Shown here piece by piece: positions 1-44,778 of a stretch of DNA of 44,778 nt. The notes beneath the pieces are model-generated. The model saw only the letters and a list, made by a program, of their open reading frames with translations. It had not been told where the DNA came from and did not search any database. Numbering within the stretch: the stretch's first letter is position 1; each line of letters starts with the position of its first letter. Both the position numbers and the translations under genes were made by a program. The stretch covers positions 1-44,778 of the IMG/VR virus record IMGVR_UViG_3300033143_004168, one strand, 5' to 3'. Source of the DNA: a virus.

Positions 1-114
1 CTTAAAAGCGTAGTACATCATGGTGCTTTAGCGACTTTTGGTACGTTTAAAGTCACTTACGACGAAGAAGATGACGTTAACGTAGTTGAAAGTATTGCTC
101 CAGAGTGTATGCTC
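1..114. repeat. Terminal direct repeat, left copy
   Basis: Identical to 44665-44778. It lies inside the portal coding sequence and keeps its frame across the join, so it most likely marks a circular or circularly permuted genome closed by assembly, not a physical terminal repeat. Confidence 0.95.
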
Positions 115-1608
115 ATAGACCCTAACGCTCCAGATGTAGCCAGTGTTAGATGGATAGGTAATGTAAGATATGACGTTTCTATAGATGAAATTTATGCAAT
201 CTATGGCATAGTACCGGAGCAAAGCAACCGTAGAAATCTTGCAGAGGATTCTTATTATGACGACCTGTATGATGACGAGGACGCTTTAGAAAACAAGCAT
301 AATCTGTACACGCAAGATGGAGACTCCGCAGGGGCGTTGGCTATCACACAAAACTTTGACGTATACGAGTTATGGGTTAGAGATTTTGTTAAGCGGAACT
401 GGAGAGTGTACACATGGGCAGGAGAAACCATGCTTGACGAATCAGAAAACATATATGAGCACAAAAAGCACCCTTACGTCCTGTGGTTTGACGGTGAGGA
501 CTACGGGGCAGATAATTGTTACTATCGTGGTATTGGTGGTGTCGAAGAAATTGAGCCATTGCAGGATAGAGCAGATTCATTGGACATGAAGATTATGACG
601 CATATTTCGCTTGTTACAAATAGGCAGAAGTATGTATCGCATAATACCGGTATTAACCCAAACACTGATAATAGTACAATAGGCAGAGTGTATTCTGTTA
701 CTGGCGACCCACGTAAGGCGGTTTATTATGACAATCCGCCTGCACTTGGTCAAGACGTATATAGATATAGAGACGCTACGGATTTGCAGATACAGGCGAC
801 GTCAGGTATTGTTGACGTTACAATGGGGCGTAGACCTGTAGGCGTCACTGCCGGAAATGCTATGAATACGTTAAAAGAATCCGCAGATGTACGTCTTGAA
901 GAAAAGGCGGAAAGTCTTGCTATGACTATTCAAAAAGTAGGTAATTTAATTCTTCAAAATATGTTGCAGTTTTTTGATGGAGAACGTATGATTAGAGCTA
1001 CTGACGGAGATAAAGATATTAACTTTCTTGTAGTCGCTGACTATCCAGAGGAACTTCAACCGCAACCCCTACCAAAAATTGACCCAACTACTGGTATGCC
1101 TATGATAGACGAAAACGGAGAAGAAGTTATTGACGAGGAGGCAGAACCACAGGTTACAGCAGAGATAGAGGATATGCGTAATCAGTGGAAGGAGCAGAAT
1201 AATGTTAAACTTGTTTTATCTGAGTTGACATATCAATGGGATGTTAAAGCGTCTACTGAATCTGCATTACCTGCTTCAAAGATGGAGCGTGCACGTCAGA
1301 GTACAGAAATGTTTAGATTAGGAGCAATAGATAGGCAGGCTGTTTTAGAGGCTCTTGATTTTCCGGGTAGACATAAGATACTACAGAGATTGAAAGCCGA
1401 AACTACAGGAGCAGACGCAGGAAATGGCGAGCAAGAAGAACAGATGGTACAGGAGTTTATGAACGTTACTGCACAAGTGTTACAGCAAATAGGTATTCCG
1501 GCTGAACAATTACAACCTATATTAGAAGCTATAATGCAGTCATTACAGCAGGGAGAGCAGAGTCAGGGCGGTGAGCGTCCGGGGCAATACAACAAAATAA
1601 ATCAATAG
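1..1608 (+). CDS. Portal protein, C-terminal part (gene continues from 44308)
   Basis: The reading frame is open from base 1 (Leu-Lys-Ser-Val-Val) to the TAG at 1606-1608, giving 535 residues. Joined through the terminal repeat to 44308-44664 it makes a portal of about 654 residues, a usual size for podovirus portals. The portal is the dodecameric ring at the capsid vertex through which DNA is packaged and ejected. The call rests on position (right after the large terminase and before scaffold and capsid) and on portal-like text: a mid-protein region RADSLDMKIMTHISL followed by a long helical region rich in Q and E. The C-terminus is Gln-rich. Recognition is by context and general resemblance, not by a single diagnostic motif. 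Confidence 0.88.
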   Translation, partial: LKSVVHHGALATFGTFKVTYDEEDDVNVVESIAPECMLIDPNAPDVASVRWIGNVRYDVSIDEIYAIYGIVPEQSNRRNLAEDSYYDDLYDDEDALENKHNLYTQDGDSAGALAITQNFDVYELWVRDFVKRNWRVYTWAGETMLDESENIYEHKKHPYVLWFDGEDYGADNCYYRGIGGVEEIEPLQDRADSLDMKIMTHISLVTNRQKYVSHNTGINPNTDNSTIGRVYSVTGDPRKAVYYDNPPALGQDVYRYRDATDLQIQATSGIVDVTMGRRPVGVTAGNAMNTLKESADVRLEEKAESLAMTIQKVGNLILQNMLQFFDGERMIRATDGDKDINFLVVADYPEELQPQPLPKIDPTTGMPMIDENGEEVIDEEAEPQVTAEIEDMRNQWKEQNNVKLVLSELTYQWDVKASTESALPASKMERARQSTEMFRLGAIDRQAVLEALDFPGRHKILQRLKAETTGADAGNGEQEEQMVQEFMNVTAQVLQQIGIPAEQLQPILEAIMQSLQQGEQSQGGERPGQYNKINQ

Positions 1609-1638
1609 TTGACAATATTATGTCGATTGGTGTAGAAT
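1609..1638 (+). promoter_or_regulatory. Sigma-A-type promoter before scaffold and capsid genes
   Basis: TTGACA at 1609-1614, 18-nt spacer, TAGAAT at 1633-1638. It starts one base after the portal stop codon and sits about 65 bases upstream of the scaffold gene, so it could boost capsid gene expression over the terminase and portal genes. Confidence 0.6.
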
Positions 1639-1702
1639 GAAAATAACAGAGGCGTATACTGGATAAACGCATTACGGTTAACCAAAACCTAAAGGGGGAT
1701 AA

Positions 1703-2617
1703 ATGATGGCAGGAGAAGTAAAGCCGACCGGCTCAAAGGGATTTAACTTTTACGATGATTATTATGACGTTGATGATGTCAAAGGTAAAGCCCAAGACTT
1801 AGGCGACGTTGACGTGGATGATGACGACGTAGAAGGTGAAGATGAAGATTTGATAGACGATAATGACTCCGACGAGGAGGACGAAGATGGTGAAGTTGCT
1901 GACTCTGATAGTAAGAAGTCATCAAAGGAGGAGTCGGAAGAAGATTCTGAGGAAGATGACGACGACAACGCTTCCGGCGACGTACATACGCCGATGTTTA
2001 CAGAAGGACAGCAGGAAAAAATAAATCAAATCGTTCAGACACGTCTTGATAGACAAAGACGGTCACTAGAGAATGAATTGGTAGCTGCGTCTGGCGTAGA
2101 CATGGAAGGTATGGAAGAAATTAAACGTGCAACACGCCTTTGGGGTATTTTAAAAGATAACCCAAATTTATCAGCTAGTATCAATCAGCTAATTGATACA
2201 GCGATACAAAAAGGACAAGCACGGATACCTAAAGCAAAAGAAACACATACGAGTGACAAAATGGCGGACATAACGAAACGTGAAGCTATTTTGGATATGA
2301 AATCGTCTGACAACGTATTTGCACGATATTCTAAAGAAATACTATCTTGGGCAGAACAGGAAGGATATGAAATTACCGACGAAAAGAGCCTTAAACTCGT
2401 TTATAATGCGTGGAAGGGTGCTAACAGTGCTAGGTTAGGCAAGACAAAGAGTAAGGCGACAGCACAAAAGCAGCAGCAAAAAAAAGCTGCCATTAAAAAA
2501 GCCACTACGCAAAAAGGTACATCCAAAAGACGTTCTGCAAAACCGAGGAATTATGCAAAAATGTCAGATATAGATATACTAAACGAGGAGGGCATTGATT
2601 TATTCGTCGAAGATTAA
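1703..2617 (+). CDS. Capsid scaffolding protein
   Basis: A 304-residue protein placed between portal and capsid, the normal place for a scaffold. Residues about 20-90 are extremely acidic (runs of D and E), the middle is predicted helical (QEKINQIVQTRLDRQRRSLE), and about residues 245-290 are strongly basic and rich in K and Q, ending in a short acidic tail. Scaffolds of podoviruses share this long helical, charged, low-complexity build and a basic C-terminal part that binds the capsid protein. The ribosome site AAAGGGGG lies just before ATG 1703; a second ATG follows at once, so the start is uncertain by one codon. The acidic part has no sequence-specific signature. Confidence 0.8.
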   Translation: MMAGEVKPTGSKGFNFYDDYYDVDDVKGKAQDLGDVDVDDDDVEGEDEDLIDDNDSDEEDEDGEVADSDSKKSSKEESEEDSEEDDDDNASGDVHTPMFTEGQQEKINQIVQTRLDRQRRSLENELVAASGVDMEGMEEIKRATRLWGILKDNPNLSASINQLIDTAIQKGQARIPKAKETHTSDKMADITKREAILDMKSSDNVFARYSKEILSWAEQEGYEITDEKSLKLVYNAWKGANSARLGKTKSKATAQKQQQKKAAIKKATTQKGTSKRRSAKPRNYAKMSDIDILNEEGIDLFVED

Positions 2618-2631
2618 CGGAGGGATAATTA

Positions 2632-3072
2632 ATGTCGAATAACCTTGTAGAAATGCTTATAAATGGTAGTAAAGTCGTTAAGGGCGAACCTTCACAGGCA
2701 CCAGCAAGAGATTTTCTCTTTGTTGGCAGTTTGACGGCTGCCACAGATACAACAGTCGGTGGCGTGTTAAAGCTGGAGAATACCTTTGACGAGGACTTGT
2801 TGATAACTGATTTGATACTTGACGTCACAACAGAGGCAACAGGAGCAGGTACAATAGATGCCGGCGTAGATGACGACGGAGCGGATTCGTCTGATAATCT
2901 AATTGACGGTCTTGACGTAGGTACAGCAGCTATAGTAGCGAGTAATCTTACTGACCCCGGAACAAATGGAGGTATTGCTAAGTGGGCGTCTGGCGAGTAT
3001 TTGGTAATTACTGCGTCGGCAGACCTTACTGGACTTGTAGGCACATACAAAGTTCGAGCAATACCACAATAA
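2632..3072 (+). CDS. Probable head decoration or minor head protein
   Basis: A 146-residue protein with ribosome site ACGGAGGG, starting 15 bases after the scaffold gene and ending 18 bases before the capsid gene. The sequence is rich in Thr, Gly, Asp, Val and Leu with alternating strands and no cysteine, like a small beta-sandwich. Such proteins between scaffold and capsid often decorate the capsid. That role is inferred from position and composition only; I do not recognise a family. Confidence 0.55.
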   Translation: MSNNLVEMLINGSKVVKGEPSQAPARDFLFVGSLTAATDTTVGGVLKLENTFDEDLLITDLILDVTTEATGAGTIDAGVDDDGADSSDNLIDGLDVGTAAIVASNLTDPGTNGGIAKWASGEYLVITASADLTGLVGTYKVRAIPQ

Positions 3073-3090
3073 CGGGGGTGAGAATATAAT

Positions 3091-4053
3091 ATGGCATTAA
3101 ACTATGACGCATTGACAGCGTTGACAAGAAAAAAGTATATACCAAAACTTGTCGACAACATATTTAAGTCAAATCCGCTTTTGACTTATTTGAAAAAGAG
3201 AAAACAGCATTATGATGGCGGTTATAAAATCGTTGAACCATTGATATACGGTGACGTTAACGGTATAACCTCCTATAAGCTGTACGACACAATCACTTAT
3301 GATACGAGCATACCCATTTCGGCGGCAGAATTCGAGCCTAAGAACATAGTAGCTCCTATCATCATATCGCATGATGAAGAACTCAAAAACTCAGGCGAAG
3401 TACAGGTTATTAATCTGTTGAAATCCAAAATCAGAATAGTTGAGGAAACGTTGAAATCGTCGCTTACAACTATGCTCTACTCTGACGGAACAGGAAACTC
3501 AGGTAAGGATATGGACGGACTAGGTATAGCAATCGAAGATACCGGAACGTATGGAGGCATTGACAGAGACACTTATACATGGTGGCAGTCAAAGGTTTCT
3601 TCCAACAACCCTTCATCTCCGGGCACGGCGGCAACTTTGGATTTAGACAACATGGTTAGACTTTTCCTGTCTATATCAGACGGAAACGACCAGCCTGACC
3701 TTATCATCTGTGGACTGGCAACATGGCATGAGTATTACAAACAGATTGAAACAAAAGCATTGTTGACAACTGAGCTTTCAAAGACGTTGGCTAATTATGG
3801 TTTCCAGACGTTGGAATTTATGAGTAAGCCTATAACAGCAGACCCGAACTGTCCAGAGGGTAAGATGTACTTCTTGAACTCAAAATACTTAAAGTTTAGA
3901 GTGCACTCAAAGGCTGACTTTGCAACAACAAAGTTTAGAGCTGATGATACCCGACTTGCAAAGAAACAGGAGATATTACTAACAGGTAACATCACTATTA
4001 ACAACTGTAGGCGTTTCGGTGTTCTCGAAGATATTGATTATACTGAGATATAA
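3091..4053 (+). CDS. Major capsid protein (HK97-fold type)
   Basis: A 320-residue protein with ribosome site GGGGGTGAG. The N-terminus (MALNYDALTALTRKKYIPKL) followed by NIFKSNPLLTYL is typical of capsid proteins of this podovirus and siphovirus type, which often begin with a short helical arm. Residues around 205-250 (LIICGLATWHEYYKQIETKAL) match the usual region where capsid proteins describe a spine helix and adjoining strands. No N-terminal prohead protease delta region is evident and no protease gene is seen nearby, in keeping with a scaffold-driven assembly. A stable hairpin follows the stop codon. Confidence 0.85.
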   Translation: MALNYDALTALTRKKYIPKLVDNIFKSNPLLTYLKKRKQHYDGGYKIVEPLIYGDVNGITSYKLYDTITYDTSIPISAAEFEPKNIVAPIIISHDEELKNSGEVQVINLLKSKIRIVEETLKSSLTTMLYSDGTGNSGKDMDGLGIAIEDTGTYGGIDRDTYTWWQSKVSSNNPSSPGTAATLDLDNMVRLFLSISDGNDQPDLIICGLATWHEYYKQIETKALLTTELSKTLANYGFQTLEFMSKPITADPNCPEGKMYFLNSKYLKFRVHSKADFATTKFRADDTRLAKKQEILLTGNITINNCRRFGVLEDIDYTEI

Positions 4054-4057
4054 GCTA

Positions 4058-4081
4058 ATAGGGAGGGTACGCCCTCCCTAT
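4058..4081 (+). promoter_or_regulatory. Stable intercistronic hairpin after the capsid gene
   Basis: A perfect 10-bp stem (ATAGGGAGGG at 4058-4067 with CCCTCCCTAT at 4072-4081) closes a TACG tetraloop. No T-run follows, so it is not a standard Rho-independent terminator. It may protect the 3' end of the capsid mRNA or lower read-through into downstream genes. Confidence 0.65.
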
Positions 4082-4104
4082 AACTACGCAAAGGGAGTGA
4101 GTAC

Positions 4105-4497
4105 ATGGCAAAATATAGGTCGCTATTAAAGCAGGGTGCAACGTTTAAATTCCAAGGGTACGGGGAGTATTACGTACCGGCGAATCAGATTATAGATACT
4201 GCGGAGATACCTTTAAAGGTACTTGTCGCTATTCAACGTCGTACTTCCGTTAAAGTGTTTGAGCCCGTTGATACAGGTGAATCAAACATAGTTGAAAAGA
4301 AAGAGGATTTAACGCCTCCTCCAACGTTAAAGGATATAGACACTGACAAGGAAGTAGAGGAGACGCTAGAAGATAAAACAATTGACGATATACGTCTTAT
4401 GTGTGATGAACAAGGCGTTAAATATTCAAGGAGCAATAATAAAGCACAGCTTATCGCAAAGCTGCAAGAGGTAGAGGACGATGGCGAACACGAATAG
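4105..4497 (+). CDS. Head protein with C-terminal SAP/HeH-like domain
   Basis: A 130-residue protein with ribosome site AAAGGGAG. The N-terminal 50 residues look like a small globular strand-rich domain, then comes a long charged linker (residues 55-95, E/D/T/P rich), then a SAP/HeH-like helix-extended-helix at residues about 95-125 (TIDDIRLMCDEQGVKYSRS followed by NNKAQLIAKL). Such small domains bind DNA or nucleoprotein and are common in proteins encoded next to phage capsid genes. Its exact role is unknown; head completion or DNA contact inside the head are possibilities. It overlaps the next gene by 17 bases. Confidence 0.6.
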   Translation: MAKYRSLLKQGATFKFQGYGEYYVPANQIIDTAEIPLKVLVAIQRRTSVKVFEPVDTGESNIVEKKEDLTPPPTLKDIDTDKEVEETLEDKTIDDIRLMCDEQGVKYSRSNNKAQLIAKLQEVEDDGEHE

Positions 4498-5119
4498 AAC
4501 GTTTTTAGAACTGCAAGAAGCTATTGAAGAAGATATGAAACTAAACCCGGGGCTTATTTCTGGCACAGAGCGTCAGGCTTTTTTAAATGGCGCTTTAGAT
4601 GATATAGGTTCATTAGGACTTCTTGAAAAAACGAACACTATTACTACTGTTGACGGAGAAGTGCCTTTGCCGGACGACTTTGTTTCTGTGGTTGAGGTAC
4701 GTTGGGTTAACAATGGGTTAAAACTTAGTCCATCAGATACTCCTTATGTTACGCCATCTACAACGTCGATTAATCCTGTATATTACGTACTTCAAGCTAA
4801 CGTTATTGAACTTATCCCTGAACCGTCAAGCGATAATGACGTTAAATTAACATATCGTTATAGGCCAGTAAAGATGATAGAAGATGATGACCAGCCGGAT
4901 ATACCCAATGGTTGGGATAGGCTTCTTTTAGATTATGCCATAGGGCATTGTCATAGAAAAAATGGCGAAGTAGCTTTATATAGGGAATACATGCAAAGTT
5001 ATGAGTATAATAAAGAAAAACTTGTTGTAGAGCTTTTAAGGCGTATTAATAGTCGTGTTAATCAAGCAGATTATGAGAATAGCGTAAATGTACCGACTAC
5101 GCCATATGATTATCTATAA
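4481..5119 (+). CDS. Tail adaptor (head-to-tail connector, podovirus type)
   Basis: A 212-residue protein that starts inside the previous gene with ribosome site AAGAGGTAGAGG. The start LELQEAIEEDMKLNP and the stretch DGEVPLPDDFVSVVEVRW, then YRYRPVKMIEDDDQPDIPNG and WDRLLLDYAIGHCHRKNGE, are the usual course of adaptor proteins in podoviruses (T7 gp11 and P22 gp4-like). The conserved pattern is a helix, a beta-hairpin, then helices packing on the portal. It would bind the portal and receive the nozzle. Position directly before the nozzle N-part supports this. Confidence 0.75.
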   Translation: MANTNRTFLELQEAIEEDMKLNPGLISGTERQAFLNGALDDIGSLGLLEKTNTITTVDGEVPLPDDFVSVVEVRWVNNGLKLSPSDTPYVTPSTTSINPVYYVLQANVIELIPEPSSDNDVKLTYRYRPVKMIEDDDQPDIPNGWDRLLLDYAIGHCHRKNGEVALYREYMQSYEYNKEKLVVELLRRINSRVNQADYENSVNVPTTPYDYL

Positions 5120-5131
5120 GGAGGTAGCGAC

Positions 5132-5803
5132 GTGATATATGCAAACCCTACACCCCCTATAGCAGAAGAAGAAGTGTTTAAACTGCGTGATTTGTCTGGA
5201 GGGCAAAGAACGGCTATAAGTAGTACACTTCTTAAAGACGAACCATTAGAGTACCAAAAGGCAGAAAACGTGTCTTTTTCTTTTCGTGGTGCGTTAAAAT
5301 TACGTGAGACGCTTAAAGACAGATACTCTAGTGACATAAGCACAGAGGGTATTTTAGGGTTTGGGAGTCTTTACAAAACAGATGGAACGAGCCGCTTGGT
5401 TATCGCTGTAGAGGATAAACTTTATTATGATTCTCCCCATTATGAAGTTGGCTATTATACACAGGCACAGTGGGAAACGGGTACGCTCCTGTATTTGTCT
5501 GCAAGCGATACACCGGGCTGGCTTGTTATAGATACTACGGGTGCTCCTGCAAGCTTGTTAGAAGAATATAATGACGCAACGTCGTTTGATACAGGCACGC
5601 ACTATTATACTCAAGTTAACGCCAGTGGGTATCTTGAGGCAGCTATACCTAACCAAATAAATGAAACTAAAACTAATACCATAGATTTTGTAGGAACGTA
5701 TAATGACGACATTGCTGTGGAAGATGGTAGTATTAAGCTATTAGGAGACGTAACATTTGACGCCTTTTCGTCTATGACGTTCGACGAATTAATAGCTTTA
5801 TAG
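5132..5803 (+). CDS. Tail nozzle/propeller protein, N-terminal part (split gene)
   Basis: A 223-residue protein starting with GTG 5132, chosen because AAGGAGG lies 7 bases upstream. The opening text (DLSGGQRTAISSTLLKDEP, then YQKAENVSFSFRGALKLRE and GFGSLYKTDGTSRLVIAVED) matches the first blade of large phage propeller nozzle proteins, which are normally one chain of 700-1000 residues. The blades that should follow are encoded 3.7 kb downstream at 9506-11557. This piece ends in the linker MTFDELIAL, and the downstream piece begins with the related ATFDDLIAR. The two proteins probably assemble together at the tail tip. The gene is intact, with its own start and stop. Confidence 0.7.
   Translation: MIYANPTPPIAEEEVFKLRDLSGGQRTAISSTLLKDEPLEYQKAENVSFSFRGALKLRETLKDRYSSDISTEGILGFGSLYKTDGTSRLVIAVEDKLYYDSPHYEVGYYTQAQWETGTLLYLSASDTPGWLVIDTTGAPASLLEEYNDATSFDTGTHYYTQVNASGYLEAAIPNQINETKTNTIDFVGTYNDDIAVEDGSIKLLGDVTFDAFSSMTFDELIAL
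5777..5796 (+). repeat. Short direct repeat flanking the receptor cassette, left copy
   Basis: Twenty bases, 18 of them identical to 9515-9534 (mismatches at positions 6 and 12). Both encode the linker TFD[ED]LIA, at the end of the nozzle N-part and the start of the nozzle C-part. Confidence 0.8.
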
Positions 5804-5814
5804 GAGGTATGTTT

Positions 5815-7587
5815 ATGCAATTAACACTAAATTATAGTTTTAAAAAGCCGGAAACGTCGGATAATATAGCCGACGTAATTAATACGTACATTCCAGAGAC
5901 ATTTGATGAAATAGACTCTATGTTCAACGACTATTTAACTAATGTATTAAATCCTCAGTATTCTGATTTACAGACCGAAAACTCAACTATATTTTCCGTA
6001 CCAGCCGGCACGGTTAAAGGTCAACTTAACGCAACTCTTAAAGGTAGAACAGTAACTAATCTGCTGGATGATGATGTTGCAGGGGGTGAAAGTACAAGTG
6101 GATGGAGTACAAGCAACGTAAGCGTTGCAACAGATAATAGTAATGAGTTTGAGGGTACAAATTGTATAAAAGTAACATTATCAGCAGAGCAAACAAGCGG
6201 CGTTGCTTACTATGATATTCTGCCTTATCTTGGCACAAAATACTATCTTATATCTGCATATGTTAAGAATGGGAATTTATCTACAGGATGTTATTTAAGG
6301 GTAACATGTTCAGGGGATGCAGGAAATATAGATGCTTCAAACCATGACGGTACTACATGGTTAAGACAAGGTGTAGTTATACAACCAAGTGATTTTGCTA
6401 ATGCAAGTAGTGTGTATATAAGATTAAAAGTAGATGGTGCAGAAAACCAATATGGCTTTATAGATGCAATAATGGTTAATGAAATATCCTCAACAGAATA
6501 CGCACTTGGAGCAGATGCATTGCTTGACCGTTATAACTGGCACAAAGGCACTAAATCTACATTACCCGTATTAATTCAAAGTGTGGGTATAAACTTATTT
6601 AATGGTGAAATTATAAATGGCAAATATATAGATGCAACAACAGGTAATTTAATGACTGAACCTGACCAAAGTTATTCGCCAAATTATATAAAGGTTAAAC
6701 CCAATACAATTTATACTTTTAGCAACACAGCATTAAGATATGCCAGAACAATTTTTTATGATTCTAACAAAAATTTTATTAATGGAGAAACGTCTGGAGA
6801 TGGCATAACAAGTTTTACCTTCACCACGCCATCTAATTGTTATTATGTTAGGTTGTGTAATGGTGGGAACAATTACAGCATTATACAAGATAAATGGCAA
6901 ATAGAAGAAGGCACAGTCGCAACCGAATACGTACCATATTACGACAGTAAAGCATACATCAACTGGACAGGTAGAAGTTTGCCGAACGGTGTTAAAGATG
7001 AACTTAACGTATTAGACGGTACGCTGACAAAGAATGTTAGTCCTGAATATACGCTACAAGCAAGTGATTTGGATTCATTGTCAACATGGAGAACTAATGT
7101 AGATGTTGTATTTACAAAACCGAACTTTTTGGGAAATTCAGCATTGACTAATGATGGGAAAGCTATAAGAATTGACGGTTGGGATACTATAGATTACAAT
7201 AACGGTAATTTTGATGATGCTGCAAATATTGGGAAGGCAGTTACTACAGAAACTAATCAAGATATAGGATTTATTGTAGAAAAAGGCACTTATGCAAGTT
7301 TAGCAGAAGCACAGCAAGATATTTCTAGTGGTGGTTTAGCTGGAATAACGTTAAATTATCAATTAGCGGAGCCTGAAACATATGAAACTAACGTAACTCC
7401 CATTATTGGCTTTGAAAATGGTACTATAATAATTGAAACAGACGGAACGGTACCAACTTTTGAATATAAGAGCTGTGTGAACGAGGCAGCACAGAGGGAA
7501 AGCGGGGTTGACCTCTCAAATAGGAACGCAAAAATAATTAATTACAACTATAACGAGCTACTAACATACGCATTGTTAGGGCTATAG
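5815..7587 (+). CDS. Tail fibre/appendage protein with carbohydrate-binding-like domains
   Basis: A 590-residue protein. ATG 5815 lies 7 bases after AGGAGG; an ATG at 5809 is too close to the ribosome site. The N-terminal 60 residues are helical and acidic and probably attach to the tail. Two jelly-roll-like domains follow: residues about 80-220 (GWSTSNVSVATDNSNEFEG and the later KYYLISAYVKNG), and about 250-390 (INLFNGEIINGKYIDATTG and VKPNTIYTFSN, then QIEEGTVATEYVPY). Such domains occur in tail and baseplate appendages of Firmicute phages and are thought to bind glycans. The C-terminal 150 residues hold more strands and then NYNELLTYALLGL. It probably binds the host surface. The exact fold is inferred from text pattern. 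Confidence 0.7.
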   Translation: MQLTLNYSFKKPETSDNIADVINTYIPETFDEIDSMFNDYLTNVLNPQYSDLQTENSTIFSVPAGTVKGQLNATLKGRTVTNLLDDDVAGGESTSGWSTSNVSVATDNSNEFEGTNCIKVTLSAEQTSGVAYYDILPYLGTKYYLISAYVKNGNLSTGCYLRVTCSGDAGNIDASNHDGTTWLRQGVVIQPSDFANASSVYIRLKVDGAENQYGFIDAIMVNEISSTEYALGADALLDRYNWHKGTKSTLPVLIQSVGINLFNGEIINGKYIDATTGNLMTEPDQSYSPNYIKVKPNTIYTFSNTALRYARTIFYDSNKNFINGETSGDGITSFTFTTPSNCYYVRLCNGGNNYSIIQDKWQIEEGTVATEYVPYYDSKAYINWTGRSLPNGVKDELNVLDGTLTKNVSPEYTLQASDLDSLSTWRTNVDVVFTKPNFLGNSALTNDGKAIRIDGWDTIDYNNGNFDDAANIGKAVTTETNQDIGFIVEKGTYASLAEAQQDISSGGLAGITLNYQLAEPETYETNVTPIIGFENGTIIIETDGTVPTFEYKSCVNEAAQRESGVDLSNRNAKIINYNYNELLTYALLGL

Positions 7588-7599
7588 GAGGGCGATAAT

Positions 7600-7899
7600 A
7601 TGACGCCAAAAATGTTATTCGGCACAGCAGGGGATACAAGCGAGGCAACGGAATACACAAGTCCGTCAAGCGGTAACGGAACGATAATTACAAGCATAAT
7701 GCTGTGCAATAAGAACGCTTCTGCTCAATGGGCTACTGTCAAGCTGAATGATATAACAATATTATATCAGCATGATATTGCCGCTAATGACACACTGGAA
7801 CTCATACAGGGCAAAGCAATATTGGACGCAGGCGACACTATCAAATGTCAGGTAGAATCGACAGACATTGAAATTTATGCCAGCGGAATAGAATTGTAG
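7600..7899 (+). CDS. Small tail-region beta-sandwich protein
   Basis: A 99-residue protein with ribosome site AGGAGGG, 12 bases after the fibre gene. The text (NGTIITSIMLCNKNASAQWA then DTLELIQGKAILDAGDTIKC) resembles short beta-sandwich proteins found beside tail fibre genes, which have the pattern of a hydrophobic strand, a variable loop, and a closing GDxI strand. It is probably a small virion or receptor-binding accessory protein. No specific family or catalytic residues are seen. Confidence 0.5.
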   Translation: MTPKMLFGTAGDTSEATEYTSPSSGNGTIITSIMLCNKNASAQWATVKLNDITILYQHDIAANDTLELIQGKAILDAGDTIKCQVESTDIEIYASGIEL

Positions 7900-7907
7900 G
7901 TGATAAT

Positions 7908-8351
7908 ATGCGAATAGGATATGGGAAGATATCAAAACGGAACGTTGACGGTGTGAAGCTTGACGGTGACGCTGTGGCTTCTGAGGCTGTTGTGGGTAAA
8001 ACTTTCTTTTCAAACGACGCATTATCAAAGCTTACAGGCACAGGCACTAACGCAAAAAGAGTTGCAACAGGCACTATATCTTCTTTTTCAATTGCAGGCA
8101 CAACAGGTGAAACTAAAGTAGTATCTGGCATAGGGTTTACGCCGAATGTAATTTTTGTGTACACGACAGACGGAGCTTTTGCAAGATACGATTCTGCATC
8201 AATGAATACAGCAGAAGACTGGGCAAAGTCGCCTGACGTGAAGTTTACAAATATTTCAGCTGTTGGCTCAGGCACGTTCACGGTGCACTACTACAATTAT
8301 AACAGTTCAAGCAGGACAATTCCGGACACAAATTGGATAGCTTTAGAATAG
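7908..8351 (+). CDS. Probable receptor-binding tail protein
   Basis: A 147-residue protein. The first 45 residues (KRNVDGVKLDGDAVASEAVV then GKTFFSNDALSKLTGTGTN) carry the short 'V..GKTFFS....LTGT' element that recurs in phage tail fibres as a trimeric shaft or attachment piece. The rest (residues 50-147) is rich in Thr, Ser, Gly, Val and Phe, with strands such as GFTPNVIFVYTTDGAFARYD, and ends NWIALE. This end resembles head domains of receptor-binding proteins. It sits in the receptor cassette between the two nozzle pieces. Which glycan or protein it binds cannot be told. Confidence 0.55.
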   Translation: MRIGYGKISKRNVDGVKLDGDAVASEAVVGKTFFSNDALSKLTGTGTNAKRVATGTISSFSIAGTTGETKVVSGIGFTPNVIFVYTTDGAFARYDSASMNTAEDWAKSPDVKFTNISAVGSGTFTVHYYNYNSSSRTIPDTNWIALE

Positions 8352-8372
8352 TAGAAATAGGAGTGATAGAGC

Positions 8373-8666
8373 ATGAAAAAAGAAACAGAAAAAGTAACAA
8401 TGGAAAAAGGGAAACTTTATAATATCATAGGCGTTAAACCAGAAGAAATACAGATTACAGTTAACGCTCCATCAGTTGATGACGTTGTAGAGCTTGCCAG
8501 AGAAATACAAGCTATAGTTAAACATAGCACAGATACCATTTATACAAAGAGCATGTTGCTTAGAGCATTGAATACAAGACTTTCCGTTAATTTAGATTTT
8601 CCAAAGGCAGATATAAAGGAGGTAATAAATGAGAAGAAAGTTAGGAGCGATACCGTCTCCCTATGA
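8373..8666 (+). CDS. Small helical protein of unknown function
   Basis: A 97-residue protein with ribosome site AGGAGTGAT. It is highly charged, with a predicted strand (EEIQITVNAPS) followed by two helices (VDDVVELAREIQAIVKH, then SMLLRALNTRL). No family is recognised. The next gene starts 38 bases inside this one in another frame, so the two are probably translationally coupled. Its place in the receptor cassette suggests a structural or assembly role, which is inference only. Confidence 0.5.
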   Translation: MKKETEKVTMEKGKLYNIIGVKPEEIQITVNAPSVDDVVELAREIQAIVKHSTDTIYTKSMLLRALNTRLSVNLDFPKADIKEVINEKKVRSDTVSL

Positions 8667-9504
8667 TAGCAGAGATTACACAGTCGCACAGGTAACGTCA
8701 GTTAAAACGTCGTTTCCAAAAGCGTATATAAGACCATACCCGGGCAAGGTCAAAAATCAAGGCAGCATTGGCTCATGTGTAGCTCATAGTCTTGCATACA
8801 CAAGAGAGATGACCGAGTATGAGCAGTATGGAACGTTTAGAGAGTTTAGCACAGGTTTTATATATGGCAACAGAATAGGAACTATGGGTGAAGTTTTCGG
8901 CATGGAAGGAATGGTGCCAAGAGACGCTCTAAAGAATTTACAAGAGTATGGTGACGTTCTTTACGACGACTTTCCTTATAATGATAAATACCCTGTGGTT
9001 AAGACATTAATCGAAAAGGACAGAAAAGGCTATTACGCAAAAGCACAGCCTTATAAGGTGTCAACGTATTATAGATTATATACAGTCGAGGACATTAAAA
9101 CGGCTTTAATGGACTTAGGGTATGTTACCGTTATGTTCCCTATATGTCCGTCCTTCTATAAAAGTGTAAACCACGTTATACCGATACCGGATATTGCTAA
9201 TGAGACGCTTAAAGGCTATCACGAAATGACGTTTATTGGTTGGCGTGATGACAACACTTATATTACGCTTAATTCATGGGGCGAAGATTGGGAAGACGGG
9301 GGTTATTGCTACATACCGTTTAACTTTCCTTTCAAAGAAGCTTGGGGTATAACAGATACTATTATACCACATTGGTCTGAAAAGTATTATGATTATCTTA
9401 ATGAAAACGGCGTTTTAATACATGAAAAACGCTTTAATGACAATGTAACACGTGGCGAACTATTCGCTATAATGGCACGTATTAAAGGTTTCAAGGAGGG
9501 CTAA
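8629..9504 (+). CDS. Papain-like (C1A) cysteine peptidase with C-terminal SLH segment
   Basis: A 291-residue protein. The peptidase has all expected residues: Q44 of the oxyanion hole and nucleophile C50 in NQGSIGSC, H198 in GYHEMTFIGW, and N215 in TLNSWG. Residues about 253-289 (YLNENGVLIHEKRFNDNVTR and then GELFAIMARIKGF) match one S-layer homology motif, which binds pyruvylated wall polymers or sits in S-layers. Only one SLH unit is present, whereas surface-anchored proteins usually have three. No signal peptide is visible, so it probably reaches the cell surface as part of the particle. It may cut S-layer or surface proteins during entry. The gene overlaps the previous one and ends 2 bases before the nozzle C-part. 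Confidence 0.78.
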   Translation: MRRKLGAIPSPYDSRDYTVAQVTSVKTSFPKAYIRPYPGKVKNQGSIGSCVAHSLAYTREMTEYEQYGTFREFSTGFIYGNRIGTMGEVFGMEGMVPRDALKNLQEYGDVLYDDFPYNDKYPVVKTLIEKDRKGYYAKAQPYKVSTYYRLYTVEDIKTALMDLGYVTVMFPICPSFYKSVNHVIPIPDIANETLKGYHEMTFIGWRDDNTYITLNSWGEDWEDGGYCYIPFNFPFKEAWGITDTIIPHWSEKYYDYLNENGVLIHEKRFNDNVTRGELFAIMARIKGFKEG

Positions 9505-9505
9505 C

Positions 9506-11557
9506 ATGCCAGCAACGTTTGACGATTTAATAGCACGTATAGGTACGGGGATATATATAGAGCTCATAGACATAGAGTTTCCGCATAACGTTATTTCGAC
9601 GTCTATATCGTGGACGGAAACAAAACCGGCTGGTGCTACCATAACGCTTGAAACTAATATATCCTTAGACGGAGGAAATACATGGCTTGGATGGCAGACG
9701 TGTACAAATGGAGGAGTGATACCAGATATAACAAAGCTTGTAACAGACTTGTCTAACGCTCAAATGCAGATAAGAGTTACAATGTCAACCACAGGCTGGT
9801 ATCTTCCTTCTGTGGACTCCATTTCGTTTACTATTACAGCAGGATATAAAGATGAATCTTACTGGCTTTCTCCTTCTATTAACTTGATGGGGATAACATA
9901 TGATAATTCCAGTGTTTCATGGGTTGAAAACCTTGCGGCAGGTACAAGCATTAAAGTGTATGAACGTTGCTCTTATGATGAAGAAAACTGGTCGGCATGG
10001 ACTGAAATATCAAGCGGTGATACTATTAATACAGATTTTTGGTTTAAACAATATAAAGTCTCTCTTTTTAGTGACGCTGTTACTAGAGAGAATACACCGG
10101 AATTACAGAGTTTATCTGTATCGGCTGATACGTTTAGTTATGATGGTATTTGGACATCTCCTACTATAGATTTAAGTTTTGCAGAGGATGTTTCTACTGC
10201 GAAAATTAGCGTTGACTATAGTTCCGGAGATGCCGGTACAGGTAGTCTTATATTACTATCACAGGAGAGTAGTGATGGCGTTACGTGGAATACCGCTCAA
10301 TCAGTATTAGGCGACGGAACGATAGTTGGAACAGATAACTATATTCGTATATATGCTATTTTGAGAGACGGTGCAGAGCTTGACGGATTAACTGTATACG
10401 TAGACGGTGACGTCGCTGTGACGTTACTTAAAGACTCTTTGACTATGCAGACAGATTATGATTTCACGATATTAAGAGATAAACTTATTATCGTTAACGG
10501 AAAGGACTCCCCCTTACAATGGAATGGTACAGACGCAACGACAAGCCTATTAGGCGGAAGTCCTCCTGTTATGACTATGGTTGAAACGCACCATAACCGG
10601 GTATGGGGAATTGAAGCTGCGAACACATCACGCCTACGTTTTAGCGACGCTTTAGACCCTGAGACGTGGGATGCACTTAATTTCTTTGATTTTAACCCGG
10701 AAGATGGTGATGTCGTAACAGCGTTAATACGCTACGGACATTATTTAATTGTATCAAAACAACGCTCTATGGCTATATTAACCGGTAATTCAGACACCAC
10801 TTATGGCATAACATGGCTTGATACCGCTTTTGGAGCTATGGGGCAAAGAGCTATCTACAAAGTTGATAACTTTTTGGTTTACGTCGCATATGACGGTATA
10901 CGCACTACGGACTTGGTAGACCCTAAACTCTTGTCAAAGGATTTAGAACCAGATTGGGAGGGTATTAATCATAGACGTTTATCTGCTGCGGCTGTAACAT
11001 ATTGGAAGAATAAGATTTACGTAGCATTACCCAAAATGGGTAGTCTTTACAACAACGTCGTATGGTGTTACAATGTAGTTAGTAAGTCATGGGCGATATA
11101 TGACGAATGGTGTGTATCACATTGGCTTGGGTTTAAACAGTATGGGTCAGAAGTGTTGCTTGCCGCAGATAGTCAGACAGGGCAAGTATACGAAGTGATG
11201 TATGACCCGTTTGACGGCGACGAATCCATAGAATATGACGTTATTACGAAGGAGTTTGATTTTGATTCGCCGGAACGTTATAAAGTGTTTAAAACGGTAT
11301 TTGTTGAGCTTGAAGGGGTGGAGGAAGAATCGACCTTTGAAATGGACATGTATGTAGACGACACCCTTAAAGGTACATATACTGCAACAATACCGGCTGG
11401 AACAGGAACAAAGTACGTAAAAAGAGTATTACCACCAGTATATGACGCTGTACTTGGAAGAACTTTCACACTAGGCTTTAAGGGCAAGTGCACGATACAA
11501 GGTATTAGCATTGTGTATGTCACGAAAGGCTTGGTTGCAACAGAGGAGGATTCCTAA
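9506..11557 (+). CDS. Tail nozzle/propeller protein, C-terminal part (split gene)
   Basis: A 683-residue protein with ribosome site AAGGAGGG. Residues about 1-310 contain several strand-rich repeats (DGGNTWLGWQTCTNGG, YDEENWSAWTEISSGD, SSDGVTWNTAQS) of the kind that form add-on beta domains. Residues about 310-610 carry the propeller core seen in podovirus nozzle proteins: LRDKLIIVNGKDSPLQWNG, then GGSPPVMTMVETHHNRVWGI, RLRFSDALDPETWDALNFFD, NPEDGDVVTALIRYGHYLIV and SKQRSMAILTG. The blade that normally precedes them is the separate gene 5132-5803. It probably forms the tail tip that contacts the cell and gates DNA exit. Its last base is the first base of the next gene. Confidence 0.78.
   Translation: MPATFDDLIARIGTGIYIELIDIEFPHNVISTSISWTETKPAGATITLETNISLDGGNTWLGWQTCTNGGVIPDITKLVTDLSNAQMQIRVTMSTTGWYLPSVDSISFTITAGYKDESYWLSPSINLMGITYDNSSVSWVENLAAGTSIKVYERCSYDEENWSAWTEISSGDTINTDFWFKQYKVSLFSDAVTRENTPELQSLSVSADTFSYDGIWTSPTIDLSFAEDVSTAKISVDYSSGDAGTGSLILLSQESSDGVTWNTAQSVLGDGTIVGTDNYIRIYAILRDGAELDGLTVYVDGDVAVTLLKDSLTMQTDYDFTILRDKLIIVNGKDSPLQWNGTDATTSLLGGSPPVMTMVETHHNRVWGIEAANTSRLRFSDALDPETWDALNFFDFNPEDGDVVTALIRYGHYLIVSKQRSMAILTGNSDTTYGITWLDTAFGAMGQRAIYKVDNFLVYVAYDGIRTTDLVDPKLLSKDLEPDWEGINHRRLSAAAVTYWKNKIYVALPKMGSLYNNVVWCYNVVSKSWAIYDEWCVSHWLGFKQYGSEVLLAADSQTGQVYEVMYDPFDGDESIEYDVITKEFDFDSPERYKVFKTVFVELEGVEEESTFEMDMYVDDTLKGTYTATIPAGTGTKYVKRVLPPVYDAVLGRTFTLGFKGKCTIQGISIVYVTKGLVATEEDS
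9515..9534 (+). repeat. Short direct repeat flanking the receptor cassette, right copy
   Basis: Pairs with 5777-5796 (18 of 20 bases identical). It encodes the start of the nozzle C-part, ATFDDLIAR. Confidence 0.8.
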
Positions 11558-12081
11558 TGGCATATTTAACACCGGAGTCTCCGCCAGAATACTACAACAC
11601 ACAGTATATAAAAGTGCTTGTAGAGCGATTACGTACAGCAGTTAATTATTTAGACGCAGACAACTTTCCAAATGGGCTTGACGGGGAAGTGTTAGAAGAT
11701 GGAAGTGTAGATGTAGCAGCCCTCTGTGGACTTCATCTTACCCTTCCGATAATAAACTTAGCAGAAGCATATACGACGAACTCCACGTCGCCGGTACAAA
11801 TTGGAGGTTTAGTAAAATGGGCAAGTGAGTGGACGAACGTACAGATTCAATTGGTTATATCGGCGTATGTAACAGCCGGTACAGGTACAGTAGTATTAAA
11901 AGATGACCTAGACGCAACGATATGTACGTTAAGTGTGACAAATACTACTCTTGATTTAGTAGAATCAGCACTATGCGACTTGACGTCACACTCCTATTTT
12001 AAACTTTACGTCAATGTAGATGACGGCTTAAATGACCTACAAATATTATCGGCAAATATTTTGGTATATCCAAAAATTTAA
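11557..12081 (+). CDS. Structural protein of unknown function
   Basis: A 174-residue protein whose ATG overlaps the TAA of the nozzle gene (TAATG), which suggests coupled translation. The first 40 residues are helical (QYIKVLVERLRTAVNYLDAD), and the rest is strand-rich with many Thr and Val (TSPVQIGGLVKWASEWTNV, then AYVTAGTGTVVLKDDLDATI). The build, a helical anchor then a beta-sandwich, fits a tail fibre tip or accessory fibre. No family is recognised, so the tail role is inferred from position. Confidence 0.5.
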   Translation: MAYLTPESPPEYYNTQYIKVLVERLRTAVNYLDADNFPNGLDGEVLEDGSVDVAALCGLHLTLPIINLAEAYTTNSTSPVQIGGLVKWASEWTNVQIQLVISAYVTAGTGTVVLKDDLDATICTLSVTNTTLDLVESALCDLTSHSYFKLYVNVDDGLNDLQILSANILVYPKI

Positions 12082-12092
12082 GGAGGTTCGTT

Positions 12093-14342
12093 ATGGCTTA
12101 TACTGCATACGGAGGTAGTTACGCCCCCGAAGAAAAAGAAACAAGTAAAACGACTACTACGTCTAATAACACGTCTACTACGACATCAACTTCAAATTCA
12201 AATTTACTATACAAAGGCATGTCTGGAGATAGCGTAAGAAAGCTACAGCAGCGACTAACCCGTTACGGTTATGACCTTGGGGCTATAGATGGCATTTTTG
12301 GTCCAAAAACAGAGGCAGCCGTTAAAGCATATCAAAAAGATAAGGGTATTACAGTAGACGGTATTGTCGGAGACGAAACAAGAAGTACCTATGAAGAAAG
12401 GCAAGACGTCGTTAATAACGCTATTAGTAACGCTACTGGAGAAAATAATACAGGTAGTAACAGCGTTACTGGAGAGAACAGCGGCACACAGGCAGGTAAA
12501 ATTAACGCTTATATAGATAACGCTTTAGTTAACGTTAAAAAAGTATTACCTGACGCAGATAGATACACAGGTAATTATATGCCTACGCCTGCAAAAAAGA
12601 AAGTAGACAATAAACCAATTGTACAAGCTCCAACTTTTACTGCCCCTACGGTTACTACTCCTGAGCAAAAGAGTTACACTCCATTTGCTTCAGCACAAAC
12701 GTATAGTGCCCCTGCTTTGCAGAATCCACAGCAGTATAACGCTCCAAATATTAACGTTCCACAAGATATGCAAGCTCCGGCTGCTAAAGAGTACACACGT
12801 GTTGTTGGTGAATCTGCTATGTCTGTGGAAAACGTTGCTACGCAAACGCAAGATATAATTAATCAGTACAAACAGGGTACTGTAGACCAGCAGGCTGTAC
12901 TTGTTCAGCAGTTAGACACTATGATACAGGCGATTGACGCTATGGAAGAACAGGTCATAGGCACTATACAAAGTCAGTTAAGTGCTGATGACCCTGCTAT
13001 GCGTCAAGCTTTTCAAATTCTAAAAGAAGAATTTGCACAGCAAAAAGACGAGGTAATACAGGAGTTAAACGCTAAAGGCATACTACAATCAGGACAGTAT
13101 GCTAAAACGTTACTTGAAATGAATAAAGGGTACATGACCGCAGAGAGTAATATTCTCGCACAACGTTTTGGCGACTTGCAGAATCAGTTATTATCTGCTA
13201 TGACAAATATCGGACAAATGCGTATTAATACTATGGCAGGTAATTATGCTAACGTCAATGAGCTTATGTCAAATGCCAATAATATGATGGCGAATCTTGG
13301 TATGGAGGGTATAGGAGCACAGCAGAATCAACAGCAAATTAATCAACAAAATCAGCAGTTCTACGACCAGTTAAACACAGGTATGCAGTATAACTACGAC
13401 CAAATGAACGCTAACCAAAGACTTAGTTACGACCAGTTATTATCAGCTAATAAGTTTAATTACGACCAATTAAACAGTGGTAATCAGTTGGCTCATAATC
13501 AACTAAGAGCAGATACACAGCTTAATTATGATAAACTTAACAGTGGTAATCAGCAATTCTACGACCAGTTAAACAGCGGTATGCAGTATAATTATGACCA
13601 AATGAACGCAGACGTTCAACGTTTTTACGACCAATTACGTAATAATACACAATTTAATTACGACCAGCTTAATGCTAATACTGGAATGGGTTACGCACAA
13701 ATGCAACAGCAGGGCGATATTGCCAGTATGCAGAATTTTACAAATCAGCGAGGACAAGCCTTTAACTTGCTATCAGAGCTTTACGGTAAAGACGTTCAAC
13801 AGCAAATTGCAAATATGCAAAATAAGACGACGCAAGATAGCATATTTGCAGATATGCAGAAAGCTCAATGGCAATATGGCGTACAGCCAGACACAAACTA
13901 TGGTGGTGGGTATTCAACAGCACAAATGAGAGAAGCCGACGCAATGCTTAAACTACAGGAACAAGCTAGAGCAGATGCTAATTTTAATAATGCATTAGTG
14001 TTAATTCCTACGTTACAGCAACAGCTTAAAAAGAAAGAAATAACTACACAGGATGCTTTAACACAAATTAACGCTATGCCTTTTTCTCAGATTATAAAAG
14101 ATTACATGATAGCTGTATTGGGATTAAGAGCACAAGAAACAAATACAAACGTGATAAAAGACTCTAATTCAGATAGTACAGGTAATACAGATACGTCTAT
14201 ACTAAACTCGTTTACTAGACAACTTGAACAAAATACGCAGCAAACTAATGAGTTACTCACGGGCTTGTTTAATAAGGACACTTTTACACCTATTATAAAT
14301 ACAACAAACGATTTATTAAAGGACTTGTTTAAAAGGAGGTAA
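12093..14342 (+). CDS. Internal virion protein: peptidoglycan-binding domain plus hendecad-repeat helix
   Basis: A 749-residue protein with ribosome site AAGGAGG. Residues about 40-100 form a PG_binding_1 domain (KGMSGDSVRKLQQRLTRYGY, then GAIDGIFGPKTEAAVKAYQK and GITVDGIVGDETRS). Residues about 150-260 are Pro/Ala/Gln-rich and disordered. Residues about 265-420 are long helices. Residues 424-533 are ten 11-residue repeats of the type YDQLNxGxQxx. The remainder is helical. Together this suggests a protein ejected with the DNA that touches the cell wall and may form part of a channel. It sits next to the other large internal protein, as in many podoviruses. No lytic catalytic domain is seen. 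Confidence 0.65.
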   Translation: MAYTAYGGSYAPEEKETSKTTTTSNNTSTTTSTSNSNLLYKGMSGDSVRKLQQRLTRYGYDLGAIDGIFGPKTEAAVKAYQKDKGITVDGIVGDETRSTYEERQDVVNNAISNATGENNTGSNSVTGENSGTQAGKINAYIDNALVNVKKVLPDADRYTGNYMPTPAKKKVDNKPIVQAPTFTAPTVTTPEQKSYTPFASAQTYSAPALQNPQQYNAPNINVPQDMQAPAAKEYTRVVGESAMSVENVATQTQDIINQYKQGTVDQQAVLVQQLDTMIQAIDAMEEQVIGTIQSQLSADDPAMRQAFQILKEEFAQQKDEVIQELNAKGILQSGQYAKTLLEMNKGYMTAESNILAQRFGDLQNQLLSAMTNIGQMRINTMAGNYANVNELMSNANNMMANLGMEGIGAQQNQQQINQQNQQFYDQLNTGMQYNYDQMNANQRLSYDQLLSANKFNYDQLNSGNQLAHNQLRADTQLNYDKLNSGNQQFYDQLNSGMQYNYDQMNADVQRFYDQLRNNTQFNYDQLNANTGMGYAQMQQQGDIASMQNFTNQRGQAFNLLSELYGKDVQQQIANMQNKTTQDSIFADMQKAQWQYGVQPDTNYGGGYSTAQMREADAMLKLQEQARADANFNNALVLIPTLQQQLKKKEITTQDALTQINAMPFSQIIKDYMIAVLGLRAQETNTNVIKDSNSDSTGNTDTSILNSFTRQLEQNTQQTNELLTGLFNKDTFTPIINTTNDLLKDLFKRR
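13362..13691 (+). repeat. Ten tandem 33-bp (11-residue) repeats
   Basis: Each unit encodes [YH][DN][QK][LM]-x-x-x-x-x-x-x; the commonest forms are YDQLNSGNQ and YDQMNA. The 11-residue period fits three helix turns, so the segment can form an even amphipathic helix or right-handed coiled coil. A partial eleventh unit follows. Confidence 0.85.
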
Positions 14343-14346
14343 TTAA

Positions 14347-17300
14347 ATGGCCTGGTCGACATGGACACCTGTAAGAAGTTTATCCGTAAATAGTCTGCCG
14401 TCATATAGACCTGTGGAACCGCTCAAATGGTATGACGTTAATCCTCTTGTGCCTCAAAACAATCCTTACAAAGTCATAGACAGAGCACAAGCACGTATAA
14501 CAGCCACAGGTAATACGCCTCCACCAAAGAAAAGCGTTGGTAACGTGTTATTCTCGGCGTTAGACTTACTTAACAGGGGGCAGTACGCTATAACTAACCC
14601 GTTGACGCAGCTTACCGATAAAGATACTACAAACGATTCAATAGGGGAGTTGTTAAAGTCTAGTTGGAGGGGTATTACTGGTAAGCAGAGAACGTCAACC
14701 ACAGATATTTTATCCAACATCGGATGGGAGAATGACTATAGTAAAAAATGGTATCAAGGCGGAAATCTCGCTCGTAATATCCTTGGTTTTGTTGGTGACG
14801 TTGCTTTAGACCCGACTACGTATATGTCTTTAGGTAGCAACGTTGCCGGAAAACTCGGAGGTAAAACTGCGGCGACAGCCGGTATGAAAGAACTTGCTCA
14901 AAAAGCCGCTGCCAATCTCGGAGACGACGCCTTAGACGTCGTAGCAAAGAATATAACTAAAAGGCTTGGTAAAACTGTGTCTGTTGATGATTTAACTAAA
15001 ATTGCCAGAAAGCACGGTGAAAACGCAGACTATATACTTAATATCACGAAGATGTTACGCAATGACCCAAAAAGAGCATACGAGGTACTTAATGCCGGTA
15101 TAGACGCAATAAGCCCAAAGACGTTTACAGGGCTTACAGAGTTAGCGGAAACTACGAAAAAAGTAGCTCAAGAGCAGATAACACAGGACATATTTAACAA
15201 GTCAGGTAAGGGCATGAACAGAACAGGCGGTCAGCTTTTTGGCAAAGAATTAAACCAAAAGCTTATGAAGATGGGCGAAGCTGAACGCATGACTGTGTCT
15301 AAAAAGATTATGAGTTTATTCGACGACGCAGATAACATTACGAAGTATAAAACTGCTCGGTTGAAAATGGACGTTGAGGACGCAGTTAAACACACAGTCG
15401 GAGACGACGCAATAGATGTTATAAATACACTTAAAAACGTGTTCGGCGGTGACAGTGACCTTGCTTTTAAGTCTTTAGACAAAACTTTTTCTAATGTTGG
15501 TTGGTCGGGTAAACTGCAAAGGCGTATGACTAAATTATTAGACGATTATGACGTTTTGTCAGGTACGCTTAAAAAAGCCACAAATGAGTATGAAATAGTA
15601 GGCAAGCTTACGGCAGCGTTCAATAAAGAGTCTAAACGTGTATACCTTAAATTCGCAGGAAAACCTATTTTAGAACTTACTCCTGTGGTTAAGAATCTAG
15701 GCGTTACAGGCGAAAAAACCGTAAATAAAGCCGGAAAAGAAGTGTATAAAGGACTTGCTAATAAGTTTTTCTTAGGCAATGGCATAGTTGGTGAAGTTCT
15801 TGGAAACGCAATAAGAGGCGGTATTGATAAAGTCGCTCCTTTGTTTTCTACAAAGCATGTAGGGCTTAACTTACTCAAAGACAAAAAGCTTGTATATGAC
15901 ACCACAGAACGCATAATACAGCAGATTAATAAATACGCTCACGAAGAAGTATCGCTACCGAAGGAGTGTATTGAAGGAGCGGCACACATGTTTGTAGACT
16001 TAGACCGCTTTTTGGCAAGTGAGACATTACAACAACTTGCGACGCTTAGAATTGAAAAAAGCATAGATGAAGCAGCAGACGCATTATGGAAATATGTCAC
16101 ACATGCAGAAGATACGGCTACACAAACATACGTTAATGCCTTAAAAGCGAAGAATCCAGCTATGTTTGAGAGGATAACCAAATTACGGGGGCAGCTTACA
16201 AAAGAAGATTTAGCCATGCTTGACGAGGTTGCTTCAATGACGTATTTTTTTAATGAAGCCATAGCTTTATTTGACGAAACATATGACATAGCCTACAAAG
16301 CAGGAGAAGAAGGAGCGGATAACGCTGTACGGCAGTTTACAGACGACGCCTTATCTACATATGTTAGGCGTTATTATGAAAAAACAAAAAGGAAGTTTGA
16401 CGTAAAGTCTACACAGGAAAAAGTATCGGCTAAGTTTAGTACATTTATCGGGGCACACGAAAAACGTCAATTTCCCTCTGTAGCACGGCAGCTATTAGAG
16501 AAACCGGAGCTTACGCCAAAGCTAAATCTAATTGAATCTATGGCTCGACGTCAATATGAGTCTATCCGTGTACGCCAAAACTCTCTATTCAAGCAAACAC
16601 TAGAGCAGATGATAAAAGATGGTGTAGAAGGTGTAGAATACGTTGTTTCTAAAAATATGTCTCCTCATACCCCCCATCATATAAAAAATTTGGGGTTATA
16701 TGTATCAGAAGAACTGTTTGAACACATGCAACGAATACCTGAGTTTATGAAAAACACAACGTCGGAGAACTGGGCTATTGACGCCTTTAAAGGACTGACT
16801 AACATTATGAAAATGACTCAAACGTCATTAAACCCGGCATTTATTGCAAGAAACGTTATCGGTGAAGTTGGCTTTACAAATATGTGGGCAGCCGGTGTCA
16901 GTGGAAAGTCACACATACTTGCGGCGGAGCTTATGCAGGACTTAAAGGACAAGTCTGTTGCCATAATAGGTGATACCATTATGTTCAAAGGCTCTCCTGT
17001 AGTTAGACGTCTAAAAGACGGCACGGTAGAGTTGTTTGATGACGCCACGAAAACTTTTATAGAGGCTCCTAAAGTCATTCAAGATATGGACTACGACCAG
17101 CTTGTTACACAAGTTTTAAAGGTGCGTGGAGTTAAAACGTATGACTTTAACGGAATAGAACGTACAGCTATAGGTATTATGCGAGACTTTGAAAAGCAGG
17201 GTCTTATATGGTCAGGTATATCAAAAGGAAACTTAGCGTCGAATATGCAAAAAACGCTTAATAAAGAAGTACGTAACGTTAAAAAGCATGGTGTTATAAG

Positions 17301-18198
17301 ACAGGGAATAGACCTTTATAAAAATGCTGGAGACATCACGGAAACATGGGCTAGACTGTCTCATTTCGTAGACAGGCTTCAAAAAGGTTTTGACGTAGAG
17401 GACGCAGCAGACGACGTCAGAAAATTTCACGTCGACTACAGAGACATCACAGCCACAGAAAGAAAACTGCGTACTGTAATGCCTTATTACACCTATATGA
17501 GAAAGAATTTACCTATACAGCTTAGGCTTCTCGCCATGCAACCAGGTAAAATGAACGCTATTTTTCATCTTGTGCGTTCTTCGCATAAAGCGTTAAAAGA
17601 AAGCAACGGCGGTGAGGAATTAGCTATACCGGATTATTTAGAAGAAGGATTGGCATTACCTATTGGTATGAATGATGATGGAACAACTATGTACCTAAAC
17701 TGGAATTTGCCTATAGCAGATTTAAGTAGGCTAAAACTTGGCTTTGCTGACTTTGCAAAAACAAATTTTTTTGATATGCTTAATCCGCTATTGACGTTTC
17801 CATTTGAATCAACATCGAATACACGCTTTGGTCTTAACGCTCCAATTGAGAAATTTGAAGGAGAAAAAGCCAAACTGTTACCAAAATGGCAGGGTACTCC
17901 TAATGCTCCTTGGGGAAAGAAAGTAGACTACTTAGGACAACAGTTTGGTATAGCTAACTTATTACGTGACGCTTTGGGTACTGGTATTAGTGTAGCCACA
18001 GGAGAAACAGAAGATGTAACAAAACCTAGACAGATACCCTTTGTACAGAGTATCTTACCTCGACGAAATCAAATGGGCGTTAAAAACGCAAGTGCTTATG
18101 AGTACAGGGATGAACTCCTTGACTATATACAAAGACTTCAACAGCAGGGGGTGAGAGTACCCACGTGGCAAGAACTACGTAACTCTTATACTCCGTAG
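14347..18198 (+). CDS. Large internal virion/ejection protein (LPD38-like C-terminal region)
   Basis: At 1283 residues this is the largest gene of the window, with ribosome site AAAAGGAGG. Near residue 140, ILGFVGDVALDPTTYMSLGS is a motif found in very large internal proteins of Firmicute phages, followed by an Ala/Lys-rich helical stretch. Residues about 820-860 (TSLNPAFIARNVIGEVGF) and about 990-1080 (ATERKLRTVMPYYTYMRKNL) resemble the LPD38-type segment seen in large virion proteins of podoviruses. No enzymatic motif is visible. Such proteins line the inside of the capsid above the portal and are ejected first. It takes the place a tape measure would have in a long-tailed phage. The family name is tentative. 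Confidence 0.65.
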   Translation: MAWSTWTPVRSLSVNSLPSYRPVEPLKWYDVNPLVPQNNPYKVIDRAQARITATGNTPPPKKSVGNVLFSALDLLNRGQYAITNPLTQLTDKDTTNDSIGELLKSSWRGITGKQRTSTTDILSNIGWENDYSKKWYQGGNLARNILGFVGDVALDPTTYMSLGSNVAGKLGGKTAATAGMKELAQKAAANLGDDALDVVAKNITKRLGKTVSVDDLTKIARKHGENADYILNITKMLRNDPKRAYEVLNAGIDAISPKTFTGLTELAETTKKVAQEQITQDIFNKSGKGMNRTGGQLFGKELNQKLMKMGEAERMTVSKKIMSLFDDADNITKYKTARLKMDVEDAVKHTVGDDAIDVINTLKNVFGGDSDLAFKSLDKTFSNVGWSGKLQRRMTKLLDDYDVLSGTLKKATNEYEIVGKLTAAFNKESKRVYLKFAGKPILELTPVVKNLGVTGEKTVNKAGKEVYKGLANKFFLGNGIVGEVLGNAIRGGIDKVAPLFSTKHVGLNLLKDKKLVYDTTERIIQQINKYAHEEVSLPKECIEGAAHMFVDLDRFLASETLQQLATLRIEKSIDEAADALWKYVTHAEDTATQTYVNALKAKNPAMFERITKLRGQLTKEDLAMLDEVASMTYFFNEAIALFDETYDIAYKAGEEGADNAVRQFTDDALSTYVRRYYEKTKRKFDVKSTQEKVSAKFSTFIGAHEKRQFPSVARQLLEKPELTPKLNLIESMARRQYESIRVRQNSLFKQTLEQMIKDGVEGVEYVVSKNMSPHTPHHIKNLGLYVSEELFEHMQRIPEFMKNTTSENWAIDAFKGLTNIMKMTQTSLNPAFIARNVIGEVGFTNMWAAGVSGKSHILAAELMQDLKDKSVAIIGDTIMFKGSPVVRRLKDGTVELFDDATKTFIEAPKVIQDMDYDQLVTQVLKVRGVKTYDFNGIERTAIGIMRDFEKQGLIWSGISKGNLASNMQKTLNKEVRNVKKHGVIRQGIDLYKNAGDITETWARLSHFVDRLQKGFDVEDAADDVRKFHVDYRDITATERKLRTVMPYYTYMRKNLPIQLRLLAMQPGKMNAIFHLVRSSHKALKESNGGEELAIPDYLEEGLALPIGMNDDGTTMYLNWNLPIADLSRLKLGFADFAKTNFFDMLNPLLTFPFESTSNTRFGLNAPIEKFEGEKAKLLPKWQGTPNAPWGKKVDYLGQQFGIANLLRDALGTGISVATGETEDVTKPRQIPFVQSILPRRNQMGVKNASAYEYRDELLDYIQRLQQQGVRVPTWQELRNSYTP

Positions 18199-18213
18199 TC
18201 TTGGGGGTGAGAC

Positions 18214-18411
18214 ATGGACAACAGTGTGATGTACCAAATAGTATTTAATATTATTGGTTTGTCTATGACGGCTGGATCGGTACTCTGGCGTATAAAAGAG
18301 CTAGAGAAGAAGGTAGATAAACATAACAATCTCGTAGAACGTATGGTTGTTGTGGAGCAGTCTACAAAATCCGCTCACCACAGATTAGACGAACTTGAAA
18401 AAAGGAGGTAA
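18214..18411 (+). CDS. Small membrane protein, XhlA/holin-accessory-like
   Basis: A 65-residue protein with ribosome site GGGGGTGAG. Residues about 5-25 (MYQIVFNIIGLSMTAGSVLW) are a transmembrane segment and residues about 27-65 a charged coiled coil (RIKELEKKVDKHNNLVERM). It stands just before the holin and the lysin. XhlA-type proteins of Firmicute phages have the same parts but usually with the coiled coil first and the membrane segment last; here the order is reversed. It probably helps holin function, which is inferred from position. Confidence 0.6.
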   Translation: MDNSVMYQIVFNIIGLSMTAGSVLWRIKELEKKVDKHNNLVERMVVVEQSTKSAHHRLDELEKRR

Positions 18412-18415
18412 AATA

Positions 18416-18628
18416 ATGAAAACTATTCTTTGGGAAATAGCAAAAAGGCTTAAAAGCACCGCTACTGTACTCGGAATAGTGGGGTACGTCGTTACGATTC
18501 TAGTGACTCTTAACGTCAACGTTAACGGCGAAGCTATAACCGCTATAGCAACTGCTGTTTGTGGTATATGCGTACTGCTTGGCATTATGAACAAGGACGG
18601 TATGAATACTACAAAATGGAACAGATAA
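18416..18628 (+). CDS. Holin
   Basis: A 70-residue protein. ATG 18416 is chosen because AAAGGAGG lies just before it; an upstream in-frame ATG (18395) overlaps the previous gene and has no ribosome site. Two hydrophobic helices are present: about residues 14-34 (TVLGIVGYVVTILVTLNVNV) and 38-58 (AITAIATAVCGICVLLGIMN), ending in a hydrophilic tail. The pattern fits small two-helix phage holins encoded directly before the lysin. Holins permeabilise the cell membrane so that the lysin reaches the wall. Confidence 0.75.
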   Translation: MKTILWEIAKRLKSTATVLGIVGYVVTILVTLNVNVNGEAITAIATAVCGICVLLGIMNKDGMNTTKWNR

Positions 18629-18646
18629 CAGAAAGGAGTAAATATC

Positions 18647-19924
18647 ATGTTACGTATCTTTAAGTTTGACCCTGAGTATTTAAGAATGTCTATTAACGGT
18701 GAAGTGTCAGACGTTGGACTTAACATGAGTGCTAATCCACACGGGGCGAATGGCTGCCCCTGTGGTTTGGTATCTTCACATGGCCTTGTCTACAACACGG
18801 TACCTGATGGCTTACCTGCATGTATTATTAGAGATAGTGGCATACGCATAACGCTAAATTATAGTGTCACAGATATTAAGCTTGCTGACGTCATTTTTAG
18901 TGGTTCTTATCATCTTGTAGACAACTTTAAAAAAGTAGAAATTAATAAAGAAAATGGGTATATTAAACGCCCTACTGTAACATGTAACAGATATGGTATA
19001 GGCATACTGGAGAACGGACAGCCTGTAATTTTGCATAACAGGTGTACTCTGTATGAGCTTCAAGACGCTTTTATGGCGTTAAATGCTCATTCTGCTATGT
19101 CTCTTGGAAATGAGGACGATTTAGAGCTTTTTTGTGAAGGAAAAGATTCTTCTGTGGATTACGACCATATTCCTGCTGTGGTACTTAATATAAGGGGTTA
19201 TGAAGAATTGCCACGACCCTTTATAGTAATTGACCCTGGGCATGGGGGGAGTGATTACGGAGGTAAAACCCTTCCGATTTTTGAATATCGTAGCGAAAAA
19301 GAGATTAATTTACGTCGAGCGGTATATATTCAGTCTGAATTACAAAAACGATTTTTAGGTACTTTTTTGCTTACTAGAGACGCAGATGTTTTTATGTCAC
19401 TTGCAGATAGAACAACAGAAGCTAATGCTATTAATGCAGATTTCTTTTTGTCTATACATCATAATGCGTCATCAACGCATTTAGAAAGTGGTTTTGAATC
19501 TTTTATTTATCGCTATCCATTAGAAAAGACAAAGCAAATACAGGAGCAGTTTCACAAGATTATAGCGAATTTTTACGCAAAATACGGCTTTACGGATAGA
19601 GGCAGAAAAACGAGTGGTTTTTACGTGTTAAAGCATACGGCGTGTCCTGCTCTCTTAACTGAAGATTTATTTTTAGATTATGAAAAAGACGTTAAATTTC
19701 TTAACCGCACTTGGATAATTAAACAGCTTAATGAGATGTATATTAAAGCGTTCGAGAAAGTGTTTAGTTTAAAACCACGTTTAGCTACTACTATGCCAAA
19801 CGGTACGTTATATAACGTTGTTGCCGGCAGCTTTCAGATACAAGAAAACGCAGAAAGACTAAAGCAGGAGCTAATAGAAAAAGGGTACAACGCATATATA
19901 GACATAAAAAAACCCGGAATTTAG
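18647..19924 (+). CDS. Endolysin: N-acetylmuramoyl-L-alanine amidase (Amidase_3) with truncated SPOR end
   Basis: A 425-residue protein with ribosome site GAAAGGAG. Residues about 190-375 form an Amidase_3 domain with zinc ligands H199 (IDPGHGGSDYGG), E217 (RSEKEINLR) and H271 (LSIHHN), and catalytic E339 (ALLTEDLFLD). Residues 1-185 resemble a phosphodiester-glycosidase (NAGPA-like) domain (RYGIGILENGQPVIL then CTLYELQDAFMAL) but lack its usual catalytic-end signature, so this part may be degenerate. Residues 388-420 (LYNVVAGSFQIQENAERLKQ) begin a SPOR domain, about half the usual length. SPOR binds denuded peptidoglycan. The stop codon lies in the loop of the terminator. No signal peptide is seen, so export depends on the holin. 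Confidence 0.82.
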   Translation: MLRIFKFDPEYLRMSINGEVSDVGLNMSANPHGANGCPCGLVSSHGLVYNTVPDGLPACIIRDSGIRITLNYSVTDIKLADVIFSGSYHLVDNFKKVEINKENGYIKRPTVTCNRYGIGILENGQPVILHNRCTLYELQDAFMALNAHSAMSLGNEDDLELFCEGKDSSVDYDHIPAVVLNIRGYEELPRPFIVIDPGHGGSDYGGKTLPIFEYRSEKEINLRRAVYIQSELQKRFLGTFLLTRDADVFMSLADRTTEANAINADFFLSIHHNASSTHLESGFESFIYRYPLEKTKQIQEQFHKIIANFYAKYGFTDRGRKTSGFYVLKHTACPALLTEDLFLDYEKDVKFLNRTWIIKQLNEMYIKAFEKVFSLKPRLATTMPNGTLYNVVAGSFQIQENAERLKQELIEKGYNAYIDIKKPGI

Positions 19925-19936
19925 TTTCCGGGTTTT
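19909..19936. terminator. Bidirectional Rho-independent terminator
   Basis: A perfect 11-bp stem (AAAACCCGGAA at 19909-19919 with TTCCGGGTTTT at 19926-19936) closes a 6-base loop. T-runs follow on both strands, so it ends both converging arms. It overlaps the lysin stop codon (in the loop) and the last base of the VRR-NUC gene. Confidence 0.9.
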
Positions 19937-20343
19937 CACACATTTCCATAGTTTAATACCTCCTTAACCATTTTTATTAATAAAGTTGGGTTGTCACACG
20001 TACCAACATAATGCCCTAAACTTAATAGTTCTTTTAAAGTGTATTGCTGTAATTTAGTTGTATCTGCTCCTGTGCGTTTAAATTCCACCCACAGGGTCTT
20101 GCTATTTGGCAAGATAATCAGTAAATCGGGTAAGCCTGCTTTTTGATAAGCGTCTCCGTGTAGCTTAATTATCATGTACTTTACGTCATGTTCTTTAAGC
20201 CACTTTTTCAACGCTTTAACAGCTTTGGATAATATTTGATTCTCCGTTAACGTACAAGAAGGCACAGGGGTGTAATTCCCTGTGCCTTCTCCGGCTTCAT
20301 ACAGTCCATACTTATGATGGTATTTCGAGTTCAATATCGTCAT
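19936..20343 (-). CDS. VRR-NUC family nuclease
   Basis: A 135-residue protein of the PD-(D/E)xK class, with GLPDLLIILPNSKTLWVEFK giving D73, E87 and K89. VRR-NUC proteins cleave branched or flap DNA and in phages are found with recombination genes. The start is uncertain. ATG 20343 lies 32 bases inside the preceding DUF669 gene and has only a weak GAGG next to it, so translation may be coupled. A longer reading frame upstream overlaps DUF669 more deeply and was not accepted. It is the last gene of the left arm, ending in the shared terminator. Confidence 0.75.
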   Translation of the reverse strand: MTILNSKYHHKYGLYEAGEGTGNYTPVPSCTLTENQILSKAVKALKKWLKEHDVKYMIIKLHGDAYQKAGLPDLLIILPNSKTLWVEFKRTGADTTKLQQYTLKELLSLGHYVGTCDNPTLLIKMVKEVLNYGNV

Positions 20344-20779
20344 CCTCAACAGCGTCAGCTTCAATGACGTCACCGAGTGTATTACTAGGGTCAATAAACT
20401 CTGACGCTTTAAATGTCTTTGAAACGTTCGGGTATGTCTTACCGTTTCTTTCAACGTTTTTAACTTCAATACCTAATTCTTTATTAAGTACTTTCGCTAT
20501 GTCAAGTGATACAGCGGATTTCGGTATTTTATACCCACAGGCTTCAAGAGTGTTTTTTAGTCCAAACATGGCGTCTGGCTTTAACGTTGTAATATGATTG
20601 ATGTGTAAGCCTTTTGCACTCCCTGTAAGTATTTTAAGTGACCACTTTAAATAAGCGTGTCCTGACGGTGCTTCGTCTCCGTCTACTTTTGTAATTTCCT
20701 CTACTTTCGCCTTATACGTGCCCGGAGCGACGCTTTCGGCTGTGTCCTTTACCTTTGAAAAATCAAGATTTAATTTCAT
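20312..20779 (-). CDS. DUF669-type ssDNA-binding-like protein
   Basis: A 155-residue protein with ribosome site GGAGG. The text (APSGHAYLKWSLKILTGSAK then FGLKNTLEACGYKIPKS, and an acidic tail DDDIELEIPS) matches DUF669 proteins, which are thought to be single-strand DNA-binding proteins of phage replication modules. The acidic C-terminal tail is a common feature of ssDNA-binding proteins. It lies between a Sak4-like ATPase and VRR-NUC, a frequent gene order in Firmicute phages. Stop at 20312 overlaps the next gene. Confidence 0.72.
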   Translation of the reverse strand: MKLNLDFSKVKDTAESVAPGTYKAKVEEITKVDGDEAPSGHAYLKWSLKILTGSAKGLHINHITTLKPDAMFGLKNTLEACGYKIPKSAVSLDIAKVLNKELGIEVKNVERNGKTYPNVSKTFKASEFIDPSNTLGDVIEADAVEDDDIELEIPS

Positions 20780-20811
20780 ACTTTTAACCTCCAGTTTTTT
20801 AATTTTTTAAT

Positions 20812-21792
20812 TTATCTCTTGAACGCATGTTTATACATGGCTTCAAGATTCGGGTCTGGAATAACACCTGATAACATACCGGTTCTATCTTTTGTGACGT
20901 ATAATGGATTTGGCTTCGCAGATATTTTAAATTGAGCGTTACCTGTCTTGTCTTTACCAATTAACGTTCTAAATATCATATCAGCTTCTTCCAGTATGTA
21001 TGTCCTTACACTTTGGTTTATTGCTGGGTATATACTGTATTCGTCAGAATCAAGTTCGTCAGAGTTAGCGTGCTCCTGCAACACCCAAACATTCATAACG
21101 CCTTTTTCCTTTAAAAGTTTAAACTGATGTAACCAATATCTTAGCTTTTCGCTCATATCTCCCCAATTCTTTAACGTCCTTTTCAAGATGTCTTTGTTTG
21201 GGTCAGACTCAGACTCACCAAGTACGATATTTCTCATACAAACACGTGCAATACTGGTTACTGTATCCCATGCAACGGCTTTAACATGAAACGTACCTTT
21301 AGCCGCTTTAATCTTAACACCGTCAGGGTTTCCATCAGCGTCATACATTTGCTTTCCGTGTGTGAGTAGCCAATACACGCCCTCTACTCTATTCCACTCA
21401 CTAATTTCGATTTTTTTAGCCTTACCCTTTGCTTTGTCTCTTATCGCCAGCGTACCTTCGTCTGGAGCAAGAATTAACATTCCGGGATAAGTAGAAAGCA
21501 ACGTCGTTTTTCCTGTTCCGTTTTTCCCGTATATACACCATACAGGAGATTGTAAGTTTTCATCAACGTCAACGATTAAAGATGACACGACATTACCTTC
21601 AATTTTTGACGATACACCAAGCGTACTTCCGGGTTTAATCTTTTCAATTTTGTCAATCGGTATAATAGCTTCTTCTTCGGGCTTATGTTCTTCTACGTCA
21701 TCTATTGTCAGTGTATTGGTGTTGTCTAAAGTAACGTCTGCTCCGGTATCAGTCTCTAAAACCAATTCAAGCGGTGCGTTTTTACTCGCCAT
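20812..21792 (-). CDS. Sak4-like RecA-fold ATPase
   Basis: A 326-residue protein. The start ATG 21792 follows GGAGGGG; seven more residues upstream are possible but lack a ribosome site. Walker A is GKNGTGKT at residues 89-96 and a likely Walker B is VKAVAWDTV near residue 170. The C-terminal part (MNVWVLQEHANSDE and the later DMIFRTLIGK) follows the Sak4 phage recombinase group. Sak4 proteins work with a single-strand DNA-binding protein in annealing, which agrees with the DUF669 neighbour. The acidic N-terminal 75 residues are an addition of unknown role. Confidence 0.75.
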   Translation of the reverse strand: MASKNAPLELVLETDTGADVTLDNTNTLTIDDVEEHKPEEEAIIPIDKIEKIKPGSTLGVSSKIEGNVVSSLIVDVDENLQSPVWCIYGKNGTGKTTLLSTYPGMLILAPDEGTLAIRDKAKGKAKKIEISEWNRVEGVYWLLTHGKQMYDADGNPDGVKIKAAKGTFHVKAVAWDTVTSIARVCMRNIVLGESESDPNKDILKRTLKNWGDMSEKLRYWLHQFKLLKEKGVMNVWVLQEHANSDELDSDEYSIYPAINQSVRTYILEEADMIFRTLIGKDKTGNAQFKISAKPNPLYVTKDRTGMLSGVIPDPNLEAMYKHAFKR

Positions 21793-21793
21793 A

Positions 21794-22120
21794 CTACCCC
21801 TCCTCCATTTCATATAATTTTTCTATTATTCTATCACTCAACGTTTTTAACGTCTCACTTACTTCTCTTGCCTTACGATTTAAGGGTATGGGGCGTATCT
21901 CCATACAGTCCTTCAACGCCGATTCCATTAAATCCCCTGCCATCATAAGTTTATCCTGTGTGGTTGCTAGAGTACATATAGCGTTAGCTACGCCACGTGG
22001 CGGTAATTCTTTTTTTACGACTAACGCTATAGCTGTACCTTCATCAAAATATAATATCTGTTTTCTGTCACGTATTGTAATTTTAAACTGTGCGTCTTTT
22101 GGATTAAACTTATAGTTCAT
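21794..22120 (-). CDS. Small replication-module protein, unknown
   Basis: A 108-residue protein. ATG 22120 follows AGGAGGGTG and overlaps the stop of the Cas4-like gene (22110), so translation is coupled. Its first half has strands (AQFKITIRDRKQILYFDEGT) and its second half helices (NRKAREVSETLKTLSDRI). No motif or family is recognised. Its place between the nuclease and the Sak4 gene suggests a role in replication or recombination. Confidence 0.55.
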   Translation of the reverse strand: MNYKFNPKDAQFKITIRDRKQILYFDEGTAIALVVKKELPPRGVANAICTLATTQDKLMMAGDLMESALKDCMEIRPIPLNRKAREVSETLKTLSDRIIEKLYEMEEG

Positions 22121-23144
22121 CATCACCCTCCTCAAAATCCTCGTCATCATAACGTGTATCACGTGGCTCATACTCGTCATGCAGTATAGTTTCGGTTTTC
22201 ATTCCGGCTAATTCTGCAACGCATATGGGATAATATTCACAATCCCATGAACAACGGTTTTTTAACATTGTACGTGTAAAATATCTATATGCGTCCTCGC
22301 CTTGTTCGTCAAACTTACGCTTATACATATCGACTTCAAGGAGTGTTACTTCTGCTTCTGCAATCAACTGGTCTATCGTTTGTTGGTTTATAGGTATCTT
22401 AGTTCTTTTGTAGAAAATATTATTTTGTAGCTTTGGTAGCATATCTACGTAATCATCAGGGTTAAGTCCGTGCTTTTTAACCGTTGAAAAATACGTATGT
22501 ACGTCTGTATCACAAGCAGCTTTTGATATTGACCCATTTTTAAGCAGTTTCGGCTCTCTTGGGGCTTTTGTGCGAATGTGATTAAATATTACTCCGCCTA
22601 ACGTCCTGTTACCAATTAGTTTTTTAACGTTTTTGTCGTATTTACACGCTTCAAAGTACATAAGCGTCTGAAAGTCTAAATATAACTCCCTTTCCTGTGG
22701 TATAGCTGACGCTGTTTTGTGGTCTTGAATCCAGACGATATTATCTGAATCGACGTAAATTCTGTCAATCGTTCCTTTAAACGTGTGATTACGTATAGGG
22801 AATTCTACTCTAACTTCTGTAGTCAGCGTTTTATGCATACTATCTACTTGTTTATAAGCGGCTATATAACCACGCATAATTCTATAAGCTTCATCTTGTA
22901 GTTTAACCCACTCAGCACGTTCTTCGTCAAATACGTGTTCCATGTAATTCTCGGGTTTAAAGTCTTTTATTGGTTTTGTCCAGTCACCCCCTTTATAGTA
23001 TTCTTCAAGACAAGCATGAATCAGTGAACCTTTTGTTGGAGCAATTGACTTTACTTTACGCTGTATTTTCTTCATGTCTTTATACCACGCTTTTTTTCTG
23101 CAACGTCTCCAACGTGTTAACTTACTAGCACTTCCTGTAGCCAT
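22110..23144 (-). CDS. Cas4-like PD-(D/E)xK nuclease with iron-sulfur cysteines
   Basis: A 344-residue protein; ATG 23144 follows GGAGAAATAACT. Nuclease residues are D127 in TFKGTIDRIY, D141 and K143 in IVWIQDHKTA, and Q159 in the QxxxY-like QTLMY. Four cysteines in the Cas4/AddB pattern are C15 (RWRRC) and C298, C302 and C308 (NRCSWDCEYYPIC), which would bind a 4Fe-4S cluster that staples the N- and C-termini. Such phage exonucleases trim DNA ends for recombination. No CRISPR array is present, so it is not a CRISPR adaptation gene here. The flanking Sak4 and DUF669 genes fit recombination. Confidence 0.82.
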   Translation of the reverse strand: MATGSASKLTRWRRCRKKAWYKDMKKIQRKVKSIAPTKGSLIHACLEEYYKGGDWTKPIKDFKPENYMEHVFDEERAEWVKLQDEAYRIMRGYIAAYKQVDSMHKTLTTEVRVEFPIRNHTFKGTIDRIYVDSDNIVWIQDHKTASAIPQERELYLDFQTLMYFEACKYDKNVKKLIGNRTLGGVIFNHIRTKAPREPKLLKNGSISKAACDTDVHTYFSTVKKHGLNPDDYVDMLPKLQNNIFYKRTKIPINQQTIDQLIAEAEVTLLEVDMYKRKFDEQGEDAYRYFTRTMLKNRCSWDCEYYPICVAELAGMKTETILHDEYEPRDTRYDDEDFEEGDDEL

Positions 23145-23146
23145 AG

Positions 23147-23452
23147 TTATTTCTCCTTTCCGGGCACTGGTATACCCTTTAGTATATCTTCTTCGTAATC
23201 CCACTTAGGATTGGTGTATTCATATCTCCAACGTTTTAAAAAATGAGGCACAGGTTCACTTACGGGTATTACTTTTCGTTTGAACAAATCGACAAGATAT
23301 AGTGAATTAACGCCGTACTTCTTATCTGTTGATTCAAGCCCCCAATGACTACAACCTGTGTGCACGTTTTCTGGAGAGGACGCTACGTAAGCGTATCTTA
23401 TTTTTCTAGGTCTACGCCTTAATATAGCCTTTGAAACTGGTACTACTTTCAT
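23147..23452 (-). CDS. Small basic protein, unknown
   Basis: A 101-residue protein; ATG 23452 follows GGAGGG, and an upstream extension was rejected because it lacks a ribosome site and overlaps the promoter. The N-terminus is strongly basic (KAILRRRPRKIRYAYV) and the C-terminus Pro-rich. No family is recognised. It is the first gene after a strong promoter and ends 3 bases before the Cas4-like nuclease start, so it is co-transcribed with the recombination genes. Confidence 0.6.
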   Translation of the reverse strand: MKVVPVSKAILRRRPRKIRYAYVASSPENVHTGCSHWGLESTDKKYGVNSLYLVDLFKRKVIPVSEPVPHFLKRWRYEYTNPKWDYEEDILKGIPVPGKEK

Positions 23453-23484
23453 GCAAAACCCTCCTTTCTGTGCTGTTTGACATA

Positions 23485-23513
23485 AGTGTAACACAAGTTG
23501 ACACTCTTGTCAA
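23485..23513 (-). promoter_or_regulatory. Sigma-A-type promoter with palindrome over the -35
   Basis: On the - strand: TTGACA (23508-23513), 17-nt spacer, TACACT (23485-23490), with A-tracts upstream. The -35 is one arm of the palindrome TTGACA-N4-TGTCAA (23498-23513), a possible operator. It overlaps the end of the polymerase gene. Confidence 0.7.
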
Positions 23514-25813
23514 GAAATTTTTTTAAATTTTTTCAAATCAACCCCTGACCCCCAAGCACCAAGCTCTACCTCCGCTATGAGCGGAATGTCAAGCACAACA
23601 TCAAAGTATTTTTCTAAAACCACAGGTAACTTTTCCATAACACTCTTAACCAGTACGCCTACTTCATATGCTATACTATTTTCTGCTTCAACAAGTATAG
23701 CGTCGTGTACTTGTCCTACAAGATATGCTTTATCACCATAATGCTTTTTTAAGTTCCTGTCTATAAGTATCATTGCAAGTACCGTAATATCTGACGCAAA
23801 ACCCTGTACAGGCGTATTAATTGCTTGTCTTTCTGCTTCACCTTTAAGCATGTAGTCAGGACTATTAATGTTAGGCAAATACCGTATACGTCCTGTGGGT
23901 GTGCGTACAAAACCGTATTTACGTGCCTCTCGTATTTGTCTTTCGTGCCAAGGTAGTAGCTTTGGGTATGTTTTGAAGTATGTGTCTCTCGCAAGTTGAG
24001 CGTCGGCGTCTGTTAGTTTAACGCCGTAAGACAAAAAAGCGTATGATTTGAAATTTACCCACCACATACCATATAAGAAGCCGAAGTTAACCGCTTTCGC
24101 TTTCGTTCTCAACTCATACGTTACGTCCTCTAATTTGCATCGTGCTATTGACGCCGCAGTTAGCATGTGTATGTCCTCGCCATTTCTGTAGACTTCTTTC
24201 ATGCGTGTTTCGTTTGCGATATGAGCGGCGGCTCGTAATTCTATTTGTGAGTAGTCTGCTTCAATTAACGTGTAACCCGGTTTAGCTGTAATAATGCCAC
24301 GTATAGCTTTAAGTCTAGGCACTTGTTGTAGATTTGGGTCTTGTGCTGACAAACGACCTGTAGCTGTTTTAGCTATATTATACGTAGTATGTAGTCTGCC
24401 ATCTTCTTTTATATATTCTTGCCACGGCATTAAAAACCCGTTGATAGATTTTTCACGCTTTCTATACTCCAGTAATAGCTTAGGTATCTCATGCTCCTCC
24501 GCAAGATAGATTAGAGACTCTCTGTCTGTAGACGCCACACCTTTAGCAGTTGCTTTAACAGGTGTTAGTTTAAGCTTTTTAAACAATAGTTCTCGTAATT
24601 GTTTTATTGAGTTTGGGTTTAATTCTTTATACCCGACAGGCAAAGCATTTTTTAGTTTTGATTCAAATAGCTCTTTCTCCTGCGTTATTTGTGTAGTGAC
24701 GCTATCTAACGTTTTCTTATCAGCATATATACCTGTATTCTTTATCTCTTGTAATACTCTATTACCGGGAATCATAATATATTTAAACACGGCGTTTAAA
24801 CTCTTATCTGCGTCTAACATGGCGTCAAATCGTTTATACAACTTATATGTATAATATGCGTCATAACCACAGTATATCGCCATATCCTTATATTCTTCTT
24901 CTGTTAACTCGTCTTTAAATTCTATGCCCTCGTCATATGGAGGAGCGTAAAAATACTTACGTGCTAACGCTTTTAATCCAAGTTTAGCTTCACCAAGTAC
25001 GTATGCTGCCAAGTAAGTATCAAATGACGTATAAGCGTCTATATTTAGCTTTTTAAGCTTGTCGTTATCAAACGTGGAGTAATGAGCAATCTTTTCTGTG
25101 GTTTTACTTGCAAAAATTTCACGTAAACAGGAGTGTACGTCATCAAGCGTGTAGTTTGTGTGAAATCTAGTATCAAAGGGAATTATAACACAAGTGCCTT
25201 GTTCAAGATACACACCCATCATAGTTATAGTACCATCTTTTTTTGTTTCTAAGTCGTACGAAAAATTGTCCTGTAACATAAACTTTTTAAGGATTAAAAG
25301 CTGCTCTTTAAAGTGTATCAAAACAGGTTTAAAGGTTAGACAAGGCTTGTCTATTTCTTTACATATATGTGCTCGGGCATAATCTAAATCAGTGCGAAAT
25401 AGCTCTTGACACGCAAGGTTACGAATAGCGTTTAACGCTGAAAATGTTATCGTAGTTGGTATATTATTAAAGTGTCTAAAGCCATGATGTTTAGTTATTG
25501 CTGTTGTTCTAAATAATAAATCTAGCGTTTCTTTGCCAAAACCTATAATATACCTCGGTTTAAGTTTGTCAATTTCGTCGTAAAGTTTTTGTCGCATATC
25601 TTCTTTAACTTCTTTAGTCCAGCCTATACCCGGTTTTTTTATAGCCTTTGTAAAATAGGCGTCATTAATTGGTATGCGTGCTTCGCTTAATGCTTGTAAT
25701 AAAAACTCTCCAGACTCCGTATTCATCAACGTTTCCGCTTTTTGCTCCATCCATGACATCTTTGTGTCAATAACCATAATATTTCCTGTCAGCGTACTTC
25801 CTGCTCCCCACAT
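23510..25813 (-). CDS. Family A DNA polymerase with N-terminal UDG-like domain
   Basis: A 767-residue protein; ATG 25813 follows AGGAGG by 7 bases. Residues about 1-150 resemble a uracil-DNA-glycosylase-superfamily domain (SGEFLLQALSEARIPINDAY then FTKAIKKPG, and KPRYIIGFGKETLDLLF). Residues about 180-330 are a 3'-5' exonuclease (D187-x-E189 in FSYDLETK, D249 in STFDNDKL, D318 in YCGYDAYYTY). The polymerase has motif A DYSQIELR (D520), motif B KAVNFGFLYG and motif C VHD (702-704). There is no 5' nuclease domain. It is the replicative polymerase of the phage. The UDG-like part lacks an obvious catalytic signature and may bind DNA or a partner only. Confidence 0.9.
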   Translation of the reverse strand: MWGAGSTLTGNIMVIDTKMSWMEQKAETLMNTESGEFLLQALSEARIPINDAYFTKAIKKPGIGWTKEVKEDMRQKLYDEIDKLKPRYIIGFGKETLDLLFRTTAITKHHGFRHFNNIPTTITFSALNAIRNLACQELFRTDLDYARAHICKEIDKPCLTFKPVLIHFKEQLLILKKFMLQDNFSYDLETKKDGTITMMGVYLEQGTCVIIPFDTRFHTNYTLDDVHSCLREIFASKTTEKIAHYSTFDNDKLKKLNIDAYTSFDTYLAAYVLGEAKLGLKALARKYFYAPPYDEGIEFKDELTEEEYKDMAIYCGYDAYYTYKLYKRFDAMLDADKSLNAVFKYIMIPGNRVLQEIKNTGIYADKKTLDSVTTQITQEKELFESKLKNALPVGYKELNPNSIKQLRELLFKKLKLTPVKATAKGVASTDRESLIYLAEEHEIPKLLLEYRKREKSINGFLMPWQEYIKEDGRLHTTYNIAKTATGRLSAQDPNLQQVPRLKAIRGIITAKPGYTLIEADYSQIELRAAAHIANETRMKEVYRNGEDIHMLTAASIARCKLEDVTYELRTKAKAVNFGFLYGMWWVNFKSYAFLSYGVKLTDADAQLARDTYFKTYPKLLPWHERQIREARKYGFVRTPTGRIRYLPNINSPDYMLKGEAERQAINTPVQGFASDITVLAMILIDRNLKKHYGDKAYLVGQVHDAILVEAENSIAYEVGVLVKSVMEKLPVVLEKYFDVVLDIPLIAEVELGAWGSGVDLKKFKKIS

Positions 25814-25824
25814 AATCACACCTC

Positions 25825-26151
25825 CTATAACGTTTTTAATCGGTTTTTAGTCAGCTTGTTTTCATTTCGAAAAGCGTAACAAGCCGTTGTCATAACAGTA
25901 ACTATAGCTCCTCGTTGCTTAACAGCACACATGTAGTCATTATTAATCAACGGCTCTTTCCAAACGTAAAATACGTCGTATTTGTGCTTTCTTGCTTTTT
26001 TTACTGTAAAACCAAAGCGTTCTACTGCAACGGCGTTACACTCAATTACGTCATCACTTTTTAACGTTGAGTTTAATTCTTCTGCCGCCGTTAAAAAGTC
26101 AATCCCGGTACGTTCAGCATACCGAGAAATAGCATGGTTAGTTAACTTCAT
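25825..26151 (-). CDS. Small protein, unknown (RelE/DUF4258-like text)
   Basis: A 108-residue protein with ribosome site AGGAGGGG. It begins NHAISRYAERTGID, a pattern shared by many small phage proteins and reminiscent of DUF4258/RelE-like folds, and is basic at the C-terminus (RNENKLTKNRLKTL). No catalytic residues can be assigned. It is in the operon between the possible ParR-like gene and the polymerase, with 11 bases to the latter. Confidence 0.5.
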   Translation of the reverse strand: MKLTNHAISRYAERTGIDFLTAAEELNSTLKSDDVIECNAVAVERFGFTVKKARKHKYDVFYVWKEPLINNDYMCAVKQRGAIVTVMTTACYAFRNENKLTKNRLKTL

Positions 26152-26162
26152 AGTTGCCCCTC

Positions 26163-26363
26163 CTATTTAAACATAGTCTTTTTATTTTTTATACTACTTT
26201 TTTTCTCTTTCTGTGGTTCTTGTACACCCATGAGAATTTGATGATTAATAATATACTCATACATAGCATGTTTTGCAAATGCTGACTTCCCGTTTGCGTC
26301 GTACACTTTCAATATCATCTTATCTCGTTCTGATTCACTAAAACTGACGTTACGACTCTGCAT
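26163..26363 (-). CDS. Possible ParR-like ribbon-helix-helix protein
   Basis: A 66-residue protein with ribosome site GGAGGAG. The N-terminus SRNVSFSESERDKMILKVYD followed by NGKSAFAKHAMYEYI fits a ribbon (strand), helix, turn, helix arrangement. The C-terminal 20 residues are Lys-rich and disordered. ParR proteins are RHH dimers that bind centromere repeats, with a C-terminal part that touches ParM. It lies two genes downstream of the actin-like gene, in the same operon. Both the fold and the pairing are inferred. Confidence 0.45.
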   Translation of the reverse strand: MQSRNVSFSESERDKMILKVYDANGKSAFAKHAMYEYIINHQILMGVQEPQKEKKSSIKNKKTMFK

Positions 26364-26658
26364 AGGCGTCTCCTCCTTCTTCTTTAATAATTGTTAAACA
26401 TATACTATACCGTTCTGTTAGTGTTTTTAAAACACCGTTTATAATTTGTAAAGCATATTCTTTAGCTTTTTTGAAGTCATTCGTGTCTAACGGTACTCCT
26501 TTTAAATTTAGTTCATGTGACGTAAGAAGCCATTTTTCACCATAATAGATATGCTTATGTACAATCACTTCTAAGCCATTTATGCTAGCACATAGGACTC
26601 TTGGCGTTCTTGTCTTGTTACTTTTACTGTAAGACGTTATGTCTTCCCATTTAATCAT
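26350..26658 (-). CDS. Small protein next to ParM-like gene, unknown
   Basis: A 102-residue protein. Its ATG overlaps the TGA of the ParM-like gene (ATGA), and its own end overlaps the next gene by 14 bases, so the three are one coupled unit. The sequence has strands (TPRVLCASINGLEVIVHKHI) and a helix (DFKKAKEYALQIINGVLKTL). No family is recognised. It may serve the segregation system or DNA handling. Confidence 0.5.
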   Translation of the reverse strand: MIKWEDITSYSKSNKTRTPRVLCASINGLEVIVHKHIYYGEKWLLTSHELNLKGVPLDTNDFKKAKEYALQIINGVLKTLTERYSICLTIIKEEGGDAYAES

Positions 26659-27578
26659 TCTTCCACTCCTTCCACAAGTTTAGTTAACGACTCGGCTGTA
26701 ATAGTTTGAGCATTAACAGGTATTATAGGCTCTTTGAAATAACGTCGTATAGAAGGCTCAAAACCTAAACTTCCACCTCCAATAAACACAAAGTGTTCTA
26801 TGGTATCAAAACTCGAAAAGCGTGTTTTAACCTTTGTGTACATAAGGTAAAAAGCTGAATCTAAAATGTCAATAACACTCTCTGCCACATTTTTAACACC
26901 TTCGTCTACTTTAAGCGTATAATCGTCAAAAAGTATACGGGGCACGTCTTCTGCTGGTATACACACACCACATAGTTTCTGTATAAGATTAGACAACTTC
27001 TGTAATGTAGATAAAATACCATAAGGTTCCGTATAGCCTTCGATAAATTCATCATTATTAAAACGAAGTACGTGCATTGTACGACTCCCTATATCAAACA
27101 TCAGCGTAGGTTTTCCATCTAAACCTAAACTCTCGTATGCCGCAAAACCTTCTGGTGTAACAACTATGTTGTTAACCGTAAGTTTTATTTTACGTCCGTT
27201 AATTGTAACGACTATACCTTTAGAGCAATCTAACGTCTTTTTATATCGCTGTACGGTTTCGTCATTTTCCCACTGTGTAAACGGTAGCACTGTAAGCACT
27301 GTATCATACGTGACAGATGATACACTCTCAGGTAAATCTTTAACTAAAGCGTACAGATAACAAAGACGTAAATTCTGATTACGACTCTTATCAATATTAA
27401 CGTCATAAAAACTATCCTGTGGATGTAAACCCATACGATACTTTTTTCCATCTACTTCTAACGTATTGATAGCTAAGTTGACAAATTTATCTGATATACC
27501 TGATGGAAAAATATCTCCTCTTGACGTTTTAATACACAACGTTCCTAAATCTACACCAAAATTTTGAATCAATAACAT
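26655..27578 (-). CDS. ParM/Alp-like actin-family ATPase
   Basis: A 307-residue protein; ATG 27578 follows AAAAGGAG by 8 bases, and a GTG three codons earlier was not accepted. Actin-fold motifs are phosphate-1 FGVDLGTLCIKT (residues 7-18), phosphate-2 MFDIGSRTMHVL near residue 168, and the adenosine motif FIGGGSLGFEP near residue 275. ParM and Alp proteins form filaments that push plasmids or phage DNA apart. It is under its own near-consensus promoter. With no integrase visible it may partition an extrachromosomal prophage, or position DNA during lytic growth. Those two uses cannot be told apart here. Confidence 0.78.
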   Translation of the reverse strand: MLLIQNFGVDLGTLCIKTSRGDIFPSGISDKFVNLAINTLEVDGKKYRMGLHPQDSFYDVNIDKSRNQNLRLCYLYALVKDLPESVSSVTYDTVLTVLPFTQWENDETVQRYKKTLDCSKGIVVTINGRKIKLTVNNIVVTPEGFAAYESLGLDGKPTLMFDIGSRTMHVLRFNNDEFIEGYTEPYGILSTLQKLSNLIQKLCGVCIPAEDVPRILFDDYTLKVDEGVKNVAESVIDILDSAFYLMYTKVKTRFSSFDTIEHFVFIGGGSLGFEPSIRRYFKEPIIPVNAQTITAESLTKLVEGVEE

Positions 27579-27671
27579 AATATACACTCCTTTTGATTAA
27601 TTTATACTCATATTTTGCACACAAACATTTCCAGCGTTTACCAGCAATATACAAATTATAAGCATAAAGTG

Positions 27672-27700
27672 ATTATAACCTAAGCATACATTTTTGTCAA
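27672..27700 (-). promoter_or_regulatory. Consensus sigma-A promoter for the parM operon
   Basis: On the - strand: TTGACA (27695-27700), 17-nt spacer, TATAAT (27672-27677), a full consensus match. It overlaps the end of the helicase gene. The leader to parM is about 90 nt. Confidence 0.85.
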
Positions 27701-29127
27701 GAAAAAAATGTCTGCCAATTATCGACCAATAAATCCGCAATTTGTTGATTTTTCTGAAGAGTACGCATTATTTTTGTGTCTACAGTACCTTTAATCGCCA
27801 TGTAATAATTAGTTACAGGTTTTTTCTGTCCTCGCCCCATTACTCGGTCTTTCGCTTGATTGAAGTTAGATAAGCTAAAATCCATACTGTAAAAAATGTT
27901 AATATGAGCGGCGTCAAGTGTAATTCCCATACAGCCAGTCGCTATCTGTACAAGAATTACGTCAAGCTCTCCTTTTTGAAAATCATTTATGGCATCTCGT
28001 CTTACATGTGCTGATACTGCCCCATTTATTCGTCCTATTTTAAAACGTTTTTTATACAATGCACTATATAGTTCGTCAGCTTCATGTCTAAATTTATAAA
28101 ATACGACTACATGCTCTCCACCATTAACTAACGTTTCAAGCAAGTCCACAGTAGCATTGAGCTTTGTTTTACTGACTTGAAAATAATCACCTTCGTCATC
28201 TGGAATAAAACCCCCACAAAACTGATGTAATCGCAATAAACGTGTAATAGCAAAATCAGCTTTAACTACTGTTTCTTTCTCTAATTCCACGATATACTTA
28301 TTTTTTAATTCGTCATATAGAGCTTTTTCTTTAGGTGTAAAGTGTAAGGGTATAGTGACGTGTTCTACGTCAACCTCATTTATAACATCCTTTCGCAATA
28401 CACGATAAGAATACTTAGCCATAAGTTTAGATAATGTTGCAGGGTCTTTACACGCTGTTATCTCTTTGCCTTTAAATCCCCCCATAGTGCAATAATTTTC
28501 TTTAAAATCCGCCCATCTGTGTCCAAAAACGCTATCGTTCATAATGCGAAACTGCCCAAAAATATCGTAAAAATGCTTGGCGATAGGCGTTCCTGTTAAT
28601 AACAACCTATAAGGTATAGTCATTGCCAGCTTGTATAATGCTTTATGACGCCTGCTTTTGTGGTTTTTAACTAAATGGCTCTCGTCTAAAATTAAGACGT
28701 CAATATTAAGATGACGTTTAAGGCGTTCTATCTCCACGTATTTGTTTTTTGTATACGTAGCTAGACGTGCATAGTTAGCAATAATAAACGACATCTTACT
28801 CGGATTTGTAGTGTGACGTTGCTTAATACTCTCCAGCAACTTATCTCGTTGGGCAATTCGCTCTGGATAAAAGTGTATATCACAATCATACGGAAAGTAT
28901 TGTGCTATCTGTTCTTCCCATGCATAAATCACAGAAAGAGGGCACACTATAAGTGCTATATTTGCTTTTTTAGCAAGGTGCTGTACACCGCAATAGTCAA
29001 TTGCCACACGTGTTTTCCCTACACGTTGTTCAAAAAATATCCCATAGCTGCCGTGCAATAACGCTTTTTGTAAGGCGTCAGCTTGGAATTTAGCAGGCCG
29101 CTTTTTAAACGTGTACTTAACTTTCAT
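27697..29127 (-). CDS. SNF2-type superfamily 2 helicase
   Basis: A 476-residue protein; ATG 29127 is preferred over the TTG one codon earlier because GGAGG is 6 bases away. Motifs: I EQRVGKT (33-39, a variant of the usual MGLGKT), II DESH (148-151), III LLLTGTPIAK, then in the C-terminal RecA domain VVVFYKFRHEADEL and motif VI QAKDRVMGRGQ. The SNF2-like phage helicases of this size probably remodel or unwind branched DNA, or displace proteins from DNA. The gene starts on the stop codon of the small membrane protein. Confidence 0.85.
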   Translation of the reverse strand: MKVKYTFKKRPAKFQADALQKALLHGSYGIFFEQRVGKTRVAIDYCGVQHLAKKANIALIVCPLSVIYAWEEQIAQYFPYDCDIHFYPERIAQRDKLLESIKQRHTTNPSKMSFIIANYARLATYTKNKYVEIERLKRHLNIDVLILDESHLVKNHKSRRHKALYKLAMTIPYRLLLTGTPIAKHFYDIFGQFRIMNDSVFGHRWADFKENYCTMGGFKGKEITACKDPATLSKLMAKYSYRVLRKDVINEVDVEHVTIPLHFTPKEKALYDELKNKYIVELEKETVVKADFAITRLLRLHQFCGGFIPDDEGDYFQVSKTKLNATVDLLETLVNGGEHVVVFYKFRHEADELYSALYKKRFKIGRINGAVSAHVRRDAINDFQKGELDVILVQIATGCMGITLDAAHINIFYSMDFSLSNFNQAKDRVMGRGQKKPVTNYYMAIKGTVDTKIMRTLQKNQQIADLLVDNWQTFFS

Positions 29128-29282
29128 CAAAAGCCTCCTTTCATAATGTATAACATGCCTTCGACGTCATTTAATACTGAATGTATTTCACGATATGTTC
29201 TATACGCTTTTATAAAACCAACGATAATCAGTATTATGGCTATCGCCAATATAATATAAAATAACACGTCATACTTCGTCAT
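29127..29282 (-). CDS. Small single-pass membrane protein
   Basis: A 51-residue protein. Residues about 6-24 (VLFYIILAIAIILIIVGFI) form a transmembrane segment, followed by a charged helical tail (KAYRTYREIHSVLNDVEGML). Its ribosome site AAGGAGAG overlaps the end of the Cys-repeat gene, and its TGA overlaps the helicase start. No family is recognised. The early position suggests a host-takeover or membrane-attachment role, which is inference. Confidence 0.65.
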   Translation of the reverse strand: MTKYDVLFYIILAIAIILIIVGFIKAYRTYREIHSVLNDVEGMLYIMKGGF

Positions 29283-29283
29283 T

Positions 29284-30084
29284 TCAATCACTCTCCTTAA
29301 ATAATTCTCTTACCTTTTCAATTTCTGCAAAATATTGTTTGGCATACTGATTTGTGCCATGTGTACTATTAACTTTTTCTTCAAATTCATCTATAGTTCC
29401 CCAAAAGCACCCGCACTTCACGTATATTTTTTTGTTATAATAATAAAAATACGTAACGTCAGACCGGGAGCCGATTAGTTGCGTTCCGTATACCGCAGGA
29501 TTATGCGAAAATCCAGTACATCCCCTGCAACCCCTGCAATCAATGCAACCAATGCAACCCCTGCAATCAATGCAATCCCTGCAATTACTGCAACCCCTGC
29601 AACCCCTGCAATCAAGACAACCCCTGCAATCCCTGCAATCACTGCAATCACTGCAATCACTACAACCCTTGCAATCAAGACAACCCCTGCAATCAAGGCA
29701 ATTAATGCAACCCCTGCAATCACTGCAATCAATGCAACCCCTGCAATCACTGCAATCACTGCAACCCCTGCAACCTCTGCAATCCCTGCAATCACTGCAA
29801 TCACTACAACCCTTGCAATCACTGCAATCACTGCAATCACTACAACCCTTGCAATCAAGACAACCCCTGCAATCAAGGCAATTAATGCAACCCCTGCAAT
29901 CACTGCAATCCCTGCAATTACTGCAACCCCTGCAATCAATGCAACCAATGCAACCCCTGCAATCACTGCAATTAGTACAATTAATTAATGATTTGCTTAA
30001 TTCTTCTGCTCTGTGCTTAGTGTATTTATTTGTATTCCATCTATTACCATTTCCATCAACCCAATATCCGTTCTCTTTTTTCAT
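29284..30084 (-). CDS. Cys-x-x tandem-repeat protein (52 triplets)
   Basis: A 266-residue protein. Residues 1-33 ([17 protein letters not shown]) lead into 52 consecutive triplets in which every third residue from C36 to C189 is Cys and the residue before it is mostly D, G or N. A C-terminal domain of 77 residues follows ([14 protein letters not shown] then [15 protein letters not shown] and [11 protein letters not shown]). From memory, proteins with this N- and C-terminal text around variable CxxC arrays occur in Firmicute and gut phage genomes without known function. The triplets could form a narrow solenoid, bind metal, or form disulfide or thiol ladders. The start overlaps the previous stop (ATGA). 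Confidence 0.8.
29518..29985 (-). repeat. 9-bp coding repeats with a 180-bp higher-order duplication
   Basis: The 52 Cys triplets are encoded by 9-bp units. A block containing [20 protein letters not shown] occurs twice, 20 units (180 bp) apart, and the DNA at about 29645-29730 repeats at about 29825-29910. This points to growth by unequal exchange or slippage. Confidence 0.85.
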
Positions 30085-30341
30085 TCCCCTTCACTCTCCT
30101 TTGATAGCAACTTATTTGTTAATTTAATAGCTTCAATTTCAAAATCATGCGGGCAATCTGAGTCTTTATTCTTATATACAAACAACATATTTTTTAATGC
30201 AACTTTTAGCTTGTCGTTTTCAGTCTGCAAGGCTTCTATTGTGTCAAAAACATTTTTAATGTCTTGCCCTGCTCCAACCCAATGACCTTCTTCTAATATT
30301 TGCTTCTCAATTTCCCGTACTTCCTCTATCGTCAACCTCAT
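30081..30341 (-). CDS. Small coiled-coil protein, unknown
   Basis: An 86-residue protein with ribosome site AAGGAG. It is mostly helical and charged (RLTIEEVREIEKQILEEG, then DTIEALQTENDKLKVALKNM), the second part being a likely coiled coil. No family is recognised. It is the first gene after the structured leader at 30365-30457 and overlaps the Cys-repeat gene by ATGA, so the two are translated together. Confidence 0.6.
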   Translation of the reverse strand: MRLTIEEVREIEKQILEEGHWVGAGQDIKNVFDTIEALQTENDKLKVALKNMLFVYKNKDSDCPHDFEIEAIKLTNKLLSKESEGE

Positions 30342-30364
30342 TCTCCTTCACTCTCCTTTATTTT

Positions 30365-30457
30365 ACGGGGTAGAAGGCATCCCCCGTCTCTATGGATAGT
30401 TAGTCAACATAACAAAACGTTTAATATATTATTTTATTTATTAAAACGTTGCCTTCT
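30365..30457 (-). promoter_or_regulatory. Structured 5' leader with potential loop-upstream pseudoknot
   Basis: On the - strand a 6-bp hairpin (ACGGGG/CCCCGT, at 30382-30387 and 30365-30370) exposes the loop GATGCCTTCTA. Eight loop bases (TGCCTTCT) are perfectly complementary to AGAAGGCA located about 70 bases upstream (30450-30457), just after the primase stop. The intervening RNA is A/U-rich. It lies 30 bases before the 30341 start, so it may control that operon. Confidence 0.5.
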
Positions 30458-30471
30458 TACGTCTTAATAGC

Positions 30472-32391
30472 TTAACGGTCTGCCGACACTCTAAATTTAA
30501 GAGGGTCAGATTTACTTCCTGTTCCCATTTTACACACTATACCTTCTGATACAAGTTCGTTTAAGCCGTTATCAATATCTCTGCGTGATAATTTTGTTAG
30601 TGCTTTAATCTCCGCTTTTGTACGTGACATTGTTGCTACAACGTCCATAATCTGCTCTTTTTTCATATTCATTTCTGAGGACTTGACGTTAGTATGTGTA
30701 TAAATGCGTGGAGCATACATGAGCTCACCCGGGTCGCCTAACTCCATATCAAGTTCTATTTCAGACATAGGCGGAAACGACCGGAATTCTCTATCTATCT
30801 TAACTTTTGCTTCTTCTGTGGTTGCCTTAATATATAACGCTGATTCCACCCATGCGTGAAACGCTCCAGTACCCCTTATACGTTGTCCTCCACGTGTAGA
30901 ATCTTTACCTGCTTTGTTATAATGATGGCATATTAATAATGAACATTGATACTTATTACGTAATGACGTTAACCAACGTAGTATGTCTCCTACCTCTTTT
31001 GCACTATTTTCATCTACGTCTCCAAACATCATATATAATGGGTCAAGTACAACAAAACGAGGACGTATCATAGCAATAGATTGTTCTAGGAGTTTTCTGC
31101 TCTCTTTTTCTTTAAAATTTAAGCCTTTATTGCTAATCGAATAGAACGGTATATTTGCCATTGAACCACCGCCGGAAAGTATACCCTTTGCTACTGCCAT
31201 CTTTTTAACTCTATCTTGTACAGTATTTTCAGAATTTTCCTCTTGAACGTATAATACTGCTCCACACTTTTCGACTTGAAAATTGTTAAGAAATGGACTG
31301 CCTGACGCAATTGATAAACACAAATCCGTACTTTGTACGGACTTATACGTTTTTGGCTCTCCTGCTATCATACCATACGTACCCTCTTGCCATATATTTT
31401 GCACAAGCCACGTTGGGGGGTCAAGGTGCTGTGATACTAGTTCTTCAAAGTTTTTAATAAAATCGTCATCTTCAGCGTTTTTTATTTCTTTCGAGGAATC
31501 TGTAATCGTGACTTTACTTAAATGTGTTTCACGTACATGTTTTTCTGCTTTAACTACTTCTTTCCAAATCTGTTCTAATTCATTACGTCTGCCTGTAAAC
31601 TTATTATAAGGACATAACTGTACTATTTGTATTACGTCAGACACAGGCACACCTTTTTCAATTAACGCTGTCTCTATCTCCCATAACTTTTCTGAACGGT
31701 CGCCTACTTTAACCTCAGAAGGGTCAATAAACAATAAGTCAGTGATACGCTTTGGAATATCATACCCGGAAATAAGTGTTTCTATTGTTTTTTCCGGTTT
31801 TTTAACGTCTATGTCATTAACGACTTTAGACATAGATGAAAGCGGAAAATAACGCTTTTTAATCCACAGAATGTCACCTTGCTGTGGTGGGTCATATTTA
31901 TAGTTTATACTTCCGGGTATGCGTAGTACCTGCCCTATATCCCACCCCGATTTATCAGCGTTAACCTTATACGTCAACCCTTTGTTAATGGCTTCTAATT
32001 GGTCAAGAGTATATTCTGCGTGTTTATCCTCGAAATCAATTGCCCATAAACCCTGATACCGCCTGTCTGAACTTTTCCACGCAACTGTCGGTTCTAACTC
32101 TCCTAATTTTCTTGGGTCAACGTCATCTAAATCAGCCCAAAAGACAAGTGGTTTATAGGCATTTTCTTTAATGCGTCGTGGCAGCTTAAATACGACCGGA
32201 CACCAATATGCATTGTACTCCTTTGACATTATCTTTTCAAGGTGTGCACGTATGTTTGTCATGTCTTTTGGGTCGTAAGGCAAAGACGTATCATTCCACG
32301 TTCCAGATTTGTCCTTTATAGGCAGAAACACAAAGCCCTCTTGTTCTCCCCAAATTACACGGAATAATTTAAGAGTTTTTTCTATGTTCAT
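30472..32391 (-). CDS. Primase-helicase (RepB-like/AEP primase + RepA-like AAA helicase)
   Basis: A 639-residue protein. Residues about 60-170 look like an AEP/RepB-like primase: VFWADLDDVD (D87, D89), SSDRRYQGLWAID, and SGWDIGQVLRIPGSINYK. Residues about 320-560 are a RepA-like (AAA_25) hexameric helicase with Walker A AGEPKTYKS (343-351), Walker B RFVVLDPL near 450, and LLICHHYNKAGK. The last 70 residues look like a winged helix (SRTKAEIKALTKLSRRDIDN). It would prime and unwind DNA at the origin. The start overlaps the RHH gene by 23 bases, and a weak CGGGAG is the ribosome site. Confidence 0.8.
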   Translation of the reverse strand: MNIEKTLKLFRVIWGEQEGFVFLPIKDKSGTWNDTSLPYDPKDMTNIRAHLEKIMSKEYNAYWCPVVFKLPRRIKENAYKPLVFWADLDDVDPRKLGELEPTVAWKSSDRRYQGLWAIDFEDKHAEYTLDQLEAINKGLTYKVNADKSGWDIGQVLRIPGSINYKYDPPQQGDILWIKKRYFPLSSMSKVVNDIDVKKPEKTIETLISGYDIPKRITDLLFIDPSEVKVGDRSEKLWEIETALIEKGVPVSDVIQIVQLCPYNKFTGRRNELEQIWKEVVKAEKHVRETHLSKVTITDSSKEIKNAEDDDFIKNFEELVSQHLDPPTWLVQNIWQEGTYGMIAGEPKTYKSVQSTDLCLSIASGSPFLNNFQVEKCGAVLYVQEENSENTVQDRVKKMAVAKGILSGGGSMANIPFYSISNKGLNFKEKESRKLLEQSIAMIRPRFVVLDPLYMMFGDVDENSAKEVGDILRWLTSLRNKYQCSLLICHHYNKAGKDSTRGGQRIRGTGAFHAWVESALYIKATTEEAKVKIDREFRSFPPMSEIELDMELGDPGELMYAPRIYTHTNVKSSEMNMKKEQIMDVVATMSRTKAEIKALTKLSRRDIDNGLNELVSEGIVCKMGTGSKSDPLKFRVSADR

Positions 32392-32551
32392 GCTTTTTCA
32401 TCTCCCGTAACATCTTAAACGCTTCTACAAACACTTCTGCATACGTTTGTCCTGTTTTTTGAGCGTATGCTTTAAGTTCTTGTTGAGTGCTCTTATCAAC
32501 ATAAAGTACTACTCTTTTTATATCTCTATATTGCTTCGGATTATTTAACAT
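32369..32551 (-). CDS. Ribbon-helix-helix (CopG/Arc-type) regulator
   Basis: A 60-residue protein; ATG 32551 follows AAGGAGGG, whereas a longer frame upstream runs into the promoter. The text DIKRVVLYVDKSTQQELKAY then AQKTGQTYAEVFVEAFKML is a standard RHH layout: strand, helix A, turn, helix B. RHH dimers bind palindromes and often repress their own promoters. The promoter directly upstream has an inverted repeat across its spacer. It overlaps the primase-helicase start, so it likely controls that gene too, as plasmid CopG proteins do. Confidence 0.75.
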   Translation of the reverse strand: MLNNPKQYRDIKRVVLYVDKSTQQELKAYAQKTGQTYAEVFVEAFKMLREMKKHEHRKNS

Positions 32552-32572
32552 AAACTCCCTCCTTGTATCAAA

Positions 32573-32609
32573 ATTATACCACGCACTGGCACATTTGACC
32601 AATGCGTGG
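32573..32609 (-). promoter_or_regulatory. Extended -10 promoter overlapped by an inverted repeat operator
   Basis: On the - strand: TTGGTC (32597-32602), 18-nt spacer, TG-G-TATAAT (-10 at 32573-32578, extended). The repeat CCACGCACTGG (32579-32589) and CCAATGCGTGG (32599-32609), 11 bp with one mismatch, spans spacer and -35. It could be the RHH operator, and may also act as a hairpin after the VWA gene. Confidence 0.65.
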
Positions 32610-32617
32610 CATGTGCT

Positions 32618-34642
32618 TTAGTTTATTACTTTTTTAAGGTACGTCGCTATATGACTAACGAACGTCTCCATAGTACGTATATAAACAAAATCATTCCCAA
32701 ACGTAGCTTGTTCCACAATAAGATTATTAGGACGTCCAACATATATACCAAGTACAGGCATGTGCCGTCGCATTAAACTTATGGTACGGTACAGGTCCTC
32801 CTGAACGTTGATAGTCTTCCTTGTTATCTGTGACGTCCATGTTTCATGTACAGTATACAGTCTTATGCTCTTTTCTCCCGATCCATCATCTAAGCTGTAC
32901 AGGCTACATGCAGGGGCACCGTCAGATAAAATTAACATAATGTGCTTTTCATCAAATGCACGCAATTTAATGTCCTCAAAAATAGCTTTAAATGCTAGAC
33001 CGTCCATATTACTACCGGATGACATATATTTCAACACGCCATCCACACATTTATCATCATAATCCTTTAACACAGTTAACCCTGTAATATTTGCAGATGA
33101 CGAAAACATTGTTATTCGACAAGGTAAATTAGCTTGTACACACGCTACTGCTAATACAAGCAGTTGTGCCCTGATTTGATAGTATCTCCCCCCGTTACTA
33201 CCGGAAGCGTCTACTACGACATCAATTCTATATCCTCCTTCACTTTTATATTCTACTTTTTTGAATATTTGATTATCGTTAACGCTTATACGCTGTATAC
33301 GGCGTATATCTAGTAAGCCCTGTCTTGACGGCGTCGTATCATATTCTCTAGCAGCACGTAAAAGCTCTATTAAGTGCTTTGCCAGTAATTTACCCATACT
33401 AACGCAATCGTTATAAGATAAGTATTTGTCTTTATTTACATACTGTACGCCTAAGAAGTCGTCTTTAGATACCGACGGTTCAATTTTTTGATTTTTTAAG
33501 CGATAAAATACGCTACGTGTACCTGTAAACATATCTTTACATACTGCTTTATTTATACGTGTTTGTTCCTCTTGTGACAAGTAAGCCACAATCTCATTGC
33601 TTTGATGATACACCCAATCATCTTCAAGCCGGTCTAATTGGTATTTTGTGTTGTCTTTACAATTTTTTTTATGTGATTCAGAAGAACACGCCTTTTGTTC
33701 AGCCTGTCGATATTCCTTGCTATCTTTATTCACTAAATTCTTTATAGAACCACTTTCACTTCGTATCATTTCTTGAATTAAACTGTCAACGTCCTCACTT
33801 TCACCTTCTCTTTCATCTTCCTTTTCCCCTTCACCTTCGCTCTCTTTTTCATCATTATCGTTTACTTCTACTCCTTCGTTGGCTTCTTCATCTTCGTTAG
33901 CGTCCTCGCCTCCCTTGCCTTCGCCTTTTTCTTCGTTAATTTCTTCGTTAGTTTCTTCGTTTTCATTTTTATTTTGTATAGTATGCGTTGTACTTTGCGT
34001 TGGTTTATTTTTCTTAATTAGTTTTTTCTGAAAGTGTAAATCATATATACGTACTGACTCCTTTATAACGTCCTGTGTTGACGTGACTTTTTTGAGTGCA
34101 CAATTAATCAAATTCGCAATAGCGTGAGCTTTTGTCCAATTTATTGCTTTATCCCACATACTTAAACGCTTATCTTTATGCGTACCGTACAAAATAAAGC
34201 AAACCCCTTTAAGCATATTAAACGTAGCATTTGATGATGGTGTTAAAATACCTGCTTCTGATACAGCGTCAAGTGCTTTTTTCTGCATAATTTTATAACC
34301 AGGACGTTCTTTTGCGACAATAGCGTCTATTCTACAATCTTCTATAATGTTTATTATATTAAACAACGTCTTTATATCGTAACCTTTTTTGTGCAGTTTC
34401 TTTAGCTCTTTTTGTGTCGTGTTTATATCAGTATGGCGTATATGCCCCCCTTCGTGCATACAGGAGTGAAGTGACATAGCCTCCATTTGGTCAAACGTCA
34501 TGCCTAATTTTTCCATGATGGGTTCGGAAAGAACTTTAACGTTCTTTCCGTCTGTAGAAAAGTTACTACCTACCTGTACACCTATACCGTAATCCTTGGT
34601 ATAGGTATGAATTAATGACGCATTACGTTCAAATAAACTCAC
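32618..34642 (-). CDS. VWA-domain protein with metallopeptidase-like HEGGH motif (CobT/DUF2201-like)
   Basis: A 674-residue protein starting at GTG 34642, 5 bases after AAGGAGG. Residues about 50-110 hold HEGGHIRH (63-70) and NIIEDCRID (98-106), the pattern of gluzincin-like domains of VWA proteins. Residues about 225-290 are a very acidic linker. Residues about 470-665 are a VWA domain with MIDAS DASGS (478-482) and LILSDGAP. Such proteins partner MoxR/CobS-type AAA+ ATPases, as CobT does in cobaltochelatase. The AAA+ partner is encoded two genes upstream. Nothing else suggests cobalamin synthesis, so a chaperone or remodelling role is more likely. Confidence 0.78.
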   Translation of the reverse strand: MSLFERNASLIHTYTKDYGIGVQVGSNFSTDGKNVKVLSEPIMEKLGMTFDQMEAMSLHSCMHEGGHIRHTDINTTQKELKKLHKKGYDIKTLFNIINIIEDCRIDAIVAKERPGYKIMQKKALDAVSEAGILTPSSNATFNMLKGVCFILYGTHKDKRLSMWDKAINWTKAHAIANLINCALKKVTSTQDVIKESVRIYDLHFQKKLIKKNKPTQSTTHTIQNKNENEETNEEINEEKGEGKGGEDANEDEEANEGVEVNDNDEKESEGEGEKEDEREGESEDVDSLIQEMIRSESGSIKNLVNKDSKEYRQAEQKACSSESHKKNCKDNTKYQLDRLEDDWVYHQSNEIVAYLSQEEQTRINKAVCKDMFTGTRSVFYRLKNQKIEPSVSKDDFLGVQYVNKDKYLSYNDCVSMGKLLAKHLIELLRAAREYDTTPSRQGLLDIRRIQRISVNDNQIFKKVEYKSEGGYRIDVVVDASGSNGGRYYQIRAQLLVLAVACVQANLPCRITMFSSSANITGLTVLKDYDDKCVDGVLKYMSSGSNMDGLAFKAIFEDIKLRAFDEKHIMLILSDGAPACSLYSLDDGSGEKSIRLYTVHETWTSQITRKTINVQEDLYRTISLMRRHMPVLGIYVGRPNNLIVEQATFGNDFVYIRTMETFVSHIATYLKKVIN

Positions 34643-34660
34643 GATAACCTCCTTATACTC

Positions 34661-34682
34661 TAGTGATAGGTCACTACCCTAT
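34661..34682 (-). promoter_or_regulatory. Bistable leader element before the VWA gene
   Basis: On the - strand ATAGG-GTAGTGA-CCTAT and TAGTGA-CCTA-TCACTA are two mutually exclusive hairpins sharing bases. It overlaps the stop codon of the upstream gene and lies about 20 bases before the GTG start. A close relative with compensatory changes is at 35159-35180. Confidence 0.55.
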
Positions 34683-35141
34683 TTGTGCTTCTTCATATTT
34701 CAGTTCCTTGATTCTCTGCTCGATAATATCATCAACGCCATCGCGGAACCACATAACGGCGTCATCAATGTACACTTTTTCCCATTCTTCTACTAAAGAA
34801 GGATGTTTTACCTTAATAAAATCTTCTACATATTCATATTCGCTTGCATTGTATTCTTCTTCTAATTTTTCATCTTCCCAGTCAAGACACTCGTCGTAGT
34901 TGATGTCTACCTTCCAACACTCAATTCTAGCGACTAACTCTCTTTCCCCCTCCCATGTTGCCATAGTCTGAGAACCTTGAGACATAGGACCGGCTATTAC
35001 TATCTCGCCGTCCTCACAGATTTCAACATCGTAATGCCAGCTTGAGTCAAATCCTTCCGCTTGTTTAAAAGTCTTGACTATTTTCTCTACTAATTTTTCC
35101 CTATTTTCTTCGATAATTTTACTCCAAATTACTCTACTCAT
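34674..35141 (-). CDS. Acidic protein in the MoxR-VWA cassette, unknown
   Basis: A 155-residue protein with ribosome site AAAGGAGG. It starts with a helix (NREKLVEKIVKTFKQAE), then strands (SSWHYDVEICEDGEIVIAG), then a very acidic part rich in Trp and Tyr (CLDWEDEKLEEEYNASEYEY). No family is recognised. It lies between the AAA+ and VWA genes and is flanked on both sides by related leader elements, so it probably works with, or is regulated like, that pair. Confidence 0.6.
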   Translation of the reverse strand: MSRVIWSKIIEENREKLVEKIVKTFKQAEGFDSSWHYDVEICEDGEIVIAGPMSQGSQTMATWEGERELVARIECWKVDINYDECLDWEDEKLEEEYNASEYEYVEDFIKVKHPSLVEEWEKVYIDDAVMWFRDGVDDIIEQRIKELKYEEAQIG

Positions 35142-35158
35142 GATATCCTCCTTTAATT

Positions 35159-35206
35159 CAGCGATAGGTCGCCACCCTATTTTTGGGCCGGACTCACAGT
35201 TCCGGC
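35159..35206 (-). promoter_or_regulatory. Tandem leader element: loop hairpin plus bistable element
   Basis: On the - strand, hairpin GCCGGA-ACTGTGAG-TCCGGC (35187-35206) is followed by AAAATA and a bistable element (ATAGG-GTGGCGA-CCTAT, or TGGCGA-CCTA-TCGCTG). The hairpin relates to 38764-38783, the bistable part to 34661-34682. It precedes the 35141 start by about 20 bases. Confidence 0.6.
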
Positions 35207-35229
35207 GAGCTGACTTTTATTTAATCTCC

Positions 35230-36492
35230 TTAAAGTGATATCAAATCAGTTATTTTTTTCGTTTCTTTGGGCACAATTGTTTTAATTGTGTCCTCTATTA
35301 TTGTGCGTTCGTATTGCTCGAACGCTTTATTAATTATACAACACTGTAAAGCTTCAAACGGTGGTAAATCGTACGTACATAAATCCACAGCAGACTTGAT
35401 ACCTCTAAAGTCCACGCTTTTAGTGCTGATTTCGCCATGACGTGCCTTCTCTCTTAAATCATCAAACACTGTTGCAAACAGTTTCAACGTGTCTGTACTG
35501 TAAAAAGGGAATGACATATGTAATAAAGCCGTTAAATCGTCTATATTTAGTGGCTCTATGTGAATAATTGCAAAACGTGATGTATATGCTTCACTTAATT
35601 CTCTAGTACCTGTGTAACCGTAATTCATAGTACCGATAAAGCGTGTGCACTCGTGAGCATACACTCTGTCATAGCCAGGGATGTCTATATAACGTCTATC
35701 GTCAAAGAGTGAGTGCAACACTGACGTTGCGTCGGCTTTCGCCATATTTAATTCGTCAATAACGCAGAAACCGCCGTGTTTAGCAGCTTCTATTATGCCA
35801 GCAGGCTTAAAGACGATATTACCATCTCTAAGTGTGTCATTCCCTATTAAGCTACCAGCGTCAGTATAACTATGACATGATATATTCCACACCGGACGCT
35901 GAAAATAAAAAGCCATGTTCTCAGCAAGAACGTTCTTTCCTGTGGCCTTTTCACCTTCTAAAATAACATTTTTACCGGCAAGCAGATTCGTTATTACCTG
36001 TCTTAACACGCTACCTCCTCGGAATAACCTGTTTCCGTTAATTTTAGGTATACGTGCTTTCAATTCTTCGTCTACGATAGGTGCACTATTCCTGTACGCA
36101 ACCATAGCATCTATAGTTTTAACCGGAACACCCTCGTTTAATAAAAAATCACGTGCTGTAATTTTACGTTTACTCATAAACTCCTCCTTTTTCTCCGTTT
36201 TTACGGATGTTTCTGTTTCTGTTTCTGTTTCACTTGACGTCGTACTTGACGTCACTTTAACAGAATGAACGGTACCGTGTATTGATGATGATACCATAGT
36301 GAAATTTTTTGACGAATACGGAGACCATTTCCCTAAATTATTTTTAACTCTAAACTTTCCTTTTCCGTCTAATTTTGCGACGTATTGCTTTCCTAACGTT
36401 AATGTTTCACAAGATGACGTATTACATTGTACTAAGCACTCTTTTTCACTTACATTATACGCACCGTTTACGAATTGTAATACTATACTCAT
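35230..36492 (-). CDS. MoxR/CobS-type AAA+ ATPase
   Basis: A 420-residue protein. Residues 1-80 are a small strand-rich domain (VRNNLGKWSPYS-like text after GKQYVAKLDGKGKFRV), then comes a Thr/Glu linker made of TE repeats, then the AAA+ part from residue 106. Walker A is GEKATGKN (180-187), Walker B is FCVIDELNM (242-250), and SRFAIIHIEPL follows as in MoxR proteins. It pairs with the VWA gene 32618-34642, as CobS with CobT. An internal in-frame ATG (36177) preceded by AAAGGAGGAG could give a 315-residue short form without the N-terminal domain. Confidence 0.82.
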   Translation of the reverse strand: MSIVLQFVNGAYNVSEKECLVQCNTSSCETLTLGKQYVAKLDGKGKFRVKNNLGKWSPYSSKNFTMVSSSIHGTVHSVKVTSSTTSSETETETETSVKTEKKEEFMSKRKITARDFLLNEGVPVKTIDAMVAYRNSAPIVDEELKARIPKINGNRLFRGGSVLRQVITNLLAGKNVILEGEKATGKNVLAENMAFYFQRPVWNISCHSYTDAGSLIGNDTLRDGNIVFKPAGIIEAAKHGGFCVIDELNMAKADATSVLHSLFDDRRYIDIPGYDRVYAHECTRFIGTMNYGYTGTRELSEAYTSRFAIIHIEPLNIDDLTALLHMSFPFYSTDTLKLFATVFDDLREKARHGEISTKSVDFRGIKSAVDLCTYDLPPFEALQCCIINKAFEQYERTIIEDTIKTIVPKETKKITDLISL

Positions 36493-36538
36493 AATACCAC
36501 TCCCTTTAAAAAAATTGGCTCAACCAACCAGTGTGAAC

Positions 36539-36567
36539 ATAATAGCACATCATTCCAAAAAAGTCAA
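36539..36567 (-). promoter_or_regulatory. Sigma-A-type promoter for the MoxR-VWA cassette
   Basis: On the - strand: TTGACT (36562-36567), 17-nt spacer, TATTAT (36539-36544). An A/T palindrome (CAC-T7-A6-GTG, 36569-36587) lies just upstream of the -35 and may act as an UP element or operator. Confidence 0.75.
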
Positions 36568-36614
36568 GCACTTTTTTTAAAAAAGTGGTGTAAGCCAGTC
36601 ATACCAATGGTTTG

Positions 36615-37379
36615 CTAAAGCTCAATAGGCTGTTCATGGGTATAATAATACATGAAATAATAATTAGCTTTATCAAATATAGAAGCGTAGAAAGAGTCAT
36701 TAGTATATTTATTTATATCTACTTGAATATAACATGGTATACGCGTAGTTTTAAGTAACGTCTTATTAGCTTTATCAACGTCATCAATAGTAAGCCATAT
36801 AAGTGTATCACCGACTAATGCCGACACACCTTTAGTATTGACGTGCCAATATCCGTTTAATTTACGCTCGTCATCTTTATCATTTATGACGTGAGGCATA
36901 TACTCGTTTCCTCCGTTTAACACACCGACGTTAAGACTAAAGCCGTCTAATTCGTCTACTAAGTCACGTATATCTTGAATTTTGTCCTGTGGACACCACC
37001 ACGGCGACGAATACGCCATGTGGTAATAGCTCTCCTGTGGCTCGTACACGTGCATGGGTTTATCCACAGAGACTTGTGATTCGTCTATTAATTTATACAC
37101 ACCCCAACAAAACACGTTACCCACAGGAAGCATAAACGTACGTGTACCAAAGCGTTCTCGGTCTTTATGTGTGCTTAATTTCGGCTTATGTATTGTCTGT
37201 TCTGCTAATTCGTTGACATCTTTACCTCGTTTAATCATAGCAGCATAATCTTCGATTATGCGTTTAACTGTGTTATTAAGCGTGTCGTTATCTACGACAC
37301 ATTTGTCACGTAAAAAGTCTATTAACGGCTCGCTTTGAATCGTAACAGTCGTTGTTAATTTCTTTTTATTGTTTGACAT
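36615..37379 (-). CDS. Unknown protein beside the MoxR cassette
   Basis: A 254-residue protein with ribosome site AAGGGGG. The N-terminal 70 residues look like a helical or RHH-like segment (LTTTVTIQSEPLIDFLRDKC, then LNNTVKRIIEDYAAMIKRG). The rest is a globular mix with many Tyr and Trp (MAYSSPWWCPQDKIQDIRDL, then LNGYWHVNTKGVSALVGDT). No enzyme motif is seen. It has its own strong promoter, is the first gene next to the repeat-rich region, and precedes the MoxR promoter. The N-terminal pattern could bind the adjacent repeats, but this is a guess. Confidence 0.6.
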   Translation of the reverse strand: MSNNKKKLTTTVTIQSEPLIDFLRDKCVVDNDTLNNTVKRIIEDYAAMIKRGKDVNELAEQTIHKPKLSTHKDRERFGTRTFMLPVGNVFCWGVYKLIDESQVSVDKPMHVYEPQESYYHMAYSSPWWCPQDKIQDIRDLVDELDGFSLNVGVLNGGNEYMPHVINDKDDERKLNGYWHVNTKGVSALVGDTLIWLTIDDVDKANKTLLKTTRIPCYIQVDINKYTNDSFYASIFDKANYYFMYYYTHEQPIEL

Positions 37380-37413
37380 AAAAAACCCCCTTAAATTTTG
37401 AGTTGTGTTTCAT

Positions 37414-37442
37414 ATTATACGAAAAATGTCAGATAAAGTCAA
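37414..37442 (-). promoter_or_regulatory. Sigma-A-type promoter
   Basis: On the - strand: TTGACT (37437-37442), 17-nt spacer, TATAAT (37414-37419). It would start a 28-nt leader before the 37379 gene and marks the left edge of the gene-free region. Confidence 0.8.
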
Positions 37443-37526
37443 GGCAATTTTAATAAAATTCTGTCAAATTATAGCCTAAAATATGGTAAAACCCCGAAAG
37501 GTTGATTTAAAGCCTTTTGTTATTTA

Positions 37527-37622
37527 CTGTCAATGTGTGGGAATAAATAACAAACGTTGATATTCCGGGCTGTATTCTTGACCAGTGAAAATTCAAAAAA
37601 ACGCTGTCAATGTGTAGGAATA
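37527..37622 (+). repeat. Two 19-bp direct repeats 77 bp apart
   Basis: CTGTCAATGTGTGGGAATA at 37527-37545 and CTGTCAATGTGTAGGAATA at 37604-37622 differ at one base. A related inverted form (TATTCCTACACACAG) lies at 37802-37816, in the hairpin. Confidence 0.8.
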
Positions 37623-37801
37623 GAGCAATATATTTACAGAGATTTACACGTATTTACTGGAATATGTTAAGGTCGATTCTTCATTATGGAGCGTTTAGAA
37701 AAAAGTGTAAAATGGCTGTAACGCAGTAATATCACGCTGTATTCTTTACCACCTTGTCTGTGTGGAAAATATTACCATGGAAAATTTTGGGAATTGGAAA
37801 T

Positions 37802-37853
37802 TATTCCTACACACAGTTCCCCCCCCTTATAGGGGGGAACGTGGTAAGGAATA
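37802..37853. promoter_or_regulatory. Large hairpin/cruciform with inverted iteron
   Basis: The inner stem GTTCCCCCC/GGGGGGAAC (37816-37824 and 37832-37840) has a 7-base loop. Outer arms TATTCCTAC (from 37802) and GTGGTAAGGAATA (37841-37853) can extend it imperfectly. The left outer arm is an inverted copy of the 19-bp repeat. Confidence 0.65.
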
Positions 37854-38015
37854 TTTCCTTCCCCGGAAATCAATTACAAAATGTGGAAACGATAAAATAA
37901 AGAATTTGGCGAAGGCTGGCGAAGGCTGTAAGCAGGCTTTGGCGTAGCGGACTTATGATAGTATGAGAGGTAATTATGTCAGGATGTCATTACAGGGAGG
38001 GAGACTCCCCTTTTA

Positions 38016-38108
38016 TGTCACGTGACAAGCGTGTCCGGCTTTTTGACATTTAACGCATGAGCTAAATGTCACGTGAGTTAAATGTCACGTGCGTTAAATG
38101 TCACGAAT
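38016..38108. repeat. 16-bp iteron-like repeats with inverted copy and palindrome
   Basis: Three direct copies with exact 16-bp spacing: GCTAAATGTCACGTGA (38061), GTTAAATGTCACGTGC (38077) and GTTAAATGTCACGAAT (38093). An inverted copy (TGACATTTAACGCATGA, 38044-38060) abuts them. The palindrome TGTCACGTGACA (38016-38027) shares the core. Confidence 0.8.
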
Positions 38109-38433
38109 TATGACGTTTTTGTCACGCTGCAACGTTACGACGTCACGTCGATGTTACGACGTTCGATTCGACGACACGATAATACGACGACATGACGACA
38201 TGACGATACGACAACGAGCTTCAAGGTTATAGAAAAATAGACATAAACCCCTAAATAGCTTATAACGTACACATAAGGCGTAAAATACGCCTTAATAGTA
38301 TAAAAATATAGACGGCTCAATTTTGAGCAGTCCACTATTAACTTAATAGTTTATGCATTAATCACGTAAAATATATGCAAAAAACTATTTTTATATTAAA
38401 TATAATATTATAATACTTTTAAGCATAAAAATT

Positions 38434-38481
38434 AAAAATAAGCGTAAAAATAAGCGTAAAAATAAGTGTAAAAATAAGCGT
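38434..38481. repeat. Four tandem 12-bp repeats
   Basis: Units AAAAATAAGCGT, with one AAAAATAAGTGT, start at 38434, 38446, 38458 and 38470. They follow directly after the - strand terminator and are A-rich, so they may also be an unwinding element. Confidence 0.85.
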
Positions 38482-38509
38482 AAAAAAAGGGGGTGTTCAA
38501 CCCCCTTAA
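38482..38509 (-). terminator. Rho-independent terminator of the first left operon
   Basis: On the - strand an 8-bp stem AAGGGGGT/ACCCCCTT with a 5-base loop is followed by TTTTTTTA. It overlaps the stop codon of the 38506-38721 gene and ends the operon beginning at 39471. Confidence 0.85.
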
Positions 38510-38721
38510 TTGCTTAACAGAAAATTGCGTACTGATAACAATTTTCTGTTATCCCACGAACGTGTGGCGGCACGTTCTAAGACTTTTTCTTTATGTTCTG
38601 GCATATTCGCCAGCTTTTCTGGATTGTTCCATATTTCCGTGGAACAATCCCCTTTTTTGAGGGTATAACGTATACCCTCAATTGTTATTGATTTACAAAT
38701 TACTCTTATTTGTTTACTCAT
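38506..38721 (-). CDS. Small early protein, unknown
   Basis: A 71-residue protein with ribosome site AAAAGGAGG. It starts with two strands (KQIRVICKSITIEGIRYTLK) followed by charged helices (PEHKEKVLERAATRSWDN). No family is recognised. It is the last gene of the first left operon, ends in a terminator and has a structured leader related to that of gene 34674-35141. It is probably an early host-takeover or regulatory protein, inferred from position only. Confidence 0.6.
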   Translation of the reverse strand: MSKQIRVICKSITIEGIRYTLKKGDCSTEIWNNPEKLANMPEHKEKVLERAATRSWDNRKLLSVRNFLLSN

Positions 38722-38740
38722 GGATAACCTCCTTTTATTT

Positions 38741-38783
38741 CCCCGTGCGGGGATAATTTTGGTGCGGGATTCGCAGCTCCCGC
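38741..38783 (-). promoter_or_regulatory. Tandem-hairpin leader related to that at 35159-35206
   Basis: On the - strand GCGGGA-GCTGCGAA-TCCCGC (38764-38783), then ACCAAAATTA, then CCCC-GCAC-GGGG (38741-38752), then AAAAGGAGG. The first hairpin loop matches RCTGYGAR of the other leader, and a stem pair is swapped (C-G for G-C), which supports RNA pairing. Confidence 0.6.
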
Positions 38784-38789
38784 GGACTG

Positions 38790-38969
38790 TTAATATCCGT
38801 ACTTGCCTACATCTTTGATGTAGGCTTGGCAGATATCTGCCAAATCTTCTTCTCTACGTCTCATATCTTCGTAGAGAAGATTGCAGTTGGAGTCTTCCCA
38901 CTGTTCCAGGATGTCGATGTATTCATCGACTTCCTTCTTTATTTTTTTTATTATTACTATTCTGTTCAT
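38790..38969 (-). CDS. Small acidic early protein, unknown
   Basis: A 59-residue protein with ribosome site AAAGGAGG. It is highly charged and helical: a basic start (RIVIIKKIKKEVDEYIDIL) and an acidic middle (EQWEDSNCNLLYEDM), ending KDVGKYGY. No family is recognised. It sits between the PC4-like gene and the 71-residue gene in one operon. Confidence 0.65.
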   Translation of the reverse strand: MNRIVIIKKIKKEVDEYIDILEQWEDSNCNLLYEDMRRREEDLADICQAYIKDVGKYGY

Positions 38970-39009
38970 AATTCAACCTCCTTTGATTTTTTTTGGTAGA
39001 AATAATGCA

Positions 39010-39471
39010 CTATTTTACGTGCATTAATTTCGCACCTAATTTTCTTAATTCTATCGGCGTCAATGCCGACAGAATATTTTCAATCTCTAATTCTACCGGC
39101 TTTTCAGCCTGTTTTGGCTTCGGCTTTTCAACCGGCTTTTTAGCCGGTTGTTGCGCCTTTATGATTGACGCCGCAGTTTCGGCGTCTATTCCTGCTTGTA
39201 GCAGGACTTTTAATAACTTTTCATTGTCTGACGTGGGTTTTTGTTCCCACAATTTGTTACTGTCTGCATATGACAGTAACTCTTTACATCTTGCAATAAA
39301 ATCTACAAGCTGCTGACGTTCTTTAAAGGTCACTTGACCTTTAAAGAATCCCTCCCCACCCTCTGTACTTACGTACATTGGGCAAATTTTGACTAACTCT
39401 TTGCCCTTGTACGTATTTGTCTCAATTCTCACTTTTCTTGATGCTGACAAACTTATTTCTTTCTTAAACAT
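39010..39471 (-). CDS. PC4/YdbC-like ssDNA-binding or transcription cofactor, tentative
   Basis: A 153-residue protein; ATG 39471 follows AAGGGAG, and a longer frame overlaps the promoter. Residues about 10-65 (KVRIETNTYKGKELVKICPM then EGFFKGQVTFKERQQLVDFI) follow the strand pattern of PC4-like cofactors that bind ssDNA and RNA polymerase regions. A Pro/Lys-rich linker (AKKPVEKPKPKQAEKPVE) joins to a C-terminal helix. It is the first gene after the strongest left promoter. The family call rests on a weak text match. Confidence 0.5.
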   Translation of the reverse strand: MFKKEISLSASRKVRIETNTYKGKELVKICPMYVSTEGGEGFFKGQVTFKERQQLVDFIARCKELLSYADSNKLWEQKPTSDNEKLLKVLLQAGIDAETAASIIKAQQPAKKPVEKPKPKQAEKPVELEIENILSALTPIELRKLGAKLMHVK

Positions 39472-39497
39472 GCAACAACACTCCCTTAAATTTTTAT

Positions 39498-39521
39498 TTG
39501 TCGAGCGAAAACGTTCGACAA
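39498..39521 (-). promoter_or_regulatory. 5'-end hairpin of the first left operon mRNA
   Basis: TTGTCGA and TCGACAA pair over 7 bp around GCGAAAACGT, whose inner CG can pair too. It begins at the predicted transcription start, so it would form the 5' end of the mRNA, a common stabilising feature. Confidence 0.6.
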
Positions 39522-39525
39522 TAAC

Positions 39526-39554
39526 ATCATAGCACACTATGACAAGTTTGTCAA
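39526..39554 (-). promoter_or_regulatory. Strong left-arm promoter with palindrome over the -35
   Basis: On the - strand: TTGACA (39549-39554), 17-nt spacer, TATGAT (39526-39531). A-tracts upstream look like an UP element. The palindrome TGACAA-GT-TTGTCA (39540-39553) overlaps the -35 and spacer, as at the 23485 promoter. Confidence 0.85.
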
Positions 39555-39970
39555 TACTTTTTTTAAAACTTTTTTTGTTGTCTGTAATGTGCTATATGAC
39601 TGCATTACAGACAATAACATAATTTATTTTTAAAAGTTTTTTGAATTTTTCTATGAAATTTTATAGTTTTATTTTCTATTTATTTCTATTAAATTAAAAT
39701 GAAATAAACTGTATTTAATGTAAATTAATGTCAAACGAAATCGGAAGTACCTTTTCCAATATATGGGTATTTTTTCCTTAGCAGACGCTCCCCTAGGGAG
39801 ACTCCCCTCTCTTTAAAAATATTTTTTAAAAATACCTTCTTTTAAAAAATATTTTTTAAAATTTCAATCTCTTTTAAAATTTCGGAGTACCTTTTACCTC
39901 CTCCCCACGCCATTTTGAGCCTTCTTACAGCAATTTACACAAAAATTTGTCAAATTTCGTGAAAAATTTG
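39555..39970. other. Intergenic control region between divergent arms
   Basis: No gene is seen. It holds a 12-bp perfect inverted repeat (TTGTCTGTAATG 39578-39589, CATTACAGACAA 39603-39614), a perfect 22-bp A/T palindrome (39840-39861), GGGAGACTCCCCT (39796-39808, also at 37999-38011), a GGARGTACCTTTT near-repeat, and AAAAATTTGT twice, 21 bp apart, beside the right promoter. Together these suggest operator sites and easily melted DNA. Confidence 0.6.
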
Positions 39971-39999
39971 TTGACAATTCCAAAAAAGTGTGCTATTCT
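39971..39999 (+). promoter_or_regulatory. Right-arm promoter
   Basis: TTGACA (39971-39976), 17-nt spacer, TATTCT (39994-39999). It drives the short operon 40124-41435. The -35 overlaps the second AAAAATTTGT repeat. Confidence 0.8.
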
Positions 40000-40009
40000 A
40001 TTCACAGAG

Positions 40010-40099
40010 CCAACCACAGGGAAAAATTAACAAGAAAACTGGCTTCAACCGACAAACTTCCCCAGTTTTTATCAAGTTCATCACCACCCTGTGGTCTGG
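40010..40099 (+). promoter_or_regulatory. Structured 5' leader of the right operon
   Basis: ACCACAGGG (40013-40021) pairs perfectly with CCCTGTGGT (40087-40095), enclosing an inner 8-bp hairpin AAAACTGG/CCAGTTTT (40035-40042 and 40062-40069) that is followed by a T-run. The inner hairpin could terminate transcription and the outer pairing could stabilise it, so this may be an attenuator or ligand-responsive leader about 118 nt long. Confidence 0.6.
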
Positions 40100-40123
40100 T
40101 ATATAAATTAAGGGGGTCAATCT

Positions 40124-40582
40124 ATGAATGACGAATTAAAAAGACAAATCGAAGAAGAACTAGAGCAGAGAGCAAACGTGTTAAAAGACGCAAAGAATCT
40201 TTTAATACAGGACTTTAATTTCTATATCAACACTGAAGTCATGTCACGCATTAAACAAAGCTTACGTGACGTTTTAAGTAAATACGTCAAAACACCTGAG
40301 TTATGCATTAGTATTATTAATGACGCACAGTTTGAACAAGTCTTAGGCAATGCACTCTTATCCAGTCTTATGACAGGTGTTACAGGTGGTGCAAATTATC
40401 TGGGTCGTATCGCTAATCCAGACAGAGCAATAGAACAGATACGTCAGGATACGTATAACTTTCATGCAAAATCCAGTAAATCAGCGAAAGCAAAAACAAC
40501 GTCAAAGTCAAAATTAGAGGTTGCGAAAAAGAACGTCATAAAGCATAATACATCGGAGAAATCGAATGGCACTAAACACTAG
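40124..40582 (+). CDS. Early right-arm protein, unknown
   Basis: A 152-residue protein with ribosome site AAGGGGG. It is helical (LKRQIEEELEQRANVLKDAK, then FYINTEVMSRIKQSLRDVL), with a central Gly-rich segment (LMTGVTGGANYLGR) and a basic, Lys/Ser-rich tail (SSKSAKAKTTSKSKLEVAKK). No family is recognised. The basic tail may bind nucleic acid. It is the first gene after the structured leader. Confidence 0.6.
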   Translation: MNDELKRQIEEELEQRANVLKDAKNLLIQDFNFYINTEVMSRIKQSLRDVLSKYVKTPELCISIINDAQFEQVLGNALLSSLMTGVTGGANYLGRIANPDRAIEQIRQDTYNFHAKSSKSAKAKTTSKSKLEVAKKNVIKHNTSEKSNGTKH

Positions 40583-40817
40583 TCCGGAATATGACATCTT
40601 TGAGCAGCTTCAAAAAGACGTTTTAGAACATACTAGAAGGGCTTATGCACGTTGCGGAAGTACAGTTGCGAAAGCTTATATAACTGACATGTATGAATCT
40701 GTGTTAGATTGTATAGCTGACGCAAAAAAAGAGTATGAAAGGCGTATGACGAAGTATATTAAGCATTTTGGAATTAATTATATTAGGGGGGCTAATAATG
40801 TCAGAAAACAAGGTTAA
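40566..40817 (+). CDS. Small early right-arm protein, unknown
   Basis: An 83-residue protein with ribosome site GGAGAAA, starting inside the previous gene. It is mostly helical (FEQLQKDVLEHTRRAYARCG, then MYESVLDCIADAKKEYERRM). No motif is recognised. It is tightly linked to both neighbours by overlaps, so it is co-translated with them. Confidence 0.6.
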   Translation: MALNTSPEYDIFEQLQKDVLEHTRRAYARCGSTVAKAYITDMYESVLDCIADAKKEYERRMTKYIKHFGINYIRGANNVRKQG

Positions 40818-41343
40818 CCAATCATCACAACCAGAGGTACATCCATTTAAGATACCAACACAGGTATCGTTTGAAGAAATCATGCTGGCACTTAAAAAAG
40901 AGACTATTAAGCACACTTTAACAGAAAAAAGGCTTTTAAATCATAGTCTTTCAGACAAAGATAAACATGTTTTAAAAGATGACATACGTAATATTAGTCA
41001 TACAACCATTAATCAATTAGTGCAAGCTGAAATAGACGTTTCTGAAAGCATATATCAAAAGCGTTTTAATTCAGAACACGAATTTTACGGCGTATTGTGC
41101 GAAGAACTTGACGAAGTCGCTGACATATTAAACGACGTTAATAATGGTGTTGATACTATGTTTGGATTCGTAAAAAATGACAACCCGGATGCCATAATTA
41201 GCGTAGCAGACCGGCTATACTATGAAACTGTTGACGCTATAGCAGAGCTTATACAGGTAGCCGCTGTGTTAAAGAAAGGGTCTAAGTCTATGCAGGATTT
41301 GTATGGACTTACACAAAAACCGTTAGAAGGAAAACTAGAATGA
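40798..41343 (+). CDS. Helical-bundle protein, possibly MazG-like, unknown
   Basis: A 181-residue protein; ATG 40798 follows AGGGGGG. The C-terminal 90 residues (EFYGVLCEELDEVADILNDV, then DAIAELIQVAAVLKKG) resemble all-alpha MazG-type nucleotide pyrophosphohydrolases, with a CEELDE helix in the place of the EExxE motif. MazG enzymes cut nucleoside triphosphates. The second metal-binding motif is not clear, so activity is unsure. The N-terminal 90 residues are a separate helical part. Confidence 0.5.
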   Translation: MSENKVNQSSQPEVHPFKIPTQVSFEEIMLALKKETIKHTLTEKRLLNHSLSDKDKHVLKDDIRNISHTTINQLVQAEIDVSESIYQKRFNSEHEFYGVLCEELDEVADILNDVNNGVDTMFGFVKNDNPDAIISVADRLYYETVDAIAELIQVAAVLKKGSKSMQDLYGLTQKPLEGKLE

Positions 41344-41435
41344 GTGATACAGGAAAAGTTAACAGGATTTTCAATGACATTTTTGATAAATTAGAGTTGT
41401 ATAATAACTTAAAATTAGTTGACAAAAAGTTATAG
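41340..41435 (+). CDS. Possible 31-residue small protein
   Basis: The ATG overlaps the stop of the previous gene (ATGA), and GAAGG lies about 9 bases upstream. The short product (KVNRIFNDIFDKLELYNNLK) is helical and amphipathic. Its 3' end overlaps the promoter at 41419. It is supported only by the ribosome site and overlap, so it may be spurious. Confidence 0.4.
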   Translation: MSDTGKVNRIFNDIFDKLELYNNLKLVDKKL

Positions 41436-41447
41436 TTGTGATAGACT
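41419..41447 (+). promoter_or_regulatory. Promoter for a short RNA
   Basis: TTGACA (41419-41424), 17-nt spacer, TAGACT (41442-41447). Only about 70 bases lie between it and a terminator. Confidence 0.65.
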
Positions 41448-41453
41448 ATTACA

Positions 41454-41525
41454 AAGTAAACACTTACCTGTAGCTCATAGGTAACTCCTTTTAAAACCAA
41501 CGCTTGGTGGGGCGTTGGTTTTTTT
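41454..41525 (+). ncRNA. Candidate ~72-nt small RNA next to the small terminase gene
   Basis: A promoter, two hairpins and a terminator bound a stretch without any reading frame. Hairpin 1 is TTACCT/AGGTAA (41464-41469, 41479-41484) with a 9-base loop. Single-stranded CTCCTTTT (41485-41492), complementary to AAAAGGAG ribosome sites, lies between hairpin 1 and the terminator hairpin. Confidence 0.5.
41493..41525 (+). terminator. Rho-independent terminator
   Basis: An 11-bp stem AAAACCAACGC (41493-41503) and GCGTTGGTTTT (41512-41522) around an 8-base loop, with seven Ts. It ends the small RNA and the operon from 40124. Confidence 0.9.
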
Positions 41526-41526
41526 A

Positions 41527-41556
41527 TTGACAAATTTTGCGTTCATGCGTTAAAAT
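41527..41556 (+). promoter_or_regulatory. Late promoter before the small terminase
   Basis: TTGACA (41527-41532), 18-nt spacer, TAAAAT (41551-41556). It lies directly after the terminator T-run and about 20 bases before the small terminase start. Confidence 0.75.
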
Positions 41557-41575
41557 AATCATAAGGGGGTGTATT

Positions 41576-42184
41576 ATGTCAAATCTTGTAGATTTGGATT
41601 TAATTATTGAGGAAGCTGATGAAATTATTTTAAACAAAACCAACGTTGAAAAAACGTCTATGCCGGAGCCTTTGGTCTTAGAAGGCGTTAACCCTGCCCC
41701 TGCCCCAACTCCACCGAGTCTTAAAATCAATATCAAAGAAGCACTAGAGCTTATACCTGACGCAGAAAAGCTTTTTGATTTTTCCGGTACTTCCCTTAAC
41801 GCACACCAGCAAACGTATATAGTTGCCTACGCAGTTGCAGGAACACGAACAAGAGCGGCAAAAATAGCAGGTGTGCCTTATCGTATCGTCAAAGAATGGC
41901 TTAATGACGAAGAATTTAGTGAAGCCCTTGTGACCGCAGCAGAAGTGGTTACAGACGTATTAGAAGAAGAACTTATACGCAGAGCTATGGAAGGGTCAGA
42001 CAAACTACTTCTTGAAGCGTTGAAAGCTAGAAAAACAGCATATCAGCCAAAGTCAAGCCAAAATGTTAATGTAACGGGTGAAATAGTACACACATGGAGC
42101 GAATTGGCAAAACAGGCGAATACATATAAACCAATAGAAGTTACTGATTATACGGAGGTTAAAGATGATGACGATAACGACTAA
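41576..42184 (+). CDS. Terminase small subunit
   Basis: A 202-residue protein; ATG 41576 follows AAGGGGGTG. Residues about 80-115 (HQQTYIVAYAVAGTRTRAAK then IAGVPYRIVKEWLNDEEF) are a helix-turn-helix typical of small terminases, which bind the packaging site and feed the large subunit. The N-terminal 60 residues are acidic and Pro-rich. The C-terminal 60 residues are helical and then acidic (KDDDDND). Its place before the large terminase, with one small gene between, supports the call. Confidence 0.8.
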   Translation: MSNLVDLDLIIEEADEIILNKTNVEKTSMPEPLVLEGVNPAPAPTPPSLKINIKEALELIPDAEKLFDFSGTSLNAHQQTYIVAYAVAGTRTRAAKIAGVPYRIVKEWLNDEEFSEALVTAAEVVTDVLEEELIRRAMEGSDKLLLEALKARKTAYQPKSSQNVNVTGEIVHTWSELAKQANTYKPIEVTDYTEVKDDDDND

Positions 42185-42452
42185 AACCGACAAAATGACG
42201 TTAATTGACATAATGAACGCTGTAAAACAGGACTTAATTGAGAGTAATTATCCAAGTGTAAGCTCTGCTTATGACAACGTTTGTGGAAAGCTTTATAACG
42301 CGTTGACTGCCTATTATAAAACACCGCAGGGGAAACAGCATCATAAGCGTTCTCCGCATAGAAATGCACCTGTAAACGTGCTGGTTGAGTCTATTTTACA
42401 GACAATGTTTAACGCCATACAGGAGGAAGTAAATGCCTTCTTCAACGAGTGA
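42165..42452 (+). CDS. Small protein between terminase subunits, unknown
   Basis: A 95-residue protein with ribosome site ACGGAGG. It is helical (DKMTLIDIMNAVKQDLIESN, then VNVLVESILQTMFNAIQEEV) with a basic middle (GKQHHKRSPHRN). It overlaps both terminase genes. No family is recognised. It may help packaging. Confidence 0.6.
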   Translation: MMTITTKTDKMTLIDIMNAVKQDLIESNYPSVSSAYDNVCGKLYNALTAYYKTPQGKQHHKRSPHRNAPVNVLVESILQTMFNAIQEEVNAFFNE

Positions 42453-43932
42453 ACTAAGACGTCTCTTTGAAAAAGGTGTGAAATACCCTCCTTTTTTCGT
42501 GGAAAACGTCGTGGCTATGACTACTCTGTGGTCGAAGCAAAAAGAAATAATGTATTCTGTTAAAAACTACCATAGGACGGCTGTACGTTCTTGTAATGGT
42601 GCCGGAAAGACATTTACTACGGCTAACGTTGTTGCGTGGTTTTTGTCTACGTTTCCGAATTCAAAAGTAATATCGACTGCTCCGACAGCACGTCAGGTAG
42701 AGGATTTGCTTTGGAGAGAAATAAGGCATATTAATAGCAATTCTAAGTACCCTTTGGGTGGGCGTTGTTTGACTAAATCATGGAAAATAGACGACGAATG
42801 GTTTGCTTTAGGTTTATCTACAGACGACCCAAATAAGTTTCAAGGGTATCACGCAGAAAATATTCTTGGTGTTATAGACGAAGCTGCTGGTGTTGAAAGT
42901 CCTATATTTGAAGCTATGGATGCACTTTTGACGTCGCAGGGGGCACGCCTTTTAATCATCGGGAATCCAACAGAATCTTCTGGAGATTTTTATAATGCTT
43001 TTTCGAGTCCGCTATTTAATAAAATTCATATATCAGCGTTTGACACGCCGAATTTTACTGAATTTGGTATAACTTTAAGCGATATAAAAGACGGTTCTTG
43101 GAATCATAAAATAACAGGGGATTTGCCTTATCCACAGCTTGTTACTCCGAAATGGGTATCTGAACGTTACATAGAGTGGGGAGAGGAATCTCCTGCATTT
43201 CAAGCACGTATTCTTGGGTGTTTTCCTATTATTGGTACAGATACAATGTTGCCGTTGGCTTGGGTTCTACGTGCTATGGAGCGTGATACGGAGCATAAGG
43301 CGACGGACGTATGCATACAAGCCGTTGACGTTGCTAGATTTGGTGATGATGAATCTGTTATCGGCATTAGACGCGGTAAGTCTTACGTAAGAGAAGAAGT
43401 GTTAACAAACGTAGACGTTTATACACTATCAAGGGCGGCTAAGAGAATTGCAGACGAGGAAAAACCGGAGTTTATCAAAGTTGACGCAAACGGTATTGGT
43501 GCTGGTGTAGCCGATAATTTAAGGGCGTGGGGTTACAAAGTTATAGACTTTATGGCACAGGCAAGAGCGTGGTACTCAGATAGATACGCTAATAGGCGTA
43601 CAGAATCGTGGTATCTTCTACGGGAGCGCTTAAGAAAAAATGATATTAATTTACCGTATGATGACAAGTTAAGTGGACAGATGACGTCGGTAAAATACGA
43701 ATATGATATGGCAGGTAGGTATTTACTTGAAAGCAAAGACAAAATAAGAGACAGGGGGCTTGATTCCCCTGATAGGGCAGACGTTATTGCTATGCTGTTT
43801 GAAAGTGACAATGAAAGTATAGGAGGGGAGGTAGTCGAAGAAAAGAGAGTAAAAGGTGATACAGTTGCACGTATTTTACGTGAATTAGAACAAGGGGAGA
43901 GTGAAGAATTAAAATGGATACAGGCACGATAA
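42433..43932 (+). CDS. Terminase large subunit
   Basis: A 499-residue protein with ribosome site AGGAGG. Walker A is SCNGAGKT (53-60), Walker B LGVIDE (145-150), and the coupling region LLIIGNPTESSG lies near 175. The RNase H-like nuclease has D298 (AVDVARFGDD), D350 (IKVDANGIGAG) and the DSPDRADVIAM motif near residue 450. This is the motor and nuclease that packages DNA through the portal. Length is normal. A phylogeny of this protein would tell the packaging type. Confidence 0.93.
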   Translation: MPSSTSELRRLFEKGVKYPPFFVENVVAMTTLWSKQKEIMYSVKNYHRTAVRSCNGAGKTFTTANVVAWFLSTFPNSKVISTAPTARQVEDLLWREIRHINSNSKYPLGGRCLTKSWKIDDEWFALGLSTDDPNKFQGYHAENILGVIDEAAGVESPIFEAMDALLTSQGARLLIIGNPTESSGDFYNAFSSPLFNKIHISAFDTPNFTEFGITLSDIKDGSWNHKITGDLPYPQLVTPKWVSERYIEWGEESPAFQARILGCFPIIGTDTMLPLAWVLRAMERDTEHKATDVCIQAVDVARFGDDESVIGIRRGKSYVREEVLTNVDVYTLSRAAKRIADEEKPEFIKVDANGIGAGVADNLRAWGYKVIDFMAQARAWYSDRYANRRTESWYLLRERLRKNDINLPYDDKLSGQMTSVKYEYDMAGRYLLESKDKIRDRGLDSPDRADVIAMLFESDNESIGGEVVEEKRVKGDTVARILRELEQGESEELKWIQAR

Positions 43933-44327
43933 TTATATGGGTTTTAATTGCTGTTTTAGCAATTATACAAGCATACCATATGGACAAGTTAAGACAGAAA
44001 ATTGAGAAAATGAACAAGGCATTTACTAGAATATACAACCGTATAGACGATATATGCACAGGGTATAAAACTGAGATATGGGAGGTATTGAAAAAAATTG
44101 ATAGTGTTAATAGTGTTCAGAATAGTTATACACCGGATAATAACGTTAATGCACCACGTACCTTTAGCGACGTTACCCCGGAGCTTCTCATGGCGTATGG
44201 CGTATCCTCCGTAGGAGAGCTGCCAAAGTCTATTCGAGATAGTTTGCCGGAAGATGTCGTAGCAGAAAACAAAAACATGAATGATTTATTAGGGGGTGAC
44301 ATAGAGTATGGCACAGAAAGAATTTAA
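43914..44327 (+). CDS. Membrane/coiled-coil protein between terminase and portal
   Basis: A 137-residue protein. Residues about 4-22 (GTIIIWVLIAVLAIIQAYHM) form a transmembrane segment, followed by a coiled coil (KLRQKIEKMNKAFTRIYNRI) and a soluble C-terminal part (FSDVTPELLMAYGVSSVGEL). It overlaps the large terminase by 19 bases and the portal by 20 bases. No family is recognised. A membrane protein is unusual at this spot in the packaging genes. Confidence 0.65.
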   Translation: MDTGTIIIWVLIAVLAIIQAYHMDKLRQKIEKMNKAFTRIYNRIDDICTGYKTEIWEVLKKIDSVNSVQNSYTPDNNVNAPRTFSDVTPELLMAYGVSSVGELPKSIRDSLPEDVVAENKNMNDLLGGDIEYGTERI

Positions 44328-44778
44328 GGGCACGTTAATAGACCAAATAGAAAAAGATGGTATTAAGACACTTAAAAAGATAACAGACGCAACTAAATCA
44401 GCACTAAATACTAGAAAATCTGTGTGGGAGCGTTATAGAAAGAAGTACAGAAGGGGCTTGCAATATCTGAAACATTTTAATGATAATCGTCCTGTGTACT
44501 TTACAAATGCTATATTCGCAAATGTGGAGCATTACAAATCAAATATAACACGCTTTCTGCCACAGTTAATAGTTTCTCCACGTGGCACGGCAGACCAATA
44601 CGCAAGCGACTTTATGACGAGGGTGTTATCCGATGAGTTAGACCGTATAGAATTTAAGCCTGTGCTTAAAAGCGTAGTACATCATGGTGCTTTAGCGACT
44701 TTTGGTACGTTTAAAGTCACTTACGACGAAGAAGATGACGTTAACGTAGTTGAAAGTATTGCTCCAGAGTGTATGCTC
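44308..44778 (+). CDS. Portal protein, N-terminal part (gene continues at 1)
   Basis: Open frame from ATG 44308 with ribosome site AGGGGGTG to the window end (157 codons). From 44665 it repeats 1-114 and joins in frame to the part ending at 1608. The text (KSVWERYRKKYRRGLQYLKH then ANVEHYKSNITRFLPQLIVS) is typical of portal N-termini, with a helix and then the RFLPxLxVSPR pattern. Confidence 0.88.
   Translation, partial: MAQKEFKGTLIDQIEKDGIKTLKKITDATKSALNTRKSVWERYRKKYRRGLQYLKHFNDNRPVYFTNAIFANVEHYKSNITRFLPQLIVSPRGTADQYASDFMTRVLSDELDRIEFKPVLKSVVHHGALATFGTFKVTYDEEDDVNVVESIAPECML
44665..44778. repeat. Terminal direct repeat, right copy
   Basis: Identical to 1-114; see that entry. Confidence 0.95.

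Follow-up and report, generated by a model that had tools for sequence, protein, structure and literature searches.

We analyzed a 44,778-nt virus record (the whole stretch is called the window here) and find that two of its genes, A and B, together account for a single podovirus nozzle, A matching its N-terminal part and B its C-terminal part; sequence comparison makes this assignment firm. We consider it likely that the two polypeptides together form a hexameric tail nozzle with a fibre dock at the seam. The dock would consist of tandem 8-residue units of the form T-[W/F]-x-x-[L/M/F/Y]; A would carry two of them at its C-terminal tail, and B probably a third at its N-terminal head. The cut would lie in an outward-facing insert that separates the first blade strands from the remaining propeller. 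The product of the fibre gene located between A and B would be a trimer, with each chain clamping one aromatic unit as in phage SU10, and a fibre anchored at the seam could help to keep the nozzle halves joined. This case shows that two genes can encode a channel protein that is usually a single chain.

Two genes for the parts of one nozzle

The window carries a 114-bp exact direct terminal repeat (1-114 and 44665-44778) and its portal gene reads across the ends; thus, the 44.8-kb phage record is circularly closed. Upstream of A, we obtained matches to P22_portal, SU10_MCP (weak) and SU10_adaptor. The podovirus nozzle gene order portal-MCP-adaptor-nozzle is found in the window, where a P22-type portal, an SU10-like capsid protein, an adaptor, A, the fibre, three small genes, a papain-family peptidase and B follow one another (Table 1).

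Table 1. Features of the split nozzle locus and its surroundings (window coordinates)
Feature	Coordinates	Strand	Basis or remarks
Portal gene	44308-44778 joined to 1-1608		Spans contig ends
SU10_adaptor-like gene	4481-5119		
A	5132-5803	+	223 aa, GTG start
A residues 1-103, N-terminal nozzle part	5132..5440	+	Profile, G003 match and alignment with G001, G003, L029 and L035
A residues 104-207, variable insert domain entered from blade 1	5441..5752	+	Family alignment
Putative dock unit 1, TFDAFSSM	5753..5776	+	Aligns with TWEPYAAI (G001), TWSDYSSR (L035), IWSDFQEI (SU10 gp17 Trp839)
Putative dock unit 2, TFDELIAL, C-terminal end of A (stop 5801-5803)	5777..5800	+	Aligns with TWDAMILL (G001), DWSEM (L035), TWDDPSIKEL (SU10 Trp847)
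Shine-Dalgarno AGGAGG overlapping the stop codon of A	5802..5807	+	Sequence; same in G001
Tail fibre gene	5815..7587	+	Begins MQLTLNYSFKKPETSDN...; phrog tail fibre E 3e-11; ORF called from 5809
Genes found at this place in the window alone	7600..9504	+	99-aa, 147-aa and 97-aa proteins and the peptidase
Papain-family cysteine peptidase	8629-9504	+	Peptidase_C1 E 3e-12; phrog_16701 E 1e-25
Shine-Dalgarno AAGGAGG of B	9493..9499	+	Sequence
B	9506-11557	+	683 aa, ATG start
Candidate dock unit 3, TFDDLIAR, B residues 4-11	9515..9538	+	6/7 identity to unit 2
B residues 12-304, three lectin/Ig-like repeats	9539..10417	+	phrog_20852 E 1e-17; strand-rich in model
B residues 305-683, remaining beta-propeller and C-terminal platform	10418..11554	+	Nozzle profile E 1e-36

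The open reading frames of A and B exist as described in the original prediction. Searching with a profile from five intact nozzles, we find that A covers positions 10-94 (E 5e-4) and B, with the far stronger score listed in Table 1, positions 141-474; the two parts are complementary with zero overlap. A single chain of 2,018 aa in the relative G003 holds both (A part, 37% identity, E 3e-21; B part, E 5e-146), A and B being 37-49% identical to it, and about 1,200 additional aa, partly lectin-like domains, are inserted where the window is cut. Broader homologues are single chains as well (L036, 504 aa; L043, 479 aa; SV21; Pascal), in agreement with the earlier claim that the two halves normally make one chain. 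We also looked for a B homologue with a first blade of its own. Only intact chains had one, and these also contain A, so the split is supported. In the window, G001 and L029, the nozzle departs from the one polypeptide that is the criterion of the T7 gp12, P22 gp10 and SU10 gp17 type.

By analogy with SU10, residues 1-103 of A may form the N-terminal platform strands and the first strands of blade 1. The insert domain that follows differs strongly in length and sequence among relatives (A has 374 aa in G001, 228 aa in L035 and 449 aa in L029). The lectin/Ig-like repeats of B also precede the propeller in G001, G003 and L029, and residues 305-683 are 47-52% identical to G001, G003, L027 and L029. 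AlphaFold single-chain models from 5-row alignments were poor (pLDDT 38 for A and 51 for B). In a Foldseek search with the low-confidence B model, the best solved structures were the SU10 and cyanophage A4 nozzles (E 3e-6), matches which serve as support only, given that low confidence. PDB sequence searches with the A and B profiles found no nozzle. It is very improbable that A and B are separate complete proteins instead of halves of one fold. Each is translated from its own start and the sequence similarity of A to known nozzles outside its family is low, but the G003 chain contains both, and the two match complementary parts of the nozzle profile.

The original prediction placed fibre, receptor-type and papain-SLH genes between the halves. 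The fibre and the papain-family peptidase are confirmed; Pfam finds no SLH domain in the peptidase gene, and its C-terminal ~25 residues resemble half of one by eye only. The genes at 7600-9504, peptidase included, have no match among the related loci compared. The peptidase sits in the tail operon between the nozzle halves and could be a virion enzyme acting on the cell surface. Elsewhere, this 45-kb short-tailed phage encodes an actin-like protein (26655-27587, minus strand; ALP_N E 1e-6, MreB-like C-terminal domain). It also encodes a MoxR-type AAA ATPase (AAA_5, E 3e-22), with a CobT/VWA-like gene close by (32618-34642 and 35230-36492, both minus strand); G001 and G003 each have a homologue of the ATPase, and G003 also has one of the VWA-like gene.

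Recurrence of the split and contents of the cut

Relatives were reached only via TerL, a nozzle alignment and MCP searches, and the firm assignment of A and B to one nozzle comes from these relatives. Direct searches with single nozzle proteins against IMG/VR and GTDB contigs gave no matches, nor did a three-row alignment against GTDB or A against named phages. In G001, the order is A, one fibre gene and B, and B is 43% identical over residues 1-680. The G001 fibre runs over contig ends that have no exact overlap, so its exact length is uncertain. In L029/L033, B starts 18 bp after A with zero genes between. In L035, A is followed by a fibre gene in which the contig ends, before any B half, and the A half is also present in L034. 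The split and its recurrence are direct readings of the sequences.

The split in G001 and L029, together with A and fibre in L035, shows that it is neither a pseudogene nor an assembly error, and the split is old and looks functional. We found no point in favour of a degraded gene, frameshift, assembly error or intron/intein, and the A half in L034 and L035, the split in L029/L033 and the separate B ribosome sites of the window and G001 all speak against it. No Rfam intron was found at the gathering threshold. We regard this explanation as the most improbable of those weighed.

Four relatives carry different material at the cut: lectin-like domains within the chain in G003, nothing in L029, a fibre in G001, and a fibre plus four further genes in the window. 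With four different contents, the place is modular in a broad sense. In addition, A of G001 (L024, 495-1619) has a domain with 30% identity to the window's fibre (residues 84-231); domains may therefore move between nozzle half and fibre.

We considered whether G003 represents the ancestral fused state. In a tree built from terminase, portal, capsid and adaptor, the fused G003 groups with the split G001 (support 99), inside the split phages, and the propeller tree gives the same grouping (support 97). This weakens the proposal, and re-fusion or gene exchange in G003 is as likely as an ancestral state.

The near-repeat and the putative fibre dock

The shared linker TFD[ED]LIA and the DNA repeat at 5777-5796 and 9515-9534 were correctly noticed in the original prediction. 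The two copies, ACGTTCGACGAATTAATAGC and ACGTTTGACGATTTAATAGC, are 18/20 identical and in frame in both genes, encoding TFDELIA and TFDDLIA. This is the sole match of at least 18/20 between A and the 14 kb that follow, and 54 random pairs of stretches of equal sizes yielded none at that level. However, given the two peptides and the phage codon usage, DNA identity of at least 18/20 is expected in 9% of draws (P=0.09), so the near-repeat is a feature at the peptide level.

It had been proposed that the repeat marks a modular site where receptor cassettes are exchanged by recombination. The varied contents at the cut agree with the modular part of this idea. The recombination part fares poorly, since the repeat is explained by the peptides at the above P value and is absent in G001, although the split and the fibre are common to both. 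Conserved flanking DNA repeats, the mark of a recombination-site cassette, were not found. The linker unit moreover matches the Trp units of the SU10 fibre dock, which counts further against recombination, and we judge a recombination site very improbable. A target-site duplication was also considered and dropped, because the split with an MP[AL]T head is already present in G001; for the same reason, the split probably predates the extra genes of the window. The best reading of the shared linker is a fibre dock.

In the cryo-EM structure of SU10, the loop of the nozzle that docks the short fibres presents Trp839, Trp847 and Trp857 in a quasi-threefold star that binds a trimeric fibre, with Tyr23-Ile24-Tyr25 of each fibre chain forming a clamp on the segment ahead of each Trp (PMC9509320). 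The loop has the sequence IWSDFQEI-TWDDPSIKEL-VWRKD, read as IWSDFQEITWDDPSIKELVWRKD, the same motif as the tails of A. In the window, G001 and L035, A ends in two such units (Table 1) with 0-3 residues before the stop; in the window the ring residue is Phe instead of Trp, a point against the dock reading. By shuffling, the two-unit tail has P 7e-4 in the window and 3e-4 to 7e-4 for each of the three genomes. All three of these A genes directly precede a fibre gene. In L029 and G003, where A is not succeeded by a fibre gene, both the tail motif and an NYxLxKP-type fibre head are absent from the stretches compared. The motif and its coupling to a fibre with an NYxxxKP head are read in the genomes themselves, and a dock on the tail of A is likely.

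We built a fibre-head profile from 30 fibre genes and searched it against 919 ORFs of related loci. The top three were the fibres of L035 (E 4e-7), the window (E 8e-5) and G001 (E 0.13), and we count the low G001 score against the dock reading. The 48-aa fibre head of L035 had no match when searched against phages. The true start of the window's fibre is likely at 5815 and not at 5809, since 5815 lies 7 nt after the Shine-Dalgarno sequence and holds the first Met of the head profile.

The third unit is less clear. B starts MPA-TFDDLIAR, and at the same place B of G001 starts MPL-TLNELNTG with Leu for the ring residue, making unit 3 weak outside the window. Thus, of three aromatic units ~8 residues apart, A carries two in three genomes, and the one on B is aromatic in the window alone. 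These facts would suit a dock on A alone, the TFDDLIA of B being a coincidence or an unrelated leader. Against this, three units are usual (SU10, phiOH2, phiHugo, TPELB_ph1, MRSA107 and L176), and the B head, in the window nearly identical to unit 2, directly follows the initiator there as well as in G001 (MP[AL]T..[DE]L). We hold a dock confined to A to be unlikely, though it carries some weight. The simplest reading places the third unit on B, and fibre binding would then span the seam of the split nozzle. Sharing of the units, two on A and one on B, is plausible but unproven. From the motifs, we infer physical fibre binding, a third unit on B and stapling of A to B. Tentatively, and with somewhat less than even confidence, we propose that the dock is divided over two proteins and that a trimeric fibre, its gene lying between the halves, clamps two units of one half and one of the other, stapling the two-chain nozzle.

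Array-head pairing and comparison with known systems

A scan of IMG/VR for three TW units spaced by 8 residues gave at least 90 matches in 80 loci, 57 of them in the longest frame among the matches listed. Among the same listed matches, 30/57 in-frame arrays sit 3-13 residues from the end of ~175-300-aa proteins, and the three carriers of C-terminal arrays that were tested belong to the Mu gp48 family. The next gene has an NYxLxKP...N.D.ID head in 28/30 arrays with a readable next gene (among the matches listed, under a slightly looser frame rule than the 30/57 count) versus 8/635 other ORFs, a contrast that is indicative only, since the head expression was written after the heads were seen. 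To avoid selection by the motif, we took a set of 13 baseplate proteins of the gp48 family, identified in named phages through homology; the query carried an array itself, but a match needs the gp48 part alone. Array and NYxLxKP head occur together in 8/8 and neither occurs in the other 5/5 (Fisher P 8e-4; two of the eight array-positive cases, in unannotated records, were judged by eye). The ring residue in the eight arrays is W, F or even H. Three units are present in most of these eight proteins, which fits a trimeric fibre.

An internal three-unit array also occurs in nozzle-like proteins that are single chains (L097, L101, L067, L111 and L077). In L166 (Fusobacterium phage phiHugo) and L176, the C-terminus of a gp48-type protein has His for Trp (THKLLKQF-THGELRRY-THKEL), and an NYxLxKP-type head still follows. 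A gp48-type protein of L104 bears two consecutive C-terminal three-unit TW arrays (6956-7113) and could hold two fibres. A simple sequence rule results. Tandem T-W/F/H units spaced ~8 residues apart, with an NYxLxKP start in the next gene, seem to foretell which fibre goes with which tail protein, both in short-tailed phages and in those with gp48-type baseplates. Our literature search did not find the split nozzle or the general pairing of tail array and fibre head described, and SU10 was the sole structure found.

Compared with known systems, the Mu gp48 and XkdU (PF10076) baseplate proteins likewise have a C-terminal array followed by an NYxLxKP-head fibre gene, but the carrier is different (baseplates of other tailed phages) and the three units are on one tail. 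The muzzle gp44 of phiCrAss001 resembles the window's nozzle in its nozzle-type propeller with large cell-facing insertions; however, it is a single chain and its insertions are at other blades (PMC10172136). The T7 (gp12) and P22 (gp10) nozzles share the platform and propeller and sit as a hexamer on an adaptor. Unlike the present case, both are single chains, and in T7 a jelly-roll domain serves as fibre dock (PMC6702177).

SU10 gp17 also resembles the window's nozzle, with a nozzle propeller fold match, tandem aromatic units at 8-10-residue spacing, an adjacent fibre gene and units near-identical in their letters to the tail of L035. No close overall sequence similarity is seen between the SU10 and window nozzles. 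The SU10 fibre is trimeric; the window's fibre has the conserved head and the adjacent gene, and by analogy it may be a trimer that binds in the same way. SU10 gp17 is a single polypeptide of 1,005 aa whose three dock Trp share a loop on the C-terminal side of blade 1, whereas in the window the chain is cut and the units appear split 2+1 near the N-terminal side. This difference counts against the dock reading, and the two dock positions are likened here by analogy.
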